In this document: positions 1 through 64,000 of the stretch, piece after piece
How positions within the stretch are numbered: the stretch's first letter is position 1
How the letters are laid out: every line of letters begins with the position of its first letter
Assembly (NCBI RefSeq): GCF_005771675.1
Contig: NZ_VAJM01000015.1
Span: 62,001-126,000, forward strand
DNA length: 64,000 nucleotides
Direction of reading: 5' to 3'
Origin: Hymenobacter jeollabukensis
GTDB taxonomy: Bacteria > Bacteroidota > Bacteroidia > Cytophagales > Hymenobacteraceae
Made by a program: the position numbers and the translations under genes
The notes under the pieces: generated by a model
What the model was told of the DNA's origin: nothing
The model's input: only the letters and a program-made list of their open reading frames with translations
Databases searched by the model: none

Positions 1-1355
1 TTGTAGGCTTCGTAGCCGTTGCCCACCCAGGCAATCCACTTCTGGGTGATAATCTTGTTCAGGTTTTTCTGCCGGCTGACCGCGTCCGCGGCCGGCGTCA
101 GCGTCACCCAGCGCGGGTTGGCCGCGAAGTAGGCGTCCACGTCGGCGTCGGTGAGGCCGGCTTTGCGCATGGAGGCGCGCACGGCCTCGCGCAGCAGGGC
201 CTGGGCGTCGCCGACGACGCCCAGCATTACCGCCGACTCGGCCCGGATGAACAGCACCTGGAAGTTCGTGAGCAGGCGAATGGGGGCCGCGCCGCTGGTG
301 CCGGCCGGGTAGGCGCCATAGCGCGAGCGGTTGGCCAGGGCGGGGCCGGCGCCGGGCGTCCCGTTCTGAAAGCCCGTAAACACGCCCACCGAGGTTACCG
401 TGCCGGTGAGGTTGGTGGTGGCCGTGGGCGTCGGGGTCGTGGTGAAGAACTTCGGCAGGCGCGGGTCGTTGCGCAGGGCCATGCTGTCGAGCAGGCGCTG
501 GCTCAATAGCAGGTCGGTGGTGCGGTTGACGTAGTTGAAGCTGTAGATCGGGTTCTGGCTGCCGACGGAGGAGCCGTAGGGCACCTCGAAGTCTTCGTCG
601 TTGGTAGCAATGTAGGCGCCGGGTCCCTTGGCCAGCACTTCCTCGATGATGGCCTTGGCCAGGGCCGGCTCCCGGACGCTGACGGTATTGGCCAGCTTCA
701 GCAGCAGGGTGTTGCCCATCTTTTTCCACTTGGCCAGGTCGCCGGCATACACCGGGTCGTCGGTGGCGCCGGGCTTGAAGGTGCTGGGCTTGTCCAGGTC
801 GGCCAGGCCCTCCTTCACCAGGTCGAACAGGCTCTGCACGCCCTGGCCCGCGTTGCCCTTGTAAATGTCTTCCTGCCGGTCGAAGCGCGGCTGCAGGTTG
901 TCGAAGCGCCGCAGGGCCTCGGAGTACGGTACATCACCCCACAGGTCGGTGACCAGGGCAAAGTTGTAGGCTTTCAGCAGCTTGCCGATGCCCGCGTAGG
1001 CCGGGCTGTTCACGCGGTCGGCGGCCTCGATCATGCTCTGCGCGTTCTGCAGCACCCCGGCGTACAGCTCCAGCTGCCACTGGTTGTCGAGCCCGCCGCG
1101 GATGTTGTACACGTCCTGCCCGGTGCTCTGCGAGCCGGTGCCCGCCACGTGCTGCACCAGCAGGGAGGTGATGCGGCTGATTTCGTTGCCATTAGCGAAG
1201 CCGGTGCTGATGACCGTGCTCGGCAGCAGGTTGGATGGCGAGGCCACCAGCGGGTTGTTGGGATCTGTGTTGACGTTCAGAAAGTCGTCGCAGGCGGTGG
1301 TGCCGGCCAGCAGCAGGGCCAGCGCGGCGGCACCGAAGGATTTCGTTGCGTTCAT
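1..1355 (-). CDS. SusD/RagB-like outer-membrane lipoprotein (3' end beyond window)
   Basis: Surface lipoprotein of a SusC/SusD pair, expected to cap the SusC transporter and bind an oligosaccharide or peptide ligand at the outer membrane. About 451 residues are visible and the frame is open to the left edge, so the C-terminus is missing. The N-terminus has a hydrophobic signal ending in a lipobox-like stretch with Cys22. It is followed by DDFLNVNTDPNNP, the hallmark start of mature SusD proteins of the SusD-like_2 type. Near the edge it reads QKWIAWVGNGYEAY, typical of the helical C-terminal part of that subfamily. The start lies 14 bp after the susC stop, so the two are co-transcribed. The substrate cannot be read from sequence. 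Confidence 0.92.
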   Translation of the reverse strand, partial: MNATKSFGAAALALLLAGTTACDDFLNVNTDPNNPLVASPSNLLPSTVISTGFANGNEISRITSLLVQHVAGTGSQSTGQDVYNIRGGLDNQWQLELYAGVLQNAQSMIEAADRVNSPAYAGIGKLLKAYNFALVTDLWGDVPYSEALRRFDNLQPRFDRQEDIYKGNAGQGVQSLFDLVKEGLADLDKPSTFKPGATDDPVYAGDLAKWKKMGNTLLLKLANTVSVREPALAKAIIEEVLAKGPGAYIATNDEDFEVPYGSSVGSQNPIYSFNYVNRTTDLLLSQRLLDSMALRNDPRLPKFFTTTPTPTATTNLTGTVTSVGVFTGFQNGTPGAGPALANRSRYGAYPAGTSGAAPIRLLTNFQVLFIRAESAVMLGVVGDAQALLREAVRASMRKAGLTDADVDAYFAANPRWVTLTPAADAVSRQKNLNKIITQKWIAWVGNGYEAY

Positions 1356-1369
1356 GGAATCGGGCGGAG

Positions 1370-4300
1370 TTAGAGGGAGAAGCGCAGGTTCACGCCGTAG
1401 GTGCGGGCATTGGGCGAGCCTTGCAGCTCCAGCCCGCGGATGTTGCCCGCGCCCTGGGTGTTCACCTCCGGGTCGAAGGGGGCGTTGGGGGCGTAGAAAA
1501 ACAGGTTGCGGCCCGAGAGCGAGATGCTGGCCTGCCCGAAGGGCGTGCGCGCCAGCCACTGCTTGGGCAGCGCGTAGCCCAGCGACACTTCCCGCAGGCG
1601 CACCACCGAGGCGTCGTACACGTTCAGGTCGCTCTGCAGCCCGAAGCTGCTCCAGTAGCTTTGCGCGTCCACCTGGATGTTGTTGGGCCGGTAGGTACCG
1701 TCGCCGTTGGCAATGACGCCGGGAATCACGCGGGGCAATTCGCGGTCGGCGCCGGTTTGCTTGAGCGCGCCCAGGCTGCGGTACTGCCCCGCCGTGAAGG
1801 ATATCACGTCGCCGCCGTAGCTGCCATCTACCAGGAACGAGGCCGTCAGGCCCTTGTAGCTGAAGGTATTGGTGAGGCCCGCCTGCCAGTCCACGTTGGG
1901 GTCGGCAATAACCTGGTTGGGCACGTCGGGCATAAACAGGCCCGAGGACGGATTGATCAGGTACTGCCCGTAGTACGGGCTTTTCTCATCCGTCACGGTG
2001 GGCTTCTTGTTGCCCCGAATCACGCCGTAGGGCAGCCCGCTGATGTACGAGGCAATAGTGCCGGTAAAAGCCGCCCCGTTGATAGCCGACTCCGTCACGC
2101 CGTCGGAAATGGCCTTTACCTCGTTGCGGATGCGGGTAAAGGTGGCGGCCACGTCCCAGCGGAAGCTGCTGGTCTTGATTGGCGTGATGTTCACCAGCGC
2201 CTCCAGCCCCTGGTTGTCCATGCGGCCCACGTTGGCGAAGCGCTGCACGAAGCCCGAAGTGGGCGCCGTCGACACCGGCACGATCTGCTGTTCGTTGATG
2301 GTCTTGAAGTACGTCAGGTCCAGCGAGAGGCGGTTGTTGAAAAAGCCCAGATTGGTGCCCACTTCAAACGACTTGGTAAACTCCGGCGTCAGTGCCTGGC
2401 CGCCGCCGGCCACGTCGTTCAGGTCGAAGCCCGCGTAGGTAGTGCCGGCGGCCGTGGTAACGGGGTAAACGATGCTGGCCACGTTGTTGCCCACCACGCC
2501 CGTGGCGATGTACGTCGTGTTGATGCTGTAGGGCGTCGCGTCGCGGCCCACCCGCGCCACGTTGGCCCGGATTTTCCCGTAGCTGAAGTAATCGTTCTTG
2601 AAGTTGAAGGCGTCGGTAAACACGAAGCCCAGCGTGGCCGAGGGGTAGAAGAACGTGTTTTGCTTCGCCGGCAGCGTCGACGACTGATCGGCCCGGCCGG
2701 TCAGCTCCAGGAACAGGTAGTCGTTGTACGCCAACGACAATTGCCCGTAGTAGCCCACCAGCCGCTGCAACGTCGACAGCTCGCCCGAGCCGTTGAAGGT
2801 CTTGCCGTTCGAGGAGCTGGGAAAGTCCGGGAAAATCAGTTCGCTGGCCGTCGACTGCACCGTTTGCAGGCGGCGCTGGTTGATGTTCTGGCCCAGCAGC
2901 AGGTTGGCGTTCAGGCCCTCGCGAAAGAGGTTGTCCTTTTTCAGCGTCACCAGCATGTCGCCGTTGACTTCGGAGCGGAAAATGTCCTGGTCGATGATCT
3001 GCCCGGCGGCGGCGCGGATGGAGCCCACGTCGTAAATCTGCTTGCGGCGGTCGGTGTAGGTGTCCAGGCCGGCGCGGTAGGCCACGTTCAGCCAGGGCGT
3101 CACCGCGTAGCGCAGGTTTGCCACGTTGATGAAGCGCGTCAGGTTCGAGGTAGTGGAGTTGCGCTCCAGGCTCCAGTACGGGTTTTCGACGGCCGACGGG
3201 ATGAAGATGCTCTGCCGGGTCACCGGGTCGATGTAGGGCAGGCCCTGCAGGTTGTAGCTGCGTGGTACCACGTTCAGTCGCCCGAAGGGCGAGCCGCTGT
3301 TGCCCTGCGGCGGCCCGGCCTGGTTGCTCTGGATGAAATTCACCGAGCCGCCGGCTTCCAGCTTGTTCAGCAGCCGGGTATTGCCCGCCAGCTGCACGGT
3401 GGTGCGCGTCAGCCCCGAAAACTTCGTGATGCCCTCCTGCCGGGTGTTGCTCACGTTCAGGGCCAGGTTCTGCTCGGCGTTGCCGCCGGCAATGTTCACT
3501 CCGTTCTGCAGGATGTAGCCGGGCCGGTAAAAGTCGCGGGTGTTGTTTCGGTAGGCGCGGTAGTCCTGGGTCTGCAGCTCGCCGTTGGCGTCGAGGTAGG
3601 CCAGGCCGTTGGCCCGCGTGGGCGCGGTGCCGAAGCGCGGCCCCCACGAGGACAACACCCCGCTGTTCGGGTCGTTGGGCACGCTCAGCACGTTGCTGCC
3701 GTTGGTGCCCTGCCCGTAGTCGTTCTGCAGCGGAATCAGCCCGTACACCCGCTGCTGCGAAAAGCCCGAGGCGACGGTGACTTCCAGCTTCTTGTTCAGG
3801 TTGCGGCCCGATTTGGTGGTGATGATGATGGCCCCCGAGGCCGCCCGCGAGCCGTACAGCGCCGCCGCCGCCGGCCCTTTCAGGATGGTCATGCTCTCGA
3901 TGCTCTCGGGGTCGATGTCGAGGGCACGGTTGGCCTGCTGGGCGCCGAACAAAGAGCTGGAGGTGCGGTCCAGGTCGTTGCTGATCGGAATGCCATCGAC
4001 TACGAACAAGGGCTGGTTGTTGCCCTGCAGGGAGCTGACGCCGCGGATGTTGATGTTGGACGAGGCGCCCGGCAGCCCGCTGGCCGTCACGATGTTGACG
4101 CCAGCCAGCCGCCCCTGCAACGCGTTGAGCAGGTTCGGCTCCGACTTCTGCGAGAGTACCTCCCCCTTCAGCTCCTGGGTGGCGTAACCCAGGCTGCGCT
4201 TGTCGCGCTCGATGCCCAGGGCCGTCACCACCACTTCGCTGAGCTGCTTGGTGTCGGTATGCAGGGCCACGTTCAGTTCGGCCGCGGCGCCGATTTCGCG

Positions 4301-4552
4301 CTCCACCGACAGGTAGCCGATAGAGCTGAATACCAGCACGCTGGCCGTGGTCGGCACTTTCAGGGTGTACACCCCGTCCGGGTTGGTCGACACCCCAACG
4401 GTGGTGCCTTTGGCAATAACGGTGACGCCGGGCAGACCCTGCCCGGTCGCGGCATCGGTTACTTTACCGGAAATGGATTTTTCCTGGGCTAGTGCGCCCT
4501 GGCTTACTGCCAGCAGCGGCGCAATAGCAATCAAGCTAAAAAGTTGTTTCAT
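1370..4552 (-). CDS. SusC/RagA family TonB-linked outer-membrane transporter
   Basis: TonB-dependent outer-membrane channel of 1060 residues, the usual SusC length, working with the SusD-like lipoprotein downstream. It has a signal peptide ending at about residue 22 (ALAQ), a carboxypeptidase-regulatory-like beta-sandwich (about 26-105, ISGKVTDAATGQGLPGVTV), a TonB-box-like segment (SEVVVTALGI), a plug with the DGIPI motif near 190, and a long beta-barrel ending in aromatic-rich LRFSL. The start is the ATG directly before the signal peptide. No anti-sigma or SusR-like regulator lies next to it in the window, so its regulation is not visible. Antisense frames over this gene are long because of the GC bias and are not genes. 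Confidence 0.96.
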   Translation of the reverse strand: MKQLFSLIAIAPLLAVSQGALAQEKSISGKVTDAATGQGLPGVTVIAKGTTVGVSTNPDGVYTLKVPTTASVLVFSSIGYLSVEREIGAAAELNVALHTDTKQLSEVVVTALGIERDKRSLGYATQELKGEVLSQKSEPNLLNALQGRLAGVNIVTASGLPGASSNINIRGVSSLQGNNQPLFVVDGIPISNDLDRTSSSLFGAQQANRALDIDPESIESMTILKGPAAAALYGSRAASGAIIITTKSGRNLNKKLEVTVASGFSQQRVYGLIPLQNDYGQGTNGSNVLSVPNDPNSGVLSSWGPRFGTAPTRANGLAYLDANGELQTQDYRAYRNNTRDFYRPGYILQNGVNIAGGNAEQNLALNVSNTRQEGITKFSGLTRTTVQLAGNTRLLNKLEAGGSVNFIQSNQAGPPQGNSGSPFGRLNVVPRSYNLQGLPYIDPVTRQSIFIPSAVENPYWSLERNSTTSNLTRFINVANLRYAVTPWLNVAYRAGLDTYTDRRKQIYDVGSIRAAAGQIIDQDIFRSEVNGDMLVTLKKDNLFREGLNANLLLGQNINQRRLQTVQSTASELIFPDFPSSSNGKTFNGSGELSTLQRLVGYYGQLSLAYNDYLFLELTGRADQSSTLPAKQNTFFYPSATLGFVFTDAFNFKNDYFSYGKIRANVARVGRDATPYSINTTYIATGVVGNNVASIVYPVTTAAGTTYAGFDLNDVAGGGQALTPEFTKSFEVGTNLGFFNNRLSLDLTYFKTINEQQIVPVSTAPTSGFVQRFANVGRMDNQGLEALVNITPIKTSSFRWDVAATFTRIRNEVKAISDGVTESAINGAAFTGTIASYISGLPYGVIRGNKKPTVTDEKSPYYGQYLINPSSGLFMPDVPNQVIADPNVDWQAGLTNTFSYKGLTASFLVDGSYGGDVISFTAGQYRSLGALKQTGADRELPRVIPGVIANGDGTYRPNNIQVDAQSYWSSFGLQSDLNVYDASVVRLREVSLGYALPKQWLARTPFGQASISLSGRNLFFYAPNAPFDPEVNTQGAGNIRGLELQGSPNARTYGVNLRFSL

Positions 4553-5175
4553 GCAGGCATTGCGTTAGGAATGGGATGGGCAAAAAGAGGTGGGGCCGCC
4601 GGGCTGGCCCGAACCGCGTGTGCCGGCCAGACTATGGCAGTAGTCCGGCCGGCACGGCCCGGGTTGGCAGCTTCGGGGGGCACTCCAGTAGCGGCCAGAC
4701 CAGGCTGTCGAGGTAGCACGGGCATTGGCGGCGCAGCTCGTAGCGGCCGAAACCTGCCGGGTACCGGCTCAGGCAGCTGCTGCGCATGGCTGGCTCTGCG
4801 CCGGCCGGCGCGGCCGTGGAATAGCTTCACTCACTCACTAGCCCACGACCGTCCTGCCCAAGCCGCGTCAGCCTTTGTTGCGTCAGGCACCGGGTAGGCC
4901 GACGGCACGCTGTTGCGCCAGGGCGGGCAGGCCCTAAAACTATCCCCGGTTGAGGATTTGATTACCCGCCACTGCTGCCAATTGTATGGCTACCAGAGCA
5001 ATGTAAAACTATGCAGGTGGGCGGGACCCCGAAACGAGCAAGTGACTGAACTGCGCATATCGCCCCGCCAATGGGTGAATTTTCAGGATGAGCCTCGGCG
5101 TAGTCCGGCCCGGCGGCTGGTGCGCCCACAGCGGCCGACAATGGCCCCGGCCCGGTAGCCCGCTCCCTCTTATAA
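4553..5175. other. Non-coding leader upstream of the SusC/SusD pair
   Basis: About 620 bp between the susC start and the terminator of the next leftward gene. No frame in either direction shows a recognisable protein. The stretch must contain the susC promoter, but I found no clean TAnnTTTG -7 element on the minus strand. The half nearer susC is very GC-rich. The part around 4950-5090 is more mixed and is the likelier promoter area. Confidence 0.5.
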
Positions 5176-5177
5176 AG

Positions 5178-5214
5178 CAAACAGCCTGTCGGGAGCCCCG
5201 ACAGGTTGTTTTAG
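5178..5214 (-). terminator. Intrinsic terminator of the T9SS cargo operon
   Basis: Arms at 5180-5193 and 5197-5210 form a 14-bp stem with one G-T type mismatch and a 3-nt loop. The position is about 60 bp beyond the stop of the leftward 1511-residue gene. T-rich sequence follows on both strands. Confidence 0.75.
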
Positions 5215-5271
5215 TCGCTATGAGTAGGGACCGATTGAGCGGCCAGGCCGTAGTAGGCTGGCAGCGGTTGC

Positions 5272-8200
5272 TTAGTCTTTCACTAGGCGGCGCACCACCG
5301 TGCCGCCAGTCGTGTGCAGGCGCACCGAGTACACGCCCGTGGGCAGCTCCTTCAGGTTCAGCTCCTGGGTGATGACACCTTGGCGAACCGGTAGCTGGAG
5401 CGTACGCACCACCTGGCCCACCGTGTTCAGTACCTCTGTCTTCACTAGGCCCTGCTGCTCCTTCAGCCCGGCCACGGTCAGCGTTACTAGGCCGTGGGTG
5501 GGGATGGGGTAGAGGCTCAGGCTGGCTTGCAGCTGGGCGGGGTTGGTGCTGGTCACGCGGGGCTGGAACCAGAGGAAGAAGCGCTGGCGGGTGGAGTCGG
5601 GGTGCATCGTGAAGGCGTACACCGAATCCAGGGCCAGGTCCTGGCGGCGGTTGAGCAGGCGGTCTTCCAGCAGCACCTGGGTGCCGGCCGGCAGGTGCTG
5701 CAGGCTGGTCAGCACCAGCGTGTGCGCCCCGTTCTGGCTCACGCGCAAGCCCAGCGGCACCACGCCGGCCGTGGCCAGCGCGGGCAGGCCGTTGATGCTC
5801 AGCGCGTCGGTGGCGGTGTTGCTCCAGAGACTGGGGCGGCCGTTGCCGTTGAGCTGCACCTTGTAGGCGTCGTAGCCCATCTGGTAGCCGGCGCCGGCCT
5901 GCGGATCAAAGTACAGCACCGTTTCGTCGGCCTGGCCCTGGGCGTTGCGGGCCTCCAGGCGCAGCAGCGGCTTCAGGGCGTTGGCCGGGCCGTTGCTGCC
6001 GGCTGCCTGCCGGTCGAAGGCCGGGCTCAGGTACGAGGTGTGGCGCACGGCGTTGGTCAGGCTGACCGTAGCCGAGGCGGCCGTGGCCCGCACGAAGAAG
6101 CCCTGCATGGCGGCCAGGTCCTTAGAGCCGCCGTTCTGGCCGATGCCGTTCACGTAGCTGCGGTAGGCCCCGGTGTAGCGGCCCGAGGGCACGTACACGT
6201 ACAGCGCCTTGTCCAGGCCGGCCGCGCCGGGCACCAGGTCCCAGTCGATGGGGGCCGGGTAGGGGTTGCCGAGCAGGTTCCAGCCCGAGCCCGCCTGCCC
6301 GCCCCGGCTGAGCGGGATGCTCACCGCGCCGTTCTGCAGCACGCCGCTGATGTCGACGGTCGTCGTCGGGTCGGTCATGGCCGAGTAGCCGCGCATCGGC
6401 ACCAGGTTGTCCGAAGCCGTGGGCACCATCCAACCCCGGTCGAAGAAGTTGCTGGCCGAGTTCAGGCGGGTTTCGTCGTACTGGTAGAAAGTCGGGAAGG
6501 GGGTCACCGTGTTGCCCTGGGTGTTGTAGGCCGGGTTCAGCTCGAAGACCGGCAGGTCGTCGGCAAACTCGCCCACCGTGGCCGTGCCCAGCTGCATCGG
6601 CGAGGCGTAGTGGCGGTAGCCAATGGTGGCTACGCCCGTGATGTAGCGTTCCATCGTGCTGCGGCCCGTCACCACGCCGCCGCCTGCGGGGTTCACCACC
6701 ATGGCGGTGCCCGCGGCGTTGGAGTGCAGCGTCAGGTAGCCGTCGGAAGCCAGGTTGCCGGTGGTCAGCGTGAGCATGTGGGTCACGCCGTAGGCGCTGC
6801 CCAGGGTCACGCCGGCCGGGTTGCGGATAATCAAATCGTAAAAGCGCAGGGGTGTGGTGGTGGTGCCGCCGAGCGTCTGGGCCCCGAGGCCGACGCAAGA
6901 CCAAGGGTATGTGCCCACGCTCACGCGCCCGTTGTTGGTGAGGCCGCCGAAGAGGTACACCGGCACGTCAAAAGTCAGCCCCGCCGTATTGTTTACTACC
7001 AGCCGGTTGAAGCGCATCAGGGTCGTGCCAGCGACGGTCTGGGGCCCCGTACCGTCGAAAGTAACCGCAAAGGAGCCCGGGTCAAACGCGCCGTTGTTCA
7101 GCCAGTTGCCCGTCACGTGCAGGCTCTGCGACAAGTGCAGCGTGGCGCCCGCATCGACCACGACCCCGCCCAGGTGCGCCGGCACGGGGCCGGTAATGAC
7201 GTGCTGGACGGGCCCGGTAAAGGTGATTTGCCCGGCCCCGGTCCAGGAGCCGTAGTTCGACACGTTGCCGTAGATGCTCAGCGACGAAACCACCTCCAAC
7301 GAAGCACCGGGCTCAATCATAATGGATTCGGCCTCGGCCCCGGTGCCCGCTACCACGGGCTGAAACCGGGCGGTACCGATGGTAACGGTGCTGCCGCGCG
7401 TGGGCACCTGCCCGCAGGCCCAGTTGCGCCCGTCAAGCCAGTCCGTCGACGTGCCGCCCGTCCAGACATAGCTCACGGCCTGCACCACCAGGTCGGTGCC
7501 GTTGTCGTTGGCACTGATGGTGGCCGGGCTGCTGGCACTCACCCGCACCCGGTAACCGGTGCCGGCGGGCGTGCCCGGCGGAATCGTGGCGCTGATGCGG
7601 CCGCTGCCCACGGTCCCGTCCTGGGTCAGCGTGCCGATAGCGGTGGGCGCGGCAAACGAGCCGCTGGCATCCGAGAGCTGCGCCGTAAATACGTTGCCGG
7701 CCCCGAAGGTCCCCTGCGCCGCGAATGGCACGCTCAGCGCGGAGCCGGGGCAGTAGGTCCCCGCGAAGCTACCGACGGCCAGGTACACGGTACCCTGAGT
7801 CACCGTTACCTGCGTCGTCTGCTGGCTGGTACAGCCCGCCTGGCTCACCGTCAGCATGTAAGTGCCCGCGTCGGCGGTGGTGGCGCTGGCAATCTGAGGG
7901 CTGGCCTGCGTCGAGCTGAAGCCGTTCGGGCCGGACCACTGCAGAGCAGCCCCGGCGGGCACCCCGGCCGAGGTCAGCTGGATGGGGCTGCCCACCGCAA
8001 CCGGCGAGTTCGACGCCGCCGTGACGCCCGCCAGGTTGGTGATGGTCCAGGGGGCGCTGGCGTTGCTGGTCAGCGCGGGGCCGCTGCTCACCAGGCGCAC
8101 CCGGTACTGGTTGCCGCTCGCCGCGCCTGGCACCGTCACCCTCACCCCCCCCGCCCCACTGCTGTCAAAGGCGGTAGTACCAATGGCGGTAGGATTGGCG

Positions 8201-9807
8201 AACGAACCACTTGCATCTGAAAGCTGGGCCGTGATGGTAGTGGCGGGGGGCACGCCGGGGGTGCTCACGTAGAAGGTCAGCCAGAACGCACTGCCGGTGC
8301 ACACCTGCCGGGCGCCGGCGTCATCCAGCGTGAGCGTGGTGGCGGCGGGGTAGGTGTAGCTGCTGGCCGAGCAGGCCGAGCCGCCGAGCGTCGTCACGCA
8401 GATGGGGCCGGTGGTGGCGCCGGCCGGGGCCGTCACCGTCAGCTGGGTAGCCGAGTTGACGGTAAAGCTCAGGGCCGCCGTGCCGTTGAAGGTCACGCCG
8501 GTGGCGCCCGTCAGGTTGGTGCCGGCGACAACCACGCTGGTGCCGGCCGGGCCACTGCCGGGCGTGAAGCTGCTGATGGTGGGCGGGCAGCCGGCCAGGA
8601 ATGCGCCGGCCCCGTTCACCAGCACGGGGCTGGTAAGCGGCCCCAGCGCGGATTGAAACAGCAACCGCACCGCGCGCACGTTCGGTAGCGGCGTCGGCAG
8701 CGTCTGGGTCAGATAATGCGTCTGCCCGCCGTTGAGCAGGGCCGTGTGCGTCCCGGCAGTGGTCCAGTTGCTCAGGTTGGTCGAGGTCTGCAGCTCCACG
8801 CGCAGCTCCACCGAGTTTTGTGCCTGCAGCGCCAGTTTCAGCTCACTGATTTGCTGCTGGTTGCCGCTGCCAAAATCAGCCTGGAGGTACGTATTGTCGT
8901 TGACTGGCGTCCCCTGCCCGCTACCGGCCGCCGCGTTGAAGGCCGCCTGCGCCGAGGGTAGCCCCGCCGACTGCGTGTAGCTGCCCGCCGGCAGCCCGGC
9001 CGCGAAGTTGGCCGAGAGGCTGCAGTCCAGCTTCTCAAACTCCCGGTTCTGCACTAGGCTCCACTGCCCGTTGGCGTCGCGGGTGCGCACGAACAGCCGG
9101 TGCGTTCCGTTGGCCAGGGCGCTGACGTCGGCCGTGAAGGCCAGGCTGGCTACATCCTGGGCAGGCGTGAACGATACAGTGGTGCCGTTGCCGAAACCAG
9201 GGTCGGCGTCGATGAAGTATTCGACGCGCGTGACGTTGGGCGCGGCGGCCAGGGCCGGCGCGTAGTAAAAGCTACGGACGCTGGTCAGGCTCCACTGGCC
9301 GGCGGCGTCGCGGGTGCGGGTGCTGAGCTGGTGAAACCCGGCCGCTAGTCCGTCCAGGTCAGCGGCAAACGTCACGCCGGCCAGCTCCGTAGCGGGCGTG
9401 ATGGGTACGCTGGTGCCGTTGCCGAAACCAGGGTCGGCGTCGATGAAGTATTCGACGCGCGTGACGTTGGGCGCGGCGGCCAGGGCCGGCTCGTAATAGA
9501 AGCTGCGCACTTGGGTCAGGCTCCACCGGCCATTGGCGTCGCGGGTGCGGGTGCTGAGCTGGTGAAAGCCCCGGCTGAGCCCCGTCAGGCTGGCCGTAAA
9601 CGCGAAGTTGCTGAGCGTTGGGGCCGGCGCGGCTACCGGAACCGGGGTGCCCTGCCCGAAGCCGGGGTCAGCTTCAAAAAAGTACTCAGCCTGCGTGATT
9701 TGCTGGGCCCGGCCAGCCGTAGCCAGCCCGCTGAGCAACAGCAGCAGCACGGCGCCCAGCCGCGCCCACCGCGCCCGGCCGGCGGCGAAACAAGAAGAAT
9801 GCAACAT
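5272..9807 (-). CDS. Very large secreted T9SS cargo protein with repeated N-terminal domains
   Basis: A 1511-residue secreted protein of unknown ligand. It has a signal peptide (about 1-35, ending GRAQ), then three tandem units of about 77 residues (about 36-262) built on YFxDADPGFGxGT and RDAxGQWSL motifs. A discoidin/coil-like stretch, an IPT/TIG domain (about 410-490, beginning PPTISSFTPGSGPAGTSV), Ig-like modules and a region resembling T9SS surface proteins follow. It ends in a type A sorting domain of about 80 residues (SLYPIPTHGLVTLTVAG ... GVYSVRLHTTGGTVVRRLVKD). The C-terminal domain predicts export by T9SS and surface attachment. It is the second gene of an operon, 7 bp after the beta-helix gene. 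A role in adhesion or polymer binding is only inferred. Confidence 0.9.
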   Translation of the reverse strand: MLHSSCFAAGRARWARLGAVLLLLLSGLATAGRAQQITQAEYFFEADPGFGQGTPVPVAAPAPTLSNFAFTASLTGLSRGFHQLSTRTRDANGRWSLTQVRSFYYEPALAAAPNVTRVEYFIDADPGFGNGTSVPITPATELAGVTFAADLDGLAAGFHQLSTRTRDAAGQWSLTSVRSFYYAPALAAAPNVTRVEYFIDADPGFGNGTTVSFTPAQDVASLAFTADVSALANGTHRLFVRTRDANGQWSLVQNREFEKLDCSLSANFAAGLPAGSYTQSAGLPSAQAAFNAAAGSGQGTPVNDNTYLQADFGSGNQQQISELKLALQAQNSVELRVELQTSTNLSNWTTAGTHTALLNGGQTHYLTQTLPTPLPNVRAVRLLFQSALGPLTSPVLVNGAGAFLAGCPPTISSFTPGSGPAGTSVVVAGTNLTGATGVTFNGTAALSFTVNSATQLTVTAPAGATTGPICVTTLGGSACSASSYTYPAATTLTLDDAGARQVCTGSAFWLTFYVSTPGVPPATTITAQLSDASGSFANPTAIGTTAFDSSGAGGVRVTVPGAASGNQYRVRLVSSGPALTSNASAPWTITNLAGVTAASNSPVAVGSPIQLTSAGVPAGAALQWSGPNGFSSTQASPQIASATTADAGTYMLTVSQAGCTSQQTTQVTVTQGTVYLAVGSFAGTYCPGSALSVPFAAQGTFGAGNVFTAQLSDASGSFAAPTAIGTLTQDGTVGSGRISATIPPGTPAGTGYRVRVSASSPATISANDNGTDLVVQAVSYVWTGGTSTDWLDGRNWACGQVPTRGSTVTIGTARFQPVVAGTGAEAESIMIEPGASLEVVSSLSIYGNVSNYGSWTGAGQITFTGPVQHVITGPVPAHLGGVVVDAGATLHLSQSLHVTGNWLNNGAFDPGSFAVTFDGTGPQTVAGTTLMRFNRLVVNNTAGLTFDVPVYLFGGLTNNGRVSVGTYPWSCVGLGAQTLGGTTTTPLRFYDLIIRNPAGVTLGSAYGVTHMLTLTTGNLASDGYLTLHSNAAGTAMVVNPAGGGVVTGRSTMERYITGVATIGYRHYASPMQLGTATVGEFADDLPVFELNPAYNTQGNTVTPFPTFYQYDETRLNSASNFFDRGWMVPTASDNLVPMRGYSAMTDPTTTVDISGVLQNGAVSIPLSRGGQAGSGWNLLGNPYPAPIDWDLVPGAAGLDKALYVYVPSGRYTGAYRSYVNGIGQNGGSKDLAAMQGFFVRATAASATVSLTNAVRHTSYLSPAFDRQAAGSNGPANALKPLLRLEARNAQGQADETVLYFDPQAGAGYQMGYDAYKVQLNGNGRPSLWSNTATDALSINGLPALATAGVVPLGLRVSQNGAHTLVLTSLQHLPAGTQVLLEDRLLNRRQDLALDSVYAFTMHPDSTRQRFFLWFQPRVTSTNPAQLQASLSLYPIPTHGLVTLTVAGLKEQQGLVKTEVLNTVGQVVRTLQLPVRQGVITQELNLKELPTGVYSVRLHTTGGTVVRRLVKD
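9181..9490 (-). repeat. Tandem 231-bp repeat inside the T9SS cargo gene
   Basis: Two consecutive 77-codon units share a block of 79 identical bases (9181-9259 and 9412-9490) at an offset of 231 bp. A third, more diverged unit follows at about 9640. The identity at DNA level, including third positions, points to recent duplication or gene conversion. Confidence 0.85.
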
Positions 9808-9814
9808 GGCCGGG

Positions 9815-10804
9815 CTAGTTGTTGGAGCGGGTGCCCAGTGTCACATTCAGCACGTTGCCGCTAAGCGTCTGGTTGTACTGGTAGATGGTGGGCACGGCCG
9901 GAATGCCCGACAGCCGGTAGGGCGCGGCGCCCCCGAACGCGCCGATATCGACGCCGCTGGTGCCGGTGCCGCGGGCGGGGTTGGTGCCGGTCTTGAGCTG
10001 GTACCAGGCGTCGAACGGCGTGCTGCCGGGGCCCAGCACGAATACCGAGGCCTGGGGCACGTTGTTCTGGCTGCTATTGGCCGGGTTCAGGTCGTTGAGG
10101 GCGCTGATGTTGTGCGAGTTGGTGCCGTTGGTCAGCGCCACGCCCGCCCCGAAGTAGTTGTTGTGCACGTTGAAATCGAGCAGATTAATCCCGCCGCCGA
10201 TAACGGCATTGTGCTCAAAATCACCGCTGACCAGCGTCGCCAGGTTGGCGCCGGCGCCGTTGATAATGTTGTTGCGCAGCAGAATATTGTCGGCCCGCAC
10301 GCTGCTGCCGCTTTTGGTGATACCGTATAGGTAATTGTGCTGAACCAACGTATTGACGGTATTGGCCGAGCCGCTTATCCCCACCGTGATAAAGGAGGTA
10401 ATGCGGTTGCGCTCCAGCGTGATGTTGCTGGCCAGCACGCTCACGCCCCCCGTAATGGTGGTGCCGGTGATGGAGGCCCCGTTGCTGCCGGCCCCGAAGG
10501 TCACGGCCGACACGGAGGCCGCGTTGGTGTTGGCCTGCAGCCCGGTATTCAAGCTCAGGTAGTAGCCCGGCCCCACGATGCGCACCGGCTTAGTGCAGTT
10601 GAGGTTGCCGTAGTCGACGGCAGATTGCTCCAGCTGCAGGATGTCGCCGGGGGTGGCCGCGTCGTGGGCGGCCTGCACGGTGGCGTAGATGTTGGTGCCC
10701 GTCAGGCCGGTGTTGTTCACGCGGCGGATGGTCTGGGCCGGAGCCGACAGCACGGTGACGCTCAGCAGCGCCAGCCCGAGCCCGGTAGCAAAGAGGTTGT
10801 TCAT
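9815..10804 (-). CDS. Secreted right-handed beta-helix protein
   Basis: A 329-residue protein with a signal peptide (cleavage near APAQ, residue 24). Next comes a segment typical of parallel beta-helix proteins (IYATVQAAHDAATPGDILQL, like pectate-lyase-fold listing proteins), then repeated Asn- and Ile-rich turns (NNIINGAG, HNAVIGGGINLL, HNNYFGAG) that suggest about ten coils. No T9SS sorting domain is visible, so it may be periplasmic or released. It is the first gene of the operon with the large cargo protein 7 bp downstream. Enzymatic activity cannot be claimed: no lyase catalytic residues are recognisable. Confidence 0.82.
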   Translation of the reverse strand: MNNLFATGLGLALLSVTVLSAPAQTIRRVNNTGLTGTNIYATVQAAHDAATPGDILQLEQSAVDYGNLNCTKPVRIVGPGYYLSLNTGLQANTNAASVSAVTFGAGSNGASITGTTITGGVSVLASNITLERNRITSFITVGISGSANTVNTLVQHNYLYGITKSGSSVRADNILLRNNIINGAGANLATLVSGDFEHNAVIGGGINLLDFNVHNNYFGAGVALTNGTNSHNISALNDLNPANSSQNNVPQASVFVLGPGSTPFDAWYQLKTGTNPARGTGTSGVDIGAFGGAAPYRLSGIPAVPTIYQYNQTLSGNVLNVTLGTRSNN

Positions 10805-11297
10805 AGATAGCGGAAAAAGGGACGAGAAGCGGTTTTCGCGCGGCTGACCACCGGGCCGTCGACGACAGCTGCCGGCGGCCCCGCCGGGCCTTGCTGCCCG
10901 CGAAGGTTCTTGCCCACCTCCCCGTCCGGAAGCGGAAAAGGGATGAACCGGCCAAATTCCCGCCTCAAGCCGCGTTTTTACTTCCTCACCGTTTCCGGCC
11001 CTTCCCCGCCTGGTCCGGCGGCTGACGACTGAGCCCTATTCCCGGGTTGGGAGGGGGCTGCCCCCCAGCTGCTACCGAAAAAAGGCCATTTCCGGCAGTG
11101 GCCGATTGGCTGCTGACGGAGCCGTGGCGGCGCCGGGCATTGAAGCGGGCAAATGCCGACTTGAGGCGCCAAATTCCCCGATTCAGTCAGAAGGCGGTTG
11201 AAGGCCCGGCGGGGGCGGCGGAAATTTCGCCCACGCTTTCGTCTGTGCCAGCGTCCCCGGCACATCCCGGCAGCTTATCAACAGACCCCTGACCGTT
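10805..11297. other. Divergent intergenic region between two envelope operons
   Basis: A 493-bp region that must hold promoters for the leftward beta-helix/T9SS operon and the rightward lipoprotein operon. I found no intact TAnnTTTG element. The words CGCCTCAAG (10961-10969) and CTTGAGGCG (11159-11167) are inverted copies about 190 bp apart, each next to a CCAAATTCCC-like word. No gene was recognised. Confidence 0.4.
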
Positions 11298-12281
11298 ATG
11301 AATAAGAGCCGCACTTCCCTGGTCGGCCTGGCCCTGGCCGGCCTGCTGAGCGCCTGCCACTCCAACCCCGAGCCCAAGCCCGCGCAGGACGCCTGGGGCC
11401 CGCAGCCCGCCCTGCCCGTCGTCGACGGAACGGCCGCGTTCAGCCTGGGCGCGGCCGATGCCTACGTGAACGTGATGCCCACGGCGGCCCGCATGCCGGC
11501 CTTCCCGGCGCTAGAAACCCAGGCCGGGAAGGTGCGCGGCTACGTGGCCGACCTGAGCGGCCAGCCCCTGGCCGGGGCCCACCTCGGCCTGCGCTCCAGC
11601 GTGTACTACGCCAGCGCCTTGGCCACGACCGATAGCAACGGCTACTACGAAATACCCGCGCCGGTGGGCGCGGTGAGCTTTTACGCTACCGGCATCAGCC
11701 GCCCCTACGACCAGGGCCAGGCCGTCATGGGCCTCTGCCCGGCCGATAACGACGGGGCCGGGTTCGTTTCGGATGGTGGTAAGGTCAAGAACTTCGTGCT
11801 GCTCTCCTACGGCCCCGGCGCCCCGGACCAGCTAAGCCTGCACCCCAGCTTCGAGTCCAGCTACTTCGGCGGGGCGCTGTCGTTCAGCTACGGCATCGAG
11901 GACTACGCCTCGCCGCCGAGCTACCTGCCGCCCAGCGCCACCATTGAGGTGCAGCTCGCGCCGGACGGGCCGGGCCTGTTCGGCGAGACGCGCACGTTTA
12001 CCATCCGCAAGGAAGTGGGCAACGTGCGCACGCAGTTCGGCGTGCTCAACATCCCGGTGGGCAAGTACCGCCTGACGGCCCGGCTACAGGACGGCCGGGC
12101 GCTGCGCATGACCGAAGTCGGCCCCCGGGTGGGCATCTACCCGCATTTTGGGCTCAAGAACAGCGCCGCGCCCGGCGCGGCCAGCGTGCTGTTTACGCCC
12201 ACGCCCGGCTTCGAGCCGTCGATGGCGGTGCCGTATGCGGGCAACTGGCGCGCCGTCGATATCAGGCTGGAGCTGCCCTAG
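11298..12281 (+). CDS. Lipoprotein with carboxypeptidase-regulatory-like domain
   Basis: A 327-residue lipoprotein. The signal peptide ends in lipobox LLSAC (Cys at about 20). Residues about 75-150 form a carboxypeptidase-regulatory-like beta-sandwich (VRGYVADLSGQPLAGAHLGL, then TTDSNGYYEIPAP). The rest shows no domain I recognise. It leads a rightward set of three lipoprotein genes and a PID-CTERM gene. The spacing to the next start is about 70 bp, so co-transcription is likely but unproven. Such folds usually serve as structural or binding modules on the outer membrane. Confidence 0.78.
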   Translation: MNKSRTSLVGLALAGLLSACHSNPEPKPAQDAWGPQPALPVVDGTAAFSLGAADAYVNVMPTAARMPAFPALETQAGKVRGYVADLSGQPLAGAHLGLRSSVYYASALATTDSNGYYEIPAPVGAVSFYATGISRPYDQGQAVMGLCPADNDGAGFVSDGGKVKNFVLLSYGPGAPDQLSLHPSFESSYFGGALSFSYGIEDYASPPSYLPPSATIEVQLAPDGPGLFGETRTFTIRKEVGNVRTQFGVLNIPVGKYRLTARLQDGRALRMTEVGPRVGIYPHFGLKNSAAPGAASVLFTPTPGFEPSMAVPYAGNWRAVDIRLELP

Positions 12282-12354
12282 CGCCCTGCCCCCGCTTGCC
12301 GGATTTTTCATTGCCGCGGCCCGCTGGCCGGCCGACTTTTACCCTCATGTTCTT

Positions 12355-13047
12355 ATGCTGACATTGCTGAAACGCCCGCTGCTACTGGCCGGTCTGGGCC
12401 TGAGCTTCGCGCTGGCCGGCTGCCCCTCGGAAGGCACCGTGGAGCCCGTGCAGCCCCGGTACGAGCCCGGCTTCGGCCCCTCCAAGGAACACCCCGTGGG
12501 CACGCCCTTTACCTGGCCGGCGGGCATCACCCTCATCGGCGAGCCGGCTGACGACAACCGGGACTGCGTGCAGGATGCGCTTGATCAACGCCATTTCCTC
12601 GGCGTGGGCGGCATGGTATCGGTGTGCCTGAACCTGTACAACAGCACCAGCCAGCCCATCAACGTGGTGTTCCCGCCGGGGCTGGTGGTGGTGTCCCAGT
12701 CGGAGCGGGCGCAGAACGGCTTCGTGGCCACGCGCACGAGTTTCGAAGTGCCGCCGGGCCAGCACTTTTTCCGCCTGCACACCAATTGCGCCAACGGCGG
12801 CACCCGCCAACCTTCGGGCGGCTACCGGTACGAAGCACAGTTGCTGGTGACGCAGCACCCGGGTATGCAGGAGCTGCTGAACCTGCTGGCTGCCAAGAAA
12901 ATCAACTTCGAGGAGTACGGGGGGCAGGATTCGCCTGTAGCGGCGGCGGCGGCCGGCCCGGTCGGCTCTGCGGTAGGGCAAGTAGCCTTCGACAAAGAAA
13001 TCAGCGAGCAAGTTCGCCGCGAGCTGGCGGCCCTGCCGCCGCGTTAA
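12355..13047 (+). CDS. Lipoprotein of unknown function
   Basis: A 230-residue lipoprotein with signal sequence MLTLLKRPLLLAGLGLSFA and lipobox LAGC. I chose the ATG at 12355 because it opens the signal peptide; the frame is open further upstream without a sensible N-terminus. Central residues resemble a beta-sandwich (VCLNLYNSTSQPINVVFPPG, then EVPPGQHFFRLHTNC). A helical tail ends the protein. It has five Cys in the mature part. No family was recognised. It sits 31 bp before the next lipoprotein gene. Confidence 0.75.
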   Translation: MLTLLKRPLLLAGLGLSFALAGCPSEGTVEPVQPRYEPGFGPSKEHPVGTPFTWPAGITLIGEPADDNRDCVQDALDQRHFLGVGGMVSVCLNLYNSTSQPINVVFPPGLVVVSQSERAQNGFVATRTSFEVPPGQHFFRLHTNCANGGTRQPSGGYRYEAQLLVTQHPGMQELLNLLAAKKINFEEYGGQDSPVAAAAAGPVGSAVGQVAFDKEISEQVRRELAALPPR

Positions 13048-13078
13048 TCCCCGCTTTTCTCATTCTCACTTCTACTCC

Positions 13079-14572
13079 ATGCTGACACACCGCCTGCTTC
13101 TCGCGGCCCTGGCCGCTACGCTGCTCGTGACGGGCTGCGACGACGACGACAACGGTCCCGCTACGGGCACCGGCACCGGCCAGGGCTCCACCCGCCTGAT
13201 TGCCCACGCCGGCACCAACCAGACGGCCCCCGTGGGCACCACCGTGACGCTCGACGGCAGCCAGTCGCGCGACACGGAAAACCGGCCGTTTACCTTTAGC
13301 TGGGCCATTACCAGCCGCCCCGCCGGCAGCACGGCCGCCATCCTGGTGGCCAATGTGCCCAAGCCCACCTTCGTGCCCGACAAGCCCGGCGAGTACAAAT
13401 TTGAGCTGACGCTGACAAACGGCGGCGGCGAAACGGCTAAGGCTGAGGTGACGGTGGTGGTGTCGCCGGCCGCTACGATGGTGCTGGATGCCACCATCAG
13501 CCAGCGCCTGGTGCTCAACGACGTAGTGGCCGACCCGAACGTGCCCGACTACCTGGCCAACGGCAGCGTGGCCGTCAACGCGGAGCTGGTGCTGATGCCC
13601 GGCGTGACCATCGGCTTCGCCCGCGACGCCCGCCTGACCATCAACACCGGCGGCGTGCTGATTGCCGAGGGCACGGCCACGCAAAAGGTGCGCTTCATCG
13701 GCCAACAGGCCACCAAGGGCTTCTGGCAGGGCGTGTTCATCAGCTCGGCCAGCAACGCCAACAGCCTCGACTACGCCGAAGTGCTCCACACCGGCAGCAG
13801 CGCGCCCACCAGCGTAAAGGCCGGCCTGACCGTCAACAGCGGCGGGCAGCTGACGGCGAAAAACAGCCTGTTCAGCCTTTCCGACGGCTACGGCCTGCAC
13901 CTGGTCAATACCGCGGTGCTGCGCGATTTTGCCAATAATACCTTCAGCAACAACACCGAGGCCGGCCTGTACCTGCCCGCCAGGCTGGTGAGCAAGCTGG
14001 ACGCGGCCTCGCGCTTCACCGGCGGCAACGGCCGCGACGTGGTAGAAATCAACAATGGCACGCTGGCCGCGGGCGCCCCCGAAGCCGTGTGGCCCAACTT
14101 CACTGACGGCACTCCCTACCGCCTGCCCGTTATCCTCAACGTCAGCAGCGGGCTGAAGCTGAGCCCCGGTGTGAAGCTGCAGTTCGGGCCTGATGCGGGC
14201 ATTTCCGTGGAAAGCAACGGCTATTTATCGGCCATTGGCACGGCGGCCAGCCGGATTACCATCACCGGCAATCAGGCCACGCAGGGGTATTGGAAGGGCA
14301 TCGGGTTCACCTACGCTTACAATCCGCAGAATGCCCTGGAGTACGTGGATATCAGCGGCGGCGGCGGCCAACGATTCGGCGCCATTAACACGGGCAACAT
14401 CGTGCTGTTTGGCAACGGTACCAGCCGCTCGCGCGTGACAGTACGCAACTGCACCCTCAGCAACAGCGGTGGCTACGGCATTGTGCTGGGCTACGATACC
14501 CAGCTGAACGCCGACGCGGCCACCGTCAACACGTTCAGCGGCAACGCGCGGGGCACTATCGTCAACGAATAA
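13079..14572 (+). CDS. Lipoprotein with PKD domain and right-handed beta-helix
   Basis: A 497-residue lipoprotein. Lipobox VTGC is followed by a run of acidic residues (DDDDN). Residues about 40-130 form a PKD-type domain (TVTLDGSQSRDTENRPFTFSW, then PGEYKFELTLTN). About 140-497 form a parallel beta-helix with repeated signatures such as FIGQQATKGFWQGVFI, ITGNQATQGYWKGIGF and YGIVLG. The architecture is common in Bacteroidota surface lipoproteins. It has no recognised catalytic motif, so a binding or structural role is more likely than a lyase. It follows the preceding lipoprotein after 31 bp and is probably in the same transcript. Confidence 0.82.
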   Translation: MLTHRLLLAALAATLLVTGCDDDDNGPATGTGTGQGSTRLIAHAGTNQTAPVGTTVTLDGSQSRDTENRPFTFSWAITSRPAGSTAAILVANVPKPTFVPDKPGEYKFELTLTNGGGETAKAEVTVVVSPAATMVLDATISQRLVLNDVVADPNVPDYLANGSVAVNAELVLMPGVTIGFARDARLTINTGGVLIAEGTATQKVRFIGQQATKGFWQGVFISSASNANSLDYAEVLHTGSSAPTSVKAGLTVNSGGQLTAKNSLFSLSDGYGLHLVNTAVLRDFANNTFSNNTEAGLYLPARLVSKLDAASRFTGGNGRDVVEINNGTLAAGAPEAVWPNFTDGTPYRLPVILNVSSGLKLSPGVKLQFGPDAGISVESNGYLSAIGTAASRITITGNQATQGYWKGIGFTYAYNPQNALEYVDISGGGGQRFGAINTGNIVLFGNGTSRSRVTVRNCTLSNSGGYGIVLGYDTQLNADAATVNTFSGNARGTIVNE

Positions 14573-14632
14573 GCCCCGCCGACAATTCTGCCTTTGCCTG
14601 CCCGCCATCTGTGGTTTTTTTTCTCCCTGCCT

Positions 14633-14878
14633 ATGCTCCGGTCTGTTTTCCGTTTATTCGTTGCCCCCGGCTTTGCCGGAGCCTTACTGCTGCTCAGCAC
14701 CGCGCCCCTCCAGGCCCAGGACCCCGGCTCGGGCGGCCCCACGCCCGGCACTCAGGAGCCCACGGCCGTCCCTATTGACGCTGGCGCCTCCCTGCTGCTG
14801 GCCAGTGGCGCGGCCTACGCCCTGCGCACCCTGCGCCGGCGCACGACTCAGCAGGCTGCCCACGGCCGCCGACCCTGA
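14633..14878 (+). CDS. PID-CTERM sorting-domain protein (small)
   Basis: An 81-residue protein from the ATG at 14633. It has an N-terminal signal peptide (about 1-28, ending LQAQ), a short Gly/Pro-rich linker, then PIDAGASLLLASGAAYALRT followed by a basic tail. That is the PID-CTERM pattern known from Bacteroidota: a PID motif, a hydrophobic helix and a basic end. The family is thought to be handled by a dedicated sorting enzyme, but none is visible here. The mature part between the two signals is only about 20 residues, so the protein is little more than a sorting cassette. An ATG 39 bp upstream is possible but would add a non-signal extension. Confidence 0.75.
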   Translation: MLRSVFRLFVAPGFAGALLLLSTAPLQAQDPGSGGPTPGTQEPTAVPIDAGASLLLASGAAYALRTLRRRTTQQAAHGRRP

Positions 14879-14896
14879 TCCGCCGCTACCCTCCAG

Positions 14897-14976
14897 GCAA
14901 ACAGCCGCCGCCGCAAACGCCACGGGCCGGAACTGCTGAGTTCCGGCCCGTGGCGTTTGCGGCGGCGGCTGTTTGC
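14897..14976. terminator. Bidirectional terminator, perfect 38-bp inverted repeat
   Basis: Left arm 14897-14934 and right arm 14939-14976 are perfectly complementary over 38 bp with a 4-nt loop (GCTG). It lies between convergent genes: the PID-CTERM gene ends 18 bp before it and the LytTR regulator gene ends 6 bp after it. The arms begin and end with GCAAACAG/CTGTTTGC, giving short T-tracts in both directions. Confidence 0.85.
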
Positions 14977-14982
14977 TTGGGT

Positions 14983-15765
14983 CTACTTGCCCAGCCAGAG
15001 CTTGAAGGGCGTAATCTTCTCGCGGCTCACGATGACTTCCTTATCGATAACCGGCTGCAGGCGCACGGCCAAGCGGTTGCCGAAGTAATTCTCGACGTGT
15101 TCCACGCAGTCGGCGGAGATGAGGAAGGCCCGGCTGACGCGGAAAAACCGCGCCATGTCCAGCATCTGCTCCAGCTCATCGAGGGTATACTCCACCACCA
15201 TACGGCGGCCGTCGTTGGCCCGGATCAGGGTCAGGCGGTTGTCGCTGTAGAAATAGGCAATGTCGTTGATATTAATGGATACCATTTTGTGCATGTACTG
15301 CACCAGAAAACGCTGCCGGTATTCCTTCGTCTGCATCTTATTCAGCGAAGTAATCAGGCTGGAAATATCCACCGCATGTTCCGCCCCGCGTCCATCCTGC
15401 TGGTGCAGGTTGCGCACCCGGTTGAATTTATCGACGGCCGCGCGCAACTCGTTTTGCTGAATGGGTTTCAGCAAATAATCCACGCTGTTTACTTTAAAGG
15501 CCTTGATGGCGTATTCGTCGTAGGACGTGGTGAAGATGACGGTGCTTTTCACCTCCGTTTTCTCGAACACCCGGAAGCTCTGCCCGTCGGCCAACTCGAT
15601 GTCCATCAGAATCAGCTCTGGCGCGGGGTGCGCCTGCAGCCAGACCACCGTTTCGTCGATGCTGCTGGTCATGCCGGCTACCTGGGCCTCGGGCACGGCG
15701 GCCGCCAGGGTCTTTACCAGCTTTTTGGCGGCCATTTCTTCGTCTTCCACGATCAGAACTTGCAT
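14983..15765 (-). CDS. LytTR-family response regulator
   Basis: A 260-residue cytoplasmic DNA-binding regulator. The receiver domain (about 1-120) shows acidic E7/D8/E9, phospho-acceptor D55 in LILMDIE, the T/S position in FTTSYDEYA and K100 in DYLLKP. A LytTR domain (about 155-255) follows (YFYSDNRLTLI, FFRVSRAFLISADCVEHVE). The ATG at 15765 is preferred; a TTG 15 bp upstream is possible. It starts 20 bp after the stop of the sensor kinase gene, and the two form one operon. It is presumably phosphorylated by that kinase. Confidence 0.93.
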   Translation of the reverse strand: MQVLIVEDEEMAAKKLVKTLAAAVPEAQVAGMTSSIDETVVWLQAHPAPELILMDIELADGQSFRVFEKTEVKSTVIFTTSYDEYAIKAFKVNSVDYLLKPIQQNELRAAVDKFNRVRNLHQQDGRGAEHAVDISSLITSLNKMQTKEYRQRFLVQYMHKMVSININDIAYFYSDNRLTLIRANDGRRMVVEYTLDELEQMLDMARFFRVSRAFLISADCVEHVENYFGNRLAVRLQPVIDKEVIVSREKITPFKLWLGK

Positions 15766-15785
15766 ATCGACGGGGGGCAAGAGTG

Positions 15786-16874
15786 CTATGCCGCAATGAT
15801 GGGCAGGCTGACAATAAATTCGGCTTCGGTTTTTTCGATTACCACGCTCGGCTGCTTCAGCAATTCAAATTTCTTCACGATGTTATTCAGCCCAATTTTA
15901 TTGGATGGAATATACTCTTCCTTGGTTTGTAGATTATTCTTAACCGTCAGCCAGCCGGGCTCGTCGGTCACAATTTTGATGCGTAGCGGGTGGTCCTTGT
16001 GAATAACGTTATGCTTCACGGCGTTTTCCACTAGCAGCTGCAAAGTCAGCGAAGGAATCAGGTGGTTTTCGTATTTATCGTCGATTTCCATATCTAGCCA
16101 CAGGCAGTTACCGTAGCGCGTTTTCAGTAGGTGGAAATACGATTTGATGAACTGAATTTCCGTGGCCAGGCTGGTCAGTTCCGATTCGTTGCTGTGCAGC
16201 AGGTGCCGGTACACTTTGCACATCTCGTTCAGAAATTCCTCGGCTTTGAGCGCGTCTTCGCCGATCAGGTAGGAAAGCGTGTTGAGGGAGTTGAAGAGAA
16301 AGTGCGGGTTCACCTGCTGCTTGAGGCTGTCGAGCTGGGTCTGCAGGTTTTCCTTTTTCAGCTGCTCGGCCTCCTTTTCGGCCCGGAGGGTGCGGTTGAA
16401 GTAGTAGATGGCCTCCTGGGCGCCCACCACGATGAGGGCCGTAGCTAGGCCACCGGGAATCCCGTTGAGGATGCTGGCCGTGGAGTACGCCGGCCGGAAC
16501 CCGGTGGCGTTGATGAGCAGCATGTCCAGGATATCAATCAGGGCGGCGGTGGCCCAGCAGGCGACCAGGGCCAGCAGCAGCCGCGTGCGCGACTGATCGA
16601 GGCGGGGATAAATGCGCCGGGACTGCAGCAGCACGGCCCGGCAGGCTTCCCAGGATAAAGTGCTCAAAGTCAGGCATTCGAGCATAATTCGGCCGCCCGG
16701 CCACTGCCAGGCTCGCCACAGCTGCGGCAGGTTATACCAGCGCCACGCGGTGCCTTGCAGCAGGGTCGCGTCCCAGGTGGGCAGTTGGGCAAAGGCGTTC
16801 TGGTAGTACAGCCCGCTGAGCACCAGCACGGCAATGCCGCCCACGCGGATCCATTTGTCGTTCAGCGGTTTCAA
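15786..16874 (-). CDS. LytS-type sensor histidine kinase
   Basis: A 362-residue membrane kinase of the HisKA_7TM/LytS class (His_kinase PF06580 type). About four hydrophobic helices lie in residues 8-155. They are followed by a coiled linker and the H-box VNPHFLFNSLNTLS with phospho-acceptor His191. The N-box LQLLVENAVKHN is near 275 and a short G-rich ATP lid near 325. It lacks a periplasmic sensor domain, so the signal is probably sensed in the membrane. It is the first gene of the pair with the LytTR regulator. Confidence 0.92.
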   Translation of the reverse strand: MKPLNDKWIRVGGIAVLVLSGLYYQNAFAQLPTWDATLLQGTAWRWYNLPQLWRAWQWPGGRIMLECLTLSTLSWEACRAVLLQSRRIYPRLDQSRTRLLLALVACWATAALIDILDMLLINATGFRPAYSTASILNGIPGGLATALIVVGAQEAIYYFNRTLRAEKEAEQLKKENLQTQLDSLKQQVNPHFLFNSLNTLSYLIGEDALKAEEFLNEMCKVYRHLLHSNESELTSLATEIQFIKSYFHLLKTRYGNCLWLDMEIDDKYENHLIPSLTLQLLVENAVKHNVIHKDHPLRIKIVTDEPGWLTVKNNLQTKEEYIPSNKIGLNNIVKKFELLKQPSVVIEKTEAEFIVSLPIIAA

Positions 16875-16915
16875 CGGTGGGTAAGGTAGTGGATGTGAGG
16901 CAGGCGCGGGGAAAC

Positions 16916-16923
16916 CAAAGATA
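16916..16923 (-). promoter_or_regulatory. -7 promoter element of the first LytS/LytTR operon
   Basis: On the minus strand the sequence reads TATCTTTG, a perfect match to the Bacteroidota -7 consensus TAnnTTTG, 41 bp before the kinase ATG. No TTTG is seen at the normal -33 distance. Confidence 0.5.
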
Positions 16924-17202
16924 CACCCGCGCCCAAAGTGTTGCCAGCCAAACCCGGATGATGTGGCCGAAAGCTCTCCTGAACCGGTTGAAATCGTGCT
17001 TCAGCCGGGCCCAGCCTTGGCTGAAGCTGCCCCCGACTGCCGGCGGTGGCCGTAGCCGCTTAATCAGCGGTTCGGCGGCGCTCAGGCGCCGATTTGGGGG
17101 CTTCATCCGGTTTGACGTTGCCGCCGGAGGCGGGCCCGTCCACCTTCGCACTGCCGGCCGGGCTTCGGTCGCGCCGGCTATACCTCCTCTTTTTCCCCCG
17201 CC
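16924..17202. other. Divergent intergenic region with a dyad
   Basis: The remaining 280 bp between the LytS operon and the rightward NTF2-like gene. It contains the inverted repeat CTTCAGCC (16999-17006)/GGCTGAAG (17019-17026), with 12 bp between the arms, and a GC-rich dyad around CGGCGCTCAGGCGCCG near 17076-17091. Either could be an operator. No small gene was recognised. Confidence 0.4.
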
Positions 17203-18072
17203 ATGAAACTTCCTGTCCTCCTGCTGGCCGGGCTGAGCGCCGCCCTGCCCGGCCCCCACCCCGGCACCCCCTCCACCGTCGCCGACGATTACCACGCCAT
17301 GGTTTCGGCCGAGCGGCAGTTTGCCGCTTTCACCGGCCAGAACGGCATCAAGGCCGGCTTCAGCCGCTTCCTGTCGCCGGAGGCGCTGGTGGTCGTCAAC
17401 GGCCGCTACCGGCTGGGCAAGCCCCTCTACGAGCGGGCCGCCGCGCTGCCGGGGCTGCTGGCCTGGGAGCCCGCGCACGCCGTCATTGCCGCTTCCGGCG
17501 ACTTTGGCTACTCCACCGGGCCCTTCACCTACCGCCCCACCACAGCTTCCGACAGCATCACCAGCGTGGGTTATTTTACCAGTGTGTGGCACCGTACACC
17601 CGCCGGCGAGTGGCAGGTGCTGGCCGATGTGGGCGGCGATATGCCGCTGGTCGAGCCGGCCGCCGCGCCCCTGACGCTGCCCGCGCGGTTTGCCCGCAAG
17701 ATGACGACGCCGGCCGATACCGCCGCCGGACGCCGCACGCTGCTGGCCGCCGAGCAGGCTTTCGAGCAGGAGGCCGCCCAGTCGCTGAGCGTGGCCTACC
17801 GGCGCAGCCTGGCCCCCGGGGCCGATACGCGGCTGTACCGCAACGGCCAGCGCCCGCGCGTGGGCACCGGGGCCGCCGCGTTTGCTGCCCAACAGCAGCT
17901 GCCCATGACGCATACCGACGCCCGGGCGGTGGTAGCGGCCTCCGGTGACCTGGGCTTCACCTACGGCCACGGCCGCACCGACAACCGCAGCGGGGCTTTC
18001 CTGCGCATCTGGCGCCGCGCGGCCAAAGGCAGCTGGCAGATCGTGCACGAGGTACTGTTGCTGCAGGCATGA
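17203..18072 (+). CDS. Secreted protein with two NTF2/SnoaL-like domains
   Basis: A 289-residue protein with a signal peptide (about 1-20). It has two related alpha+beta halves (about 28-150 and 180-289), each with the DUF4440/SnoaL pattern: an N-terminal helix with a conserved Glu (MVSAERQFAAF; LLAAEQAFEQEA) and a C-terminal beta-sheet (GDFGYSTGPFTY; GDLGFTYGHGRT) ending in RxxxGxWQ (RTPAGEWQVL; RAAKGSWQIV). NTF2-like folds bind small ligands or act as isomerases or hydrolases, and this sequence does not say which. It is monocistronic or loosely linked to the downstream cupin gene. Confidence 0.78.
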   Translation: MKLPVLLLAGLSAALPGPHPGTPSTVADDYHAMVSAERQFAAFTGQNGIKAGFSRFLSPEALVVVNGRYRLGKPLYERAAALPGLLAWEPAHAVIAASGDFGYSTGPFTYRPTTASDSITSVGYFTSVWHRTPAGEWQVLADVGGDMPLVEPAAAPLTLPARFARKMTTPADTAAGRRTLLAAEQAFEQEAAQSLSVAYRRSLAPGADTRLYRNGQRPRVGTGAAAFAAQQQLPMTHTDARAVVAASGDLGFTYGHGRTDNRSGAFLRIWRRAAKGSWQIVHEVLLLQA

Positions 18073-18224
18073 GCCAGTCGCCTTGCCAGGCTGCCCTGTC
18101 GACCCCAGCTATAGCTGGGGTGTGGTGCATGCGCGCCCCGATGACGTCGGGCGGCGACGGCCGCACCGGGGCGCGGCCCCGCAACCCGGTACACGAATGC
18201 GATACTCAATCAACCCTTTTTCCC

Positions 18225-18770
18225 ATGAAACGCATCCTGGAAAATCCCCTGATCGGCGACGTAGTACACTTTGTAAAGCTGGCCCACGAGCCTGGCGGCC
18301 CCGATACGGTGGTGGAAGTGACGCTAAAGCCCGGCGGCGGCAACGACCTGCACTTTCACCGCACCTTCGATGAGCATTTCGAGTGCCTGGAAGGCGAAGT
18401 CAGCCTGCAGGTCGGTAAGCAGTTCATCGCCCTGCGGCCCGGCCAGCAGGCGCTGGCGCCGCGCCACGTAGTACACCGCTTTTTCAACGCCAGCCAGCAG
18501 CCGACGCGGTTTCGCGTCGTCATCCGGCCTGGTTCGCCGGGTTTCGAGCACACGCTGCAAATCATGTACGGCCTGGCCGCCGACGGGCAGCTCACGCGCG
18601 GCGGCCGGCCCCGCAAGCTCTGGCAGCTGGGCCTGATCGTGGAGCTATCCGACATCAACCTGCCGGGTCTGCCGGGGCTGCTGCAGCCCCTGCTGCGCCA
18701 CGCTGCCCGCCGAGCCATGCACGACGGCCGCTACGAGCGGGAGTTGCGGCAGCGCTACTGCGCCGACTAA
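18225..18770 (+). CDS. Cupin-domain protein
   Basis: A 181-residue protein from the ATG at 18225; the frame extends upstream, but that part is unlike the family. The cupin barrel spans about 25-115: GGGNDLHFHRTFDEHFECLEGE gives the metal-binding HxH...E pattern (motif 1), and APRHVVHRFFN carries the second-motif His. The C-terminal helical part (about 120-181) is predicted to pack on the barrel. Enzymatic role unknown. It lies just before a strong terminator. Confidence 0.78.
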   Translation: MKRILENPLIGDVVHFVKLAHEPGGPDTVVEVTLKPGGGNDLHFHRTFDEHFECLEGEVSLQVGKQFIALRPGQQALAPRHVVHRFFNASQQPTRFRVVIRPGSPGFEHTLQIMYGLAADGQLTRGGRPRKLWQLGLIVELSDINLPGLPGLLQPLLRHAARRAMHDGRYERELRQRYCAD

Positions 18771-18808
18771 ACGGCCCTGCCGGCCTTGTCCGGAGCATTG
18801 CCCCTCAT

Positions 18809-18844
18809 GACCGCGCCCGCCGTGCATGCACGGCGGGCGCGGTC
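18809..18844. terminator. GC-rich hairpin between convergent genes
   Basis: An exact 36-bp palindrome from 18809 to 18844 (GACCGCGCCC...GGGCGCGGTC) centred on GCATGC. It sits in the 308-bp gap between the cupin gene and the convergent GH44 gene and probably terminates both. There is no U-tract. The rest of the gap (18845-19078) holds nothing I can recognise. Confidence 0.65.
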
Positions 18845-19078
18845 GTGTAAGTATTAGTGGACAAGCAGACCATACGCATTTGAACAAGCTCAACCATTCG
18901 GATGGCATCAGAGGCCACTTTTTGCTTTCGATAACGTCACGGCAACAGACATTTCGTCGGGCAAAACCACATTGCCTTGCCGATTGAATAGCTGGGCTTA
19001 CCCGAATGCGTGTAGTCTGGGTGGATCAGCAAGTAACCGGCAACGGATGGGCTGCAGCAGCCCACTCCTTCTGTACCC

Positions 19079-21268
19079 TCAGTCGGCTCCCAGCACCACG
19101 AAGCGCTGGCGGTAGATGCCTGTGGCCGTTCTCAGGCGAGCCAGGTAGCTGCCTGGTGGTACGGCGGGCAGCGCCAGCCGGCCGTGGCGGATGCCCACGG
19201 GTACGGCGCAGCTATGCACGCGCTGGCCGGCCAGCGTAAGTATATCGAGGGTAGCGGGGGTGGCCAGCCCGGCAGGCAGCTCGTAGCGCAGCTCGCCGGC
19301 CGATACCAGCGTGGGGTACACGCGGAAGCCATTCGGCTCATCACCCGGTATGCGCACGGTACGCACCGGCGCGGCGCGGCGCGTCTGGTCCTGGTCGACC
19401 AGCTGCAGGCGGTAGTAGTTCAGGCCCGGCTGCGGGGTGTCGTCGTGGTAGGCGTAGCGGTGCAGGTGGTTGCCATTGGTGGCGGCCACCCGGCCCAGCT
19501 CCCGAAACGTGGTGTCCTGCTCAGCCCGCCGCTCCACTACGAAGTGCGCGGCGTTGTTTTCGGAGGCCGTGCTCCAGCGCAGCTGCGCCCCGGTGGCGTC
19601 GGCCGCGGCGTCAAAGCCCAGCAGCTCTACCGGCAGCGCGGTGGCCGTGCGCAGTTCGATGACGCTGGCCGACATGGCCGGCAGCGAATAGCTGAACTGG
19701 TTGCCGCTGAGCCCATTCACGGCGGCGCGGCTGGCCAGCGCGGGGCTGCCCTGCACCAGGCTCCACACCCGGCTGGCCAAATAGGTGGCACCGCTGGTCA
19801 GCGCGAAGTTTCCCGTCACGGCCTGGCTGGCTTTGTTGATGACCACCAGCGTCAGGCGCTGCTCGCTGGTACCGTCGATGGCGGCGTACACCGAGGTGCG
19901 GGCCACGTCGGAAGTAGCGGCCGTGACGCTGGTGCGGCCGAAACTGCTGCCCGCGCCGTCGAAGTTGGTGTAGAGGCGGAAGGCCGGCGAGATGTACGAG
20001 GCCGGCGAGTTTGGATTGCCGGGGTCGTAGGTTTTCCACCAGCTGGCATTGTACACCCCGTACTTGCCGAAGATGCCCAGCACGTCGGCCTGGGCCAGCC
20101 CGCCCGAAATGTCATCGTTTCCCCCGTAAGCGTATTCCGAGATGCTAAGCTTGGTGCCGGGGTAGTACGTATTGATGGACTGCAGCAGCCGTGGCAGGAT
20201 AGGCAGGTAGTTGTTCAGAAAGTAGGGCTCGTCGGCAATCCAGCTGTTTTCGTGGTAGCCGGGCTGCCAGAGCGTGCGCGGGGCCTGCAGGCGGGCCTGG
20301 CGGTCGGCGGCGGTATTGGCGCCCGGCTCGGTAATGCGGCTGGTGCCCACGGCCTCGGGGTACCAGTGCACGTCGAGCACGTCGAGGAGGCGGCGGCCGG
20401 CGCTCTGCGAAGCCTGCCGCAGGTTGTCGAGGTAATAGTCGATAAACCAGGCGTAGCCGGCGCCTTCCACGGCGGTGGGGTAGTCGGGCGCGTCCTGCAG
20501 GCTGAAATAGTCACCGAAGCCGTACAGCCCGCCGCCGTAGATCAGGGCCGAGGCATCCACTGCCTTCACGGCCTGGGCCAGGTCGCGGGTCTTGGTCCAC
20601 AGCTCCTGCGAGGTGGGCTTAGCGGGATGGATGCCGGGGTGGGTTTCGGGCCAGAGGCCGGGCTCGTTGTCAAGGAAGTAGCCGGCCACCCCGCCGGCGG
20701 CCGTAGTGCCGTGCTGCTGCACCAGGAAGTTCACCTGCTCGTCCATATACACCACGCCGTCGGCGGTATTGGGCGCGAGGCTGAAGGCGCTGCCCTTGCG
20801 AAATACCACCTGCTTCCAGCGGGCCGAAGGAGCCACCTGGGCGGGCGTCACCGGGGTGCCCGACTTATCGGCCGCCACGTAGCCGGCCAGCTGCAGCGTC
20901 ACCAGCGGGGCCTGGCCCCGGGCGCGGGCCGCCACCACGAAGCTTGACACGGCTTTGCCGGGCTGGGCGCATTCACCGGGGCCGAGCCCCTGGCAGAGGA
21001 AGTCGTCGTTCTGGTAGTTGTAGTCGGAGCCGGCGTGCGAGGCGTTGGTTTCCCAGTTATAGCCCGTCAGGCGGTTGCCGCCCAGGCGCACCGAGCCGTA
21101 GCGGTCGGCGGCTTGCAGGGGCTCGTTGGTGCCGTAGATCAGCGGGCTGATGGCCTTGCGCCCGGTGCCAGTGTTGACGGTAAAATTCACCGTGAGCTGA
21201 GCCTGAGCAGCGGTGGCGGTCAGGCCGGCGGCCAACAGGGCCGCCGCGCGGGCAGAGAAAAAGAGCAT
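19079..21268 (-). CDS. Secreted GH44 family glycosidase with T9SS domain
   Basis: A 729-residue secreted enzyme, expected to act on beta-1,4-glucan or related polymers (GH44 includes endoglucanases and xyloglucanases). The signal peptide ends near AQAQ (24). The catalytic barrel spans about 28-530 with GH44 hallmarks: IYGTNE near the start, RLGGNRLTGYNWETNAS, general acid candidate E202 in YFLDNEPGLW, and nucleophile candidate E378 in SISEYAYGG. A beta-sandwich follows, then LPVELLGFDA, which in this phylum marks the linker before the C-terminal sorting domain (about 650-729). It is in an operon with the PCMD-like gene 66 bp upstream. Confidence 0.9.
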   Translation of the reverse strand: MLFFSARAAALLAAGLTATAAQAQLTVNFTVNTGTGRKAISPLIYGTNEPLQAADRYGSVRLGGNRLTGYNWETNASHAGSDYNYQNDDFLCQGLGPGECAQPGKAVSSFVVAARARGQAPLVTLQLAGYVAADKSGTPVTPAQVAPSARWKQVVFRKGSAFSLAPNTADGVVYMDEQVNFLVQQHGTTAAGGVAGYFLDNEPGLWPETHPGIHPAKPTSQELWTKTRDLAQAVKAVDASALIYGGGLYGFGDYFSLQDAPDYPTAVEGAGYAWFIDYYLDNLRQASQSAGRRLLDVLDVHWYPEAVGTSRITEPGANTAADRQARLQAPRTLWQPGYHENSWIADEPYFLNNYLPILPRLLQSINTYYPGTKLSISEYAYGGNDDISGGLAQADVLGIFGKYGVYNASWWKTYDPGNPNSPASYISPAFRLYTNFDGAGSSFGRTSVTAATSDVARTSVYAAIDGTSEQRLTLVVINKASQAVTGNFALTSGATYLASRVWSLVQGSPALASRAAVNGLSGNQFSYSLPAMSASVIELRTATALPVELLGFDAAADATGAQLRWSTASENNAAHFVVERRAEQDTTFRELGRVAATNGNHLHRYAYHDDTPQPGLNYYRLQLVDQDQTRRAAPVRTVRIPGDEPNGFRVYPTLVSAGELRYELPAGLATPATLDILTLAGQRVHSCAVPVGIRHGRLALPAVPPGSYLARLRTATGIYRQRFVVLGAD

Positions 21269-21334
21269 CGGAAGGAGCTGAAAAAAGCCTGCCCGGCGAG
21301 GCAGTCGTCGGGCGGGCGGAGTTCGAGGGCGGGG

Positions 21335-22264
21335 CTAGTACTTGAGCAGTGGGCGCGTCACTACCCGACCATCGGGCAGGAGCAGGCGCAGGGTGTAGCG
21401 GCCGGCGGGCTGCGGGCGCAGGTCGATGGCGTAGCGCCGCCCGGTGGCGGCCAAAGCCGGCTGCGCCACCGGGCGGCCCAGCGCATCGGTCACCACCAGC
21501 CGGGCCCCAGCTGGCAGGGACCCGGCGGCCAGCCACTCCAGCGTGAATTCGCCCGTGGCACTGGGGTTGGGAAACACGCTCAGCTCCGCAGGCGCGGGTT
21601 CGGGGCGCGTGGCCGTCGCCGTACCGCCAACGAACTGCAGCTCGTCGATAAACAGCGCGTTGCCGGGCGTGCATGCGCGGGCCGAGGCCGACAGGATGTA
21701 GATAAAGGCGGAATCGGGCGCCAGGATGAAGCCTGGGCGGTACTGCAGCGTTACTTCCTCGCGCTGGTAGGTGGTAGGGGCCGCCAGCAAATACGTTTCG
21801 CCCACGGCTACCGCCTGCCGTTGCCCCGCCACCCACCGCGACAGGGCCACTAGCACCGTCGCCGAGTCCTGGGCCACGTTGGTCCCGGTCTGCTTGTAGT
21901 AGAACTCCAGCCGGGCGGGGCGGCCGGTGTAAGGCTGCCCGTCCAGAGGCGGCCACCCCGGCAGCAGGCTCACGGCCCCCAGCGCCACGATTCCGCCCTC
22001 CCCGCCCCGGCCGGGTATCAGGGTGTTCTGGATGCGCATGGCAGAGTTGCCGGCATACTTGTCCGGCGTTTTGGTCACGTCGTTCCAGGGCTGCTGCCCG
22101 GCCGATTGCAGGATGTCGTCGGTGGTGACCCAGTGCCGCGGCCGCTCGGCGCCGTCGCGCGTTTCCCAGCTTTCCAGGTCGCCATTGGGCACCTGGGCCG
22201 CGGCAGTGGCGACCAGCAGCAGCTGCGTGCCGGCGGTCAACAGGGTAGTAAGTCGTTGTTTCAT
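21335..22264 (-). CDS. Secreted T9SS protein with PCMD-like domain
   Basis: A 309-residue secreted protein. The signal peptide ends near AAAQ (24). The beta-sandwich core (about 25-215) opens with PNGDLESWETRDG and contains LEFYYKQTGTN and NALFIDELQF, the pattern of the putative carbohydrate metabolism domain (PCMD, PF13201). A type A T9SS sorting domain follows (about 228-309: LSVFPNPSATGEFTLEWL ... GRYTLRLLLPDGRVV). It is the first gene of the operon with the GH44 enzyme, so carbohydrate binding at the cell surface is the likely role. Confidence 0.85.
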   Translation of the reverse strand: MKQRLTTLLTAGTQLLLVATAAAQVPNGDLESWETRDGAERPRHWVTTDDILQSAGQQPWNDVTKTPDKYAGNSAMRIQNTLIPGRGGEGGIVALGAVSLLPGWPPLDGQPYTGRPARLEFYYKQTGTNVAQDSATVLVALSRWVAGQRQAVAVGETYLLAAPTTYQREEVTLQYRPGFILAPDSAFIYILSASARACTPGNALFIDELQFVGGTATATRPEPAPAELSVFPNPSATGEFTLEWLAAGSLPAGARLVVTDALGRPVAQPALAATGRRYAIDLRPQPAGRYTLRLLLPDGRVVTRPLLKY

Positions 22265-22708
22265 GCAGGACCAGGAGTGAGGGTTGGGGTGTAGACGTGA
22301 GCTGCGCCGAAGCGGTCAACAGCCGATAGCGAATGTCCTGCCGCCCCTGCAGTCGGGAAATATTCTTCTGACCGTACTGCCCAAACCCGCCCCTGAACCG
22401 GCCTATTCGCCGCCTGAACCGGCGGCCAGACTTGACCAAGATTGGCCCGATGGTGGCCCGGACCACGGCGGCCCGCATTGGCCGGCTACCGGGCAGCTTC
22501 GGGCCGGCTTTTGCAGAGTTCAGGTGCCATAATCACCGGCTCAGTCCGGAATCTATTCCCCCCGGTAGCCGGATGGGGCAGTTTTGCGGGGCGCTCAGGC
22601 TGAGGCACAATGGAGGCACAATGCCTGGCCGCCAACCACGGGCCCAGGCCCGGGCGCACCGGCTTCACCGCCGGGTTTCTACGTCACCTTTCACCAGCTT
22701 TCCTGCTC
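22265..22708. other. Divergent intergenic region
   Basis: A 444-bp region between the GH44 operon (leftward) and a cupin gene (rightward). It contains two CCTGAACCGGC words (near 22393 and 22417) and a direct repeat AGGCACAATG near 22602-22623. No promoter matching TAnnTTTG on either strand and no additional gene was recognised. Confidence 0.4.
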
Positions 22709-23176
22709 ATGGAACACTTGATTTCTTCTCTCGCCGGCAGCCTGCGCGCCTACCAGGGCGGCTTTCTGCAGCTGCTGATTTCGCCCGCCCAAACCGGTGG
22801 GCAGCTGGCCCTGCTCGACTTCACCCTTCCCCAGGGCAGCGAACCGCCGCGCCACCGCCACACCCGCGAAGACGAAACGTTCTACGTGCTGGAAGGCCAG
22901 GTGCGCTTCGAAATCGGCGACGCGGTGGTGGTGGCCGAAGCCGGGCAGGCCGTGTTTGCCCCGCGCGGCCTCGACCACCTGTTCGCCATCCAGTCGCCGC
23001 AGGCCCGCCTGCTGACGCTGATAACGCCCGGCGAGTTTTCGGGCTACTTCCTGGAGTTCAGCACCCCGATTGCCCAAGCGCCGGCGCAGCTACGGGCGCC
23101 GCAGGGCCCACCGCTGCCCGAAGTCCTGGCCCAGATGCTGGCCAGCGCCGCGGGCTACGGCGTGCAGTTCGCGTAG
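22709..23176 (+). CDS. Cupin-domain protein
   Basis: A 155-residue single-domain cupin from the ATG at 22709. The upstream in-frame extension is not family-like. Motif 1 reads PPRHRHTREDETFYVLEGQ (two His and Glu metal ligands) and motif 2 FAPRGLDHLFAI. It resembles quercetin-dioxygenase-like small cupins. No operon partner is close enough to suggest a substrate. It is distinct from the cupin at 18225. Confidence 0.8.
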   Translation: MEHLISSLAGSLRAYQGGFLQLLISPAQTGGQLALLDFTLPQGSEPPRHRHTREDETFYVLEGQVRFEIGDAVVVAEAGQAVFAPRGLDHLFAIQSPQARLLTLITPGEFSGYFLEFSTPIAQAPAQLRAPQGPPLPEVLAQMLASAAGYGVQFA

Positions 23177-23413
23177 CCGGGCGGTTTGCCCCAAAGTGCG
23201 CCGGCCTGGGTAGCTTCACTCCGTAGCACCGGGGTTCGAAGCTGCCTGGGCCGGCGTTTGGGTTACCAGTGGCCGGGCGGTTTGCCGGGCCGCGCCACCG
23301 CAGGGGCTGGCGGCCCCGGGCAGGCTTTGCGGCCAGTGGTTTATCTTCGGCTCCGACGCCGGCCGGCTACCGGTGCGGTACCGCGTCAGCCAGGAGGCCG
23401 CCTTCTTCCGAGC

Positions 23414-24028
23414 ATGTACATTCCCAACTCATTCCGGGGCCCGCAGGATCAGGCGGCCGTGGTGGCGTTTATGCAGCGCTACAGCTTTGCCACCCTCGTC
23501 ACTGCCGCCGCGGGCCCGCCGACGGCCACGCACCTGCCCTTCACGGTACGCCACTCGGCGGCCGGCGAGGTGGTACTGACGGCGCATCTGGCCCGCGCCA
23601 ACGCGCAGTGGCGCGAGCTGACGGCCGGCCCGGCACTGGTTATTTTCAGCGAGCCGCACGCCTACGTATCGCCGCGGCATTACGAGCAGGCGCAGAACGT
23701 GCCCACCTGGAACTACATTGCCGTGCACGCCTACGGCCCGGTGCAGCTGCTGGAAGCCGAAGCCGATAAGCGCCGGGTGCTCGAAGACCTCATTGAAGCC
23801 ACCGAGCCGGACTACCTGCCGCAGTGGCAGGGGCTTCCGGCCGGGTATCAGCAGCGGATGCTGGGCGCCATCGTGGCGTTTGAGCTGACGGTGAAGGACT
23901 TGCAGGCCAAGTACAAGCTGAGCCAGAACCGCACCGCCCAGGAGCAGCAGAACCTGGCCGCCGCCTTGGCCCAAAGTCCCGACAACCTCACGCGCCAGCT
24001 GGCCGGCTACCTGCCCGCCGCCCACTGA
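23414..24028 (+). CDS. PaiB-like FMN-binding protein
   Basis: A 204-residue protein of the FMN-binding negative transcriptional regulator (PaiB) family, a split-barrel flavin fold. It begins with the family signature MYIPNSF and continues with THLPFTVRH and FSEPHAYVSPRHYEQ, then VPTWNYIAVHAYG, and KYKLSQNR near the C-terminus, all conserved in the family. Length is normal (about 205). PaiB from Bacillus affects sporulation and protease genes, but whether homologues are regulators or oxidoreductases is unclear. The HD-domain gene follows 33 bp later. Confidence 0.88.
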   Translation: MYIPNSFRGPQDQAAVVAFMQRYSFATLVTAAAGPPTATHLPFTVRHSAAGEVVLTAHLARANAQWRELTAGPALVIFSEPHAYVSPRHYEQAQNVPTWNYIAVHAYGPVQLLEAEADKRRVLEDLIEATEPDYLPQWQGLPAGYQQRMLGAIVAFELTVKDLQAKYKLSQNRTAQEQQNLAAALAQSPDNLTRQLAGYLPAAH

Positions 24029-24061
24029 ACACCTTCCAATCCCTCGCCTAATCCTGCGGCA

Positions 24062-24625
24062 ATGCAACAAGCCACCTGGTCCATCGACGAAGTTCAGCAA
24101 GCCTGGCAGCTGGCCACCCGCCTGCACGACGGCCAGAAGTACGGCGGCCCCGACCCGGGCGAGCAGATCGAATACCTGAACCACATCGGCAGCGTGACGC
24201 TGGAGGTTCTGAACGCCGTGCAGCACACTGCCGGACTGCGGGCGGACCTGGCCATCAAGTGCGCCATTCTGCACGACGTGGTGGAGGACACGGCGGGCAG
24301 CTACGAGCAGATTCGGGAGTTGTTCGGCCCGGCCGTAGCCGCCGGCGTGCTGGCCCTGACCAAATCCGACCACCTCGAAGATAAAGCGGCGCAGATGCGC
24401 GACAGCCTGCGCCGCATCCGGGAGCAGCCAGTGGAAATCTGGGCCGTCAAGCTCGCCGACCGGATTGTCAACTTATCCGAGCCGCCCTACTACTGGGACC
24501 ACGCCAAAAAACGGGCCTACCTGCGCGAGGCGGAGCTGATTCTCACGGAGCTGCAGGCCGGCAACGAGTATCTGGCCAACCGTTTGAGACTGAAAATCAG
24601 GCGGTACCATTCCTTTCTCGGATAA
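24062..24625 (+). CDS. HD-domain (p)ppGpp hydrolase-like protein
   Basis: A 187-residue cytoplasmic HD-superfamily phosphohydrolase resembling small alarmone hydrolases (MESH1/SpoT N-terminal class). Metal-binding positions are visible: His in YLNHIGSV, the HD pair in ILHDVVEDT (about 74-82), and Asp in VKLADRIVNL (about 130-139). It lacks a synthetase or TGS domain. The family hydrolyses ppGpp or related nucleotides; the exact substrate is not provable here. It may be co-transcribed with the PaiB-like gene. Confidence 0.85.
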   Translation: MQQATWSIDEVQQAWQLATRLHDGQKYGGPDPGEQIEYLNHIGSVTLEVLNAVQHTAGLRADLAIKCAILHDVVEDTAGSYEQIRELFGPAVAAGVLALTKSDHLEDKAAQMRDSLRRIREQPVEIWAVKLADRIVNLSEPPYYWDHAKKRAYLREAELILTELQAGNEYLANRLRLKIRRYHSFLG

Positions 24626-24781
24626 TCCGCCGGGGCTCGGTCTGAAACGATCGGCAGCACCCGCTGGCGCAAGGCCTGCCCCTTTTGCTGGCTCCGCCTA
24701 CCAACTTGGTGGCGCGGCCGGGCGGGGCCCGATGGCGCAGCCATTCACTACCGGCAACCGGCAGCAGACGACCACCTCCGC

Positions 24782-25537
24782 TTACCCCTGCCGTGCCTGA
24801 AACGCCCGCAGGTTGTCGCGGTAGCTGCGCGTCCATTTCAGCTGGGGCCCGTCGCGCAGCTGCACCAGATACTCCCCGTTGAAGTGCGTTTCCACGGCCT
24901 GCACGAAGTTCAGGTTGACGATATAGGAGCGATGAATGCGCACGAAGTCGGCCGGATCGAGCCGGGTTTCGAGGTGGCCCAGGCTGTCGTAGATGATGTG
25001 CCGCTCGGTCCCGGCGGTGTGCAGGGTAATGTAGTTGCCCTGCGCGTCGAAGTAGCGCACGTCGGCCGTATCAACGAGGTACATGCGGCCGGTTTCCTTC
25101 ACCAGCAGCCGTCGCAGGTAAGGGGCGCGCTGCGCCTGCTGGTGCACCAGGGCTTCCAGCTGGGGCTGCGGGCGCCGGCCCAGCCGCTCGCGCGCCCGCT
25201 CCAGCGCCTGGTGAAAGCGTACGGCATTGAAGGGCTTGAGCAGGTAGTCGATGGCGTTGGCATCGAAAGCGCGCAGGGCGTACTGGTCGTAGGCGGTGGT
25301 GAACACCACCGCCGGCTGGTGGTGCGGCCACACCTGCTGCAGCACCTCGAAGCCGTTCAGCTCGGGCATCTGGATGTCGAGAAACACGAGGTCGGGCCGG
25401 TGCTGCAGAATCTGGATAACGGCTTCGGTACCGTTGGCCGCTTCGCTCACCACCGTCACGGCGGGGTGGTTTTGCAGCAAAGTGCGAATGACGCCACGCG
25501 CCAGCAATTCGTCGTCGATGATGAGGGCGCTAAACAT
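24782..25537 (-). CDS. LytTR-family response regulator
   Basis: A 251-residue regulator. The receiver shows D8/D9/E10, phospho-acceptor D54 in LVFLDIQMPELNG, FTTAYDQYALRAF and K101 in DYLLKPF. The LytTR domain (about 145-248) has VRYFDAQGNYITLH and FVRIHRSYIVNLNFV. Its start overlaps the end of the sensor kinase gene by 8 bp, which implies translational coupling. A dyad upstream of the operon is a good candidate for its binding site. Confidence 0.94.
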   Translation of the reverse strand: MFSALIIDDELLARGVIRTLLQNHPAVTVVSEAANGTEAVIQILQHRPDLVFLDIQMPELNGFEVLQQVWPHHQPAVVFTTAYDQYALRAFDANAIDYLLKPFNAVRFHQALERARERLGRRPQPQLEALVHQQAQRAPYLRRLLVKETGRMYLVDTADVRYFDAQGNYITLHTAGTERHIIYDSLGHLETRLDPADFVRIHRSYIVNLNFVQAVETHFNGEYLVQLRDGPQLKWTRSYRDNLRAFQARQG

Positions 25538-26711
25538 GGGGCGGCATAGTAGGTGGGGGCGCTACGGCCGGGCGCGGCAACCTAAGCGTGACGGTGGTGC
25601 CCCGACCGGGCTGCTGGGCAACGTCGAGGCTGGCGGCCCGGCCGTAGGCGTGGCTCAGGCGGGCGCGGGTGTTGCGCAGCCCCAGCCCCGAGCCGCCCCG
25701 GGCGGGCCGCCCCGAGCCGTTGTCTTCAATGCACAGGCGCCAGGCGTCGGGCCCCGCGGCGGCGGCCGTGATGCGCAGGCAGCCGTCAGCGACGCGGTCG
25801 GCCAGGCCGTGCACGAGAGCATTTTCCACCAGCGGCTGCAGCAGCAGGGGCGGTACCAGACAGTCCTCGGCCCCCGGCTCGATGCAGTAGTCGATGCGCA
25901 GGCGGTCCTGAAAGCGTACCTGCTGAATGCCTAGGTACTGCCGGGTGAGGGCCAGCTCGTCGCGCAGCGGAATAAAATCGGCCTGCTGGTGGGCCAGCAC
26001 CCCGCGCAGCAGGTCGCTCAGGCCCGTTACCATGTCGATGGCCCGGTCGGTTTCGTGCTGCATCATCAGGGCCACAATGGCGTGGTGGGTGTTGAAGAGA
26101 AAGTGGGGATTCAGCTGCATCTGCAGGGCCTGGAGCTGAGCGGTAGCCAGCTGGGTCCGCAACTGCTCGGCGTGCAGCTGGTACTCCACGGCCCGGTGCT
26201 GCAGCCGCTGGTTCTGCTGGACGTAGCGGGCAATGCTGCCGCTCACCACCACCAGCAGATAGGTCAGCGCCGTAGTAGGGTACGTCGACAGAAACCAGGC
26301 GGGAATATAGCCAGGATCAATCCACTTGCCCGTTTCGTGGGCGTACAGGGGCCGCACCACCACGTAGCAGGCGGCGCACACCAGCAGCCCGAAAGCCGAA
26401 GCTACCAGCAGATGGCCCAGCAGGGTGCGCAGCCAGGCACGGGGCTCCCGGGCGATGGGCAGTGGAAACCGTAGCGTGACGTAGAATATACCGGGCGTGA
26501 AGGCCCACCAGAGCACAAACGTCAGCGCCCACTGCAGCAGCTCGGCGCCAAACATGGGCCGCCGCCCGGTCAGCCAGCCTAGGCCGAAGGTCTGGCAGGC
26601 GTTGATGAGCATCATCAGTCCCCAGAACAGGGTGGCGTACCGCCAGAACTGCCGCCGGGTGAGGGGCAGCTCGGCTTCGCGCAGCAGGCGGGTAACCCAG
26701 AGAATGGCCAT
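25530..26711 (-). CDS. LytS-type sensor histidine kinase
   Basis: A 393-residue kinase with four to five membrane helices (about 25-165), a coiled-coil linker (165-200), H-box LNPHFLFNTHHAIV with His203, N-box LLQPLVENALVHG near 305, and glycine-rich lid GGSGLGLRNTRARL near 350. It has no extracytoplasmic sensor domain. It is the first gene of a kinase/regulator operon and diverges from an M16 peptidase operon across a symmetric promoter region. Confidence 0.93.
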   Translation of the reverse strand: MAILWVTRLLREAELPLTRRQFWRYATLFWGLMMLINACQTFGLGWLTGRRPMFGAELLQWALTFVLWWAFTPGIFYVTLRFPLPIAREPRAWLRTLLGHLLVASAFGLLVCAACYVVVRPLYAHETGKWIDPGYIPAWFLSTYPTTALTYLLVVVSGSIARYVQQNQRLQHRAVEYQLHAEQLRTQLATAQLQALQMQLNPHFLFNTHHAIVALMMQHETDRAIDMVTGLSDLLRGVLAHQQADFIPLRDELALTRQYLGIQQVRFQDRLRIDYCIEPGAEDCLVPPLLLQPLVENALVHGLADRVADGCLRITAAAAGPDAWRLCIEDNGSGRPARGGSGLGLRNTRARLSHAYGRAASLDVAQQPGRGTTVTLRLPRPAVAPPPTMPPHV

Positions 26712-26731
26712 AGCTGAAAGCGGGAATACGA

Positions 26732-26879
26732 CAAAGCTAGCAGCCGTGTGGCGGCTGGCGGCAGCCCGGTGGCTGAAGGGCCCAAACGGTTATTTAAAGG
26801 GCCATCGGGCGCTTTAAATAACGAATTGGTGCTTCCGCATAAAGCCGGTTCCGGCCGGCGGGGTCCCCAGCTAGCTTTG
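26732..26879. promoter_or_regulatory. Symmetric divergent promoters with central dyad
   Basis: Both promoters use the identical -7 element TAGCTTTG: minus strand 26739-26732, 20 bp before the kinase ATG, and plus strand 26872-26879, 28 bp before the peptidase ATG. Midway lies the perfect inverted repeat GTTATTTAAAG (26789-26799)/CTTTAAATAAC (26812-26822). Exactly 49 bp separates each end of the dyad from each -7 box. This suggests one regulator, most likely the LytTR protein, acting on both operons. Confidence 0.7.
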
Positions 26880-26907
26880 AGACTCTTCGGTCTCCATTCA
26901 CCTGCTT

Positions 26908-28338
26908 ATGCTTTCTTCTTCTTGTGGTGCGGGCCTGCGTCGGGGCCTGAGCGCGGTTCTGCTGCTGGCCCTGGCTGCCAGCTGCGCGGCCCCCGGACCG
27001 GCCGCCCGCCGCGCCCCCGCCGCGCCCCCGTCATTCCAGGTTCCCATCGAGTATTATACCCTGCCCAACGGCCTGCAGGTGGTGTTGTCGCCCGAGCACT
27101 CGGCGCCGCTGGTAACGGTGGATCTGCACTACCGCATAGGGTTCCGGCAGGAGCCGGTGGGGCGCACGGGTTTCGCGCACCTGTTCGAGCACCTGATGTT
27201 TCAGCCCTCGCCCCAGCTGGGGGCCGGCGGCTTTGCTGGCCTGGTGCAGCAAAACGGCGGCGTGCTGCAGGGTTCCACCCGCTACGATTTCACCACCTAC
27301 TACTGCACCGTGCCCGCGCACAAGCTGGAAACCATGCTCTGGGCCGAAGCCGACCGTATGCGAGGCCCCGTGCTGACGCAGGTCATGCTGGACAAGGAGC
27401 GCAACGTGGTGAAAAACGAGGTGCGCGAGCGGGTGCTCAATCAGCCCTACGGGGGCTTGACCTGGCTCGACATGCCGCAGGTGGCCCTGCAGAACCGCGC
27501 CAACGCCCACAACTTCTACGGCGACTTCCGCGACCTGGACGCGGCCACGCTGGCCGAAACGCAGGCGTTTTTTCGGACCTACTACGCCCCCAACAACGCC
27601 TGCCTGGTGCTGACGGGCGACTTTGAGCCGGCCGAAGCCAGAGAATGGATTCAGCGCTACTTCGGCCCCCTGGCGGCCGCCCCGCGCCCGCCGCAGCCCG
27701 ACACCCGGGAGCCCCGGCAGCGGGCCGAGCGGCGCATTCACCGCGCCGATTCGCTGGTTAGCCGCCCGGCTCTGGCCTTCGCCTATCATCTGCCCGAGCG
27801 CGGCACGCCGGCCTACTACGCCATGGGCCTGCTCGACCAGATCCTGTTGCAGGGCAACGACAGCCGCCTGACCCAGGCCCTGGCCCAGCGGCGCGGCTAC
27901 GCCAGCGCGGTGAAAGGGGGCGCGAACGTGGAGCTGGGTAACCTCTTCAACTACGAAGGCCCGATGCTGTGGACCGGCAGCCTGCTCTACGACCCGCAGG
28001 TGCCCGCCGACTCGGTGGTGGCGGCGCTGGATCAGGAAATCAACCGCATCATTGAGCAGGGCGTCGACGCCGAGACGCTGGCGCTGGCCCAGCAAAAGCT
28101 GCGCGCCAGCCTCTACGACTTGCTAGGACAACGCTACGGCTATGGCACGGCCGATCTGCTGGCCTGCTTCGCCCTCTTCGACCACGACCCACACAAGCTG
28201 AACCGGCTGGAGGCCGAGTTTCAGCGCGTGACGCCAGCCCTGGTGCAGCGTACCGCCCGCGAATACCTGCGCCTTACCAACCGCACCCTGCTGTTCGTGA
28301 CGCCCGCCGCTGCCAAACCCGCCACCTCCTCCCGATGA
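26908..28338 (+). CDS. M16 family zinc metallopeptidase lipoprotein (active subunit)
   Basis: A 476-residue lipoprotein. Signal with lipobox LAASC (Cys26), so probably periplasm-facing. The zinc site is intact: inverted motif H91-L-F-E94-H95 and the distal ligand E171 (NVVKNEVRER), at the spacing normal for M16 enzymes. Peptidase_M16 and M16_C domains cover about 48-200 and 205-400. It overlaps the next gene by 4 bp (ATGA). The two probably form a heterodimer like other bacterial M16 active/inactive pairs. Confidence 0.93.
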   Translation: MLSSSCGAGLRRGLSAVLLLALAASCAAPGPAARRAPAAPPSFQVPIEYYTLPNGLQVVLSPEHSAPLVTVDLHYRIGFRQEPVGRTGFAHLFEHLMFQPSPQLGAGGFAGLVQQNGGVLQGSTRYDFTTYYCTVPAHKLETMLWAEADRMRGPVLTQVMLDKERNVVKNEVRERVLNQPYGGLTWLDMPQVALQNRANAHNFYGDFRDLDAATLAETQAFFRTYYAPNNACLVLTGDFEPAEAREWIQRYFGPLAAAPRPPQPDTREPRQRAERRIHRADSLVSRPALAFAYHLPERGTPAYYAMGLLDQILLQGNDSRLTQALAQRRGYASAVKGGANVELGNLFNYEGPMLWTGSLLYDPQVPADSVVAALDQEINRIIEQGVDAETLALAQQKLRASLYDLLGQRYGYGTADLLACFALFDHDPHKLNRLEAEFQRVTPALVQRTAREYLRLTNRTLLFVTPAAAKPATSSR

Positions 28339-29720
28339 AATCTTCTCTGCTACTCCTGCTGAGCGGCTTGCTGCTCGGCCCGCTCACTGCGCTGGCGCAG
28401 CACATTCCGGCGGGCGCCCCGCCCCGCCCCTTCCGGCTGCCTGCCCGCACCACTTTTACGCTGCCCAACGGACTGAAAGCGCAGCTAGTACCCTACGGCA
28501 ACCTGCCCAAAGTTACCGTGAGCCTGGTACTGCAAACCGGCAACGTACACGAGCAAGCCACCGAAGCCGGCCTGGCCGACATCGTTGGAGGGCTGCTCAG
28601 CGAGGGCAGCCACGAAGTACCGGCCGCTGCCCTGGCCACCCAGGTAGCCCATATGGGCGGCACGCTCAACGTGGCGGTGGGCGAAACGGAAACCGCCCTG
28701 TCGGCTACGGTGCTGGCCGAGCACAGTCCGGCCTTCGTGGCGTTGCTCGGGCAGCTGATGCAACAGCCCGCCCTGCCCGCCGCCGCGCTGCCGCGCGTTA
28801 CGGCCGATTTGAAGCGGCGGCTGGCCCAGTATGGTGCCCAACCCGGCACCCAGGCCCGGCTGGCGTACGCTGGTGCCTTGTTCGGTTCTCATCCCTACGG
28901 TCGGGGTCTGCCCGCGGAGGAGCAGCTCGATGCGCATACCATTGAGCAGGTGCGCGCCTTTTACGCCCGCGAATACGGTGCCCAGCGGGCTAGCCTGTAC
29001 ATAGTCGGCCGCTTCGATACCGCCGCCGTGCGCCCGGCCGTAGGGGCGGCGCTGGGCGGCTGGGCGCGGGGACCGGCGCGCCACGTCGAAGTGCCGCAGC
29101 CGCAGGCGCGGGGCCAGCTGCTCGTGCTGGATCGGCCCGGGGCCCAGCAGACGTCGGTGGTCATGGGTCTGCCGGTGGTGCCGCCCTCCCACCCCGATTA
29201 CAACGGACTGCGGCTGATGAATACGCTGCTAGGCGGCGGCCTGACATCCCGGATTACCCGGAATATCCGCGGCGACAAGGGCTACACCTACGGCAGCACC
29301 AGCAGCATCTACCCGCGCTACGGCTGCGCCGACTGGGGCGAGGGCTCCGATGTGGCCACGGCGCATTCGGCGGATGCCCTGCGCGAGATATTCAAGGAAA
29401 TTATCCGGCTGGGCCAGGAGGCGCCACCGGCCCAGGAGTTGCGAGAGGTGCAAGAGCAGGAAGCCGGGCAGTTTGTGCTGCGGAACTCGTCGCCGGCCGG
29501 TATTATCACCCAGCTCCGTTTCCTTGACCTGCACGGCCTGCCCGACAGTTACCTCACCGAGCAGGTGCCGGCCCTCTATGCCATCACGCCCGCGCAGGTA
29601 CAGGAGCTGGCCCGGCAATATCTGCGCCCGGAAGCTATGACCGTGGTGCTCGTCGGCGACCGGGCCACGCTGACCCGGCAGCTACAGGGCTTCGAGGTGC
29701 AGGGCCGCCGACTATGGTAG
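28335..29720 (+). CDS. M16 family peptidase-like protein (inactive subunit)
   Basis: A 461-residue secreted protein with a signal peptide ending near ALAQ (22). It has the M16 fold, but the HxxEH site is replaced by GLADIVGGLLSEG, so it cannot bind zinc in the normal way. The R/Y-type substrate-binding motif typical of the non-catalytic partner is present near the C-terminal domain (NIRGDKGYTYGSTSSI). Start overlaps the stop of the active subunit by 4 bp. An IS1182-like element begins 42 bp after its stop, so any downstream genes of the original operon have been separated. Confidence 0.9.
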   Translation: MKSSLLLLLSGLLLGPLTALAQHIPAGAPPRPFRLPARTTFTLPNGLKAQLVPYGNLPKVTVSLVLQTGNVHEQATEAGLADIVGGLLSEGSHEVPAAALATQVAHMGGTLNVAVGETETALSATVLAEHSPAFVALLGQLMQQPALPAAALPRVTADLKRRLAQYGAQPGTQARLAYAGALFGSHPYGRGLPAEEQLDAHTIEQVRAFYAREYGAQRASLYIVGRFDTAAVRPAVGAALGGWARGPARHVEVPQPQARGQLLVLDRPGAQQTSVVMGLPVVPPSHPDYNGLRLMNTLLGGGLTSRITRNIRGDKGYTYGSTSSIYPRYGCADWGEGSDVATAHSADALREIFKEIIRLGQEAPPAQELREVQEQEAGQFVLRNSSPAGIITQLRFLDLHGLPDSYLTEQVPALYAITPAQVQELARQYLRPEAMTVVLVGDRATLTRQLQGFEVQGRRLW

Positions 29721-29761
29721 CGCACCTATTTTCTTGCTGGCAACTAAAGGCAACAGCGGAG

Positions 29762-31385
29762 GGGCTCGGAAAGCCGTAGTGGCTGTTGCAGAACTGACCG
29801 CTTGCTGATGAGGCTGCGTATGCAAGGTCAGAAGCACTTCACCAATCAAGAGGTCACGCATTTTCGCCTCTCCGAGCGCGTGCCCCCGCACAATTTCTAC
29901 CGCCGGCTGGCCGAGCTGGTGGATTGGGGCTTTCTCCACCACGCGACTAAAGACCTCTACAGCCACACGGGGCAGCCCTCGCTCGATCCGGTGGTGTTCT
30001 TCAAGCTCGTGTTGGTAGCACGCTTGGAAAACTTGGTTAGTGACCGGCGCCTGATCGAGCACTGCGCCCTGCGGCTGGACATCTTGCTGTTCCTGGGCTA
30101 CGAGGTGACGGAAGCGCTACCCTGGCACTCGACCGTGAGCCGCACCCGGCAACTGTATCCGGCGGCGGTCTTCGAGCGCCTGTTTGACCACGTCTTTGCC
30201 CAGTGCGTTGCGCAGGGCTTGGTCGCCGGCGACACGCAGGCGGTGGATTCGGCGCCGGTCAAAGCCAACGCGTCGCTGCATCGCCTCTGCCAGAAGCAGC
30301 CCATCGCGGCCCTGGTGCCGCGCCTGCACCTGACCGATGCGGCCACCAGCGAGTCCCCACCGCTGCCTGCGGTGGCCATTCTGGATACGCCCGCGCACGT
30401 GCTGCGCCGCGTGGCCACGCGGCAAGCCCAGCAGCAAACCGGGCACCTGGGCGCCAGCCGGCCAGGGGCGCGTCTGGTCAGCAATAAAACCCACTACAGC
30501 CCGACCGATCCGGACGCGCGCATCTCCGTCAAGACGGGCAAAGCGCGGGCGCTCAACTACCTCTGCAGCCTGGCGGTCGATACGGCCCACGGCGTGATCA
30601 GCCATGTGCAGGCTGACTTTGCCGACAGCCGCGACAGCGTACACCTGCCGCAACTGGTGGAGCAGCTGCACCAGCGGTTACTCGCGCAGGGCCTGCCCCT
30701 GCAGGACCTGATTGCCGATACGAACTATTCCAGCGGCGTGAACTATGCCCTGCTCGAGCAACGTGGCATCACGCCCTGGATTCCCGTCTTCGGGCGCTAC
30801 AAAGCCGACGTGGAGGGCTTCACCTACGACGCGGTAGCAGACGGCTTTACCTGTCCAGCCGGCAAGAAACTACGCTTTGTCGCCTACGAGACGAGTCTGG
30901 ATGGGGGCCTTTCCAAGGGCTACCTGGCCTCGAGCCGGGACTGCCGGTTGTGCGCCCACAAGCCCACCTGCGCGCCCAAAACCAAGAAACGCCGCATCGC
31001 GCGCACGGCCTACGACCCGTGGTACCGCCGGGCCCTGCACCGCCAGCACAGCCGGCAAGGGCAACGGATGCGGCGCAGGCGCCAGAGCACCGTCGAGCCC
31101 GTGTTCGGCAGCCTGCTCCACTACTACGGCCTGCGCCGGGTCAACACACGCAGCCGTGCCAGCGCCCACAAAACCATGCTGCTCGCCGCCGTGGCCTACA
31201 ACTTGAAGAAGCTACTGCGCCACCAGCCTGCGCAACGTCTGGCACTGGCCATGGCACTGCCCAAGACAACGCTGACATCCTCTGGTGCCCAATCGCTGCA
31301 AGGAATACCCAAACACAGCATCTTGTCAATTGTGTGTTCCTGGTAAGCGAGAGTTCTGCAACAGCCACAATGGCTTTCCGAGCCC
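29762..31385 (+). mobile_element. IS1182-like insertion sequence, complete
   Basis: A 1624-bp element bounded by 34-bp terminal inverted repeats, 29762-29795 and 31352-31385. They begin GGGCTCGGAAAGCC and match at 32 of 34 positions. One transposase gene fills the interior. No target duplication is evident: the flanks GGAG and GGCG differ. Confidence 0.8.
29808..31346 (+). CDS. IS1182 family DDE transposase
   Basis: A 512-residue transposase, intact. The N-terminal DUF772-like domain (about 20-110: SLDPVVFFKLVLVARLENLVSDRRLIEHC) is followed by a DDE domain. Candidate acidic residues lie in DTQAVDSAPVKANAS, LIADTNYSSG and STVEPVFGSLLHYYG. A Cys cluster (CRLCAHKPTC, about 383-392) is typical of the family. 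I used the ATG at 29808; a TTG two codons earlier is possible. Full length and intact ends suggest a recently active element. Confidence 0.9.
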   Translation: MRLRMQGQKHFTNQEVTHFRLSERVPPHNFYRRLAELVDWGFLHHATKDLYSHTGQPSLDPVVFFKLVLVARLENLVSDRRLIEHCALRLDILLFLGYEVTEALPWHSTVSRTRQLYPAAVFERLFDHVFAQCVAQGLVAGDTQAVDSAPVKANASLHRLCQKQPIAALVPRLHLTDAATSESPPLPAVAILDTPAHVLRRVATRQAQQQTGHLGASRPGARLVSNKTHYSPTDPDARISVKTGKARALNYLCSLAVDTAHGVISHVQADFADSRDSVHLPQLVEQLHQRLLAQGLPLQDLIADTNYSSGVNYALLEQRGITPWIPVFGRYKADVEGFTYDAVADGFTCPAGKKLRFVAYETSLDGGLSKGYLASSRDCRLCAHKPTCAPKTKKRRIARTAYDPWYRRALHRQHSRQGQRMRRRRQSTVEPVFGSLLHYYGLRRVNTRSRASAHKTMLLAAVAYNLKKLLRHQPAQRLALAMALPKTTLTSSGAQSLQGIPKHSILSIVCSW

Positions 31386-31432
31386 GGCGTCCCCGAGCCC
31401 CGCCCCAGGACAAGTGGTCGAAAAGACAGGGC

Positions 31433-31487
31433 CAGAAAGTCGGGCCAAAAATAAACGGCGGTTTATCTTTGTGAACCCGACTTTCTG
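31433..31487 (+). promoter_or_regulatory. Resolvase promoter embedded in nested dyads (res-like site)
   Basis: Outer inverted repeat CAGAAAGTCGGG (31433-31444)/CCCGACTTTCTG (31476-31487), 12 bp and perfect. Inner repeat ATAAAC (31451-31456)/GTTTAT (31461-31466). The perfect -7 element TATCTTTG (31464-31471) overlaps the inner arm, 22 bp before the resolvase ATG. Serine resolvases bind such dyads for recombination and self-repression. Confidence 0.6.
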
Positions 31488-31493
31488 ACCCGC

Positions 31494-31793
31494 ATGAACA
31501 AAGTTTTCGGTTATGCCCGCGTCTCCACCCTCGACCAGAACTTGGACACCCAGCTCGACATCCTGACCAAAGCCGACTGCGACCGCATCTTCCAGGACAA
31601 GGTCACGGGCATGAGCCTGCAGCGGCCCGCACTCGACGAGCTGCTGGGCTTGCTGCGCGAAGGCAACACGGTGCTGGTGGCGCGTTTCTTCCGCCTGGGC
31701 CGCAGCCGCGACCACGTCATTCACCTGGTCAACTCCTTTCACCAGCGCGGCATCCACTTCAAGGCCCTCGACTTGGGAATGGGGTCCCACTAG
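31494..31793 (+). pseudogene. Serine recombinase (resolvase), truncated
   Basis: Only 99 residues remain of a protein that is normally about 180-200 residues. The N-terminal catalytic half is clear: FGYARVSTLDQNLDTQ with the nucleophile Ser, then DKVTGMSLQRPALDELL and ARFFRLGRSRDHVIHLV. After KALDLGM the frame leaves the family pattern and stops (GSH). The rest of the catalytic domain and the DNA-binding HTH are missing. The next 258 bp (31794-32051) contain no recognisable continuation, so this is a remnant cut by deletion or insertion. Confidence 0.85.
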
Positions 31794-32051
31794 AGTTGGA
31801 ACGAAAAACAACGCTAAGGAAATCAACGATGAATTCTCAGAAAGCCTCCACCGACGCGGATAGCGAGTCGTTGATTCGTGAGAACAACGAATGAGACAAT
31901 TTCCACCGTGCATCGGCGAGGCGGCCGTTGCCGCTTCGCCCGGGCCGTAATAATCCCCGTTTTGTGAGACTCTGTATTTTTCTGAAACTAGTTGACCAAC
32001 CGGTAGCCCCAATCTGAACCACACCCTAGGCGGAACTTATCAGCTGGGTTG

Positions 32052-34535
32052 CTATTCAAATCCGCTCCCCGTACCCGCATCTGAGGGCCCTTGCTGGGGC
32101 CGCCGCCGTTGGTTGCTCTCGGCTCCATCCTGCCCGAAGCGGTAGCTGAATGTCAGTATAGCAATGCGCGACTCGCGCTTGTTGCGGCTGACAGCGTCGA
32201 GATTAGGACCGTAAGCCGTGAAGTTGAAGCGCAGGGTGTTGAACACGTCCGACACGCGCAGGGAGAGGCTGCCTCGGTCGCCGAGCACGGCGTACTTGGC
32301 GGCCACGTCGGTGTTGAAGGTGGTCAGGCGGCGGCCCTGGGCCGACACCACCGGCGAGCGGTAGTTGGCCGACACCTGCACATCGAGCTTCTTCACCGGC
32401 GTGAGCGTGGTGTTGACGCGGGCGGTGTATACGAAGTTACTGTTGTTGATGTCGGTGCTTGGGCCGGTGCCCTTGATGATGCGCCGGAAGGCCGAGGCCG
32501 TGCCGTTGAACTTCCAGAACGAGGTCAGGCTAGTGGCTCCGATCAGCTCCAGGCCGTAGTTCGTCTCGTCGCCCAGGTTCAGGCGGGTGTTATTGGTCAC
32601 CACGTTGCCGGTCAGCGGGTCGGTGATAATTGCCCGAAACCCTTTGATGGTCTGCGTTTCGACGTTGTAAAAGGCCGTCGTGGTCAGCGAGTTATTCTTG
32701 CCGAAAAACTTTTGGTGGCCCAGCTCCACGGCGTGGATGTATTCGGGCAGCAGCAGCGGATTGCCGGTGCTCAGGTTCAATGGGTCAGAGCGGTCGGTGA
32801 AGGGGTTCAGCTCGCCCTGGTCGGGGCGCTGCACGCGCTTGGAGTAGCTCAGGCGCAGCTGCTGGTCTTGGCTGAGTTCGTAGCTGAGCACGGCGCTTGG
32901 AAACACGTTCAGGTAGCTGCGCCGGAACTGCTGCCCGGTCGAGAGCTGATTGCCGTGGGTGTTGGTCTGCTCGGCCCGCACGCCGGCCTGGTAGCTCAGG
33001 TGGCCCAGCGCGTTGCCATAGGTGGCGTAGGCGGCCTGGATGTACTCCTGGTAGAGAAAGTGGTTCGACGGGTCGAAAGCCAGCGGCAGGGTGCTACTGA
33101 AGCGGTAGTCATTGTCGTACTGGCGCCAGACGCTCTTGGCCCCGGTTTCCAGCCGACTTTTCTCGCCCAGTGGCTGCACGTAATCCACCTGCCCCGAACC
33201 TTGGTGCAGGCGGTTGTCGAAGTGCTGCTGCTGACCGGGCCGGGCGCCGCCGTCGAGGTAGTACAGGCGCGAGTCGATGGTGTTCTGACCGAACAGGGGC
33301 GTGTAAATGGCGCTGGCCGTCAGTTCCCGACCCTTCTGCCCGGCCCAGGTGCGGCGGTAATCCAGCGTCACGTCGGCCGAGCGGTTGGTGCTGCGGGCGG
33401 TGTTGCTGCGGTCGGTGGTGCCCAGGCTGTCGGCGTAGCGGCCGGTGTCGACGAAGTTGAATTGCCGCGCGGCAATATTCTCCCAGCTGTGGCCCGCGTT
33501 GTAGCGCGGCTGCACCGAGAAGGTCAGCGTCTGCTCGGGCGTGAGGCTGTAGTCCAGCCCCAGCCGCAACGCGTTCGACTGGTTGTAGACAACACCCTGG
33601 CGATTCTGCCGCAGGACGCGCCGGGTGCTGGTGCCGGCCGCGTCGGTGCTGGTGATGGTCTGGTCCAGGGAGCCGTAGCCGGTGCGGCGGTCATGGCGGC
33701 CGTCGTAGGTCACGAACACGTTCACCTTGCCCTTGCGGTAGTTCAGGCTCAGCGCGCCGTTGTACTTGTCCTTGGTGCCTGCGCCGGCCGTAGCCTGCCC
33801 GTTGAGCCCGTCACGGCGGTTTTTCTTGAGCACGATGTTGATGATGCCGGCCGCGCCTTCGGCGTCGTAGCGGGCCGAGGGGTTAGTAATGACTTCCACC
33901 GACTCAATCTGCGAGGCCGGAATCTGGTCGAGCGAGACGCCTCTGCCTCCACCAGCCGCGCCTGAGGGCTTGCCGTCGATGAAGATGGTCACGCCGCTGG
34001 AGCCGCGCAGGCTCACCGCGCCGTTCTGGTCTACCGTCACGGAGGGCACGTTCTGCAGCACATCGGCTGCGGTGCCACCCACGGCCGTCAGGTCCTTTGC
34101 CACGCTGACGACCTTTTTATCGAGCCCGGCCTGCACGACAGCTCGTTCGCCCTGAATGACTACATCTTTGAGCTGAGTCGCCGTCGGGCGCAGGCGTAGG
34201 GTGCCCAGGTCCACAGGGGTAGCGGCCACCGTCACGGGCTTGCGGCCGGGGCGGTAGCCTAGCACCGTAGCGCGCAGGGAGTAGCTGCCGAACACCACTT
34301 TATCGAGTACGAAGGCGCCGCTTTCGGTGGTTTGGGCGCCGGCCACGAAGCTGGAATCCTGGGCGCGCAGCAGCACCACGTTGGCGAAAGGCAGCGGTTG
34401 GTTGGTGGCCGCGTCATAGAGCAGCCCGCGCACGGTAGCCGTCGACTGGGCCCGCGACGTCAGCGGGGTCAGTAGTACTACCAACACCACCCACAACGGG
34501 TGCTTCAGGCGCTCCAGGCGAAAAAATGTATTCAT
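32052..34535 (-). CDS. Outer-membrane beta-barrel receptor (TonB-dependent-receptor-like)
   Basis: An 827-residue outer-membrane protein from the ATG at 34535, which opens the signal peptide (ending TSRAQ). It has an N-terminal carboxypeptidase-regulatory-like domain (about 30-110), a plug domain (about 120-225: ADVLQNVPSVTVDQNGAVSLRGSSG, broken here by SSG/VTIFIDGKPSG), and the outer-membrane beta-barrel family domain (PF14905 type) to the C-terminus. It carries VEVITNPSARYDAEG, typical of that family. The transported substrate is unknown. The PepSY-like gene lies just upstream, with a hairpin between them. Confidence 0.9.
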   Translation of the reverse strand: MNTFFRLERLKHPLWVVLVVLLTPLTSRAQSTATVRGLLYDAATNQPLPFANVVLLRAQDSSFVAGAQTTESGAFVLDKVVFGSYSLRATVLGYRPGRKPVTVAATPVDLGTLRLRPTATQLKDVVIQGERAVVQAGLDKKVVSVAKDLTAVGGTAADVLQNVPSVTVDQNGAVSLRGSSGVTIFIDGKPSGAAGGGRGVSLDQIPASQIESVEVITNPSARYDAEGAAGIINIVLKKNRRDGLNGQATAGAGTKDKYNGALSLNYRKGKVNVFVTYDGRHDRRTGYGSLDQTITSTDAAGTSTRRVLRQNRQGVVYNQSNALRLGLDYSLTPEQTLTFSVQPRYNAGHSWENIAARQFNFVDTGRYADSLGTTDRSNTARSTNRSADVTLDYRRTWAGQKGRELTASAIYTPLFGQNTIDSRLYYLDGGARPGQQQHFDNRLHQGSGQVDYVQPLGEKSRLETGAKSVWRQYDNDYRFSSTLPLAFDPSNHFLYQEYIQAAYATYGNALGHLSYQAGVRAEQTNTHGNQLSTGQQFRRSYLNVFPSAVLSYELSQDQQLRLSYSKRVQRPDQGELNPFTDRSDPLNLSTGNPLLLPEYIHAVELGHQKFFGKNNSLTTTAFYNVETQTIKGFRAIITDPLTGNVVTNNTRLNLGDETNYGLELIGATSLTSFWKFNGTASAFRRIIKGTGPSTDINNSNFVYTARVNTTLTPVKKLDVQVSANYRSPVVSAQGRRLTTFNTDVAAKYAVLGDRGSLSLRVSDVFNTLRFNFTAYGPNLDAVSRNKRESRIAILTFSYRFGQDGAESNQRRRPQQGPSDAGTGSGFE

Positions 34536-34549
34536 TCGTTCAAAAGGTA

Positions 34550-34584
34550 GCCGGGACGAAACCTGCAGCAGGCTTCGTCCCGGC
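34550..34584 (-). terminator. Hairpin between PepSY-like gene and receptor gene
   Basis: Arms GCCGGGACGAA (34550-34560) and TTCGTCCCGGC (34574-34584) form a perfect 11-bp stem with a 13-nt loop. It is 15 bp before the receptor ATG and 28 bp beyond the stop of the upstream gene. It could terminate, attenuate or protect the transcript. Confidence 0.6.
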
Positions 34585-34612
34585 CATTCACTCACTCACG
34601 TTCACTCCGGTA

Positions 34613-35080
34613 CTACTTCTTATCGGCTTTCGCGTCGTCGGCTTCGGTCTTGACCACCCCACCGTTGGCGTCGAAGATGACGTCCATCTTCTTGCCGGGC
34701 TTGCGCAACTCGGCCTCGTAGGTGGTAGCGCCGGTGGCCGCCGTCACAATTTTGGCCGCCTCCGTCACCTGGTAGCCGGCGTAGGCACTGGTTAGCTTGC
34801 CGCACACGGCCGCCGGCAGTTGCGCCACCCGGATTTCCGTCTCGGTTTCCAGCAGCTTCCCATCCGCCGTCAGCACCACCGACAGTTCCTCGGCGCCCTG
34901 CTTAAACTCGGCCTCGTAGTTGCCGTCTTCCTTTTCCCACTTTACCTGCTTGGCCGCCGGGTGGGCTTTGTGGAAAGCAGCCGTTACGGCGGCGGGTACT
35001 TGCTTGTCCGTCAGCTCCTGGGCCTGGACGGCAACGGCTGCACCCATAGTCAGGGCCAGCAGCAACAACGTTTTTTTCAT
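34613..35080 (-). CDS. PepSY-like periplasmic protein
   Basis: A 155-residue secreted protein from the ATG at 35080. The signal peptide ends near VQAQ (20). Two copies of the Bacteroidota PepSY-like (PF11396, formerly DUF2874) pattern: VTAAFHKAHPAAKQVKWEKE with NYEAEF, then LTSAYAGYQVTEAAKIV with TYEAEL, and a closing FDANG motif. The family is named after a beta-lactamase-inhibitor-like fold; its function is unknown. A relative with the same layout is at 42059 in an efflux operon. Confidence 0.85.
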   Translation of the reverse strand: MKKTLLLLALTMGAAVAVQAQELTDKQVPAAVTAAFHKAHPAAKQVKWEKEDGNYEAEFKQGAEELSVVLTADGKLLETETEIRVAQLPAAVCGKLTSAYAGYQVTEAAKIVTAATGATTYEAELRKPGKKMDVIFDANGGVVKTEADDAKADKK

Positions 35081-35217
35081 GGGGCAATGCGGGTTACATG
35101 GTTGACGCTGCAATCCTACACCCCGTTTCTGTGGTTTTTCTGGCGTCTTCTATCCACCGCAAAACGGCGATTCTGCTCTAGTCTAGGCGAAAACGCTGTC
35201 TGCCTCAGCCGCACAGG

Positions 35218-36057
35218 TTACAGCATGACCACCACGGTTGCTCCCGCAGCGCCGTTGAGGTAGCTGGGAATGACTACGGCTCGGTCGCCAAGGCCCTTGC
35301 GTAGCTGCCGGTGAAGCCAGGGGTAGGCCCAGTACGCCAGCTCAGTGGATACGATGCCCACCGCCGCGCCGGCCATGACGTCGGACAGCCAGTGGTTGTC
35401 CTTGGCAATGCGCAGGCCGCCGGTGGCCGTGGCGGCGGTGTAGCCGCCCACGCTGTACCAGAGGCTGCGCCCACCGTACTCCTTGTGCAGCAGCGTAGCC
35501 GCCGAAAACGCGGCGCTGGTGTGCTGGCTCGGGAAGGAGTCGAAGCTGTTGCCCAGGGGGCGCTCCACGCGGGTCAGGTGCTTGAGGCGGCTGGTCAGGG
35601 CGTTGTTGATGGTGTAGCTCAGGCCGAACAGCAGGGCCTGGTTCAGCGTGTTGTGCCGGCCCCGTACGCCCGCCAGGCTGAGGCCCAGGCTGGCATAGGC
35701 GGGTACGTGCCGCAGCTGGTCATCGAGGTTGGTGCGGATGCGCAGGTGCTCGTGCACTTCCTCACGCAGCCCTTCGTCGGATTCCAGCACGTCCACTTTC
35801 TCAGTGCCGAGCACGGCCAGCGTCAGCAGCGTAGCCGGCACGATGGTACGCCGGAATGCGGGGCGTGCGGTGAAGCGCGGCCGTGGCGCATCCGCCGACC
35901 GGCGGAGTGTGTCGGTCGGCTCGCGTCCGAGTTGCCAGGACTGGGTAAGCCAGCGGACAGTTGGCGTTTGGGCGGCCAGCCTGGACGGCCGGCTGCACCA
36001 CAGCAAGAGCAGCAAACAGCCGCCCCGTACGAGCATTAGGGTTGTCGGGGGGAGCAT
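35218..36057 (-). CDS. PAP2-superfamily phosphatase
   Basis: A 279-residue secreted or membrane-associated phosphatase. N-terminal hydrophobic signal (about 8-30). PAP2 catalytic motifs: C1 KHLTRVERP, C2 FPSQHTSAAF (with Q replacing the usual G of PSGH), C3 RIAKDNHWLSDV. Hydrophobic segments lie around 75-90, 140-160 and 215-235. Substrates of the family include undecaprenyl pyrophosphate and phosphatidate; none is indicated here. It is the first of three PAP2 proteins in the window and stands alone. Confidence 0.88.
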   Translation of the reverse strand: MLPPTTLMLVRGGCLLLLLWCSRPSRLAAQTPTVRWLTQSWQLGREPTDTLRRSADAPRPRFTARPAFRRTIVPATLLTLAVLGTEKVDVLESDEGLREEVHEHLRIRTNLDDQLRHVPAYASLGLSLAGVRGRHNTLNQALLFGLSYTINNALTSRLKHLTRVERPLGNSFDSFPSQHTSAAFSAATLLHKEYGGRSLWYSVGGYTAATATGGLRIAKDNHWLSDVMAGAAVGIVSTELAYWAYPWLHRQLRKGLGDRAVVIPSYLNGAAGATVVVML

Positions 36058-36170
36058 CCGGCAATCAATGAGGGAGATGGAGGGCGAAGCGGCTCGGTTG
36101 CCGGCAGCACCCGAGCCGCAGTTTACTGGGCAATTCTGGAGTAAATCTGAAGCCGTACCCGGCCGTTGGT

Positions 36171-39100
36171 TCAGGACGTGGGCGTCGCAGCGGCTGGTTC
36201 CGCTCCTTTCTCGCGCCCGAAGGCCCAGTACAGCGCTGGCATCCCCAGCAGGTTCAGCACCGTGGAGGTGACGACGCCACCCAGGATGACCACAGACATG
36301 GGGTGCTCGATTTCGGCGCCGGGTACGTTGCCACTCACGATGATGGGCAGCAGCGCCAGCACCGAGGTCAGGGCCGTCATGATAATAGGCGACACGCGCT
36401 CCAACGACCCGCGAATGACCAACTCCTTGCCAAAGGGCACGCCTTCTTCGCGCTCCAGGTGCTGGTAGTGGCTCACCAGCATGATGCTGTTGCGGGCCGC
36501 CACGCCCAGCACCGTGATGAAGCCCACAATGGAGCCCAGCGAGAGGACACCCCCGGTTAGGAACGCCGCCAGCAGGCAGCCCGACACGGCGAAGAACAAG
36601 CTCAGTATCCCGAGTACCGCCAGCCGGACGGTGCCGAAATCGGTGTAGAGCACCAGGAAGATGCCGATGAGCGAGAGGCCGACCAACATCAGCATGCGGT
36701 TCTGCGAAGCCTGCCGCTCGGCGTACTCGCCCAGGATTTCGGGGTGATAGCCGGCGCCGAACCGCACCTGGTCGACCTGCGCCTGCACGTCGCGGGCCAC
36801 CGAGCCCAAGTCACGGCCGCGCACGTTCAAGGTCACGTCGATGCGGCGGGAAGAAGCTTCGCGGGTAATTTCGTTGGGCGTGGGCACGATGCGCACGTCG
36901 GCCACCTCGCTCAGCGGCACCGAGCCGCCGGTGGGTACGGCAATCAGCAGGTCGCGCACGGCCCCAAAATCCGCCCGCACGGCCGGTTGGCCCCACACGG
37001 CCACGTCGAAAATCTTCTGTTCCTGGTAAATCTCGCCCACCTTGCGGCCGCGCACCAACGTGCCGATGGCCCGCAGCAGGTCGCCGGGGCTCAGGCCGTA
37101 GCGCGCCGCCGATTCGGGCCGGAGCTTCACCTGAATCTGCGGCACCAGCGTCTGCTGCTGCACTTTCAGGTCCACCACCCCGTCGACGCCCTCCAACCGG
37201 GTGCCCACTTCCTTGGCCTTGGTGTAGAGCTGGTCGAGGTCGGGACCGAAGATGCGGACGACCACGGTGGCCGAGGTGCCCGTCAGCACTTCCTTGATTC
37301 GTTCGCGCAGGTAGGTCAGCAGGTCGCGGTACAGGCCGGGGTAGCCGTCCACCACTTCCTGGATTTTGGCCACCGTCGCCTCGTAGTCCACGTTGGGGTC
37401 CACAGAAATCCACAGCTCGGTGAAGTTTGGCCCGACCACCTCGTCGGCCACCTCGGCCCGGCCGATGTGGGCGCCGAAGTTGCGCACACCCGGAATGGCC
37501 CGCAGCTCCTTGCTGGCCCGCACCGTAATGCGCGACATGGCCGGCAGCGAGGTGCCGGGCTTCTCCACCCAGTGCATCAGAAAGTCGTATTCCTTGAAAT
37601 TGGGCAGAAACTCCTGCCCGAAAAACGGCAGCGTGAGCATCGACGCCACCGCCACGCCCGCCAACGTCCAGGCTACACGCTTGGGCCGTGCCAACAGGGC
37701 GGGCAGCAGGCGGCCGTAGTGACGCTTCAGCCACGCCACGACGGGCGCCTCTTTGGCTTGTTTCTCGGCCGCTTTGGGCAACAATAGCAGAGCCAATGCA
37801 GGGGTCAGCGTCAGAGCTACGAAGAGCGAGGCGAGGATGGCCAGCACGTAGGAAAACGCCAGCGGCTGGAAAAACGCCCCCGACAGGCCCGGCAGCAGGA
37901 AGATGGGCAGTAGCACCAAGGCGACGATGAGCGAGCCGTAAATCACGGCCGAGCGCACTTCCATCGACGCCTCGAACACCACCGCGAAGGCCGTTTGGGG
38001 CGAGCCGGCTTCCCGGTTCAGCCGCAGCCGGCGCATGATGTTTTCCACGTCGATGATGGCGTCGTCGACCACCTCACCCAGCGCGATGATGAGGCCGGCC
38101 AGCACCATCGTGTCGATGGTGCGGCCGGAGTAGCGCAGCACCAGCGCGGCGGCAATGAGCGAGGTCGGCAGCGCCAGCGCGCTTATGAGGGCCGTGCGCC
38201 ACTCGTAGAGGAAGAACAACAGCACCAGCACCACCAGCACGCAGCCGATGAGCAGGGACTTGTTCAGGTTGTCGAGCGACATTTCGATGAACGTCGCGGG
38301 GCGGAAGATGGTCGAGTCGATTTCCAGCCCTTTCAGGCCGGGGCGCATGGCGTCGAGGGCGGCTTCCACCTGCCGGGTCACGTCGAGGGTGTTTGCGCCG
38401 GGCTGCTTTTCCACGATGAGCAGCAGGCCGGGGCCGTCGTTAATCACCGCGTCGCCGATGGGCGCGGGGAAGCCTTCGACCACTTGCGCCACCTCACCCA
38501 GCTTCAGACTCACGCCGTTGCGGAAGGTCACCGGCATCTGGGCCAGGTCGGCGGCCGACTGAATGGCCGCGCTCTGCGACAAGGCCAAGCGCTGGTTCGG
38601 CGTGTCGACGAAGCCCCCGCCGGCCAGGGTGGTGGCTTCGGCGGCGGCTCGTTCCACGTCGGCCAGGGTCAGGCCCAGGTTGCGCAGCTGCTCGGGGTTC
38701 ACCAGCACCTGCAGCTGCCGGTCGCGCTGCCCCCAGATGGCGACGTTGGCCACGCCGGGCACGGCCATCAGGCGCGGCCGGACGCTCCAGCGGGCCAGCG
38801 TGGTCATCTCCACTTGTGTCAGGCTATCTGAGGAAACCCCAATCTTAAGCACCCGGCTGGTGGACGAGAGCGGGGAGAGCATGACCGGCGGCCGGGCCAC
38901 CGATGGCAAGGTGGGCGCCACCCGGCTCAGGCGCTCCTGCACCGCCTGCCGAGCGTCGTTGATGTCGATGCCTTGCGGGAAGTACAGCACCACCGACGAG
39001 AGGCCCAGCACTGATTTAGAGCGGATTTTCTTGACGTCGGGCGTGCCGTTCAGGGCGTTTTCCAGCGGCACGCTCACCAGGGCTTCCACCTCAGCGGTGC

Positions 39101-39266
39101 TCAGACCGGGCGCTTCCGTCTGCACTTCCACGTAGGGTGGGGCAAACTCCGGAAACACATCCAGCGGGGTGTTGCGCACCACCTGCAGGCCCGCAACGAG
39201 CATCACGCCGAAGAGCACGACGATGACCAGGCGCAGTCGCAGCGCCGATTCTACCAACCACTTCAT
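36171..39266 (-). CDS. RND efflux inner-membrane transporter, CusA/CzcA type
   Basis: A 1031-residue proton-driven pump of the heavy-metal or hydrophobe RND class, with the expected 12-helix plan and two large periplasmic loops. N-terminus: [18 protein letters not shown] then [21 protein letters not shown]. In TM4 it reads [19 protein letters not shown], the charged proton-relay motif of a CzcA-like subgroup. It is the last gene of an operon with PepSY-like, TolC-like and adaptor genes (order of transcription PepSY, TolC, adaptor, pump). The ion or compound exported is not certain; copper, silver or zinc/cobalt/cadmium are plausible for the family. Confidence 0.94.
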
Positions 39267-39269
39267 AGG

Positions 39270-39380
39270 GTGAGATTGTGAAGTGGTGAATTGGTGAGTT
39301 CGATGTTCGGGAGGTCAATACCGCGCCGCTTGCGCAGGCAGAATGACATGCACCCATTCACCATTTCACCAACTCACCGT
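39270..39380. repeat. Head-to-head degenerate octamer arrays in the adaptor-pump spacer
   Basis: Four octamers of the type GTGAattG run from 39270 to 39301 (GTGAGATT, GTGAAGTG, GTGAATTG, GTGAGTTC). Reverse-complement octamers (TTCACCAT, TTCACCAA, CTCACCGT) run from 39357 to 39380. A 55-bp unique core lies between. The right array abuts the stop of the adaptor gene. Confidence 0.7.
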
Positions 39381-40570
39381 TAGTGGCTTCCGCCAAATTC
39401 GGTTCCGAATAACTCCGCCGCGCCGTCAGTGACGACGACGGCCCCGGCCTGCACCCCGCGCGACACCACGAGCTGGTCGCCCACGGCGCGCTGCACTTCC
39501 ACCCGCTGCCGGGTGTACTGCTGCGGAGCGGTGCGCACGTACACCCACTGCCCACCCGAGGCATCGTAGAGCAGGGCGGCGGCCGGAATGGTCAGGGCCG
39601 GCGCACTGCCGTTACCCGTGCCGGCAGCGTTGCTGAGGTTCACGTCCACGGCCACCCGTTCGCCGGGGCGGAAGGCTTCGTCGGTGTTGTCGACCTCAAA
39701 GAACACATCGGCCGTGGCCGTGCCCGAAGCAGCGCCCAGCGTCGGAGCGTCCACCGGGCGTCCCACACGAGCCGCCCCGCCGTTCAGCGGCCGGACCGAC
39801 ACCGTCTGGTCGGCGCCCAGGCGGCGTAAGTCGCCCACGAACAAGGGCACGCGCACCCATACTTTATTCAGGGCCGCCAGCTCCACCAGCACCGTGTTGG
39901 TGGTGACGATGGTGTTCGGCGCTACCGCCACACGCTGCACCACGCCGCTCAGCGGGGCTTTGATCGGCAACGCCTGCCCGCCGCCGCTGTTGCCGCTCAT
40001 GGCCGCCTGCCGGGCTTGCGCGTCGGCCAGGTTGCGCTCGGCCAGGGCCACGTCGGCGCGGGCGTCGTCGCGGGCCCGCACGCTGCCCGCCCGGTCGGCC
40101 AGCAGCTCCTCGGCCCGCTGCAAGCGGGCCCGGCTGACGCGCAGCTGAATGCGCGCCTGCTCGGTGCCCTGGTTTAGGGTCAGCAGGTCGCGCTCGGGCG
40201 GCAGTGGCACCAGCTGGTACAAGGTCTGGCCCTGGCGCACGCGCTGGCCGGCCGTCAGCTGCTCGCCGCCGCGCAGGGTGCCCTGCACCGGCGCTACGAG
40301 GGTAACGGCCTGCCCCGGCACCGCCTGGACTTCGCCGCCGACTTCGCGGGTGGCCTGCACCCGGTCAGTTTTTAGCGTCACCGTGCGGATACCCAGGCGC
40401 TGCTCGGCCTGCGGGGTGATGCGGACGGTCGTCAGGTCTGATTCCTTGACTGGGTTCTGCACCTCGGACGGACTCTGGTGCTGGGGTTTCTCGTTTTTAC
40501 TGCAGCCAGCCAGCGTGAGCAGGCTCAGCAAGGACAGCAGGCAACGAAGCGGTGGCGGTTGGCAGTTCAT
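39380..40570 (-). CDS. RND efflux periplasmic adaptor (membrane fusion protein), lipoprotein
   Basis: A 396-residue adaptor linking the CusA-like pump to the TolC-like channel. The ATG at 40570 opens a signal with lipobox LTLAGC. The order of parts is typical: barrel-sandwich half (GGEVQAVPGQAVTLVAPVQG), alpha-hairpin (about 135-190, QARIQLRVSRARLQRAEELL), second lipoyl half (LPIKAPLSGVVQRVAVAPN), beta-barrel (NKVWVRVPLFVGDLRRL) and membrane-proximal domain with the IPAAALLYD motif. No metal-binding N-terminal domain is visible. Confidence 0.92.
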   Translation of the reverse strand: MNCQPPPLRCLLSLLSLLTLAGCSKNEKPQHQSPSEVQNPVKESDLTTVRITPQAEQRLGIRTVTLKTDRVQATREVGGEVQAVPGQAVTLVAPVQGTLRGGEQLTAGQRVRQGQTLYQLVPLPPERDLLTLNQGTEQARIQLRVSRARLQRAEELLADRAGSVRARDDARADVALAERNLADAQARQAAMSGNSGGGQALPIKAPLSGVVQRVAVAPNTIVTTNTVLVELAALNKVWVRVPLFVGDLRRLGADQTVSVRPLNGGAARVGRPVDAPTLGAASGTATADVFFEVDNTDEAFRPGERVAVDVNLSNAAGTGNGSAPALTIPAAALLYDASGGQWVYVRTAPQQYTRQRVEVQRAVGDQLVVSRGVQAGAVVVTDGAAELFGTEFGGSH

Positions 40571-40641
40571 GAAGGTTATGCGTGGTACCCGCCGCTGGCG
40601 TACAACCGGGCCGACGACGGAAAATGAGGGGTACACTATCG

Positions 40642-42042
40642 TTAGAAGCGGGCACCGCCCACGGCGTAGCGGAGCCGGGCCAGGGCGCGGCGTTGGTCGG
40701 CCCGCGCTTCGGCGGCCCGCTGGCGGGCGTCGAGCAGCTGCCGGGTGGTTTCGGCGACCTGCACGTAAGGGAAGTCACCGTTGACGAAGGCGTTGGTGGA
40801 GCGTCGGAGCGCGTCCTGCAGGCTGGGCAGGTAGCTGTTGTCCCACAGCGCCACGCTGCGGCTGGCCTGTTCGTATTGCGCGTAGGCTTCGCGCACGTCG
40901 AGCCCCACCGTTTGGCGCAGCGCCAGGTACTGCCACGCCGCCTGTTCCAGCTCGGCCCGCACCCGCGCGATGCGGCCCTGGTTGCGGTTGAAAATGGGCA
41001 GCCCGATGGCCGCGCCCGGTCCGAGCTGAATCGGGTTCGGGTCGTTGAGGCGCGCATTCAGGGACAGCACGAACGAAAACACCCGGCTTCGCTCCCACTG
41101 CAACCGCCGTCCGGTCGCCTCGATGCCGATGCGGGCCGCCCACAGGTCGGGCCGGGCCGCGTAGGCCGAGTCCAGCAGCGCGGGCAGCGGTGGCACGGCG
41201 GCGGGGAGTGTAGTTGTCGGGGTGAAGCGCACGGAATCGGCGTTCAGCGTATCCAGCCGCAGCGTGGCCAGCAGCCGCAGGCGCGCTACCTGCGCATCAC
41301 GGCGGGCGCGCAGGTAGTCGTCCACTGCCCGGAGGGAATCGGCACTGGGCGCCACAGTCTCCAGTTCGCTGGCTTCACCGACTCGATAACGGGAGCGGAC
41401 GATACGCGCCACTTCCGCCCGCATCCGAATGGCTTCCTGGGCAATGCGCACCCGCTCGTCAGCCAGGCCCACGTCGGCGTAGGATACCTGCGCGTCGCGG
41501 CCCACCATCAGGCCGCGGGCCACCAGGTTTTCGGCCACGCGCTGGGTTTCCAGCTGGGCGGCCCCCACCCGCAAGGGCCGTTGCCACAGCAAATCAGCGG
41601 CAACGTTCAGCGCCAGCGAAAACGGGGCGGTGCCGTACGACGTCACGGCCGATAGCACCGGGTTGGTGAGCAGGCCGGCGTCCTGCAAATCGGCCTGCGC
41701 CAGGGCCAGCGTCGCCAGGTCGGCCTGAAACGCGGGGTTGCGCGTCAGGGCCAAGCGGGTGGCAGCTTCCTCGCTAAGCCCGGTTTGCACCTCCGGCGGC
41801 AGGGCAACTGGGGCGGCGGCCGGCTGGGCGGCCCCCAACGTGTAGCCGGCGCGGCGTTGCAACCGGTTGGCTACGTGCGCCCGGTCGTAGGTGGATTTGG
41901 TGCTGACGCAGCCGGCCAGCAGCAGCGGCAGCGCCCACAGCCAGGGCCGGCAGGAACGTAGCAGCCGGGCGGCGGCTGGCGAAGGACAGCTAGTGGAACC
42001 TGAAGGAGTGCGTTTCAAGACGGTCAGCAATGGGTGGAACAT
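40642..42042 (-). CDS. TolC-family outer-membrane efflux lipoprotein (CusC-like)
   Basis: A 466-residue outer-membrane channel. The chosen ATG (42042) precedes a basic stretch, a hydrophobic helix and lipobox LLAGC. Two OEP halves follow with long helices (ALAQADLQDAGLLTNPVLSA; AARIGIEATGRRLQWERS). The conserved GPGAAIGLPIFNRNQGRI turn near 350 is typical of CusC/CzcC proteins. It is 16 bp after the PepSY-like gene and 71 bp before the adaptor gene, in one operon. Confidence 0.92.
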   Translation of the reverse strand: MFHPLLTVLKRTPSGSTSCPSPAAARLLRSCRPWLWALPLLLAGCVSTKSTYDRAHVANRLQRRAGYTLGAAQPAAAPVALPPEVQTGLSEEAATRLALTRNPAFQADLATLALAQADLQDAGLLTNPVLSAVTSYGTAPFSLALNVAADLLWQRPLRVGAAQLETQRVAENLVARGLMVGRDAQVSYADVGLADERVRIAQEAIRMRAEVARIVRSRYRVGEASELETVAPSADSLRAVDDYLRARRDAQVARLRLLATLRLDTLNADSVRFTPTTTLPAAVPPLPALLDSAYAARPDLWAARIGIEATGRRLQWERSRVFSFVLSLNARLNDPNPIQLGPGAAIGLPIFNRNQGRIARVRAELEQAAWQYLALRQTVGLDVREAYAQYEQASRSVALWDNSYLPSLQDALRRSTNAFVNGDFPYVQVAETTRQLLDARQRAAEARADQRRALARLRYAVGGARF

Positions 42043-42058
42043 GAACCCGGGCGCGGCC

Positions 42059-42535
42059 TCAGTCGCCGGTTTCGGGGTGGGGTACTTCCGTACCGTCGGC
42101 GCGCAGGTACAGGTCGTGGGCGCGGCCCGTGCGGGCGAGTTCAGCTTCGTAAAGCGTATCAACGCCCCGCACGAGGACGGCGGCCTCTGACACCTGGTAC
42201 CCGGCGTAGTGCGTGGTCAGCCGCTGGCGCACGGGACCGGGCAGTTGCGCCGGTGGTATCTGCCGCTCCGTTTCCGTTATCTGGCCGGCTGGGTTGAGCA
42301 TGATCCACGTTTTCCAGAACGTCTGGCCGTCGGCAAACTCGGCTTCGTACTCCGCGCCTTCCCTCGTCCAGACGACAGCGGCGGCATTGGGGTAGGCCCG
42401 GTGCAGGGCGCTGGTGACGGCTACCGGAATGGTGGCTTGGTCGAGCGTCGTCACCCAGCCGGCCTCCCGGCCCCACAGCCAGGCGCCCAGTCCGACGATG
42501 CCCAGCACCGTACCCGCGTTGAGTAGTTTTTTCAT
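42059..42535 (-). CDS. PepSY-like protein heading an RND efflux operon
   Basis: A 158-residue protein from the ATG at 42535. One N-terminal hydrophobic anchor (about 6-22, LNAGTVLGIVGLGAWLWG) without a clear cleavage site, so it may stay membrane-tethered. Two PepSY-like halves (VTSALHRAYPNAAAVVWTRE with EYEAEF; LTTHYAGYQVSEAAVLV with LYEAELA), parallel to the protein at 34613. As first gene of the efflux operon it could sense or chaperone the substrate in the periplasm; this is inference. Confidence 0.82.
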   Translation of the reverse strand: MKKLLNAGTVLGIVGLGAWLWGREAGWVTTLDQATIPVAVTSALHRAYPNAAAVVWTREGAEYEAEFADGQTFWKTWIMLNPAGQITETERQIPPAQLPGPVRQRLTTHYAGYQVSEAAVLVRGVDTLYEAELARTGRAHDLYLRADGTEVPHPETGD

Positions 42536-42850
42536 GTGACCAGGGTGGAATGAGCCGACCAGGGGCCGTAGCGGCTGCCCACGCAAAATCCGATGCAACG
42601 CATTCGGTCAGGCGTCAAGCAACCAAGCAGCCAAGGCCGGCGAGAGGCAGTATCTTTTTGCACTCGACAGATCATTACGGCTTCAAAATGACCTTTAATG
42701 CCGTTTTAATCTTCCTGCTTTGGTACTTAATCAGTAGATGAAGATTTCGTGAAGAACCTTTTTTGCAACACTACGCACCCATTCTGTAGAGAATCTGTAG
42801 GTGTAATCCCGATTCGTTTGCCGTGGCCGACTGAGTGAATTGGAGCCCGG
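42536..42850. other. Intergenic region upstream of the PepSY/RND operon
   Basis: About 315 bp, more AT-rich in 42650-42780 than its surroundings. It should carry the operon promoter, but I see no perfect TAnnTTTG on the minus strand. A 17-codon frame at 42688 is hydrophobic but too short to claim. Nothing else was recognised. Confidence 0.45.
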
Positions 42851-42890
42851 AAAAAAAATCGGCCCACCCCGTTTTACTAGGGTGGGCCGA
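42851..42890 (-). terminator. Intrinsic terminator of the two-component operon
   Basis: Read on the minus strand: stem with arms 42880-42890 and 42859-42870 (TCGGCCCACCC/GGGTGGGCCGA), 9-nt loop, followed by a run of eight T (complement of 42851-42858). It is 38 bp beyond the kinase stop. This is the clearest rho-independent terminator in the window. Confidence 0.9.
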
Positions 42891-42927
42891 CTTAGTCAAA
42901 GCGGGCGGTACGGGCAGGGCAGCCGGG

Positions 42928-44175
42928 TTAGAACTGCGCCCGCAGCGTGTGCCAAGCGCCATCAGGCGTGAAGGTGTAGCGCAGCTGCCCGCCGTAGAGC
43001 CCACATATCTGTTGGGCGATACTCAGGCCCAGGCCGGGTGAGTCGGAGGCGGCGTTGTGCTTGCGGAAGCGCCCAAGCAGCTGCGTAGGGTCGCCGTCCA
43101 GCGGCAGGCCGGTGTTGCGGATTTCCAGCGCGTGGGCGTCGAGGCGGATGCGCAGCTGGCCGCCGGGCACGTTGTGCTTCACCGCGTTCTGCAGCAGGTT
43201 GCTCACCAGCGAATCGGCTAGGGCCGGGTGCATGGCCACCGACAGCGGAGCCGCTACCTGCAGCTCCGGCTCGATCTGTTTGGCTTCCAGAAACTCTTGC
43301 AGTTGTCCCAGCTTGTCGCGCACCAGCCCATCGAGCTGCACCGGCCGGGCCTCGGTAAACTGGCGGTTCTCGATCTTGCTGAGCAGCGTGAGGGCCTGGT
43401 GCAGGCGCGACAGTCGCCGTGTGGCCCGGTACAGCTCGTGCACCGGCTGCGCGGCGGTTTCGGGCAGCTCCGGCAGCTGCATGAGCTGCTCCAGCTGGGC
43501 CTGCATGATGGCCAGCGGCGTCTGCGTTTCGTGGGCCGCGTTTTCGGTGAACTCCTTCAGCGCCTGGTAGTCGGCCGTCACGCGCTGGGTGAGCTGGGCT
43601 AGGGCCTGGTTCAGCTCGCTGAACTCGTCGATGGGCGTGGCGGGCAGCTCCAGGGCCTGCGGCTGCTGCAGGCGGTAGCCGCGCAAAGAGTCCAGCGTGC
43701 GGTAAAACGGGGCCCACAGCCAGCGCGACAACCACCGATTCAGCAGCACCAGGCACCCCAGCAACCCGCCCATGACGGTCAGCATCACCGTCAGCACCAC
43801 TTCCAGCACATCGCCGGTTTCGATGAGTGACTTGCGCAGCGTGAGGCCGTAGCGCTGCCCGTGCAGCTCCACCGCAAACGACACCTGGCGAAACGGCACC
43901 AGCGTCCGTTCCACCGGGTCATAGATCAGGGTATCACCCAGGCCGGGCGGACGCACGCTTTTACTGATGGTCAGCTCGTTGGGATTGGTCATCGACGGCA
44001 ACGCGCCGGCTTGGCGGATGCGCTGCCGCAGGTAGTCCCGGTGAAACAGCAGTTGCTCGTCGACTTCCTCGGCCAGGGCCCGCTGAATGCCCACGTACAG
44101 CACGCCTGTACCCAGCGCGAACAGCACGAGCACCAGGATCAGGTAGTAGCGGTTGGTGGTGGTAAGGAGCTTCAC
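42928..44175 (-). CDS. Sensor histidine kinase (HisKA type), GTG start
   Basis: A 415-residue kinase: TM1 (about 10-30), a periplasmic loop of about 95 residues, TM2 (about 124-146), HAMP-like linker (147-205), H-box FTENAAHETQTPLAIM with His215, N-box LVSNLLQNAVKHN near 330, and G-box SDSPGLGLSIAQQICG. No ATG fits; GTG at 44175 gives VKLLTTTNRYYLILV directly before TM1. The open frame continues far upstream but only as a shadow of the regulator gene. It pairs with the OmpR-type regulator upstream. The locus layout suggests control of the flanking RND systems. Confidence 0.88.
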   Translation of the reverse strand: MKLLTTTNRYYLILVLVLFALGTGVLYVGIQRALAEEVDEQLLFHRDYLRQRIRQAGALPSMTNPNELTISKSVRPPGLGDTLIYDPVERTLVPFRQVSFAVELHGQRYGLTLRKSLIETGDVLEVVLTVMLTVMGGLLGCLVLLNRWLSRWLWAPFYRTLDSLRGYRLQQPQALELPATPIDEFSELNQALAQLTQRVTADYQALKEFTENAAHETQTPLAIMQAQLEQLMQLPELPETAAQPVHELYRATRRLSRLHQALTLLSKIENRQFTEARPVQLDGLVRDKLGQLQEFLEAKQIEPELQVAAPLSVAMHPALADSLVSNLLQNAVKHNVPGGQLRIRLDAHALEIRNTGLPLDGDPTQLLGRFRKHNAASDSPGLGLSIAQQICGLYGGQLRYTFTPDGAWHTLRAQF

Positions 44176-44179
44176 GGGT

Positions 44180-44275
44180 TCGTTTTTCGGTGCTCGTTTT
44201 TCGTTGTTCGTTTTCGGCAGGGGCGCGGGCCTGCATCCGAGGTCCGAAAAACGAACAACAAAAAACGAAAAACGC
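44180..44275. repeat. Head-to-head degenerate heptamer arrays between regulator and kinase
   Basis: Five heptamers TCGTTTT, TCGGTGC, TCGTTTT, TCGTTGT, TCGTTTT run from 44180 to 44214. Reverse-complement heptamers AAAACGA, ACAACAA, AAAACGA, AAAACGC run from 44248 to 44275. The 33-bp core between them is GC-rich. The array fills the spacer of the two-component operon. Confidence 0.7.
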
Positions 44276-44279
44276 GACT

Positions 44280-44960
44280 TTAATCTTCCGTTACGAGCTT
44301 GTAGCCCAGGCCGTAGATGGTGCGGATATAGTTGTCGGCGCCAGCGTCCTGCAGCTTCTTGCGCAGGTTCTTCAGGTGAGTGTAGATGAAGTCGAAGGAG
44401 TCGGCCATATCCGCCGCGTCGCCCCAGATGTGCTCGGCAATGGCTTCTTTGGTCAGTACGCGGCTGGGGTTGGCCAGGAAGAACAGCAACAGGTCGTATT
44501 CCTTGCGCGTGAGCGTGACGGGTTGCTCGTGCACCAGCACCAGCGCCTGGTCGGGAAACACGGTCAGGTCGCGAAAGGCCAGGTGGCGCTGGCCCTGAAA
44601 CTGCCGCCGGCGCAAAATGGCGCGCAGGCGGGCGTTGAGCTCGGCCAGGTGAAAGGGCTTGGCCAGGTAGTCGTCGGCGCCGAGCTCCAGGCCCTGAATC
44701 TTGTCGTCGAGCCCGTCGCGGGCGGAAAGGATGAGCACGCCGGCTTCGGACTTGTCCGCCTTGAGCGTGCGCACCAGGTTCAGGCCGTTGCCGTCGGGCA
44801 AGGTCAGGTCGACCAGCACGCAGTCGTACTGGTAGAGCTTGATTTTCTCGTGCGCTTGCCGGTAGCTCTCGGCCGTTTCGCACACGTAGCCGTCGTGGCG
44901 CAGGAAATCCAGCAGCGAGGCGCGCAGGGGCGCTTCGTCTTCAACAATCAGGACTTTCAA
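44280..44960 (-). CDS. OmpR/PhoB-family response regulator, TTG start
   Basis: A 226-residue regulator when started at TTG 44960, which gives the classic beginning (M)KVLIVEDEAPLR and the normal family length. An ATG at 45056 would add 32 atypical residues. The receiver shows E7/D8/E9, D51 in VLVDLTLPDGNG, S79/A80 in LILSARD and K101 in DDYLAKPF. The winged helix (about 130-225) has LTRKEYDLLLFFLANPSRVL and TIYGLGYKL. It is transcribed leftward, diverging from the second RND operon. Confidence 0.9.
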   Translation of the reverse strand: MKVLIVEDEAPLRASLLDFLRHDGYVCETAESYRQAHEKIKLYQYDCVLVDLTLPDGNGLNLVRTLKADKSEAGVLILSARDGLDDKIQGLELGADDYLAKPFHLAELNARLRAILRRRQFQGQRHLAFRDLTVFPDQALVLVHEQPVTLTRKEYDLLLFFLANPSRVLTKEAIAEHIWGDAADMADSFDFIYTHLKNLRKKLQDAGADNYIRTIYGLGYKLVTED

Positions 44961-45187
44961 GCTGTCAAGTGGGCTAATTGCGAGCAGAAAAACAAATGAG
45001 GACGGCAAGCAAAGCTTGAATTCTGAGGAAAAGCTGTAGTTGGTTTTTAAACGCAACGGCGCGGGAAAGGGCGGCGTACCAAGCCTGTCGAAGGGATTAA
45101 AAAACCATTAAAAACAACATTCCGACAACTCCAGCATTCCGCCAGAATTGGGCGGTTCCTTTACCGCACTTTCCAACGCTGCTTGCC

Positions 45188-46495
45188 TTGTTTTCACGTT
45201 CTGCTTTCTATTCAGGCCGCTCGGGCGGCCGGCTGTTCCTGACTGCCGCACTGCTGGGGCTGAGCGTCGGCGCGGCCCGGGCGCAGCAGGAGCTGCGCAC
45301 GCTCGACGAGTTTCTGACCCTGGCCCGCAACACCAGCCCGCTGCTGCGCGACTACGCCGGGCAAGTAGCCCAGAACCGCATCGACAGCCTGCGCCGGGCG
45401 GCCCAGCAGCGGCCCCAGCTGACCGGCAACGCGGCGGCCGTGGCGGCGCCCATCATCCGCCGCCGCGCCAACGGCGAAGGCGGCTTCGGCTACGACGAGG
45501 CCGTGTCGAACGGGGGCAACTACGCGGCCTTCGTGGGCGCCACCCAGCCGGTGCTCGGCGGGCCGGTGCTGCGCAACGACTACCGCATCCTCGAAAGCCA
45601 GGGCCTGGTGCTGCGCAACACGCGCCAGCTGGCCGGGCTGGATTTGCGCCGCAGCATCACCGACCAGTTTCTGACGGCCTTCGCCGCCGAGCAGCAGTGG
45701 ACCTACAACCAGGAGCTGCTGCGCACCCTCAACCAGCAGGACGCGCTGCTGCGCAAGCTGGTCAACGGCGGCGTGTACAAGCAGACGCAGTATTTGGCCT
45801 TCTACGCCTCGGTGCGCAACCAGGAAGTGACCACCCAGCAGGCGCGCCTGAGCTACCGCCGCGAGCTGGGCACGCTGCGCTACCTGGCCGGCGCCCCCGA
45901 CACGGCCCTGGTGCTGCTCGACAAGCCCCAGCCGCCCACCTACCGCCCGCTGGCCGGCCTGGGCTCCATCACGCAGCGCCAATACACGCTCGACTCGCTG
46001 CGCCTGCGCCTCGACCGCGAAGCCGTGGACCTGACGTACCGGCCCCGGCTCAACTGGGTGCTCGACGCGGGCCTGCAGTCGGCCAACCCGGCCCCGCTCT
46101 ACCTCTCGCACAACGTGGGCTTCAGCGGGGGCCTGACGCTGACCGTGCCCATTTTCGACGGTCACCAGCGCCAGCTCAGCTACGACCGACTTCGGATTGC
46201 GGAGCAGACGCGCACCGGCTACCGCGCCTTTCTCACCACCCAGCGCCGCCAGCAGTACCAGCAGCTCCAGGGCATTGCCCGCGAGGCGGACCAGCTGCTG
46301 GCCAGCATCCGCCGGCAGGTGGGCATTGCCGCGGCCCTGGTCGATGCCGGCCGCCAGCAACTCACCACCGGCGACATCACCATCCTCGATTACCTGCAGC
46401 TGGTGAGCAGCTACCGCAGCCTGCAGTTCAGCCTCACCCAGGCCGAAACCGAACGCCTGCGCAACCTCTACGCCCTCGATTACCTGGGCGAGTGA
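45188..46495 (+). CDS. TolC-family outer-membrane efflux protein
   Basis: A 435-residue channel with a signal peptide ending near AARAQ (33). Two OEP halves; conserved turns such as LTLTVPIFDGHQRQLSYDRL and the helix GDITILDYLQLVSSYRSLQF close to the C-terminus. The annotated start is TTG (45188) because no ATG fits before the signal peptide. First gene of the second tripartite RND system (outer channel, adaptor, pump), divergent from the two-component genes. Confidence 0.88.
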   Translation: MFSRSAFYSGRSGGRLFLTAALLGLSVGAARAQQELRTLDEFLTLARNTSPLLRDYAGQVAQNRIDSLRRAAQQRPQLTGNAAAVAAPIIRRRANGEGGFGYDEAVSNGGNYAAFVGATQPVLGGPVLRNDYRILESQGLVLRNTRQLAGLDLRRSITDQFLTAFAAEQQWTYNQELLRTLNQQDALLRKLVNGGVYKQTQYLAFYASVRNQEVTTQQARLSYRRELGTLRYLAGAPDTALVLLDKPQPPTYRPLAGLGSITQRQYTLDSLRLRLDREAVDLTYRPRLNWVLDAGLQSANPAPLYLSHNVGFSGGLTLTVPIFDGHQRQLSYDRLRIAEQTRTGYRAFLTTQRRQQYQQLQGIAREADQLLASIRRQVGIAAALVDAGRQQLTTGDITILDYLQLVSSYRSLQFSLTQAETERLRNLYALDYLGE

Positions 46496-46530
46496 GCTGT
46501 CAGTTATCAGTTGCGAGTTGTCCGTTTCAC
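46496..46530 (+). repeat. Degenerate heptamer array in the TolC-adaptor spacer
   Basis: Five consecutive heptamers GCTGTCA, GTTATCA, GTTGCGA, GTTGTCC, GTTTCAC fill 46496-46530, beginning directly after the stop codon of the upstream gene and ending 10 bp before the adaptor ATG. Confidence 0.6.
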
Positions 46531-46540
46531 CGTGAAATCC

Positions 46541-47560
46541 ATGCCTTTGCCCGCTCCTACTCTGCCTGTCACCCGTCCCGCCGCGGCTCCGCTGCTTTTG
46601 CCCAGCCTGGGTTGGGCCCTGAGGCTGCTCTTGCCGCTGCTCCTGCTGCTCCAGGCCTGCGGCGGCGCGGCCGACCCGGCCGCCGACGAAGCCACGGCCG
46701 AGGAAGAAATCCACGCCCGCGCCGCCGTGACGGTGGGCCACGTGCAAACCGACACCGTGACGGACGTGCTGCACCTGACCGGCCTGACGGCCTATCCGGC
46801 CAAGGACATTCTGCGCGCCACCACCACCGGCTACCTCGTGGCGCCGGTGCCGGTGCCGGGCCAGCGCGTGGGCGCGGGCCAGACGGTGTTTACGCTGCAG
46901 ACCAAGGAGTCGCGCACCCTGCACCTGGACCAGCTGACCGGCGACCCGAAGCTGCGCTTCAGCGGCATCATCCGCATTCCGAGCCCGCGCGCCGGCGTGA
47001 TGGCCACCGTGGACAAGCTGGCCGGCGACTACGTGCAGGACGGCGAGCAGCTCGGCACGGTGTACGACCAGTCGCGCTTCGGCTTCGTGCTCGACGTGCC
47101 CGTCACGCAGCTGCGCTACGTGCATCCCGGCCAGCGCTGCCGCATCACCCTGCCCGACGGCCGCGTGCTGCCCGGCCGGGTGGCCGAGCCGCTGCCCGCC
47201 GCCGACGTGACGGTGCAAACCCAGCGCTACACGATAAAGCCCCTGGGCCCGGTGCCCCAGCTGCCCGAAAACCTCACCGTCACCGTCGACCTCGACAAAA
47301 CCGCGCCGCAGCTGGCCGCCACGCTGCCCCGCGAGGCCGTGCTCAGCGACGAAACGCAGACCAGCTTCTGGGTGATGCGCCTGCTCAACGACAGCACCGC
47401 CGTGAAAGTCCCGGTGCGCCCCGGTCCCGAGCAGGCCGGCCGCGTCGTCATCCAAAGTCCATCCTTCTCCCCCACCGACCGCATCGTGCTGACCGGCAAC
47501 TACGGCCTGGACGATACCGCCGCCGTGCAGCTGCCCGCCCAGCCGGAGCCGAAAGAATAA
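46541..47560 (+). CDS. RND efflux periplasmic adaptor lipoprotein
   Basis: A 339-residue adaptor from the ATG at 46541. Hydrophobic signal with lipobox LLLQAC. Barrel-sandwich half VTDVLHLTGLTAYPAKDILRA is followed quickly by the second half IRIPSPRAGVMATVDKLAGD, so the alpha-hairpin is short or missing. A beta-barrel (FVLDVPVTQLRYVHPGQ) and membrane-proximal domain (LPREAVLSDETQT) follow. It is 45 bp after the TolC gene and 154 bp before the pump gene. Confidence 0.88.
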   Translation: MPLPAPTLPVTRPAAAPLLLPSLGWALRLLLPLLLLLQACGGAADPAADEATAEEEIHARAAVTVGHVQTDTVTDVLHLTGLTAYPAKDILRATTTGYLVAPVPVPGQRVGAGQTVFTLQTKESRTLHLDQLTGDPKLRFSGIIRIPSPRAGVMATVDKLAGDYVQDGEQLGTVYDQSRFGFVLDVPVTQLRYVHPGQRCRITLPDGRVLPGRVAEPLPAADVTVQTQRYTIKPLGPVPQLPENLTVTVDLDKTAPQLAATLPREAVLSDETQTSFWVMRLLNDSTAVKVPVRPGPEQAGRVVIQSPSFSPTDRIVLTGNYGLDDTAAVQLPAQPEPKE

Positions 47561-47714
47561 GCCGGCCGCCCAACCGCGGAACGGCATCCCGAGGCGCGGC
47601 CCGAAGTACCTCGCGGGCTGATGGTATTCTCCTGGTTCAACGAAGGAATTGCTATCCAGCGAGATGTCTCGACAAGCTCGACATGCAGGGCCATTAGCAC
47701 CCAACACTCCCCCC

Positions 47715-50700
47715 ATGCGTCCATCCGTTTTTCAAGCTTACAAAGCCCCGATTGCCGTGGTGCTGGCCCTGGGCCTCGCGCTGGGCGTGCTGGCCTACCG
47801 CCGCATCTCGGTGGCGCTGTTCCCGGAAGTCACCTTTCCGAAGGTGAAAGTCATTGCCGACAGCGGCCTGCAGCCCGTCGACCGGATGATGGTGACGGTG
47901 ACCAAGCCCATGGAGGACGCCATGAAGCAGGTGCCGGGCCTGACGCTGCTGCGCTCCACCACCAGCCGCGGCAGCTGCGAAATATCGGCCTACCTCGACT
48001 GGAACGTGGACGTGGTGCGCAGCCAGCAGAACATCGAGTCGCGGCTGAACCAGATCCGCAGCGACCTACCGGCGGGCACCCAGATCAGCGTGGAGCGCAT
48101 GAACCCGGCCATTCTGCCCGTGATGGGCTACACGCTGGAAGGCCCCGGCCGCTCGGCCCTGGAGCTGCGGCGGCTGGCGCTGCTGACCGTCAAGCCCTTC
48201 GTCTCGCAGGTCGACGGCGTGTCGGCGGTGCAGATTCAGGGCGGGCGCACCAAGGAGTTTGAGGTGGAGCTGCTGCCCGACCAGTTGGCCGCCCTGGGCC
48301 TGACGCCCACCGACGTGAGCACCATGCTGGGCCAGACCAACTTCGTGCAGAGCAACGGCTACCTAGCCGACTACCGCCGCCTTTACCTGACCGTCACCGA
48401 CGCCACCATCACCGGCAAATCGGACGTGGAAAACGTGGTGCTGCGCAACGACGGCCGCCGCATCGTGCGCCTCGCCGACGTGGCCACCGTGCGCGTGGCC
48501 GAGCAGCCCGAGTACACCCGCATCAACGCCAACGGCCACGACGCGGTGCTCATCGGTGTGCTGCGCCAGCCCGACGCCAACGTGGTGCAGGTGGCGGCCG
48601 GCGTGCGGGCCAAAATCAAAACCCTGCAGGCCGGCCTGCCCCGCGGCATCCGCCTGGCACCCTACTACGACCAGTCCGATTTCGTGTCCGAAGTCGTGCG
48701 CTCGGTGCAGGATTCGCTCTGGATTGGCCTCGCGCTGGCCCTGGCCGTTACGGCGCTGTTTCTGCGCTCCTGGCGGGCCTCGCTCACCATTCTGCTCACC
48801 ATTCCCATTGCCCTGGCTCTTACGGTGGCGGTGCTGTATTTCGGCCTGGGCTACTCCTTCAACATCATGACGCTGGGGGCTGTGGCCGCCGCCATCGGCC
48901 TGATGATTGACGACGCGGTGGTGATGGTGGAGCAGCTGCACCGCGTGGGCGAGGAGCACCCCGAGGCGTCTACCAGCGAAATCGTGGCCCGCTCGGTGCA
49001 GCACCTGCTGCCGGCCCTCGTCGGCTCGTCGCTGAGCACCATCGTAATTTTCCTGCCCTTCGCCCTGCTCGGCGGCGTGGCCGGGGCCTACTTCAAGGTG
49101 CTGGCTACCACGATGGTGGTGGCGCTGATCTGCTCCTTCCTGGTGGCCTGGCTAGGCTTGCCGGTGCTGTATCTGCTGCTCTCGCGCATCGGGTTCGGGG
49201 AAAAAAAGCCGGCTGGGGAGTCGCTCAACGATAGTGGTACTACGACGTTGAGTCGTAGTACCACTTCCGGCACGCCGGCCCTACCGTCGGGGTCGGCGGG
49301 TGAAGACCCTGCAAACCACGGCCTGACCGAAGCGGCCCACCACGAAATTCCCTGGGTGCGCTCCGTCATTCGTCACCCGGCCTATTCGGTGGTGGGCGTG
49401 GCGCTGCTCATCGGGCTGATGTGGTTTATCATTCCGCGCCTGGCCACCGGCTTTCTGCCCGAAATGGACGAGGGCGCCATCGTGCTCGACTACAACTCGC
49501 CGCCCGGCACCTCGCTGGAGGAAACCGACCGCATGCTGCGCCAGGCCGAAAAGCTCATCGTGCGGGTGCCGGAAGTGGCCAGCTACTCGCGCCGCACGGG
49601 CACGCAGATGGGCTTTTTCATCACCGAGCCCAACAGCGGCGACTACCTCATCCGCCTGAAAACCGACCGGAAGCGCACCACCGACGAAGTCATCGACGAC
49701 ATCCGCCAGCGCATCGAAAGCTCGCAGCCGGCCCTGGTCATCGACTTCGGCCAGGTTATCGGCGACATGCTGGGCGACCTGATGAGCACTGTGCAGCCCA
49801 TCGAAATCAAGCTCTTCGGCCCGAACGCCGCCACCCGCTACGAGCTGGCAGATAAGGTGGCCGGCATCGTGGAAAGCACGCCCGGCACGGCCGACGTGTT
49901 CAACGGCATCGTGCGCGTGGGGCCGTCCATCGACGTGCGGCCCGAGCCCGCGCGCCTGGCGCAGTTCGGCCTCACCGCCACCGACTTCCAGACGCAGCTG
50001 CAAACCCAGCTGGCGGGCGTGGTGGCCGGCAACGTGCTGGAGGGCGAGCAGCTGCTCAACATCCGCCTGCGCTACCCCGGCGCGGCTACCGCCAGCTTGC
50101 AGGAAGTGCGGCAGCAACCCATTTTCCTGCCGGGCGGGCAGCGCCGCCGCCTCGATGAGCTGGCCACGGTGACGGTGTCGGCCGGCGACGCGGAGCTGGA
50201 GCGCGAAAACCTGCAGGCCATGACGGCCATTACCGCCCGGCTCAACGGCCGCGACCTGGGCTCGGCCATGAGCGAAATCCGCCAGAAGCTCGACCGCGAC
50301 CTGCCGCTGCCGCCCGGCTATTTCATCCAGTTTGGGGGCAGCTACGCCGAGCAGCAGCAGTCGTTCCAGGAGCTGCTCACCATCTTGGTCACGGCCTGCC
50401 TGCTGGTGTTTGCCGTGGGCCTGTTCCTGTTCCGCGACCTAAAGGCCGCCGCCCTCATCCTGCTGGTAGCCGTGCTCGGCCCCGCCGGCGGCAGCCTGGC
50501 ACTGTACCTGACGGGCACGCCGCTGAACGTGGGCTCCTACACCGGCCTGATCATGGTGGTGGGCATCATCGGCGAAAACGCCATTTTCACCCTGCAGCAG
50601 TTCAACGACGCCCGCCAGAGCGCGCCCGTGGAGCAGGCCATCGGCTACGCCATTGCGGCCCGCCTGCGCCCCAAGCTGATGACTGCGCTGTCGGCCATTG

Positions 50701-50885
50701 CCGCGCTGCTGCCGCTGGCGCTGGGCATTGGGGCGGGGGCGCAGCTGCACCAGCCGCTGGCCATTGCCGTCATCGGCGGGCTGCTGCTGGCGCTGCCCTT
50801 GCTGCTGGTGGTGCTGCCCAGCCTGCTGCGCCTGGCCTACGGGCGTGGCAAAGCCGAGGCTGCGTCAGCCGTGGCGGCGGTCTGA
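47715..50885 (+). CDS. RND efflux inner-membrane transporter
   Basis: A 1056-residue pump from the ATG at 47715 (MRPSVFQAYKAPIAVVLALG). It has the RND plan with 12 helices, VALFPEVTFPKVKVIADSG after TM1, and TM4 motif IGLMIDDAVVMVEQ with paired Asp. The central region between the two halves (about residues 495-540) is a polar Ser/Thr/Gly-rich linker encoded in part by a palindromic DNA repeat. The pump differs from the CusA-like protein at 36171 in its TM4 motif, so the two systems are not recent duplicates. Substrate unknown. Confidence 0.92.
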   Translation: MRPSVFQAYKAPIAVVLALGLALGVLAYRRISVALFPEVTFPKVKVIADSGLQPVDRMMVTVTKPMEDAMKQVPGLTLLRSTTSRGSCEISAYLDWNVDVVRSQQNIESRLNQIRSDLPAGTQISVERMNPAILPVMGYTLEGPGRSALELRRLALLTVKPFVSQVDGVSAVQIQGGRTKEFEVELLPDQLAALGLTPTDVSTMLGQTNFVQSNGYLADYRRLYLTVTDATITGKSDVENVVLRNDGRRIVRLADVATVRVAEQPEYTRINANGHDAVLIGVLRQPDANVVQVAAGVRAKIKTLQAGLPRGIRLAPYYDQSDFVSEVVRSVQDSLWIGLALALAVTALFLRSWRASLTILLTIPIALALTVAVLYFGLGYSFNIMTLGAVAAAIGLMIDDAVVMVEQLHRVGEEHPEASTSEIVARSVQHLLPALVGSSLSTIVIFLPFALLGGVAGAYFKVLATTMVVALICSFLVAWLGLPVLYLLLSRIGFGEKKPAGESLNDSGTTTLSRSTTSGTPALPSGSAGEDPANHGLTEAAHHEIPWVRSVIRHPAYSVVGVALLIGLMWFIIPRLATGFLPEMDEGAIVLDYNSPPGTSLEETDRMLRQAEKLIVRVPEVASYSRRTGTQMGFFITEPNSGDYLIRLKTDRKRTTDEVIDDIRQRIESSQPALVIDFGQVIGDMLGDLMSTVQPIEIKLFGPNAATRYELADKVAGIVESTPGTADVFNGIVRVGPSIDVRPEPARLAQFGLTATDFQTQLQTQLAGVVAGNVLEGEQLLNIRLRYPGAATASLQEVRQQPIFLPGGQRRRLDELATVTVSAGDAELERENLQAMTAITARLNGRDLGSAMSEIRQKLDRDLPLPPGYFIQFGGSYAEQQQSFQELLTILVTACLLVFAVGLFLFRDLKAAALILLVAVLGPAGGSLALYLTGTPLNVGSYTGLIMVVGIIGENAIFTLQQFNDARQSAPVEQAIGYAIAARLRPKLMTALSAIAALLPLALGIGAGAQLHQPLAIAVIGGLLLALPLLLVVLPSLLRLAYGRGKAEAASAVAAV
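49233..49265. repeat. Palindromic repeat inside the RND pump coding sequence
   Basis: Arms AGTGGTACTACGA (49233-49245) and TCGTAGTACCACT (49253-49265), perfect over 13 bp with a 7-nt loop. It is in frame and encodes Ser/Thr-rich residues (about 507-518) of the cytoplasmic linker. Confidence 0.75.
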
Positions 50886-50902
50886 GCAAGGCCCCGAACC
50901 GG

Positions 50903-51319
50903 TCAGCCCCAGATGAGCACCAGCGTGCCGGTGACGATGAGGCCCGCGCCCAGGCCGGTCTGCCAGGTGAGCTTCTCGCCCAGGAACACCACCGCCAGCA
51001 CGATGGTCAGGGCCACGCTGAGCTTGTCGACGGGCGCCACCTGGGAAACCTTGCCCAGCTGCAGCGCCCGGAAGTAAAACACCCAGGAGAGGCCCGTAGC
51101 CAGCCCCGAGAGGCCCAGAAACAACCAGTTGGCGCGCGTGAGCGAATGAATTTCGCCGAGCCCGCCCCGGAAGTACACGATGCCCCAGGCCAGCACCAGG
51201 ATGACGGTGGTGCGCACGGCCGTAGCCAGGTTGGAGTCGACGCCCTTGATGCCGATTTTGGCCAGCACGGCCGTCAGGGCCGCGAAGAGGGCGGAAAGCA
51301 ATGCGAAAAGCCACCACAT
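50903..51319 (-). CDS. EamA-family small transporter
   Basis: A 138-residue membrane protein from the ATG at 51319, with one EamA unit of five hydrophobic helices (MWWLFALLSALFAALTAVLA; AVRTTVILVLAWGIVYF; WLFLGLSGLATGLSWVFYF; LSVALTIVLAVVFLGE; GLGAGLIVTGTLVLIWG). Single-unit EamA proteins of about 140 residues are normal and probably dimerise. The frame is open upstream, but that part is the shadow of the next gene. It converges with the RND pump gene with 17 bp between the stops. Confidence 0.87.
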   Translation of the reverse strand: MWWLFALLSALFAALTAVLAKIGIKGVDSNLATAVRTTVILVLAWGIVYFRGGLGEIHSLTRANWLFLGLSGLATGLSWVFYFRALQLGKVSQVAPVDKLSVALTIVLAVVFLGEKLTWQTGLGAGLIVTGTLVLIWG

Positions 51320-51350
51320 AAGCCGGAGCGAAAAAGTAAACGAGCTGGTT

Positions 51351-52067
51351 TTACGCAGGCCGGCGCCAATACGCCCGGCTGGCCAGCCACCACGCGCGCA
51401 GCTGCCGAAAATCGGGCGAAAACAGCACGTGCAGACTGGCCACCCAGCCCACCGAACACACCCAGCCGGCCAGCACGTCGGAGGGGTAATGCACGCCCAG
51501 GTACATGCGCGAGAGGCCCACGCCCAGCGCGAACAGGGCACCGACTAGCCACACGACCCACCGCCCGCGCGTGCGCCAGAGCAGAAACCCCAGCGCCGCC
51601 GCCAGCGTGGCTGAGCCCATGGCGTGGCCGCTCGGGAAGCTGTAGAACTTCTCCGGCGCGATGGAAACCCACAGCGCCGGCCGAGGCCGCCCGAAGATGG
51701 TTTTGGCTAACACGTTCAATGCCACTGCCCCGCCGACCGATAAGGCGAAAAACAACGCTTCCGTGCGCCGATGCCGCCACAGCAGCAGGCCCGCAATGGC
51801 GGCGCCTACGACGGACATCACCTCCGGACCACCGGCCGTGGTGAGGGCCAGCGCCAAACCATCCAATGTGGGGCTCTGCTGCTGATGAATCCATTCCAGG
51901 ATAGCCTGGTCGCCGATGAAGCCGCCGCTTTCCCAGATGTCCTCGGCCACTTCCACGAAGATGAACCACGGCGCCCCGATGCCCAGCAGCAACAACGCCA
52001 CCAGGGCACCGTGCCCGCGCAGCGCCAGCCGCGCCTTCTGGTAAAAAACGACCAGCCGCTGCTTCAT
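51351..52067 (-). CDS. PAP2-superfamily membrane phosphatase
   Basis: A 238-residue integral membrane protein with about six helices. Complete PAP2 motifs: C1 KTIFGRPRP, C2 YSFPSGHAMGSA, C3 SRMYLGVHYPSDVLAG. This is the BcrC/PgpB-like form and may recycle undecaprenyl pyrophosphate or dephosphorylate phospholipids. Its start overlaps the stop of the YncE-like gene by 4 bp, so they are translationally coupled; the EamA gene follows 31 bp later. Confidence 0.9.
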   Translation of the reverse strand: MKQRLVVFYQKARLALRGHGALVALLLLGIGAPWFIFVEVAEDIWESGGFIGDQAILEWIHQQQSPTLDGLALALTTAGGPEVMSVVGAAIAGLLLWRHRRTEALFFALSVGGAVALNVLAKTIFGRPRPALWVSIAPEKFYSFPSGHAMGSATLAAALGFLLWRTRGRWVVWLVGALFALGVGLSRMYLGVHYPSDVLAGWVCSVGWVASLHVLFSPDFRQLRAWWLASRAYWRRPA

Positions 52068-53089
52068 CGTCCAAATTCCAACACTTTAAACGTGCCCGGC
52101 ACCACGCTCGGCCGGGGATGCGGCACCTCCGCTGTGGCGGCCGGCGCCGGGCCGAACTCCGCCGTACTCAGGTAGAGCCGGCGCGTCGTCGGGTCCTGCG
52201 TGATAGTGCGCGCCCCGCGGGCCGAGGGAGTGGTTGCGGTGCGGTAGCTGGTGGGCGAATCGGCGTAGATGACGGTGAGTGTGCCTTCGCCGTTCGAGCT
52301 AATGGCCGCTTGCGTCGTCTCGTCGAACACCACCCCGTCGACGCCCTTGCCAATGGGCACCTGCGCCACCACCTTACCCGTCCGCGCGTCCAGCACGATG
52401 GCCTTTTCGTTGGCGCACACGCTGAAAAGGCGGTGGCGCTTACGGTCCAATGCCAGGCCGCTGGGTCCCTCGCCTGGCGCCACTGACCAGCGCTGCTTCA
52501 CGACCAGGGTTTTGGCATCGAACACCACGATTTCGTGGGTGTCCTCCAGGTTCACGAAGATCCGGCCCTGCCCGTCGGCTACACCGGCTTCGGGGGCGCC
52601 GCCCAACGCCACAGTGCCCACCACCTTATTGGTCACCGGGTCGATGACGGTGGCGCTGCTGCCCGCGTTGTTGAACACGAACACCCGGCCGGAGAAGTCG
52701 TCCTGCAGCAGGGCGTCGGGCTTGGCGCCCGTGGGCAGGCTGCCGAGCGGCTTCAGCATTTGCAGGTCGAAGATGGTCACTGTGTTGGCGCGGCCGTTGG
52801 TGATGTAACCGCGCCCCAGCTTGGGCAGCGGCAGAATGCCGTGTACGCCGGGTGTGTTGGCAATGGTGCCCACTTTCCGGTGCGTGCGCAAGTCCACCAC
52901 GTCCACCTGCGTAGCGTGCGAGAGGTACAGCCGCCGGGCGCTGGCATCCACGGCCAGGTAGTCCCAGCCGCCTTCGCCGCCCACGGTCGTGGTGTGCAGC
53001 AAGTGATAGGTGACGGGAGGGGGTACTTGGGCGTCAACCAGCAGGCGGCTGGCCAAGCCCACTGCGGAGAGAAGCAGAAGGGTTTTCAT
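52064..53089 (-). CDS. YncE-like secreted beta-propeller protein
   Basis: A 341-residue secreted protein from the ATG at 53089. Signal peptide about 1-20. Residues about 35-335 form repeated propeller blades of the YVTN/YncE type (YLAVDASARRLYLSHATQVDVVD; RVFVFNNAGSSATVIDPVTN; RIFVNLEDTHEIVVFDAKT; RLFSVCANEKAIVLDARTG). Homologues bind DNA or small ligands in the periplasm, or have no known function. Overlaps the downstream PAP2 gene by 4 bp. Confidence 0.87.
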   Translation of the reverse strand: MKTLLLLSAVGLASRLLVDAQVPPPVTYHLLHTTTVGGEGGWDYLAVDASARRLYLSHATQVDVVDLRTHRKVGTIANTPGVHGILPLPKLGRGYITNGRANTVTIFDLQMLKPLGSLPTGAKPDALLQDDFSGRVFVFNNAGSSATVIDPVTNKVVGTVALGGAPEAGVADGQGRIFVNLEDTHEIVVFDAKTLVVKQRWSVAPGEGPSGLALDRKRHRLFSVCANEKAIVLDARTGKVVAQVPIGKGVDGVVFDETTQAAISSNGEGTLTVIYADSPTSYRTATTPSARGARTITQDPTTRRLYLSTAEFGPAPAATAEVPHPRPSVVPGTFKVLEFGR

Positions 53090-53196
53090 GCGGTCCAACG
53101 TAGCGGGCAAACCTGAAGTTAATCTGTGGGTAGCGGCTCCACTTCACCCACTTTCCCCTGTGCCTGCGGTCAGCAATACGTTGGGTAGCAGGGGTG

Positions 53197-54009
53197 CTAT
53201 TTGGTCGGGCGCCACATCAGGCCCAGGCCGGCGCCGCCGGGGTACACCGTGGGCGTAAACGTGGTGCCGTCCAACAGGCGCGGCTTGCGCCCCCACCGGT
53301 TGCGGTGCGAGAGATACGCCAGGTGCGCCGACAGAATGCCGAACCCGGCCCCGGCCACCACGTCTGACTGCCAGTGTTTGGTATTGATCATGCGCAGGGC
53401 GCCCACGCCGGTAGCAATGGTGTAGGCCCCGATGCCGTACCACTGGCTTTTGTCGCGGAACTCGTTGTGCACGATGCTGGCGGCGAGGAACGCCTGCGCC
53501 GTGTGGCCCGAGGGAAACGAGAGGTTGTCGGAGCCGTCGGGGCGGGTTTCACGCGTGAGGTTCTTGACGGCAAACACCGTGGCCAGCATAATGACCTCCG
53601 ACTTGCCAATGACCAGCAGGGTGTTCAGCCGGTCGTTGCGCGACTCCACCCCAGCCAGCGCTACCAGGCCCAGCTCGGCGTAAGGTGCGAAGATGAGGTA
53701 GTTGTCGAGCGAGGTGCGGTAGGTGGGGAACAGCCGGTGAATGTCGCGGTTGGCCTGCTGGTTAGTGTAGAAGCCTCCGCCGTTAAAGGTGTATGCGCCG
53801 TAGCCGATCAGCGCGGCCGGCACAACCACCGCCTTCACCAGCTTGCCGCGGTACCAGGGCTTTTTCACCACCGCTGGCACTCCGCCAGGGTTTTCGAATT
53901 TATGCGTCGTGTCGGGCGCAGCCACCGGCGGGGTTACCTGGGCTAAGGCGGTGCTGCTCATACTCAGGCCACCAGCCAGCAGCCATGCAAAACGGAAAGA
54001 TGTTGCCAT
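53197..54009 (-). CDS. PAP2-superfamily phosphatase, secreted form
   Basis: A 270-residue protein with a signal peptide ending near TALAQ (24). PAP2 motifs: KNLTRETRPDGSD (C1), LSFPSGHTAQAF (C2), RMINTKHWQSDVVAG (C3). Layout is like the protein at 35218, but with the canonical PSGH. It is the first gene upstream of the YncE/PAP2/EamA cluster, with a gap of 107 bp, so it may belong to the same transcript. Confidence 0.9.
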   Translation of the reverse strand: MATSFRFAWLLAGGLSMSSTALAQVTPPVAAPDTTHKFENPGGVPAVVKKPWYRGKLVKAVVVPAALIGYGAYTFNGGGFYTNQQANRDIHRLFPTYRTSLDNYLIFAPYAELGLVALAGVESRNDRLNTLLVIGKSEVIMLATVFAVKNLTRETRPDGSDNLSFPSGHTAQAFLAASIVHNEFRDKSQWYGIGAYTIATGVGALRMINTKHWQSDVVAGAGFGILSAHLAYLSHRNRWGRKPRLLDGTTFTPTVYPGGAGLGLMWRPTK

Positions 54010-54147
54010 TGTCTTCAGAGGTTAACCAGCCCCGACCGACCCGGCCCGGGGGCTCAGCGGCAGTGTACGAGGCGATTCTGGAGACATTCTGAGCACTTTT
54101 CCAGACGACTTCATCGCGGACGGCCAGCGGCTATTCGTGCGCCGTTA

Positions 54148-54369
54148 TCAGAGGCCAGCCCGGCTCAACGCGGCGCAGTGCTCGCAGCGTACCCGTGTTT
54201 CGTCCACGGTGCGTGGGTCGTAGTATTGCCAGTCGTCGCTGCGCTTGACGTCCTGCCCGATCGGACACGCATCATTGTCGTGAAAGGGGTAACGCTCCGG
54301 TACCGGGGGGAGCGTAAAAGCACCCGTAACGTGGGGCGTATGACGAAAAAAAGGCGTAGTAGCGGCCAC
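54148..54369 (-). CDS. Small Cys-containing hypothetical protein
   Basis: A possible 73-residue protein starting at GTG 54369. The C-terminal half looks conserved in style (RYPFHDNDACPIGQDVKR, then WQYYDPRTVDETRVRCEHC). It has three Cys (CPIG and CEHC) that could bind a metal or form a disulfide. I cannot name a family. It lies at the border between the envelope genes and the plasmid backbone. The start is uncertain because the first 25 residues look non-specific. Confidence 0.5.
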   Translation of the reverse strand: MAATTPFFRHTPHVTGAFTLPPVPERYPFHDNDACPIGQDVKRSDDWQYYDPRTVDETRVRCEHCAALSRAGL

Positions 54370-54564
54370 AGGAGAGGATATTGCGTGGCAAACTAGCGTT
54401 CAATTCTGAAGACATTCGGGAGTAGTTACAACGGAGCGGCTGTTCATGCTATCCGCTCCGCTACACCTTTTCCATATAAATGTACACGGCACGGGAATGC
54501 TATCCGTCACGGTAGACAAGCCTATACTTGGCCCCCTATATACTGTCCCTGCTTAGCGGGAATT

Positions 54565-54950
54565 TTGGTTCCTACTATTGTGCTACCCCATGACCGCGAA
54601 CCGCTGCAGGTAGTTGGTGGCAGCCAGTACGCCACGCGGCAGGCCTTGGGCGAGCATTTCCAGGCCCAGCACGCGGCCATGCTTCCCGCCGATGGGGCGG
54701 CCATGCTGCTAGGAGTAGACGGCAGCATCCGGGAGGTACGGCCCGAAAAGGTCGCAAGACGTTCAGCCTAGCTCAGTTGTGCGCGGCGCTGACCGCCAAT
54801 TATATCGACGTGCATTGCCCGCAGCACGGCCCCTGCGAAGGATATATCTTGGTATTCGACGACGAGGGCAAGGACCGCCGGCGCCCCATCAACCCGCTGG
54901 CTACGGCCGCCTGGTCTGAAACTTACCCTTTAGAGCATTTCCCCTGTTGA
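54565..54950 (+). pseudogene. DUF3846-like gene with a frameshift
   Basis: Two overlapping frames together make one protein-like sequence. Frame 1 (TTG 54565 or ATG 54679, to the stop at 54771) gives GAAMLLGVDGSIREVRPEK. From the AAAA run at 54746-54749 the -1 frame continues KTFSLAQLCAALTANYIDV, then LVFDDEGKDRRRPINPLATA, to the stop at 54948-54950. The joined product has the DUF3846 pattern (DG.xREVxP, FSLxxLxxxVxxYIxV, DEEGK, NPLAT). Either a one-base indel inactivated the gene or a -1 programmed shift at GAAAAGG produces the full protein. DUF3846 genes are common on plasmids and phages; function unknown. Confidence 0.6.
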
Positions 54951-55086
54951 TGTCGTAGCCGGCCCGGTGCTGCTGATGAAGTCGGCCATGATGCGCTAAC
55001 CCCTTACCCATGCCGCCGCTCAGCTATCGGGCGGCGGCGTGGATAAGTAGCCTGCTGGTTCTCCTCACTGCCTACTCCCCTTGCTC

Positions 55087-55341
55087 ATGTCGGTTAAGCA
55101 TTCTTTGCCCACCGCCCCTGTGGCCGGGCCCAGCTCTGAACTGGATGCGCTTCGCGCAGAGTTGCGCTGCATTCTGCAGCATCCGGCCATTAGCCCCGAG
55201 CGGCGTGCTGCCGCCAGGTCACACTTGGCTCGCTGCCTGGAGGCGGCCCGGCTTCGGCAGTGGCTGGCGCTGGCCGTAGCCGAGTGTGGGCGCTGGGAAG
55301 ACCAGGCGCTGGCCGCGGAAGGCAATGATGTCACCGGATGA
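55087..55341 (+). CDS. Hypothetical protein, helical
   Basis: An 84-residue protein from the ATG at 55087. The N-terminal 15 residues are flexible (Ser/Pro/Ala). The rest is Ala/Arg/Glu/Leu-rich and predicted helical (ELDALRAELRCILQHPAISP; AARSHLARCLEAARLRQWLA). No known domain. The amino-acid composition is protein-like, and the overlapping frame at 55010 is not. It belongs to the plasmid-backbone set of small genes. Confidence 0.55.
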   Translation: MSVKHSLPTAPVAGPSSELDALRAELRCILQHPAISPERRAAARSHLARCLEAARLRQWLALAVAECGRWEDQALAAEGNDVTG

Positions 55342-55417
55342 GTGGCTGGAAAGGCAGCGTTCTACGTAGAAGTACTACCTTACGCACTTTATTCTGTGCC
55401 TTTTTAGCCTTTTCTGA

Positions 55418-55699
55418 ATGCCTAAAGTCTCTGCCCCCACCGTTGCCTTTACCGAGCCCCTGACCAGTCCGCCGCGCGTGCACCGCGTTAGCACACTGGC
55501 CGAGCTGCTGGAGGTAGCCGGCACGCGCAAGCGCATCGTGGAGGCCTGGGGTGTATCGGCCCGTACCTACGACACGCGCAAGCGCAGCCCCATTACCTGC
55601 ACTGTGGGTGAGCTGCAGCAGTTGGCGCGGGTGCTCCAGGTAGCGGAAGAGGAGTTGTTTGCAGTGGTTCGGGCCGAAGCGGCCGCCGCGGCTGGATAG
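55418..55699 (+). CDS. Small HTH-like hypothetical protein
   Basis: A 93-residue protein. After a flexible start, residues about 25-90 are helical and resemble a Cro/XRE-like fold (LAELLEVAGTRKRIVEAWGV, then TVGELQQLARVLQVAEEELF). The second part looks like the C-terminal helices of an HTH_3 domain. DNA binding is a guess. It stands alone and convergent with hipA. Confidence 0.55.
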   Translation: MPKVSAPTVAFTEPLTSPPRVHRVSTLAELLEVAGTRKRIVEAWGVSARTYDTRKRSPITCTVGELQQLARVLQVAEEELFAVVRAEAAAAAG

Positions 55700-55892
55700 C
55701 CGCCGGGCATGCTCGCGGCTCATCGGATACCCTTTCGGGCATAAAACCACCAGGACTGTGCAGGCCTGTACCCGAGCGGGTATAAACCCGCGCATCACTC
55801 TAATCAGCGTCATCCCTGGCAGGGGCAAGTCCTTTTTCCCAGCTGCGGCTTTCGCCACAGGCCGCAAGGCCATGGGGCTATATATAGGGCCT

Positions 55893-57170
55893 TTACCGCG
55901 CCGTCTCAAAGGCGCCTGCCATCATTTCCTGTTCGGTTCGGGACAGCTGATGGCGGCTAGCCACCCCGGGCCACTGTCGCACCGCGTGTGCGACCTGGTT
56001 CAGGACCGCGTCGGCCTGGGCGGCCGAAAGCCGGAAGTAGGGTGCTACCTCCCGGGCCAGGGCCAGGTCCAGCGCGTTGTCGGTTTCGGAGATGTTGAGC
56101 TTAAGGCCTTGCCCGTAGCGAATCGGGTTCAGGTCAAAGGCCGGCGAGAGGCGCCAGCCCTGGGGCGTGAGCAGAAAACCGTGGTTGCGCAGGTGGTCGT
56201 CGGTGTTGGACACGCAGATGTTGAAGACAATGCGCCGCCAGAGCTCCGTCAGGTCCTCGGCCACGCGGGCGCCCTGCTGCACGAGTACGCCGGCCAGGTC
56301 CAGGTAGCTGGCTCCGTCCTGGTGGTCGGTGCCGTCCTGGTAGCCCAGTAGGGTCATGGCGGAGGCAAAGTGCAGCCGCTCCCCTGTGGCCGTGCGGTCA
56401 AAGCGCTGGGAGAGGTAGGTATGGTGGCGGCTGTTGAAGCGCTGGGCGCGGCCGGTGGCCACCTGCAGGCCGGCCGCCTGGGCCAGCTCGTTCACCACGG
56501 CTTCCCAAGCGCCTACGTCGTGCTCGTCCTGGCCGCTGGGAAACTTGGCAATCCAGAGCTGGCCGTGCTCGTCTACCACGCTGGCCTTGGGCCGCGCCCC
56601 ACCCAGCGAGGAGCCAGGCGCCACCAGCATAAACAGCCACTTGAGGTAATCCGGGTCCTGGGGCGCATCCACGCGCTCTAGCTGCAGGCTGGCGTGCTCC
56701 AACTCGCGCAGTGAAGCCCACGGCGGGGCCGCCATGGCCCGGTTGTCGTTGAGGAACGGGCCTGCCGGGTCGGTCTTGAAGCGCAGCCCGCCCATGCGGT
56801 GCCCGTCGAAGACACCCAGCAGGTAATCCGATTCGAGCAGCGGCCGCTCGCGGCGCTCTTCCTGCCGGGCCAGCGCCGCTTCGCGCCGGCGCATGAGCAG
56901 CCGGCCCCAGCGGTCGGGCGAGGAATCCAGGAACAGGCCGAAGTTGGATTGGTCTTCGGGCAGGTACTGGGGGCCGGCAAAGAGCTGCAGCGCGGGGTCC
57001 AGCGTCTGGGCCTGCGGCAAGGCCAGCCACTGCGCGTCGTAGGCGAAGGAAAACACTTCCTTGCCCCGCACCGGCACGGCCGAGAGCGTGCCCATCAAGT
57101 GCGGCCCAGTTGGCAGCCCCTGCCAGTCGGTGTACACCAGCAGCTGGCGGCGTTCTACGTTCTTGGCCAC
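55893..57170 (-). CDS. hipA: HipA-family serine/threonine kinase toxin
   Basis: A 425-residue toxin kinase. HipA N-terminal couple domain (about 10-115). Kinase core: P-loop-like GSSLGGARPK (186-195), Lys in IAKF (about 209), catalytic loop SNTDDHLRNHGFLL (Asp324/Asp325, Asn329) and metal-binding SPAFDLNP (Asp346). All key catalytic residues are present, so it should be active. In E. coli, HipA phosphorylates a tRNA synthetase; the target here is unknown. hipB precedes it by 4 bp. Confidence 0.93.
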   Translation of the reverse strand: MAKNVERRQLLVYTDWQGLPTGPHLMGTLSAVPVRGKEVFSFAYDAQWLALPQAQTLDPALQLFAGPQYLPEDQSNFGLFLDSSPDRWGRLLMRRREAALARQEERRERPLLESDYLLGVFDGHRMGGLRFKTDPAGPFLNDNRAMAAPPWASLRELEHASLQLERVDAPQDPDYLKWLFMLVAPGSSLGGARPKASVVDEHGQLWIAKFPSGQDEHDVGAWEAVVNELAQAAGLQVATGRAQRFNSRHHTYLSQRFDRTATGERLHFASAMTLLGYQDGTDHQDGASYLDLAGVLVQQGARVAEDLTELWRRIVFNICVSNTDDHLRNHGFLLTPQGWRLSPAFDLNPIRYGQGLKLNISETDNALDLALAREVAPYFRLSAAQADAVLNQVAHAVRQWPGVASRHQLSRTEQEMMAGAFETAR

Positions 57171-57174
57171 GGCA

Positions 57175-57498
57175 CTACTCGTTGGAGGATTGTTTGGGGG
57201 CCCGCGCGCTCACGACCAGTTCGGCGTCCTGTAGCTTGCGGCCCAGCGCGTCGTCGGCGGCCAACTCCAGAATGGTTTTTTCCAGGCCCAGCACGAACAG
57301 CACCTGCAGGTAGCCGCCCATGCTCACCGTGGCACTGCCCTGCTCAATGGCGTGCAGGGTGTTGCGACTGATGGCTGCGCGCTCGGCTACCCGGGCCGCG
57401 CTGAGCTTGCGGCGCAGGCGGGCCAGCCGGATGTTTTCGCCTGTTTGAGTTAACAATTGCTGCAGGCGGGGCAGCAGGACGACCGGTTTTTTGGGCAT
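57175..57498 (-). CDS. hipB: HipB-like XRE-family antitoxin
   Basis: A 107-residue HTH protein from the ATG at 57498. The XRE domain spans about 20-85 (TGENIRLARLRRKLSAARVA, ERAAISRNTLHAIEQGSATVSM). It is predicted to repress its own operon and to neutralise HipA. An inverted repeat overlaps the start codon region. The spacing to hipA, 4 bp, is typical of toxin-antitoxin operons. Confidence 0.9.
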   Translation of the reverse strand: MPKKPVVLLPRLQQLLTQTGENIRLARLRRKLSAARVAERAAISRNTLHAIEQGSATVSMGGYLQVLFVLGLEKTILELAADDALGRKLQDAELVVSARAPKQSSNE

Positions 57499-57553
57499 AA
57501 TGCGCAATACAATGAGCAATAATACTCAATTACGCTCGCTTTATTGCGCATTA
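57498..57553 (-). promoter_or_regulatory. hipBA operator region
   Basis: Perfect 12-bp inverted repeat TAATGCGCAATA (57498-57509)/TATTGCGCATTA (57542-57553) with 32 bp between the arms. A second dyad TGAG-N8-CTCA (57513-57528) lies between them. E. coli HipB uses a similar spaced four- to five-base dyad with N8. The outer left arm overlaps the hipB start codon. Confidence 0.65.
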
Positions 57554-57591
57554 CCTTGTCCGGCGCAAGCGCTGCTGACCAGGAGCAGGTT

Positions 57592-58542
57592 TTACCGCAG
57601 GCCGCAAATCTTCAAAAACAGCCCACCGGGGTTCTTAGTCGCCTTCACCTTGTCAGTCTTCAACTGGTAGGTGAACTTGAACAGCTGGTCCAAGTGCTTG
57701 GGGTCGCCGAGGATGGTGGCCACCAGTTGGGGCTGGGTAATGCCCAACGTATCGAGGTGCTGCCGGGCCGCGAAGGCCCGGGCATCCTCGGCTGGCTGCT
57801 CAAAGGGGATGGGCAGCTGCTGCGGGTGCTGGCGGGCGATGGTGAAGCGCACCGCGTCGTAGGCCCTCCCCTTCTTCACCAGTTCGTAGTCAATCTTGAG
57901 GTCGGTGTGCTCGCTGACCTGGCGCACGGCAATGTCGAGCACCCGGGCCTTGAGCTGGCTGATGTTCTGAAACAGCTCCGGCTCCTTGCCCTTGGGGTCC
58001 TTCAGGTGCAGCATCTGCTTGAACTCGTCCAGCGGATAGGTGCGCGTGCTGGCTTTATCCTTCCACTGGCTCACAAGCTGGTAGATGCGCTTGGCGTACT
58101 TGCTGCTCAGCTTAAGGGCCGAGTGCAGCTGGTAGGAGGTAAAATTTTCCTTGAGGTTGAACAGGAAGGGCCGGATGGGCGCCGCCAGCTGAATCTGCAG
58201 GCAGCCCTTGCCCTTGATGTACTCCACCCGCTGAAACATCCACAGCTGCTGGTAGGTACGCTCGTTTTCCACCTCGAACATGCGCGAGCCCATGTCGGCC
58301 GTCGCCTCGCGCAGCTGCTGGTAGTTCCACTGCCGGCCGGTCAGGGCCTCCACGTCCTTCACGTAGATGGTGTACTCCTGGTCCGGCGTGTCATCCCGGC
58401 GCAGCCGGGAGAGCAGGTAAAAGAAGATATCCAGCTGACAGGCAGTGTAGTCGTAGCGGGCCTGGGTGATGGCGTTGTGCTGACGAACGACAGGAACCGG
58501 AGCCGGCTCGACAACTACAACGGCAGTATCTTCAGGCTTCAT
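57592..58542 (-). CDS. rep: Rep_3-family plasmid replication initiator
   Basis: A 316-residue protein of the Rep_3 (RepB/RepE-type) initiator family, which has tandem winged helices. Supporting stretches: AITQARYDYTACQLDIFFYLL at the N-terminus (about 23-43, broken here as AITQARYDY/TACQLDIFFYLL), WNYQQLREATADMGSRMFEV, and LKLSSKYAKRIYQLVSQWKD in the second domain. Length is normal for the family. It should bind the iterons just upstream, initiate replication and repress itself. Confidence 0.92.
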   Translation of the reverse strand: MKPEDTAVVVVEPAPVPVVRQHNAITQARYDYTACQLDIFFYLLSRLRRDDTPDQEYTIYVKDVEALTGRQWNYQQLREATADMGSRMFEVENERTYQQLWMFQRVEYIKGKGCLQIQLAAPIRPFLFNLKENFTSYQLHSALKLSSKYAKRIYQLVSQWKDKASTRTYPLDEFKQMLHLKDPKGKEPELFQNISQLKARVLDIAVRQVSEHTDLKIDYELVKKGRAYDAVRFTIARQHPQQLPIPFEQPAEDARAFAARQHLDTLGITQPQLVATILGDPKHLDQLFKFTYQLKTDKVKATKNPGGLFLKICGLR

Positions 58543-58572
58543 AAACTAGGACATAAGGACGCGGGAATAAGG

Positions 58573-58627
58573 CAAATGTAAGCGTCAGGCAGATAAAAAA
58601 CCACAGTGGTAGTTGAGCGTGGTTTTT
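58573..58627 (-). promoter_or_regulatory. rep promoter with operator dyad
   Basis: On the minus strand, TACATTTG (58580-58573) matches TAnnTTTG, 30 bp before the rep ATG. Fifteen bp further upstream lies the inverted repeat AAAAACCAC (58596-58604)/GTGGTTTTT (58619-58627). The arm GTGGTTTTTCGC is shared with the iterons, so Rep probably represses its own promoter there. Confidence 0.65.
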
Positions 58628-58629
58628 CG

Positions 58630-59325
58630 CTTATAAAACGTGGTGGATAGACTTATAAAACGTGAGAGTTCGCTTATAAAAGGTGGTAATAAAAGGTATA
58701 AAAAGTGGTTTTTCGCTTATAAAAAGTGGTTTTATACCATTATATACTATTGAATATCAGGAACTTATGAGCCTTACAAATAGACAAGGACTAACAAATA
58801 AACTCACAAAGGTTGTTGATGCCGAATCCGAATAGCTTTTTAGGGCGGCGGTTCAAAATCCGGACCAGACAAACAAGAAAACAACAAAAAAAGCAGAAAA
58901 CCCTGATGAATACAGGGATTGCACTTTTCTAAGCAATCCCATAACATTAGCCACTTAAAACCACTTTTTATAAGCAGCTGCAGGAACTCCTGAAACTTGG
59001 GCTACCCACCCCTTTCCACCACTTTTTATAAGTCACCACCGCTTTTTTCGGCAGAAGCACAGGATTAACTAACTTTATACTAACTTATGGTTAATAACGA
59101 ATTACCACTTTTTATAAGTGTCTTTCCTCCCATACTGCCCGAACTAGCACGTTTTATAAGCGAAACCCAGCCTTGACAACAACAGTACACTCACGCTTTT
59201 GCCTGGTTAAAACGCCGTTTTGGCTTTGAAATCGGTCATAATTGGACTTTCTACCCCGTAATGACTCCTTGCCGCCATACATGCCCCAGTGGGAAGCGGT
59301 GAGAGCGAAGCTTATAAAATGTGAG
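58630..59325. other. oriV: Iteron-type plasmid replication origin
   Basis: Ten copies of CTTATAAAAnGTGGT. Copies in + orientation: 58630-58644, 58652-58666, 58673-58687, 58696-58709 (partial) and 58716-58730, next to rep. In the opposite orientation: 58960-58974, 59018-59032, 59104-59118 and 59148-59160. One more in + orientation: 59311-59325. An AT-rich, A-tract-bearing stretch (58735-58960) between the two groups is the likely melting region. A small hairpin GGGATTGC/GCAATCCC is at 58915-58940. No gene is visible in 58543-59451. Confidence 0.88.
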
Positions 59326-59451
59326 AGATGCAGCGCCTGGCCGGCACTTACACCACCATGGCTACAGCCTGCCCCTCCCCCATTGCCCAAAAAAGAAAGC
59401 CAGCCCCCGAAGGGACCGACTTTCCCAAGGCTACTGCCTGCTACCCCTCCC

Positions 59452-59925
59452 CTACTTGGCCGGCGGCAGCTTGCCAGTTTTGCGCAGGTGTGCATCGTAG
59501 TGCCGGTGGGCAGCCTCCAGGTAATTTTTGATGGTGGTAGGCGTGTCCGGACCGGGCGTGGCCAGCAGCAGGCTCATCTTAATCTCCTGCACCACGGATT
59601 TGGCGATTTGAACCGTGTGCAACGGTACTTCGCCCTCCGGAGCGGGCGCAGCTGCCGCGGCGGACTTACGGCCCCGCGTAGAAGCGCGAACGGGTGCAGC
59701 CGCTGGGGCTGCTGACGTTGAAGCCGCGGCTACCGGCACGGGTTCGGGGGCAGGCACCGCCGGAGCAGCAACTGCGGCGGGTGGTGCTATGGGTTCAACT
59801 GGCGCCGGCGGCGTGGTGGCCGTGCGGGTTGCCTCCCCTCCCATCCCGGCCCGAGCCTGCTGGCGGGCTTCTTCGGGTACTTCAATGCGGCGACGCGGCG
59901 TGATTTGTGGTTTCTCGAAGCCCAT
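59452..59925 (-). CDS. parA-linked protein with Ala/Pro-rich linker
   Basis: A 157-residue protein. Start at 59925 overlaps the parA stop (TAATG). The N-terminus (about 1-28) is basic, and residues about 29-100 are an Ala/Pro/Val-rich disordered linker. The C-terminal 50 residues are folded and conserved in style (VQIAKSVVQEIKMSLLLATP, then PTTIKNYLEAAHRHYDAHLR). In such operons the second gene encodes the centromere-binding partner (ParB-like), but no ParB or classical RHH motif is clear. I treat it as a likely partition partner by position only. Confidence 0.7.
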   Translation of the reverse strand: MGFEKPQITPRRRIEVPEEARQQARAGMGGEATRTATTPPAPVEPIAPPAAVAAPAVPAPEPVPVAAASTSAAPAAAPVRASTRGRKSAAAAAPAPEGEVPLHTVQIAKSVVQEIKMSLLLATPGPDTPTTIKNYLEAAHRHYDAHLRKTGKLPPAK

Positions 59926-60692
59926 TATTTCGCGGAGGTTGAAGTGGTGGATACAGTAGCAGCCGCGGCGGCGCGGCGGTCGGGCAGGCCCAAGCGCTCG
60001 ATGAGCTCCTCGCAGACACGGCGGATTTCCTCGCTCGTGTCCTTGGAGCCGCCGGCGTAGCGCGACCAGGCCGGGTTGAGCAGGCTGTAAAGCGTCGAGG
60101 CCCGGGTGTAAGCCTTGCGGTGGCCCAGGTACGAGTTGAAGCGCGCCAAGCCCAGCCCGTCGATGTAGTCGTCCATCTCCTTCTCCTCCCGTTGCCCCGC
60201 CACGCGCTTGGTGGGCAGGCCGTAGTACTGGAAGTCAATCTGGGCGTCGTCGGCGGCCTTCTTGATGGCCTCCAGAATGGTCATAAACTCGGCCGTGGAG
60301 GCCCGGTCCAGGTAATCCGATACCAGAGGCACAATTACCGCGTCGCAAGCCGTCAGGGCGTTGAACACGTCGTCGCCATCGGCGCGGCCGGGCACGTCGA
60401 TGATAATCAGGTCGTAGTTGTGCTCGGGGTTGTCGATGAAATCGAAAATCCGGCTCAGCTGCCAGGGGTACACGTCGTAGGGATACTGGGCATCGGGGTT
60501 GGTTTCGCGCAGCTTGGCAAAGTTGGCCGCGTCGACCTGCTCGCGGGTCTTGACGATGCTCTGTTGGTAGTCGCAGTCCAGGACGGCGATGCGCAGGCCG
60601 TACTCGGTGGCCAGCGGGGCGGCCAGCACGAGGGCCAGGGTGGATTTACCGGAGCCCCCCTTCTGGGTGGCGAAGCTGATAACCTTGGACAT
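59925..60692 (-). CDS. parA: ParA-family partition ATPase
   Basis: A 255-residue ATPase from the ATG at 60692. The deviant Walker A KGGSGKST (about 11-18) with signature Lys, switch I region VLDCDYQQS (about 40-48), and Walker B-like YDLIIIDVPGRADGDDV (about 92-108) are all present. It has no N-terminal HTH extension, so it is of the short (type Ib-like) form. It pairs with the 59452 gene and an upstream repeat array that may be the centromere. Frames open 18 codons upstream but without family similarity. Confidence 0.93.
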   Translation of the reverse strand: MSKVISFATQKGGSGKSTLALVLAAPLATEYGLRIAVLDCDYQQSIVKTREQVDAANFAKLRETNPDAQYPYDVYPWQLSRIFDFIDNPEHNYDLIIIDVPGRADGDDVFNALTACDAVIVPLVSDYLDRASTAEFMTILEAIKKAADDAQIDFQYYGLPTKRVAGQREEKEMDDYIDGLGLARFNSYLGHRKAYTRASTLYSLLNPAWSRYAGGSKDTSEEIRRVCEELIERLGLPDRRAAAAATVSTTSTSAK

Positions 60693-60754
60693 AGTAGGTG
60701 CAGGGTAAAGTCGTGGGATGGGATGGTGGCGCAGAGCCCAGCGCAATGGTAAGC

Positions 60755-60762
60755 CAAAAGTA
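60755..60762 (-). promoter_or_regulatory. parA promoter -7 element
   Basis: Minus strand TACTTTTG (60762-60755) fits TAnnTTTG. It lies 62 bp before the parA ATG and directly beside the first unit of the octamer array, so anything that binds the array would affect transcription of parA. Confidence 0.55.
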
Positions 60763-61190
60763 ATAGAAAAGCAGAAAGGCAGAAGAGCAGAACACCACTT
60801 TTGCTGAAAAGCAGAAATGTTGTTACTCAGAAAAGTGATTTTGCAATTCTGTTGTTAAGCTGAAATGCAAAACAACAGAAAAACAGAAAAGCAAATCAGT
60901 TAAAATTTACTTTAGCAGAAATGCACTTCTGCAGAAGTGAGGGTTTGCAGAACTACAGTTCCGCAGCCAGCACAGAAAAAGCATTTTGTCTAAAATAACA
61001 GAAATACAAGACAACAGAATTGCATAAAAACAGATGAAACGTGTCTTTGCTCCCTCAGCGTACGGAAGTACACTAGCTGCAGAAATGTAGAACAACAGAA
61101 AAGCAGAAGAGCATCTGTGAGCCAGTTGGTCTTGCTTCTTGATTTAGGTCAGGTTATAACAGAAATGCAGAACTGCAGAACTGCAGGAAC
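60763..61190. repeat. Octamer-phased degenerate repeat array (candidate parS)
   Basis: The word CAGAA occurs 19 times within 410 bp. Ten copies (start positions 60772, 60780, 60788, 60812, 60828, 60876, 60884, 60916, 60932, 60948) are all separated by multiples of 8 bp. Six more (61080, 61096, 61104, 61160, 61168, 61176) share a second 8-bp phase. The consensus unit is GCAGAAAT. Intervening octamers are diverged or near-inverted (GCACTTCT, GCAATTCT). The array begins next to the parA -7 element. Confidence 0.8.
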
Positions 61191-61561
61191 AAGGCCAATA
61201 AAATGAAAACCTATGCTGCTGGTCTCAGGAAGGGCTTACCGGGCAAAAGCGCACGGCTAACCACCAGTTGCTGGGCACCGGCCTGGGCCTCTACAAGAAC
61301 CGGTAGCATGAATGGGATTCAATAGCTGGCTCCACACCACGGGGAAATAAGGACGGACATAAACACGAAGCAGGAAAGGTGCGTACTAGCTTTTCACTAA
61401 CTTTTAACTAATCGTAGAATAGTCTTAGCAAGAAGAACACTACAATCTTAGAGCTAACGCTTTATTCTTGAGTGATTTAGCAATCAGCAAAGCTGATTTT
61501 GTGGCCAGGCAATGTCCAAGTAACTGATTTAAAGCGCTAAAAATGGCCCACTGGGGCACAA
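61191..61561. other. Intergenic region upstream of the mobilization genes (candidate oriT)
   Basis: A 371-bp region, AT-rich from about 61380. It contains the hairpin AATCAGC (61482-61488)/GCTGATT (61492-61498) with a 3-nt loop, followed by T residues. Mobilizable Bacteroidota plasmids usually carry oriT just upstream of the mobilization genes, so the nick site is expected here, but I cannot identify it. No gene was seen. Confidence 0.4.
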
Positions 61562-62092
61562 TTGAAAACCATCACCATGAGCACGGAGCTACGCAGGCGG
61601 GTCACCCTGGACAACATCGTTTACCGGAAAGGCGAAGCGGCCGCGGCCGAAGTGGGCGCCAGTCTCGGGGCCTACGCCAGCGCGGCGGTGGACTACTTTG
61701 CCACCCGTGGCCTAGACCCCCGCGAGACGGAAGCACGCGAAGGGCAACTCATCATGCAGCAGATAAAGAAGCTCGGCGACCGGGTTTTCGGCTTTCTGCA
61801 GGAGCAGGAGCGCACGCTGCTCACGGCCATGCTGGAGGAAATGCTGCGCACCCGCATCACGCTTGACCGGGTGCTGCGCATGAGTGAAATCCTGGTGGGC
61901 AACCTAAACGCCCAGCTGGAAACGCTCAGCGAAGCGCAGCTACAACGACAGCAACAGGCGCTGCAGCTGCTGCGCCAACGCAACGAGGAAGCCGTGGAAA
62001 AGCAGGTGCGGGAAGCGTTGCAAGCGGCCCAACAAAACGGGCCGGGCAAGCGTCGGAGCACACCCGAAAGCCCGGTAGGGCAGGGGCAGTAG
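61562..62092 (+). CDS. BtgA/BfmA-like mobilization protein
   Basis: A 176-residue DNA-binding accessory protein of the relaxosome. An N-terminal RHH-like part (KTITMSTELRRRVTLDNI, then GASLGAYASAAVDYFATRGL) is followed by the family stretch QQIKKLGDRVFGFLQEQERTLL (broken here as QQIKKLGDRV/FGFLQEQERTLL) and a long coiled coil (about 110-165, Gln/Glu/Leu-rich). I keep the TTG at 61562 because it retains the first beta-strand of the RHH fold; an ATG at 61577 is the alternative. The relaxase-like gene follows 49 bp later. Confidence 0.8.
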   Translation: MKTITMSTELRRRVTLDNIVYRKGEAAAAEVGASLGAYASAAVDYFATRGLDPRETEAREGQLIMQQIKKLGDRVFGFLQEQERTLLTAMLEEMLRTRITLDRVLRMSEILVGNLNAQLETLSEAQLQRQQQALQLLRQRNEEAVEKQVREALQAAQQNGPGKRRSTPESPVGQGQ

Positions 62093-62141
62093 GGAGGAAA
62101 AATGTGTGTTACTGCAAGCCTAAACTCACTCCTTATTGCTC

Positions 62142-63176
62142 ATGTACGCCAAGCTAATCAACGCAAAAACGCACGGCAAAGCGGCGTATACCAACACCGG
62201 TAGCTGCGCGCAAACGCTGAATTATCTGCAGCACGAAGCGGTAGGGGAGGGGCAGGAAGCCACGTTTTTTAACGGTGATTCCGACGAGCTCAGCGCCGCG
62301 CAACTGCTGCACAGCATCGACTGCAACGTCAAAGGACTGCGAGCCACAGAAGCCAAATTCTACTCCCTGGTGCTGAGCCCGAGCGAGCAGGAGCTGGCCC
62401 ACATCGGCAGTGACGCCGGCAAGCTCCGGGACTACACCCGCGAGGTGATGCGCCAGTACGCGCAGAACTTCACCCTGCCCGGCGGCCGGCAGATCAGCGG
62501 CCAGGACCTGGTCTGGGGCGCCGTCCTGCACCAGGACCGTACCCACCGGGGCACGGACCCCGAGGTGGTAGCCGGTACGGCCAAAGCCGGTACCAAGCGG
62601 GCAGGCCTGCAGGCCCACGTGCACATCATCGTCAGCGCCCGCGACCGGCAGCAGCAGATAACCCTTAACCCAGGCGGGCGCCGGCAGCGGTTTGACCTGA
62701 TGCGCTGGCAGGCCGCGGCGGGCCGGCAGTTTGAGCGGCAGTTCGGCTACGAGGCGCAGTCCCACGAAAAGCTGCGGCCCAAGCCTATTAGGCCGAGCGA
62801 CCCAGCCCGCGATGCCGGCCGCTTACAGAAGATTGCCGAGCGCGTGGTCGGCATCAACCTGTTGGTGCCCCGGGAGCAGCGCCTGGCTTCGGAGCGGGTG
62901 CAGGACATAGCTGTGGCCCGTGCCTTCGACAAGACCTTTTACCGGATGCTGAGCCGGGTGGAGGAGCGCGCCCGCGACGGCCGCCCCATTGACAACGCCC
63001 TGCAGCTGCTGAGCACCGGGCAGGAACAGGCCCCGGCCCCGCATCGCCAGGCGGCCACAGCCCTGCACGCGGTACAGCACCTGGTGCGCAGCACCCAGGC
63101 CGACCAGTCGGAGCGCACCGAGCACGTGGCCGAGAAGCCCTGCCGCCGCAGCGCGGAGCTCGACATCGAGATGTAA
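62142..63176 (+). CDS. DUF5712-family relaxase-like mobilization protein
   Basis: A 344-residue protein from the ATG at 62142. The N-terminus MYAKLINAKTHGKAAYTNTG is the family signature. HUH-type chemistry is suggested by AHVHIIVSARD (His159, His161) with upstream His130/His135, and Tyr2 or Tyr16 as a candidate nucleophile. The C-terminal third is Arg/Gln-rich and helical. Homologues sit between BtgA-like and coupling-protein genes on Bacteroidota mobilizable plasmids. Nicking activity is inferred from motif and position. Confidence 0.85.
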   Translation: MYAKLINAKTHGKAAYTNTGSCAQTLNYLQHEAVGEGQEATFFNGDSDELSAAQLLHSIDCNVKGLRATEAKFYSLVLSPSEQELAHIGSDAGKLRDYTREVMRQYAQNFTLPGGRQISGQDLVWGAVLHQDRTHRGTDPEVVAGTAKAGTKRAGLQAHVHIIVSARDRQQQITLNPGGRRQRFDLMRWQAAAGRQFERQFGYEAQSHEKLRPKPIRPSDPARDAGRLQKIAERVVGINLLVPREQRLASERVQDIAVARAFDKTFYRMLSRVEERARDGRPIDNALQLLSTGQEQAPAPHRQAATALHAVQHLVRSTQADQSERTEHVAEKPCRRSAELDIEM

Positions 63177-63208
63177 GCCCCCATACCATTCATTCTCTCC
63201 ACTTCCCT

Positions 63209-64000
63209 ATGACCAATCATCCACCCCGGCCAGCGGCCTCTTCTCAAACGTTCGCGCTGGTCGTTGGCCTAGTGTTGCTGGGCCTGCTGGCCGGCGAGTG
63301 GTACGTACTCCAGCACCCGGCGGAACTGGCTGCCGCCCGCGCCGCGCAGCACCAGGCCCGGCAGGTGCCCCGGCTGACTCCCGCCCAGCGTCTGGCGGCC
63401 CGGCTAGCCATCCTCAATCAGCAGCGAGCCGAAGCGCGGCGGGCGCGGCTGCAGCGGCAGGCGGCGCCCGTGGTAGGGAAGCCGGCCGCTGAGCTGGCCA
63501 GCCGCACGAGCCGGGCCGGCGACGAGGTGGTGAGCAAGGGAGGGGCGGCAGCGGTGCGCGTGGCCACAGCCGGGCAGGGGTTGAAAGGCAAGCTGCTGGT
63601 CAAGGCCGGACGGTTCTACGACGCGGCGGGCGGATACCTGCGGGCACTGTTGCTGCTGGTAGCTGTGGCGTTGGTGTTTCTGCCGTCCGCGCCGGAGCGT
63701 AAACCGGGGCAGGCACGCCGCAAGCCCCTGCGGCCCCAGGCCGTGCGTATCGTGGTGGCCAGCTGCGCGGGGCTGTTTCTGCTCGGTGCCTACGTGCTGC
63801 TGGGCATTGCCTCGTATACGGCCGGCTTTATCCGGGTGGGCTACCCCGTCGCGGCCACGCTGGCGCTGGCCAGCGGCTTCGTGGTAGGACTGCTGCGGGC
63901 CCTGACCAAGAGCCCGGACTTTGGGCTGAGCGTGGAGCGCAAGAGGATAGACACGCCCGATGGATTCAGCCTGCCCACGGAAGGGGGCGGTTGGGTGAAC
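63209..64000 (+). CDS. Type IV coupling protein, N-terminal part (runs off window)
   Basis: 264 residues are visible and the frame is open to the right edge. An N-terminal membrane helix (about 15-32), a charged Ala/Arg/Gln-rich segment, and two to three more hydrophobic helices (about 145-160, 180-205, 210-230) precede the start of the cytoplasmic domain, TPDGFSLPTEGGGWVN. In TraG/VirD4-like proteins of Bacteroidota, this sequence comes just before the Walker A motif, which would lie beyond the window. It would couple the relaxosome to a secretion channel. Confidence 0.8.
   Translation, partial: MTNHPPRPAASSQTFALVVGLVLLGLLAGEWYVLQHPAELAAARAAQHQARQVPRLTPAQRLAARLAILNQQRAEARRARLQRQAAPVVGKPAAELASRTSRAGDEVVSKGGAAAVRVATAGQGLKGKLLVKAGRFYDAAGGYLRALLLLVAVALVFLPSAPERKPGQARRKPLRPQAVRIVVASCAGLFLLGAYVLLGIASYTAGFIRVGYPVAATLALASGFVVGLLRALTKSPDFGLSVERKRIDTPDGFSLPTEGGGWVN

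Follow-up and report, generated by a model that had tools for sequence, protein, structure and literature searches.

Introduction

The DNA element investigated in this study has its closest described counterparts in the centromeres of type Ib plasmid partition systems, which, as outlined in the accessible sections of the source, are located upstream of the operon and read by RHH proteins (PMC5016525). In the IncI plasmid pESBL of E. coli O104:H4, a type Ib ParAB-parS system contains octamer repeats of the sequence GATAACAA, and the gel shifts in the available part of the report show as many complexes as there are repeats, suggesting that one ParB binds per octamer, be it direct or inverted (PMC7602700). 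In the plasmid TP228, ParG also represses the operon, according to the available excerpts (PMC7308502, PMC5016525). It is the ability of a centromere protein to tell its own site from others on which partition incompatibility hinges. In Agrobacterium, a ParA-like ATPase and an RHH protein, VirC1 and VirC2, act on overdrive, where short repeats are located beside the transfer origin. Here we have analysed an array of octamers beside a parA gene in a 64-kb stretch of DNA from Hymenobacter jeollabukensis, referred to as the window, which sits in a contig of 183,284 bp (C7) of a 6.18 Mb genome in 27 contigs.

Results

The locus and its genes

The array is embedded in a segment that reads as the backbone of a mobilisable plasmid, with its components following each other in the order below.

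57592-58542: Rep3 initiator
58631-59312: beside the Rep3 gene, a set of nine repeats centred on TTATAA and present in either orientation, likely the replication iterons of the plasmid origin
59452-59925, minus strand: gene of a small partner protein of 157 residues, a putative centromere-binding protein
59925-60692, minus strand: ParA, a Walker ATPase of 255 residues (Pfam AAA_31)
60765-61186: octamer array, beside parA
61577-62092: BfmA/BtgA-like gene, beyond the array
62142-63176: MobB-like relaxase gene (Pfam DUF5712)

The identical gene order is annotated on pHsw1, a complete plasmid of Hymenobacter swuensis. The encoded ParA carries a P-loop at its N-terminus and matches the Pfam families AAA_31 and CbiA, with VirC1 (3.3e-4, below cut-off) among its weak matches, while its nearest NCBIfam model is NF041546 (ParA_partition) at 92 bits, which is below the cut-off of 180. 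As a short Walker ATPase without N-terminal HTH domain, it corresponds to the ATPases that characterise type Ib systems.

In the partner protein, an Ala/Pro-rich linker joins a conserved N-terminal motif to the C-terminal domain. R13 is invariant in A1 and would be a candidate for the arginine finger that type Ib partners carry in their flexible N-terminal tail. In the structure prediction, the linker is modelled at low confidence, and the C-terminal domain comprises an extended segment and the helices 15-27 and 38-55, with a pLDDT near 90 over most of it, an arrangement that would be RHH-like. The protein has no Pfam match at 0.001, DUF3408 (PF11888) included, and no NCBIfam match near the cut-off; its matches to PDB sequences and NCBIfam are at chance level only, Foldseek returned no significant match for either the whole protein or the predicted domain, and a search of PHROGs gave nothing useful.

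An octamer array in strict register

The array is organised in four blocks, whose limits were defined by an octamer HMM with the consensus GCAGAANW and which together hold about 39 units across 420 bp, separated by gaps of 25, 41 and 41 bp.

60765-60966, plus strand (on which the word is read): block 1, 25 octamers in one register, consensus GCAGAANW
60992-61035, plus strand: block 2, about 5.5 octamers in another register
61077-61113, plus strand: block 3, about 4.6 octamers
61155-61186, plus strand: block 4, 4 octamers in the register of block 3

The periodicity is reflected in an identity of 0.421 at lag 8 and of 0.413 at lag 16, compared to a shuffle mean of 0.277 (z 6.5 and 6.1), with neither value being reached in any of 5000 dinucleotide shuffles. 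The excess over shuffled sequence, by which the first-pass annotation had proposed to check its phased array, is thus present. All of the nine top lag-8/16 windows of the 64 kb are found within the array (best 0.400), and the next-best, at 39241, scores 0.204. The word CAGAA occurs 19 times, against a mean of 2.1 and a maximum of 9 in the shuffles, and the initial description that 16 of these words fall into two strict 8-bp registers proved to be exact: the leading ten words, at 60772-60948, occupy one register modulo 8 over 176 bp, and the final six, at 61080-61176, occupy over 96 bp a second that is offset by 4 bp. Beyond that description, the words at 60999 and 61015 have a further register in common.

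Block 1 also contains inverted cores of the form NNTTYT at 60797, 60837, 60845 and 60925, all four in the same 8-bp register. In 14 related arrays of the clade, one of which had served to train the model that sets the phase, 44 of 69 such cores are located at the predicted phase and at most 12 at any other. Since slippage copies one orientation, inverted units in register would point to a reader with two-fold symmetry that advances in steps of 8 bp.

Other accounts of the pattern were considered and rejected. The GCAGAA-pair pattern matches 14 places of the genome, of which three are in the array, and none of the five that were inspected among the 11 outside is an array, which speaks against a dispersed genomic repeat. 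The Rep3 iterons do not explain the array either, as the TTATAA-centred repeats form a separate set. A pitch of 12 bp gives a stronger signal than one of 8 bp in some further loci, yet it is confounded because its lag of 24 is divisible by 8 as well.

Conservation of the pitch and turnover of the word

A scan of species genomes returned 35 related parA loci with identities of 65-99%, all of which were used. A search for the array at other parA loci, as proposed in the first-pass annotation, found it in each of them: within 700 bp upstream of parA, an 8-bp array is present in the window and in 35 of 35 loci (z8 7.4-16, with none of 300 shuffles per locus being as high), while among 242 tiles taken from these loci as controls, 2 reach z 4 (maximum 5.5). 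In all 35 loci, a small ORF directly follows parA. The repeat array upstream of the operon, a hallmark of type Ib centromeres, is in this way found as sequence in the window and in its 35 relatives. Across these loci, the 8-bp pitch and the site are kept, and the word varies by clade.

Window clade: GCAGAAnw
L058: AGTAGAAn
L059-L062: AGTAGAAA-like
L063-L066: AAGTAGCG
L067-L072: AGTmGTAA
L074, L076, L163: rTTwAYaa
L075, L162: TTATAAnw

We conclude that the octamer array is real, conserved and functional-looking.

Selection and expansion

The descent of the array by octamer expansion and its selection by a protein that binds every 8 bp had been put forward as alternatives, which our data do not find to be exclusive. 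Expansion is evident in a plasmid of Tunicatimonas pelagia (L167), where tandem perfect copies of CCATTAAC (nine) and CCATGAAA (four) upstream of parA (z8 22.7) are the result of a recent event of this kind, thus illustrating that the duplication of octamers can lengthen an array. Indels of 8 bp account for 38 of 246 in the array versus 14 of 452 outside, in pairs that are not independent and in alignments of repeats that favour 8-bp gaps. Selection is indicated by the inverted units in register, by words that change while the pitch stays the same and by the constraint on part of the octamer. In 41 array pairs of at least 80% identity, which are not independent, the divergence at the positions G, C, A, G, A, A, N and W amounts to 0.19, 0.14, 0.066, 0.108, 0.077, 0.068, 0.134 and 0.141, respectively, versus 0.173 outside the units. 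The lower values at AGAA show that these positions are constrained, which is not clearly the case for the leading G and C.

The word and the predicted strand of the partner

Among the related loci, the word rTTwAY occurs together with the strand QHVRMSKD in L074, L076 and L163, and TTATAA together with KNVRL in L075 and L162. This relationship was quantified in a set of 36 loci of common ancestry (with L049 and L050 excluded) dereplicated to 15; the extraction of partner ORFs excluded L107, L108, L129-L134 and L145-L154. In a partial Mantel test given the ParA distance, the word correlates with the strand (0.35, p 0.002) and similarly with the three positions of it that are presumed to face the DNA (0.37, p 0.001). 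The corresponding value for the helix distance is -0.01 (p 0.50) and that for the N-terminal 45 residues of the partner is weak (0.20, p 0.046). Since the word follows both these N-terminal residues and the ParA distance (r 0.65), common history may contribute to the link. Nine pairs have identical residues at the three DNA-facing positions, and one of these, L062/L063, differs in its word by a distance of 0.202, which is about that of pairs with unlike strands at the same ParA distance (mean 0.191) and which counts against a simple three-residue code. With the exception of this pair, the word appears to largely track what is predicted to be the DNA-reading strand of the partner.

Putative promoter element and putative oriT

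Two short elements flank the array.

60755-60762, minus strand: putative -7 element of the parA promoter, TAnnTTTG (CAAAAGTA on the plus strand), 2 bp from block 1
61427-61435, plus strand: AGCAAGAAG, putative oriT core between the array and the mob genes, the only copy in the window

The proposal that the array starts at the -7 element of parA agrees with the match to TAnnTTTG at 2 bp from block 1, a proximity by which the first units would cover the upstream half of the promoter and thus constitute an operator. In its strict form, the motif is found in 34 of 36 loci of the ParA clade (absent in L062 and L076) at 46-64 bp from the start of parA, as a raw count without chance control. The sequence AGCAAGAAG is equally present in 34 of these 36 loci (absent in L058 and L066), 593-956 bp from parA, and its location next to the BfmA/BtgA and MobB-like genes suggests that it is likely the core of oriT. 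Among 39 more diverged loci, 22 with a z8 of at least 6 do not contain AGCAAGAAG, with other oriT sequences being possible there.

Other partition loci in the same genome and beyond

Three other parA loci were found in the same genome, with arrays of different words and z8 values of 16.7 (C8), 16.7 (C10) and 7.6 (C14). When each of the four arrays of the genome was scored with the models of the others, it could not be read, all values being negative apart from 28.1 for the C8 array under the C14 model and a barely positive 4.6 for the reverse combination.

The survey was extended to 67 further parA loci, a non-random sample of 60 that were hand-picked from the listed matches to span families and 7 of 119 plasmid records. 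In this sample, z8 is at least 6 in 36 loci, three of which (L164-L166) repeat loci of the 35-locus set, 4.8-5.9 in six, 3.4-3.8 in four and below 2.5 in 21; for L166, the upstream window was positioned about 270 bp inside parA. Upstream of parA, the period is 7 rather than 8 in L159 (z 9.8) and in the Aureispira plasmid pAUEa (L170, z 10.1). Immediately upstream of parA, an array is absent from two Bacteroides fragilis plasmids (L169, L172). In one of them, pBFY46 (L169), a period-8 array (586-935, z 8.3) precedes the relaxase gene in the order relaxase-parA-DUF3408, and its counterpart in pBF9343 (L172) has a z of 1.3.

Arrays at conjugative-element-like loci

The partner in L127 is a DUF3408 protein (PF11888, 3.7e-15). 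When 395 genomes of the phylum were searched with its sequence, 19 matches were obtained, distributed over 13 genomes. Of these, 17 regions were taken, the two left out being neighbours of taken ones, and in one, L189, parA was not recognised by motif. A parA gene was recognised in the other 16, and in each of them the 200-bp window with the highest lag-8 signal across 14 kb has its start 175-344 bp ahead of this gene (z8 4.7-13.3, with none of 200 shuffles as high); in the weakest, L184, a period of 6 is nearly as strong (4.5). These parA-DUF3408 loci have the appearance of CTnDOT-type integrative elements, and in the two that were checked for neighbours, parA-DUF3408 are followed by TraG, with a TraG P-loop/DUF3875 protein in both and DUF4141 in one.

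A second set consisted of 60 loci taken down the PF11888 lists, with used and adjacent places skipped; in 26 of these, the motif did not reveal a parA, and one further locus was located at an edge. In 30 of the 33 testable loci (failures L222, L250 and L252), the strongest lag-8 window is found at most 600 bp upstream of parA with a z8 of at least 4, a z that was not reached in any of the 33 segments within or behind parA that served as controls. When 25 of the 26 motif-less loci were inspected again (L255 being excluded), the strongest lag-8 window was followed at a distance of about 350 bp by a ParA motif in five, and the other 20 had no ParA motif and weak lag-8 signals only. In eight loci with DUF3408 and no recognised parA (L228, L231-L234, L236-L238), the top weak lag-8 window (0.07-0.09) is located about 140-350 bp before DUF3408.

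Discussion

The described properties suggest that the array is a landing strip for a protein by which each plasmid recognises itself. We consider it probable that it combines centromere and operator of a type Ib-like ParA module and that it is bound every 8 bp by the protein encoded at 59452-59925; among the roles that the first-pass annotation had listed, centromere, operator or both, the combination is thus the likely one. In the mechanism that we propose, this protein would bind as a dimer, one per octamer, with the strand of its RHH-like C-terminal domain reading the word and the packing of neighbouring dimers setting the 8-bp pitch, which would explain why the pitch is kept while word and strand change together. 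A filled array would offer many N-terminal tails to ParA, which would move the plasmid, and the same binding at the first units, over the promoter and upstream of the putative -7 element, would repress parA and the partner gene. Several observations weigh against the type Ib reading. The RHH fold is without library support and ParA scores below the cut-off of its nearest NCBIfam model, 21 of the 67 further parA loci have a z8 below 2.5, and arrays also precede parA in integrated-looking loci, where the need for a centromere is less obvious.

The main rival is a transfer role as in the VirC system, where ParA and the small protein would form an accessory pair for conjugation or mobilisation that acts on an array beside oriT, instead of or besides sorting; the two roles could coexist. 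The position of the array between parA and the mobilisation genes, the presence of AGCAAGAAG beyond it in 34 of 36 loci, the TraG gene that follows parA-DUF3408 in both conjugative-element-like loci checked and the weak, below cut-off VirC1 match of ParA would all fit such a role. We nevertheless regard it as unlikely, since the best NCBIfam model of ParA is a partition ATPase and since the 22 diverged loci with strong arrays and no AGCAAGAAG indicate that the array follows parA and not that site, unless another oriT sequence is used. A still smaller probability is assigned to the array being solely an extended operator, at which a repressor of parA, and perhaps of mob, would bind cooperatively, with the true centromere located elsewhere on the plasmid. 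In favour of this reading, the -7 motif adjoins the array and its distance from parA is nearly constant, but the number of units would far exceed the requirements of repression, the window has no other lag-8 array of comparable strength and, in the accessible sections on the subject, known type Ib centromere-binding proteins play both roles (PMC5016525). That the array is a neutral microsatellite of functionless slippage products appears very improbable: despite the perfect runs of L167 and the enrichment of 8-bp indels in the array, it would account neither for a pitch that is maintained at a single place next to parA despite changing words, nor for inverted units in register and constrained AGAA positions.

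On a wider scale, we see even chances that plasmids and integrated conjugative elements of Bacteroidota rely on one centromere architecture, in which packing would fix the 8-bp pitch and a few strand residues of the partner protein would set the freely changing word, thus providing each element with a private address that is illegible to the others in the cell and permitting several to coexist per cell; in conjugative elements, where this site heads the transfer operon, segregation may in this way be coupled to transfer. The natural series of arrays, with spacing constant and the word largely changing with the strand, offers a recognition code that is testable by swaps of strands and words, and it may help to predict the coexistence of Hymenobacter plasmids. 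The lag-8 periodicity can find such centromeres where words differ, and the arrays before parA-DUF3408 point to a partition-like site that heads transfer operons in several Bacteroidota families.

Relation to known systems

Among known systems, pSM19035 is similar in that the repeats of delta/omega, direct or inverted, are read by RHH dimers that wrap around unbent DNA and serve as both operator and parS, and different, in the accessible part of the source, in its 7-bp heptads and separate promoters, compared to the 8-bp pitch of the window (PMC5016525). The period of 7 in L159 and L170 is reminiscent of the omega heptads. In TP228 ParFGH, according to the available excerpts, parH consists of degenerate tetramer boxes with AT-rich spacers that are read by the C-terminal RHH domain of ParG (PMC7308502, PMC5016525). 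The RHH fold of ParG is known, whereas that of the window partner is predicted. Unlike the latter, ParG to our knowledge does not contain a long Ala/Pro linker. In case of VirC1/VirC2, the sole sequence relation found here is the weak Pfam match of ParA.

The closest likeness is to pESBL, with a ParA ATPase, a small ParB that follows it and belongs to no recognisable family, and octamers beside the operon, as described in the available part of that report (PMC7602700). The first-pass annotation knew of no described plasmid centromere with such a layout, a statement that does not hold in light of the octameric type Ib parS of pESBL, which was published with gel shifts, and the array is thus, on the accessible text, of a kind already known (PMC7602700). 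The two differ in their words and unrelated hosts, in the about 39 degenerate units that the window holds in four blocks and, as far as the available text describes pESBL, in the location of its octamers both upstream and downstream of parAB, whereas the strong lag-8 windows of our locus are found upstream only. The accessible portion of the report contains no mention of a turnover of the word at constant pitch (PMC7602700), and among the literature matches listed, as titles and openings of abstracts with the subscription literature mostly outside reach, no publication describes an 8-bp array at parA in Bacteroidota. As far as our searches show, what is new is the scale, with tens of units arranged in blocks, the constant pitch with changing words that are largely linked to a protein strand, the presence of four distinct words within a single genome and the extension of this arrangement to conjugative-element-like loci.
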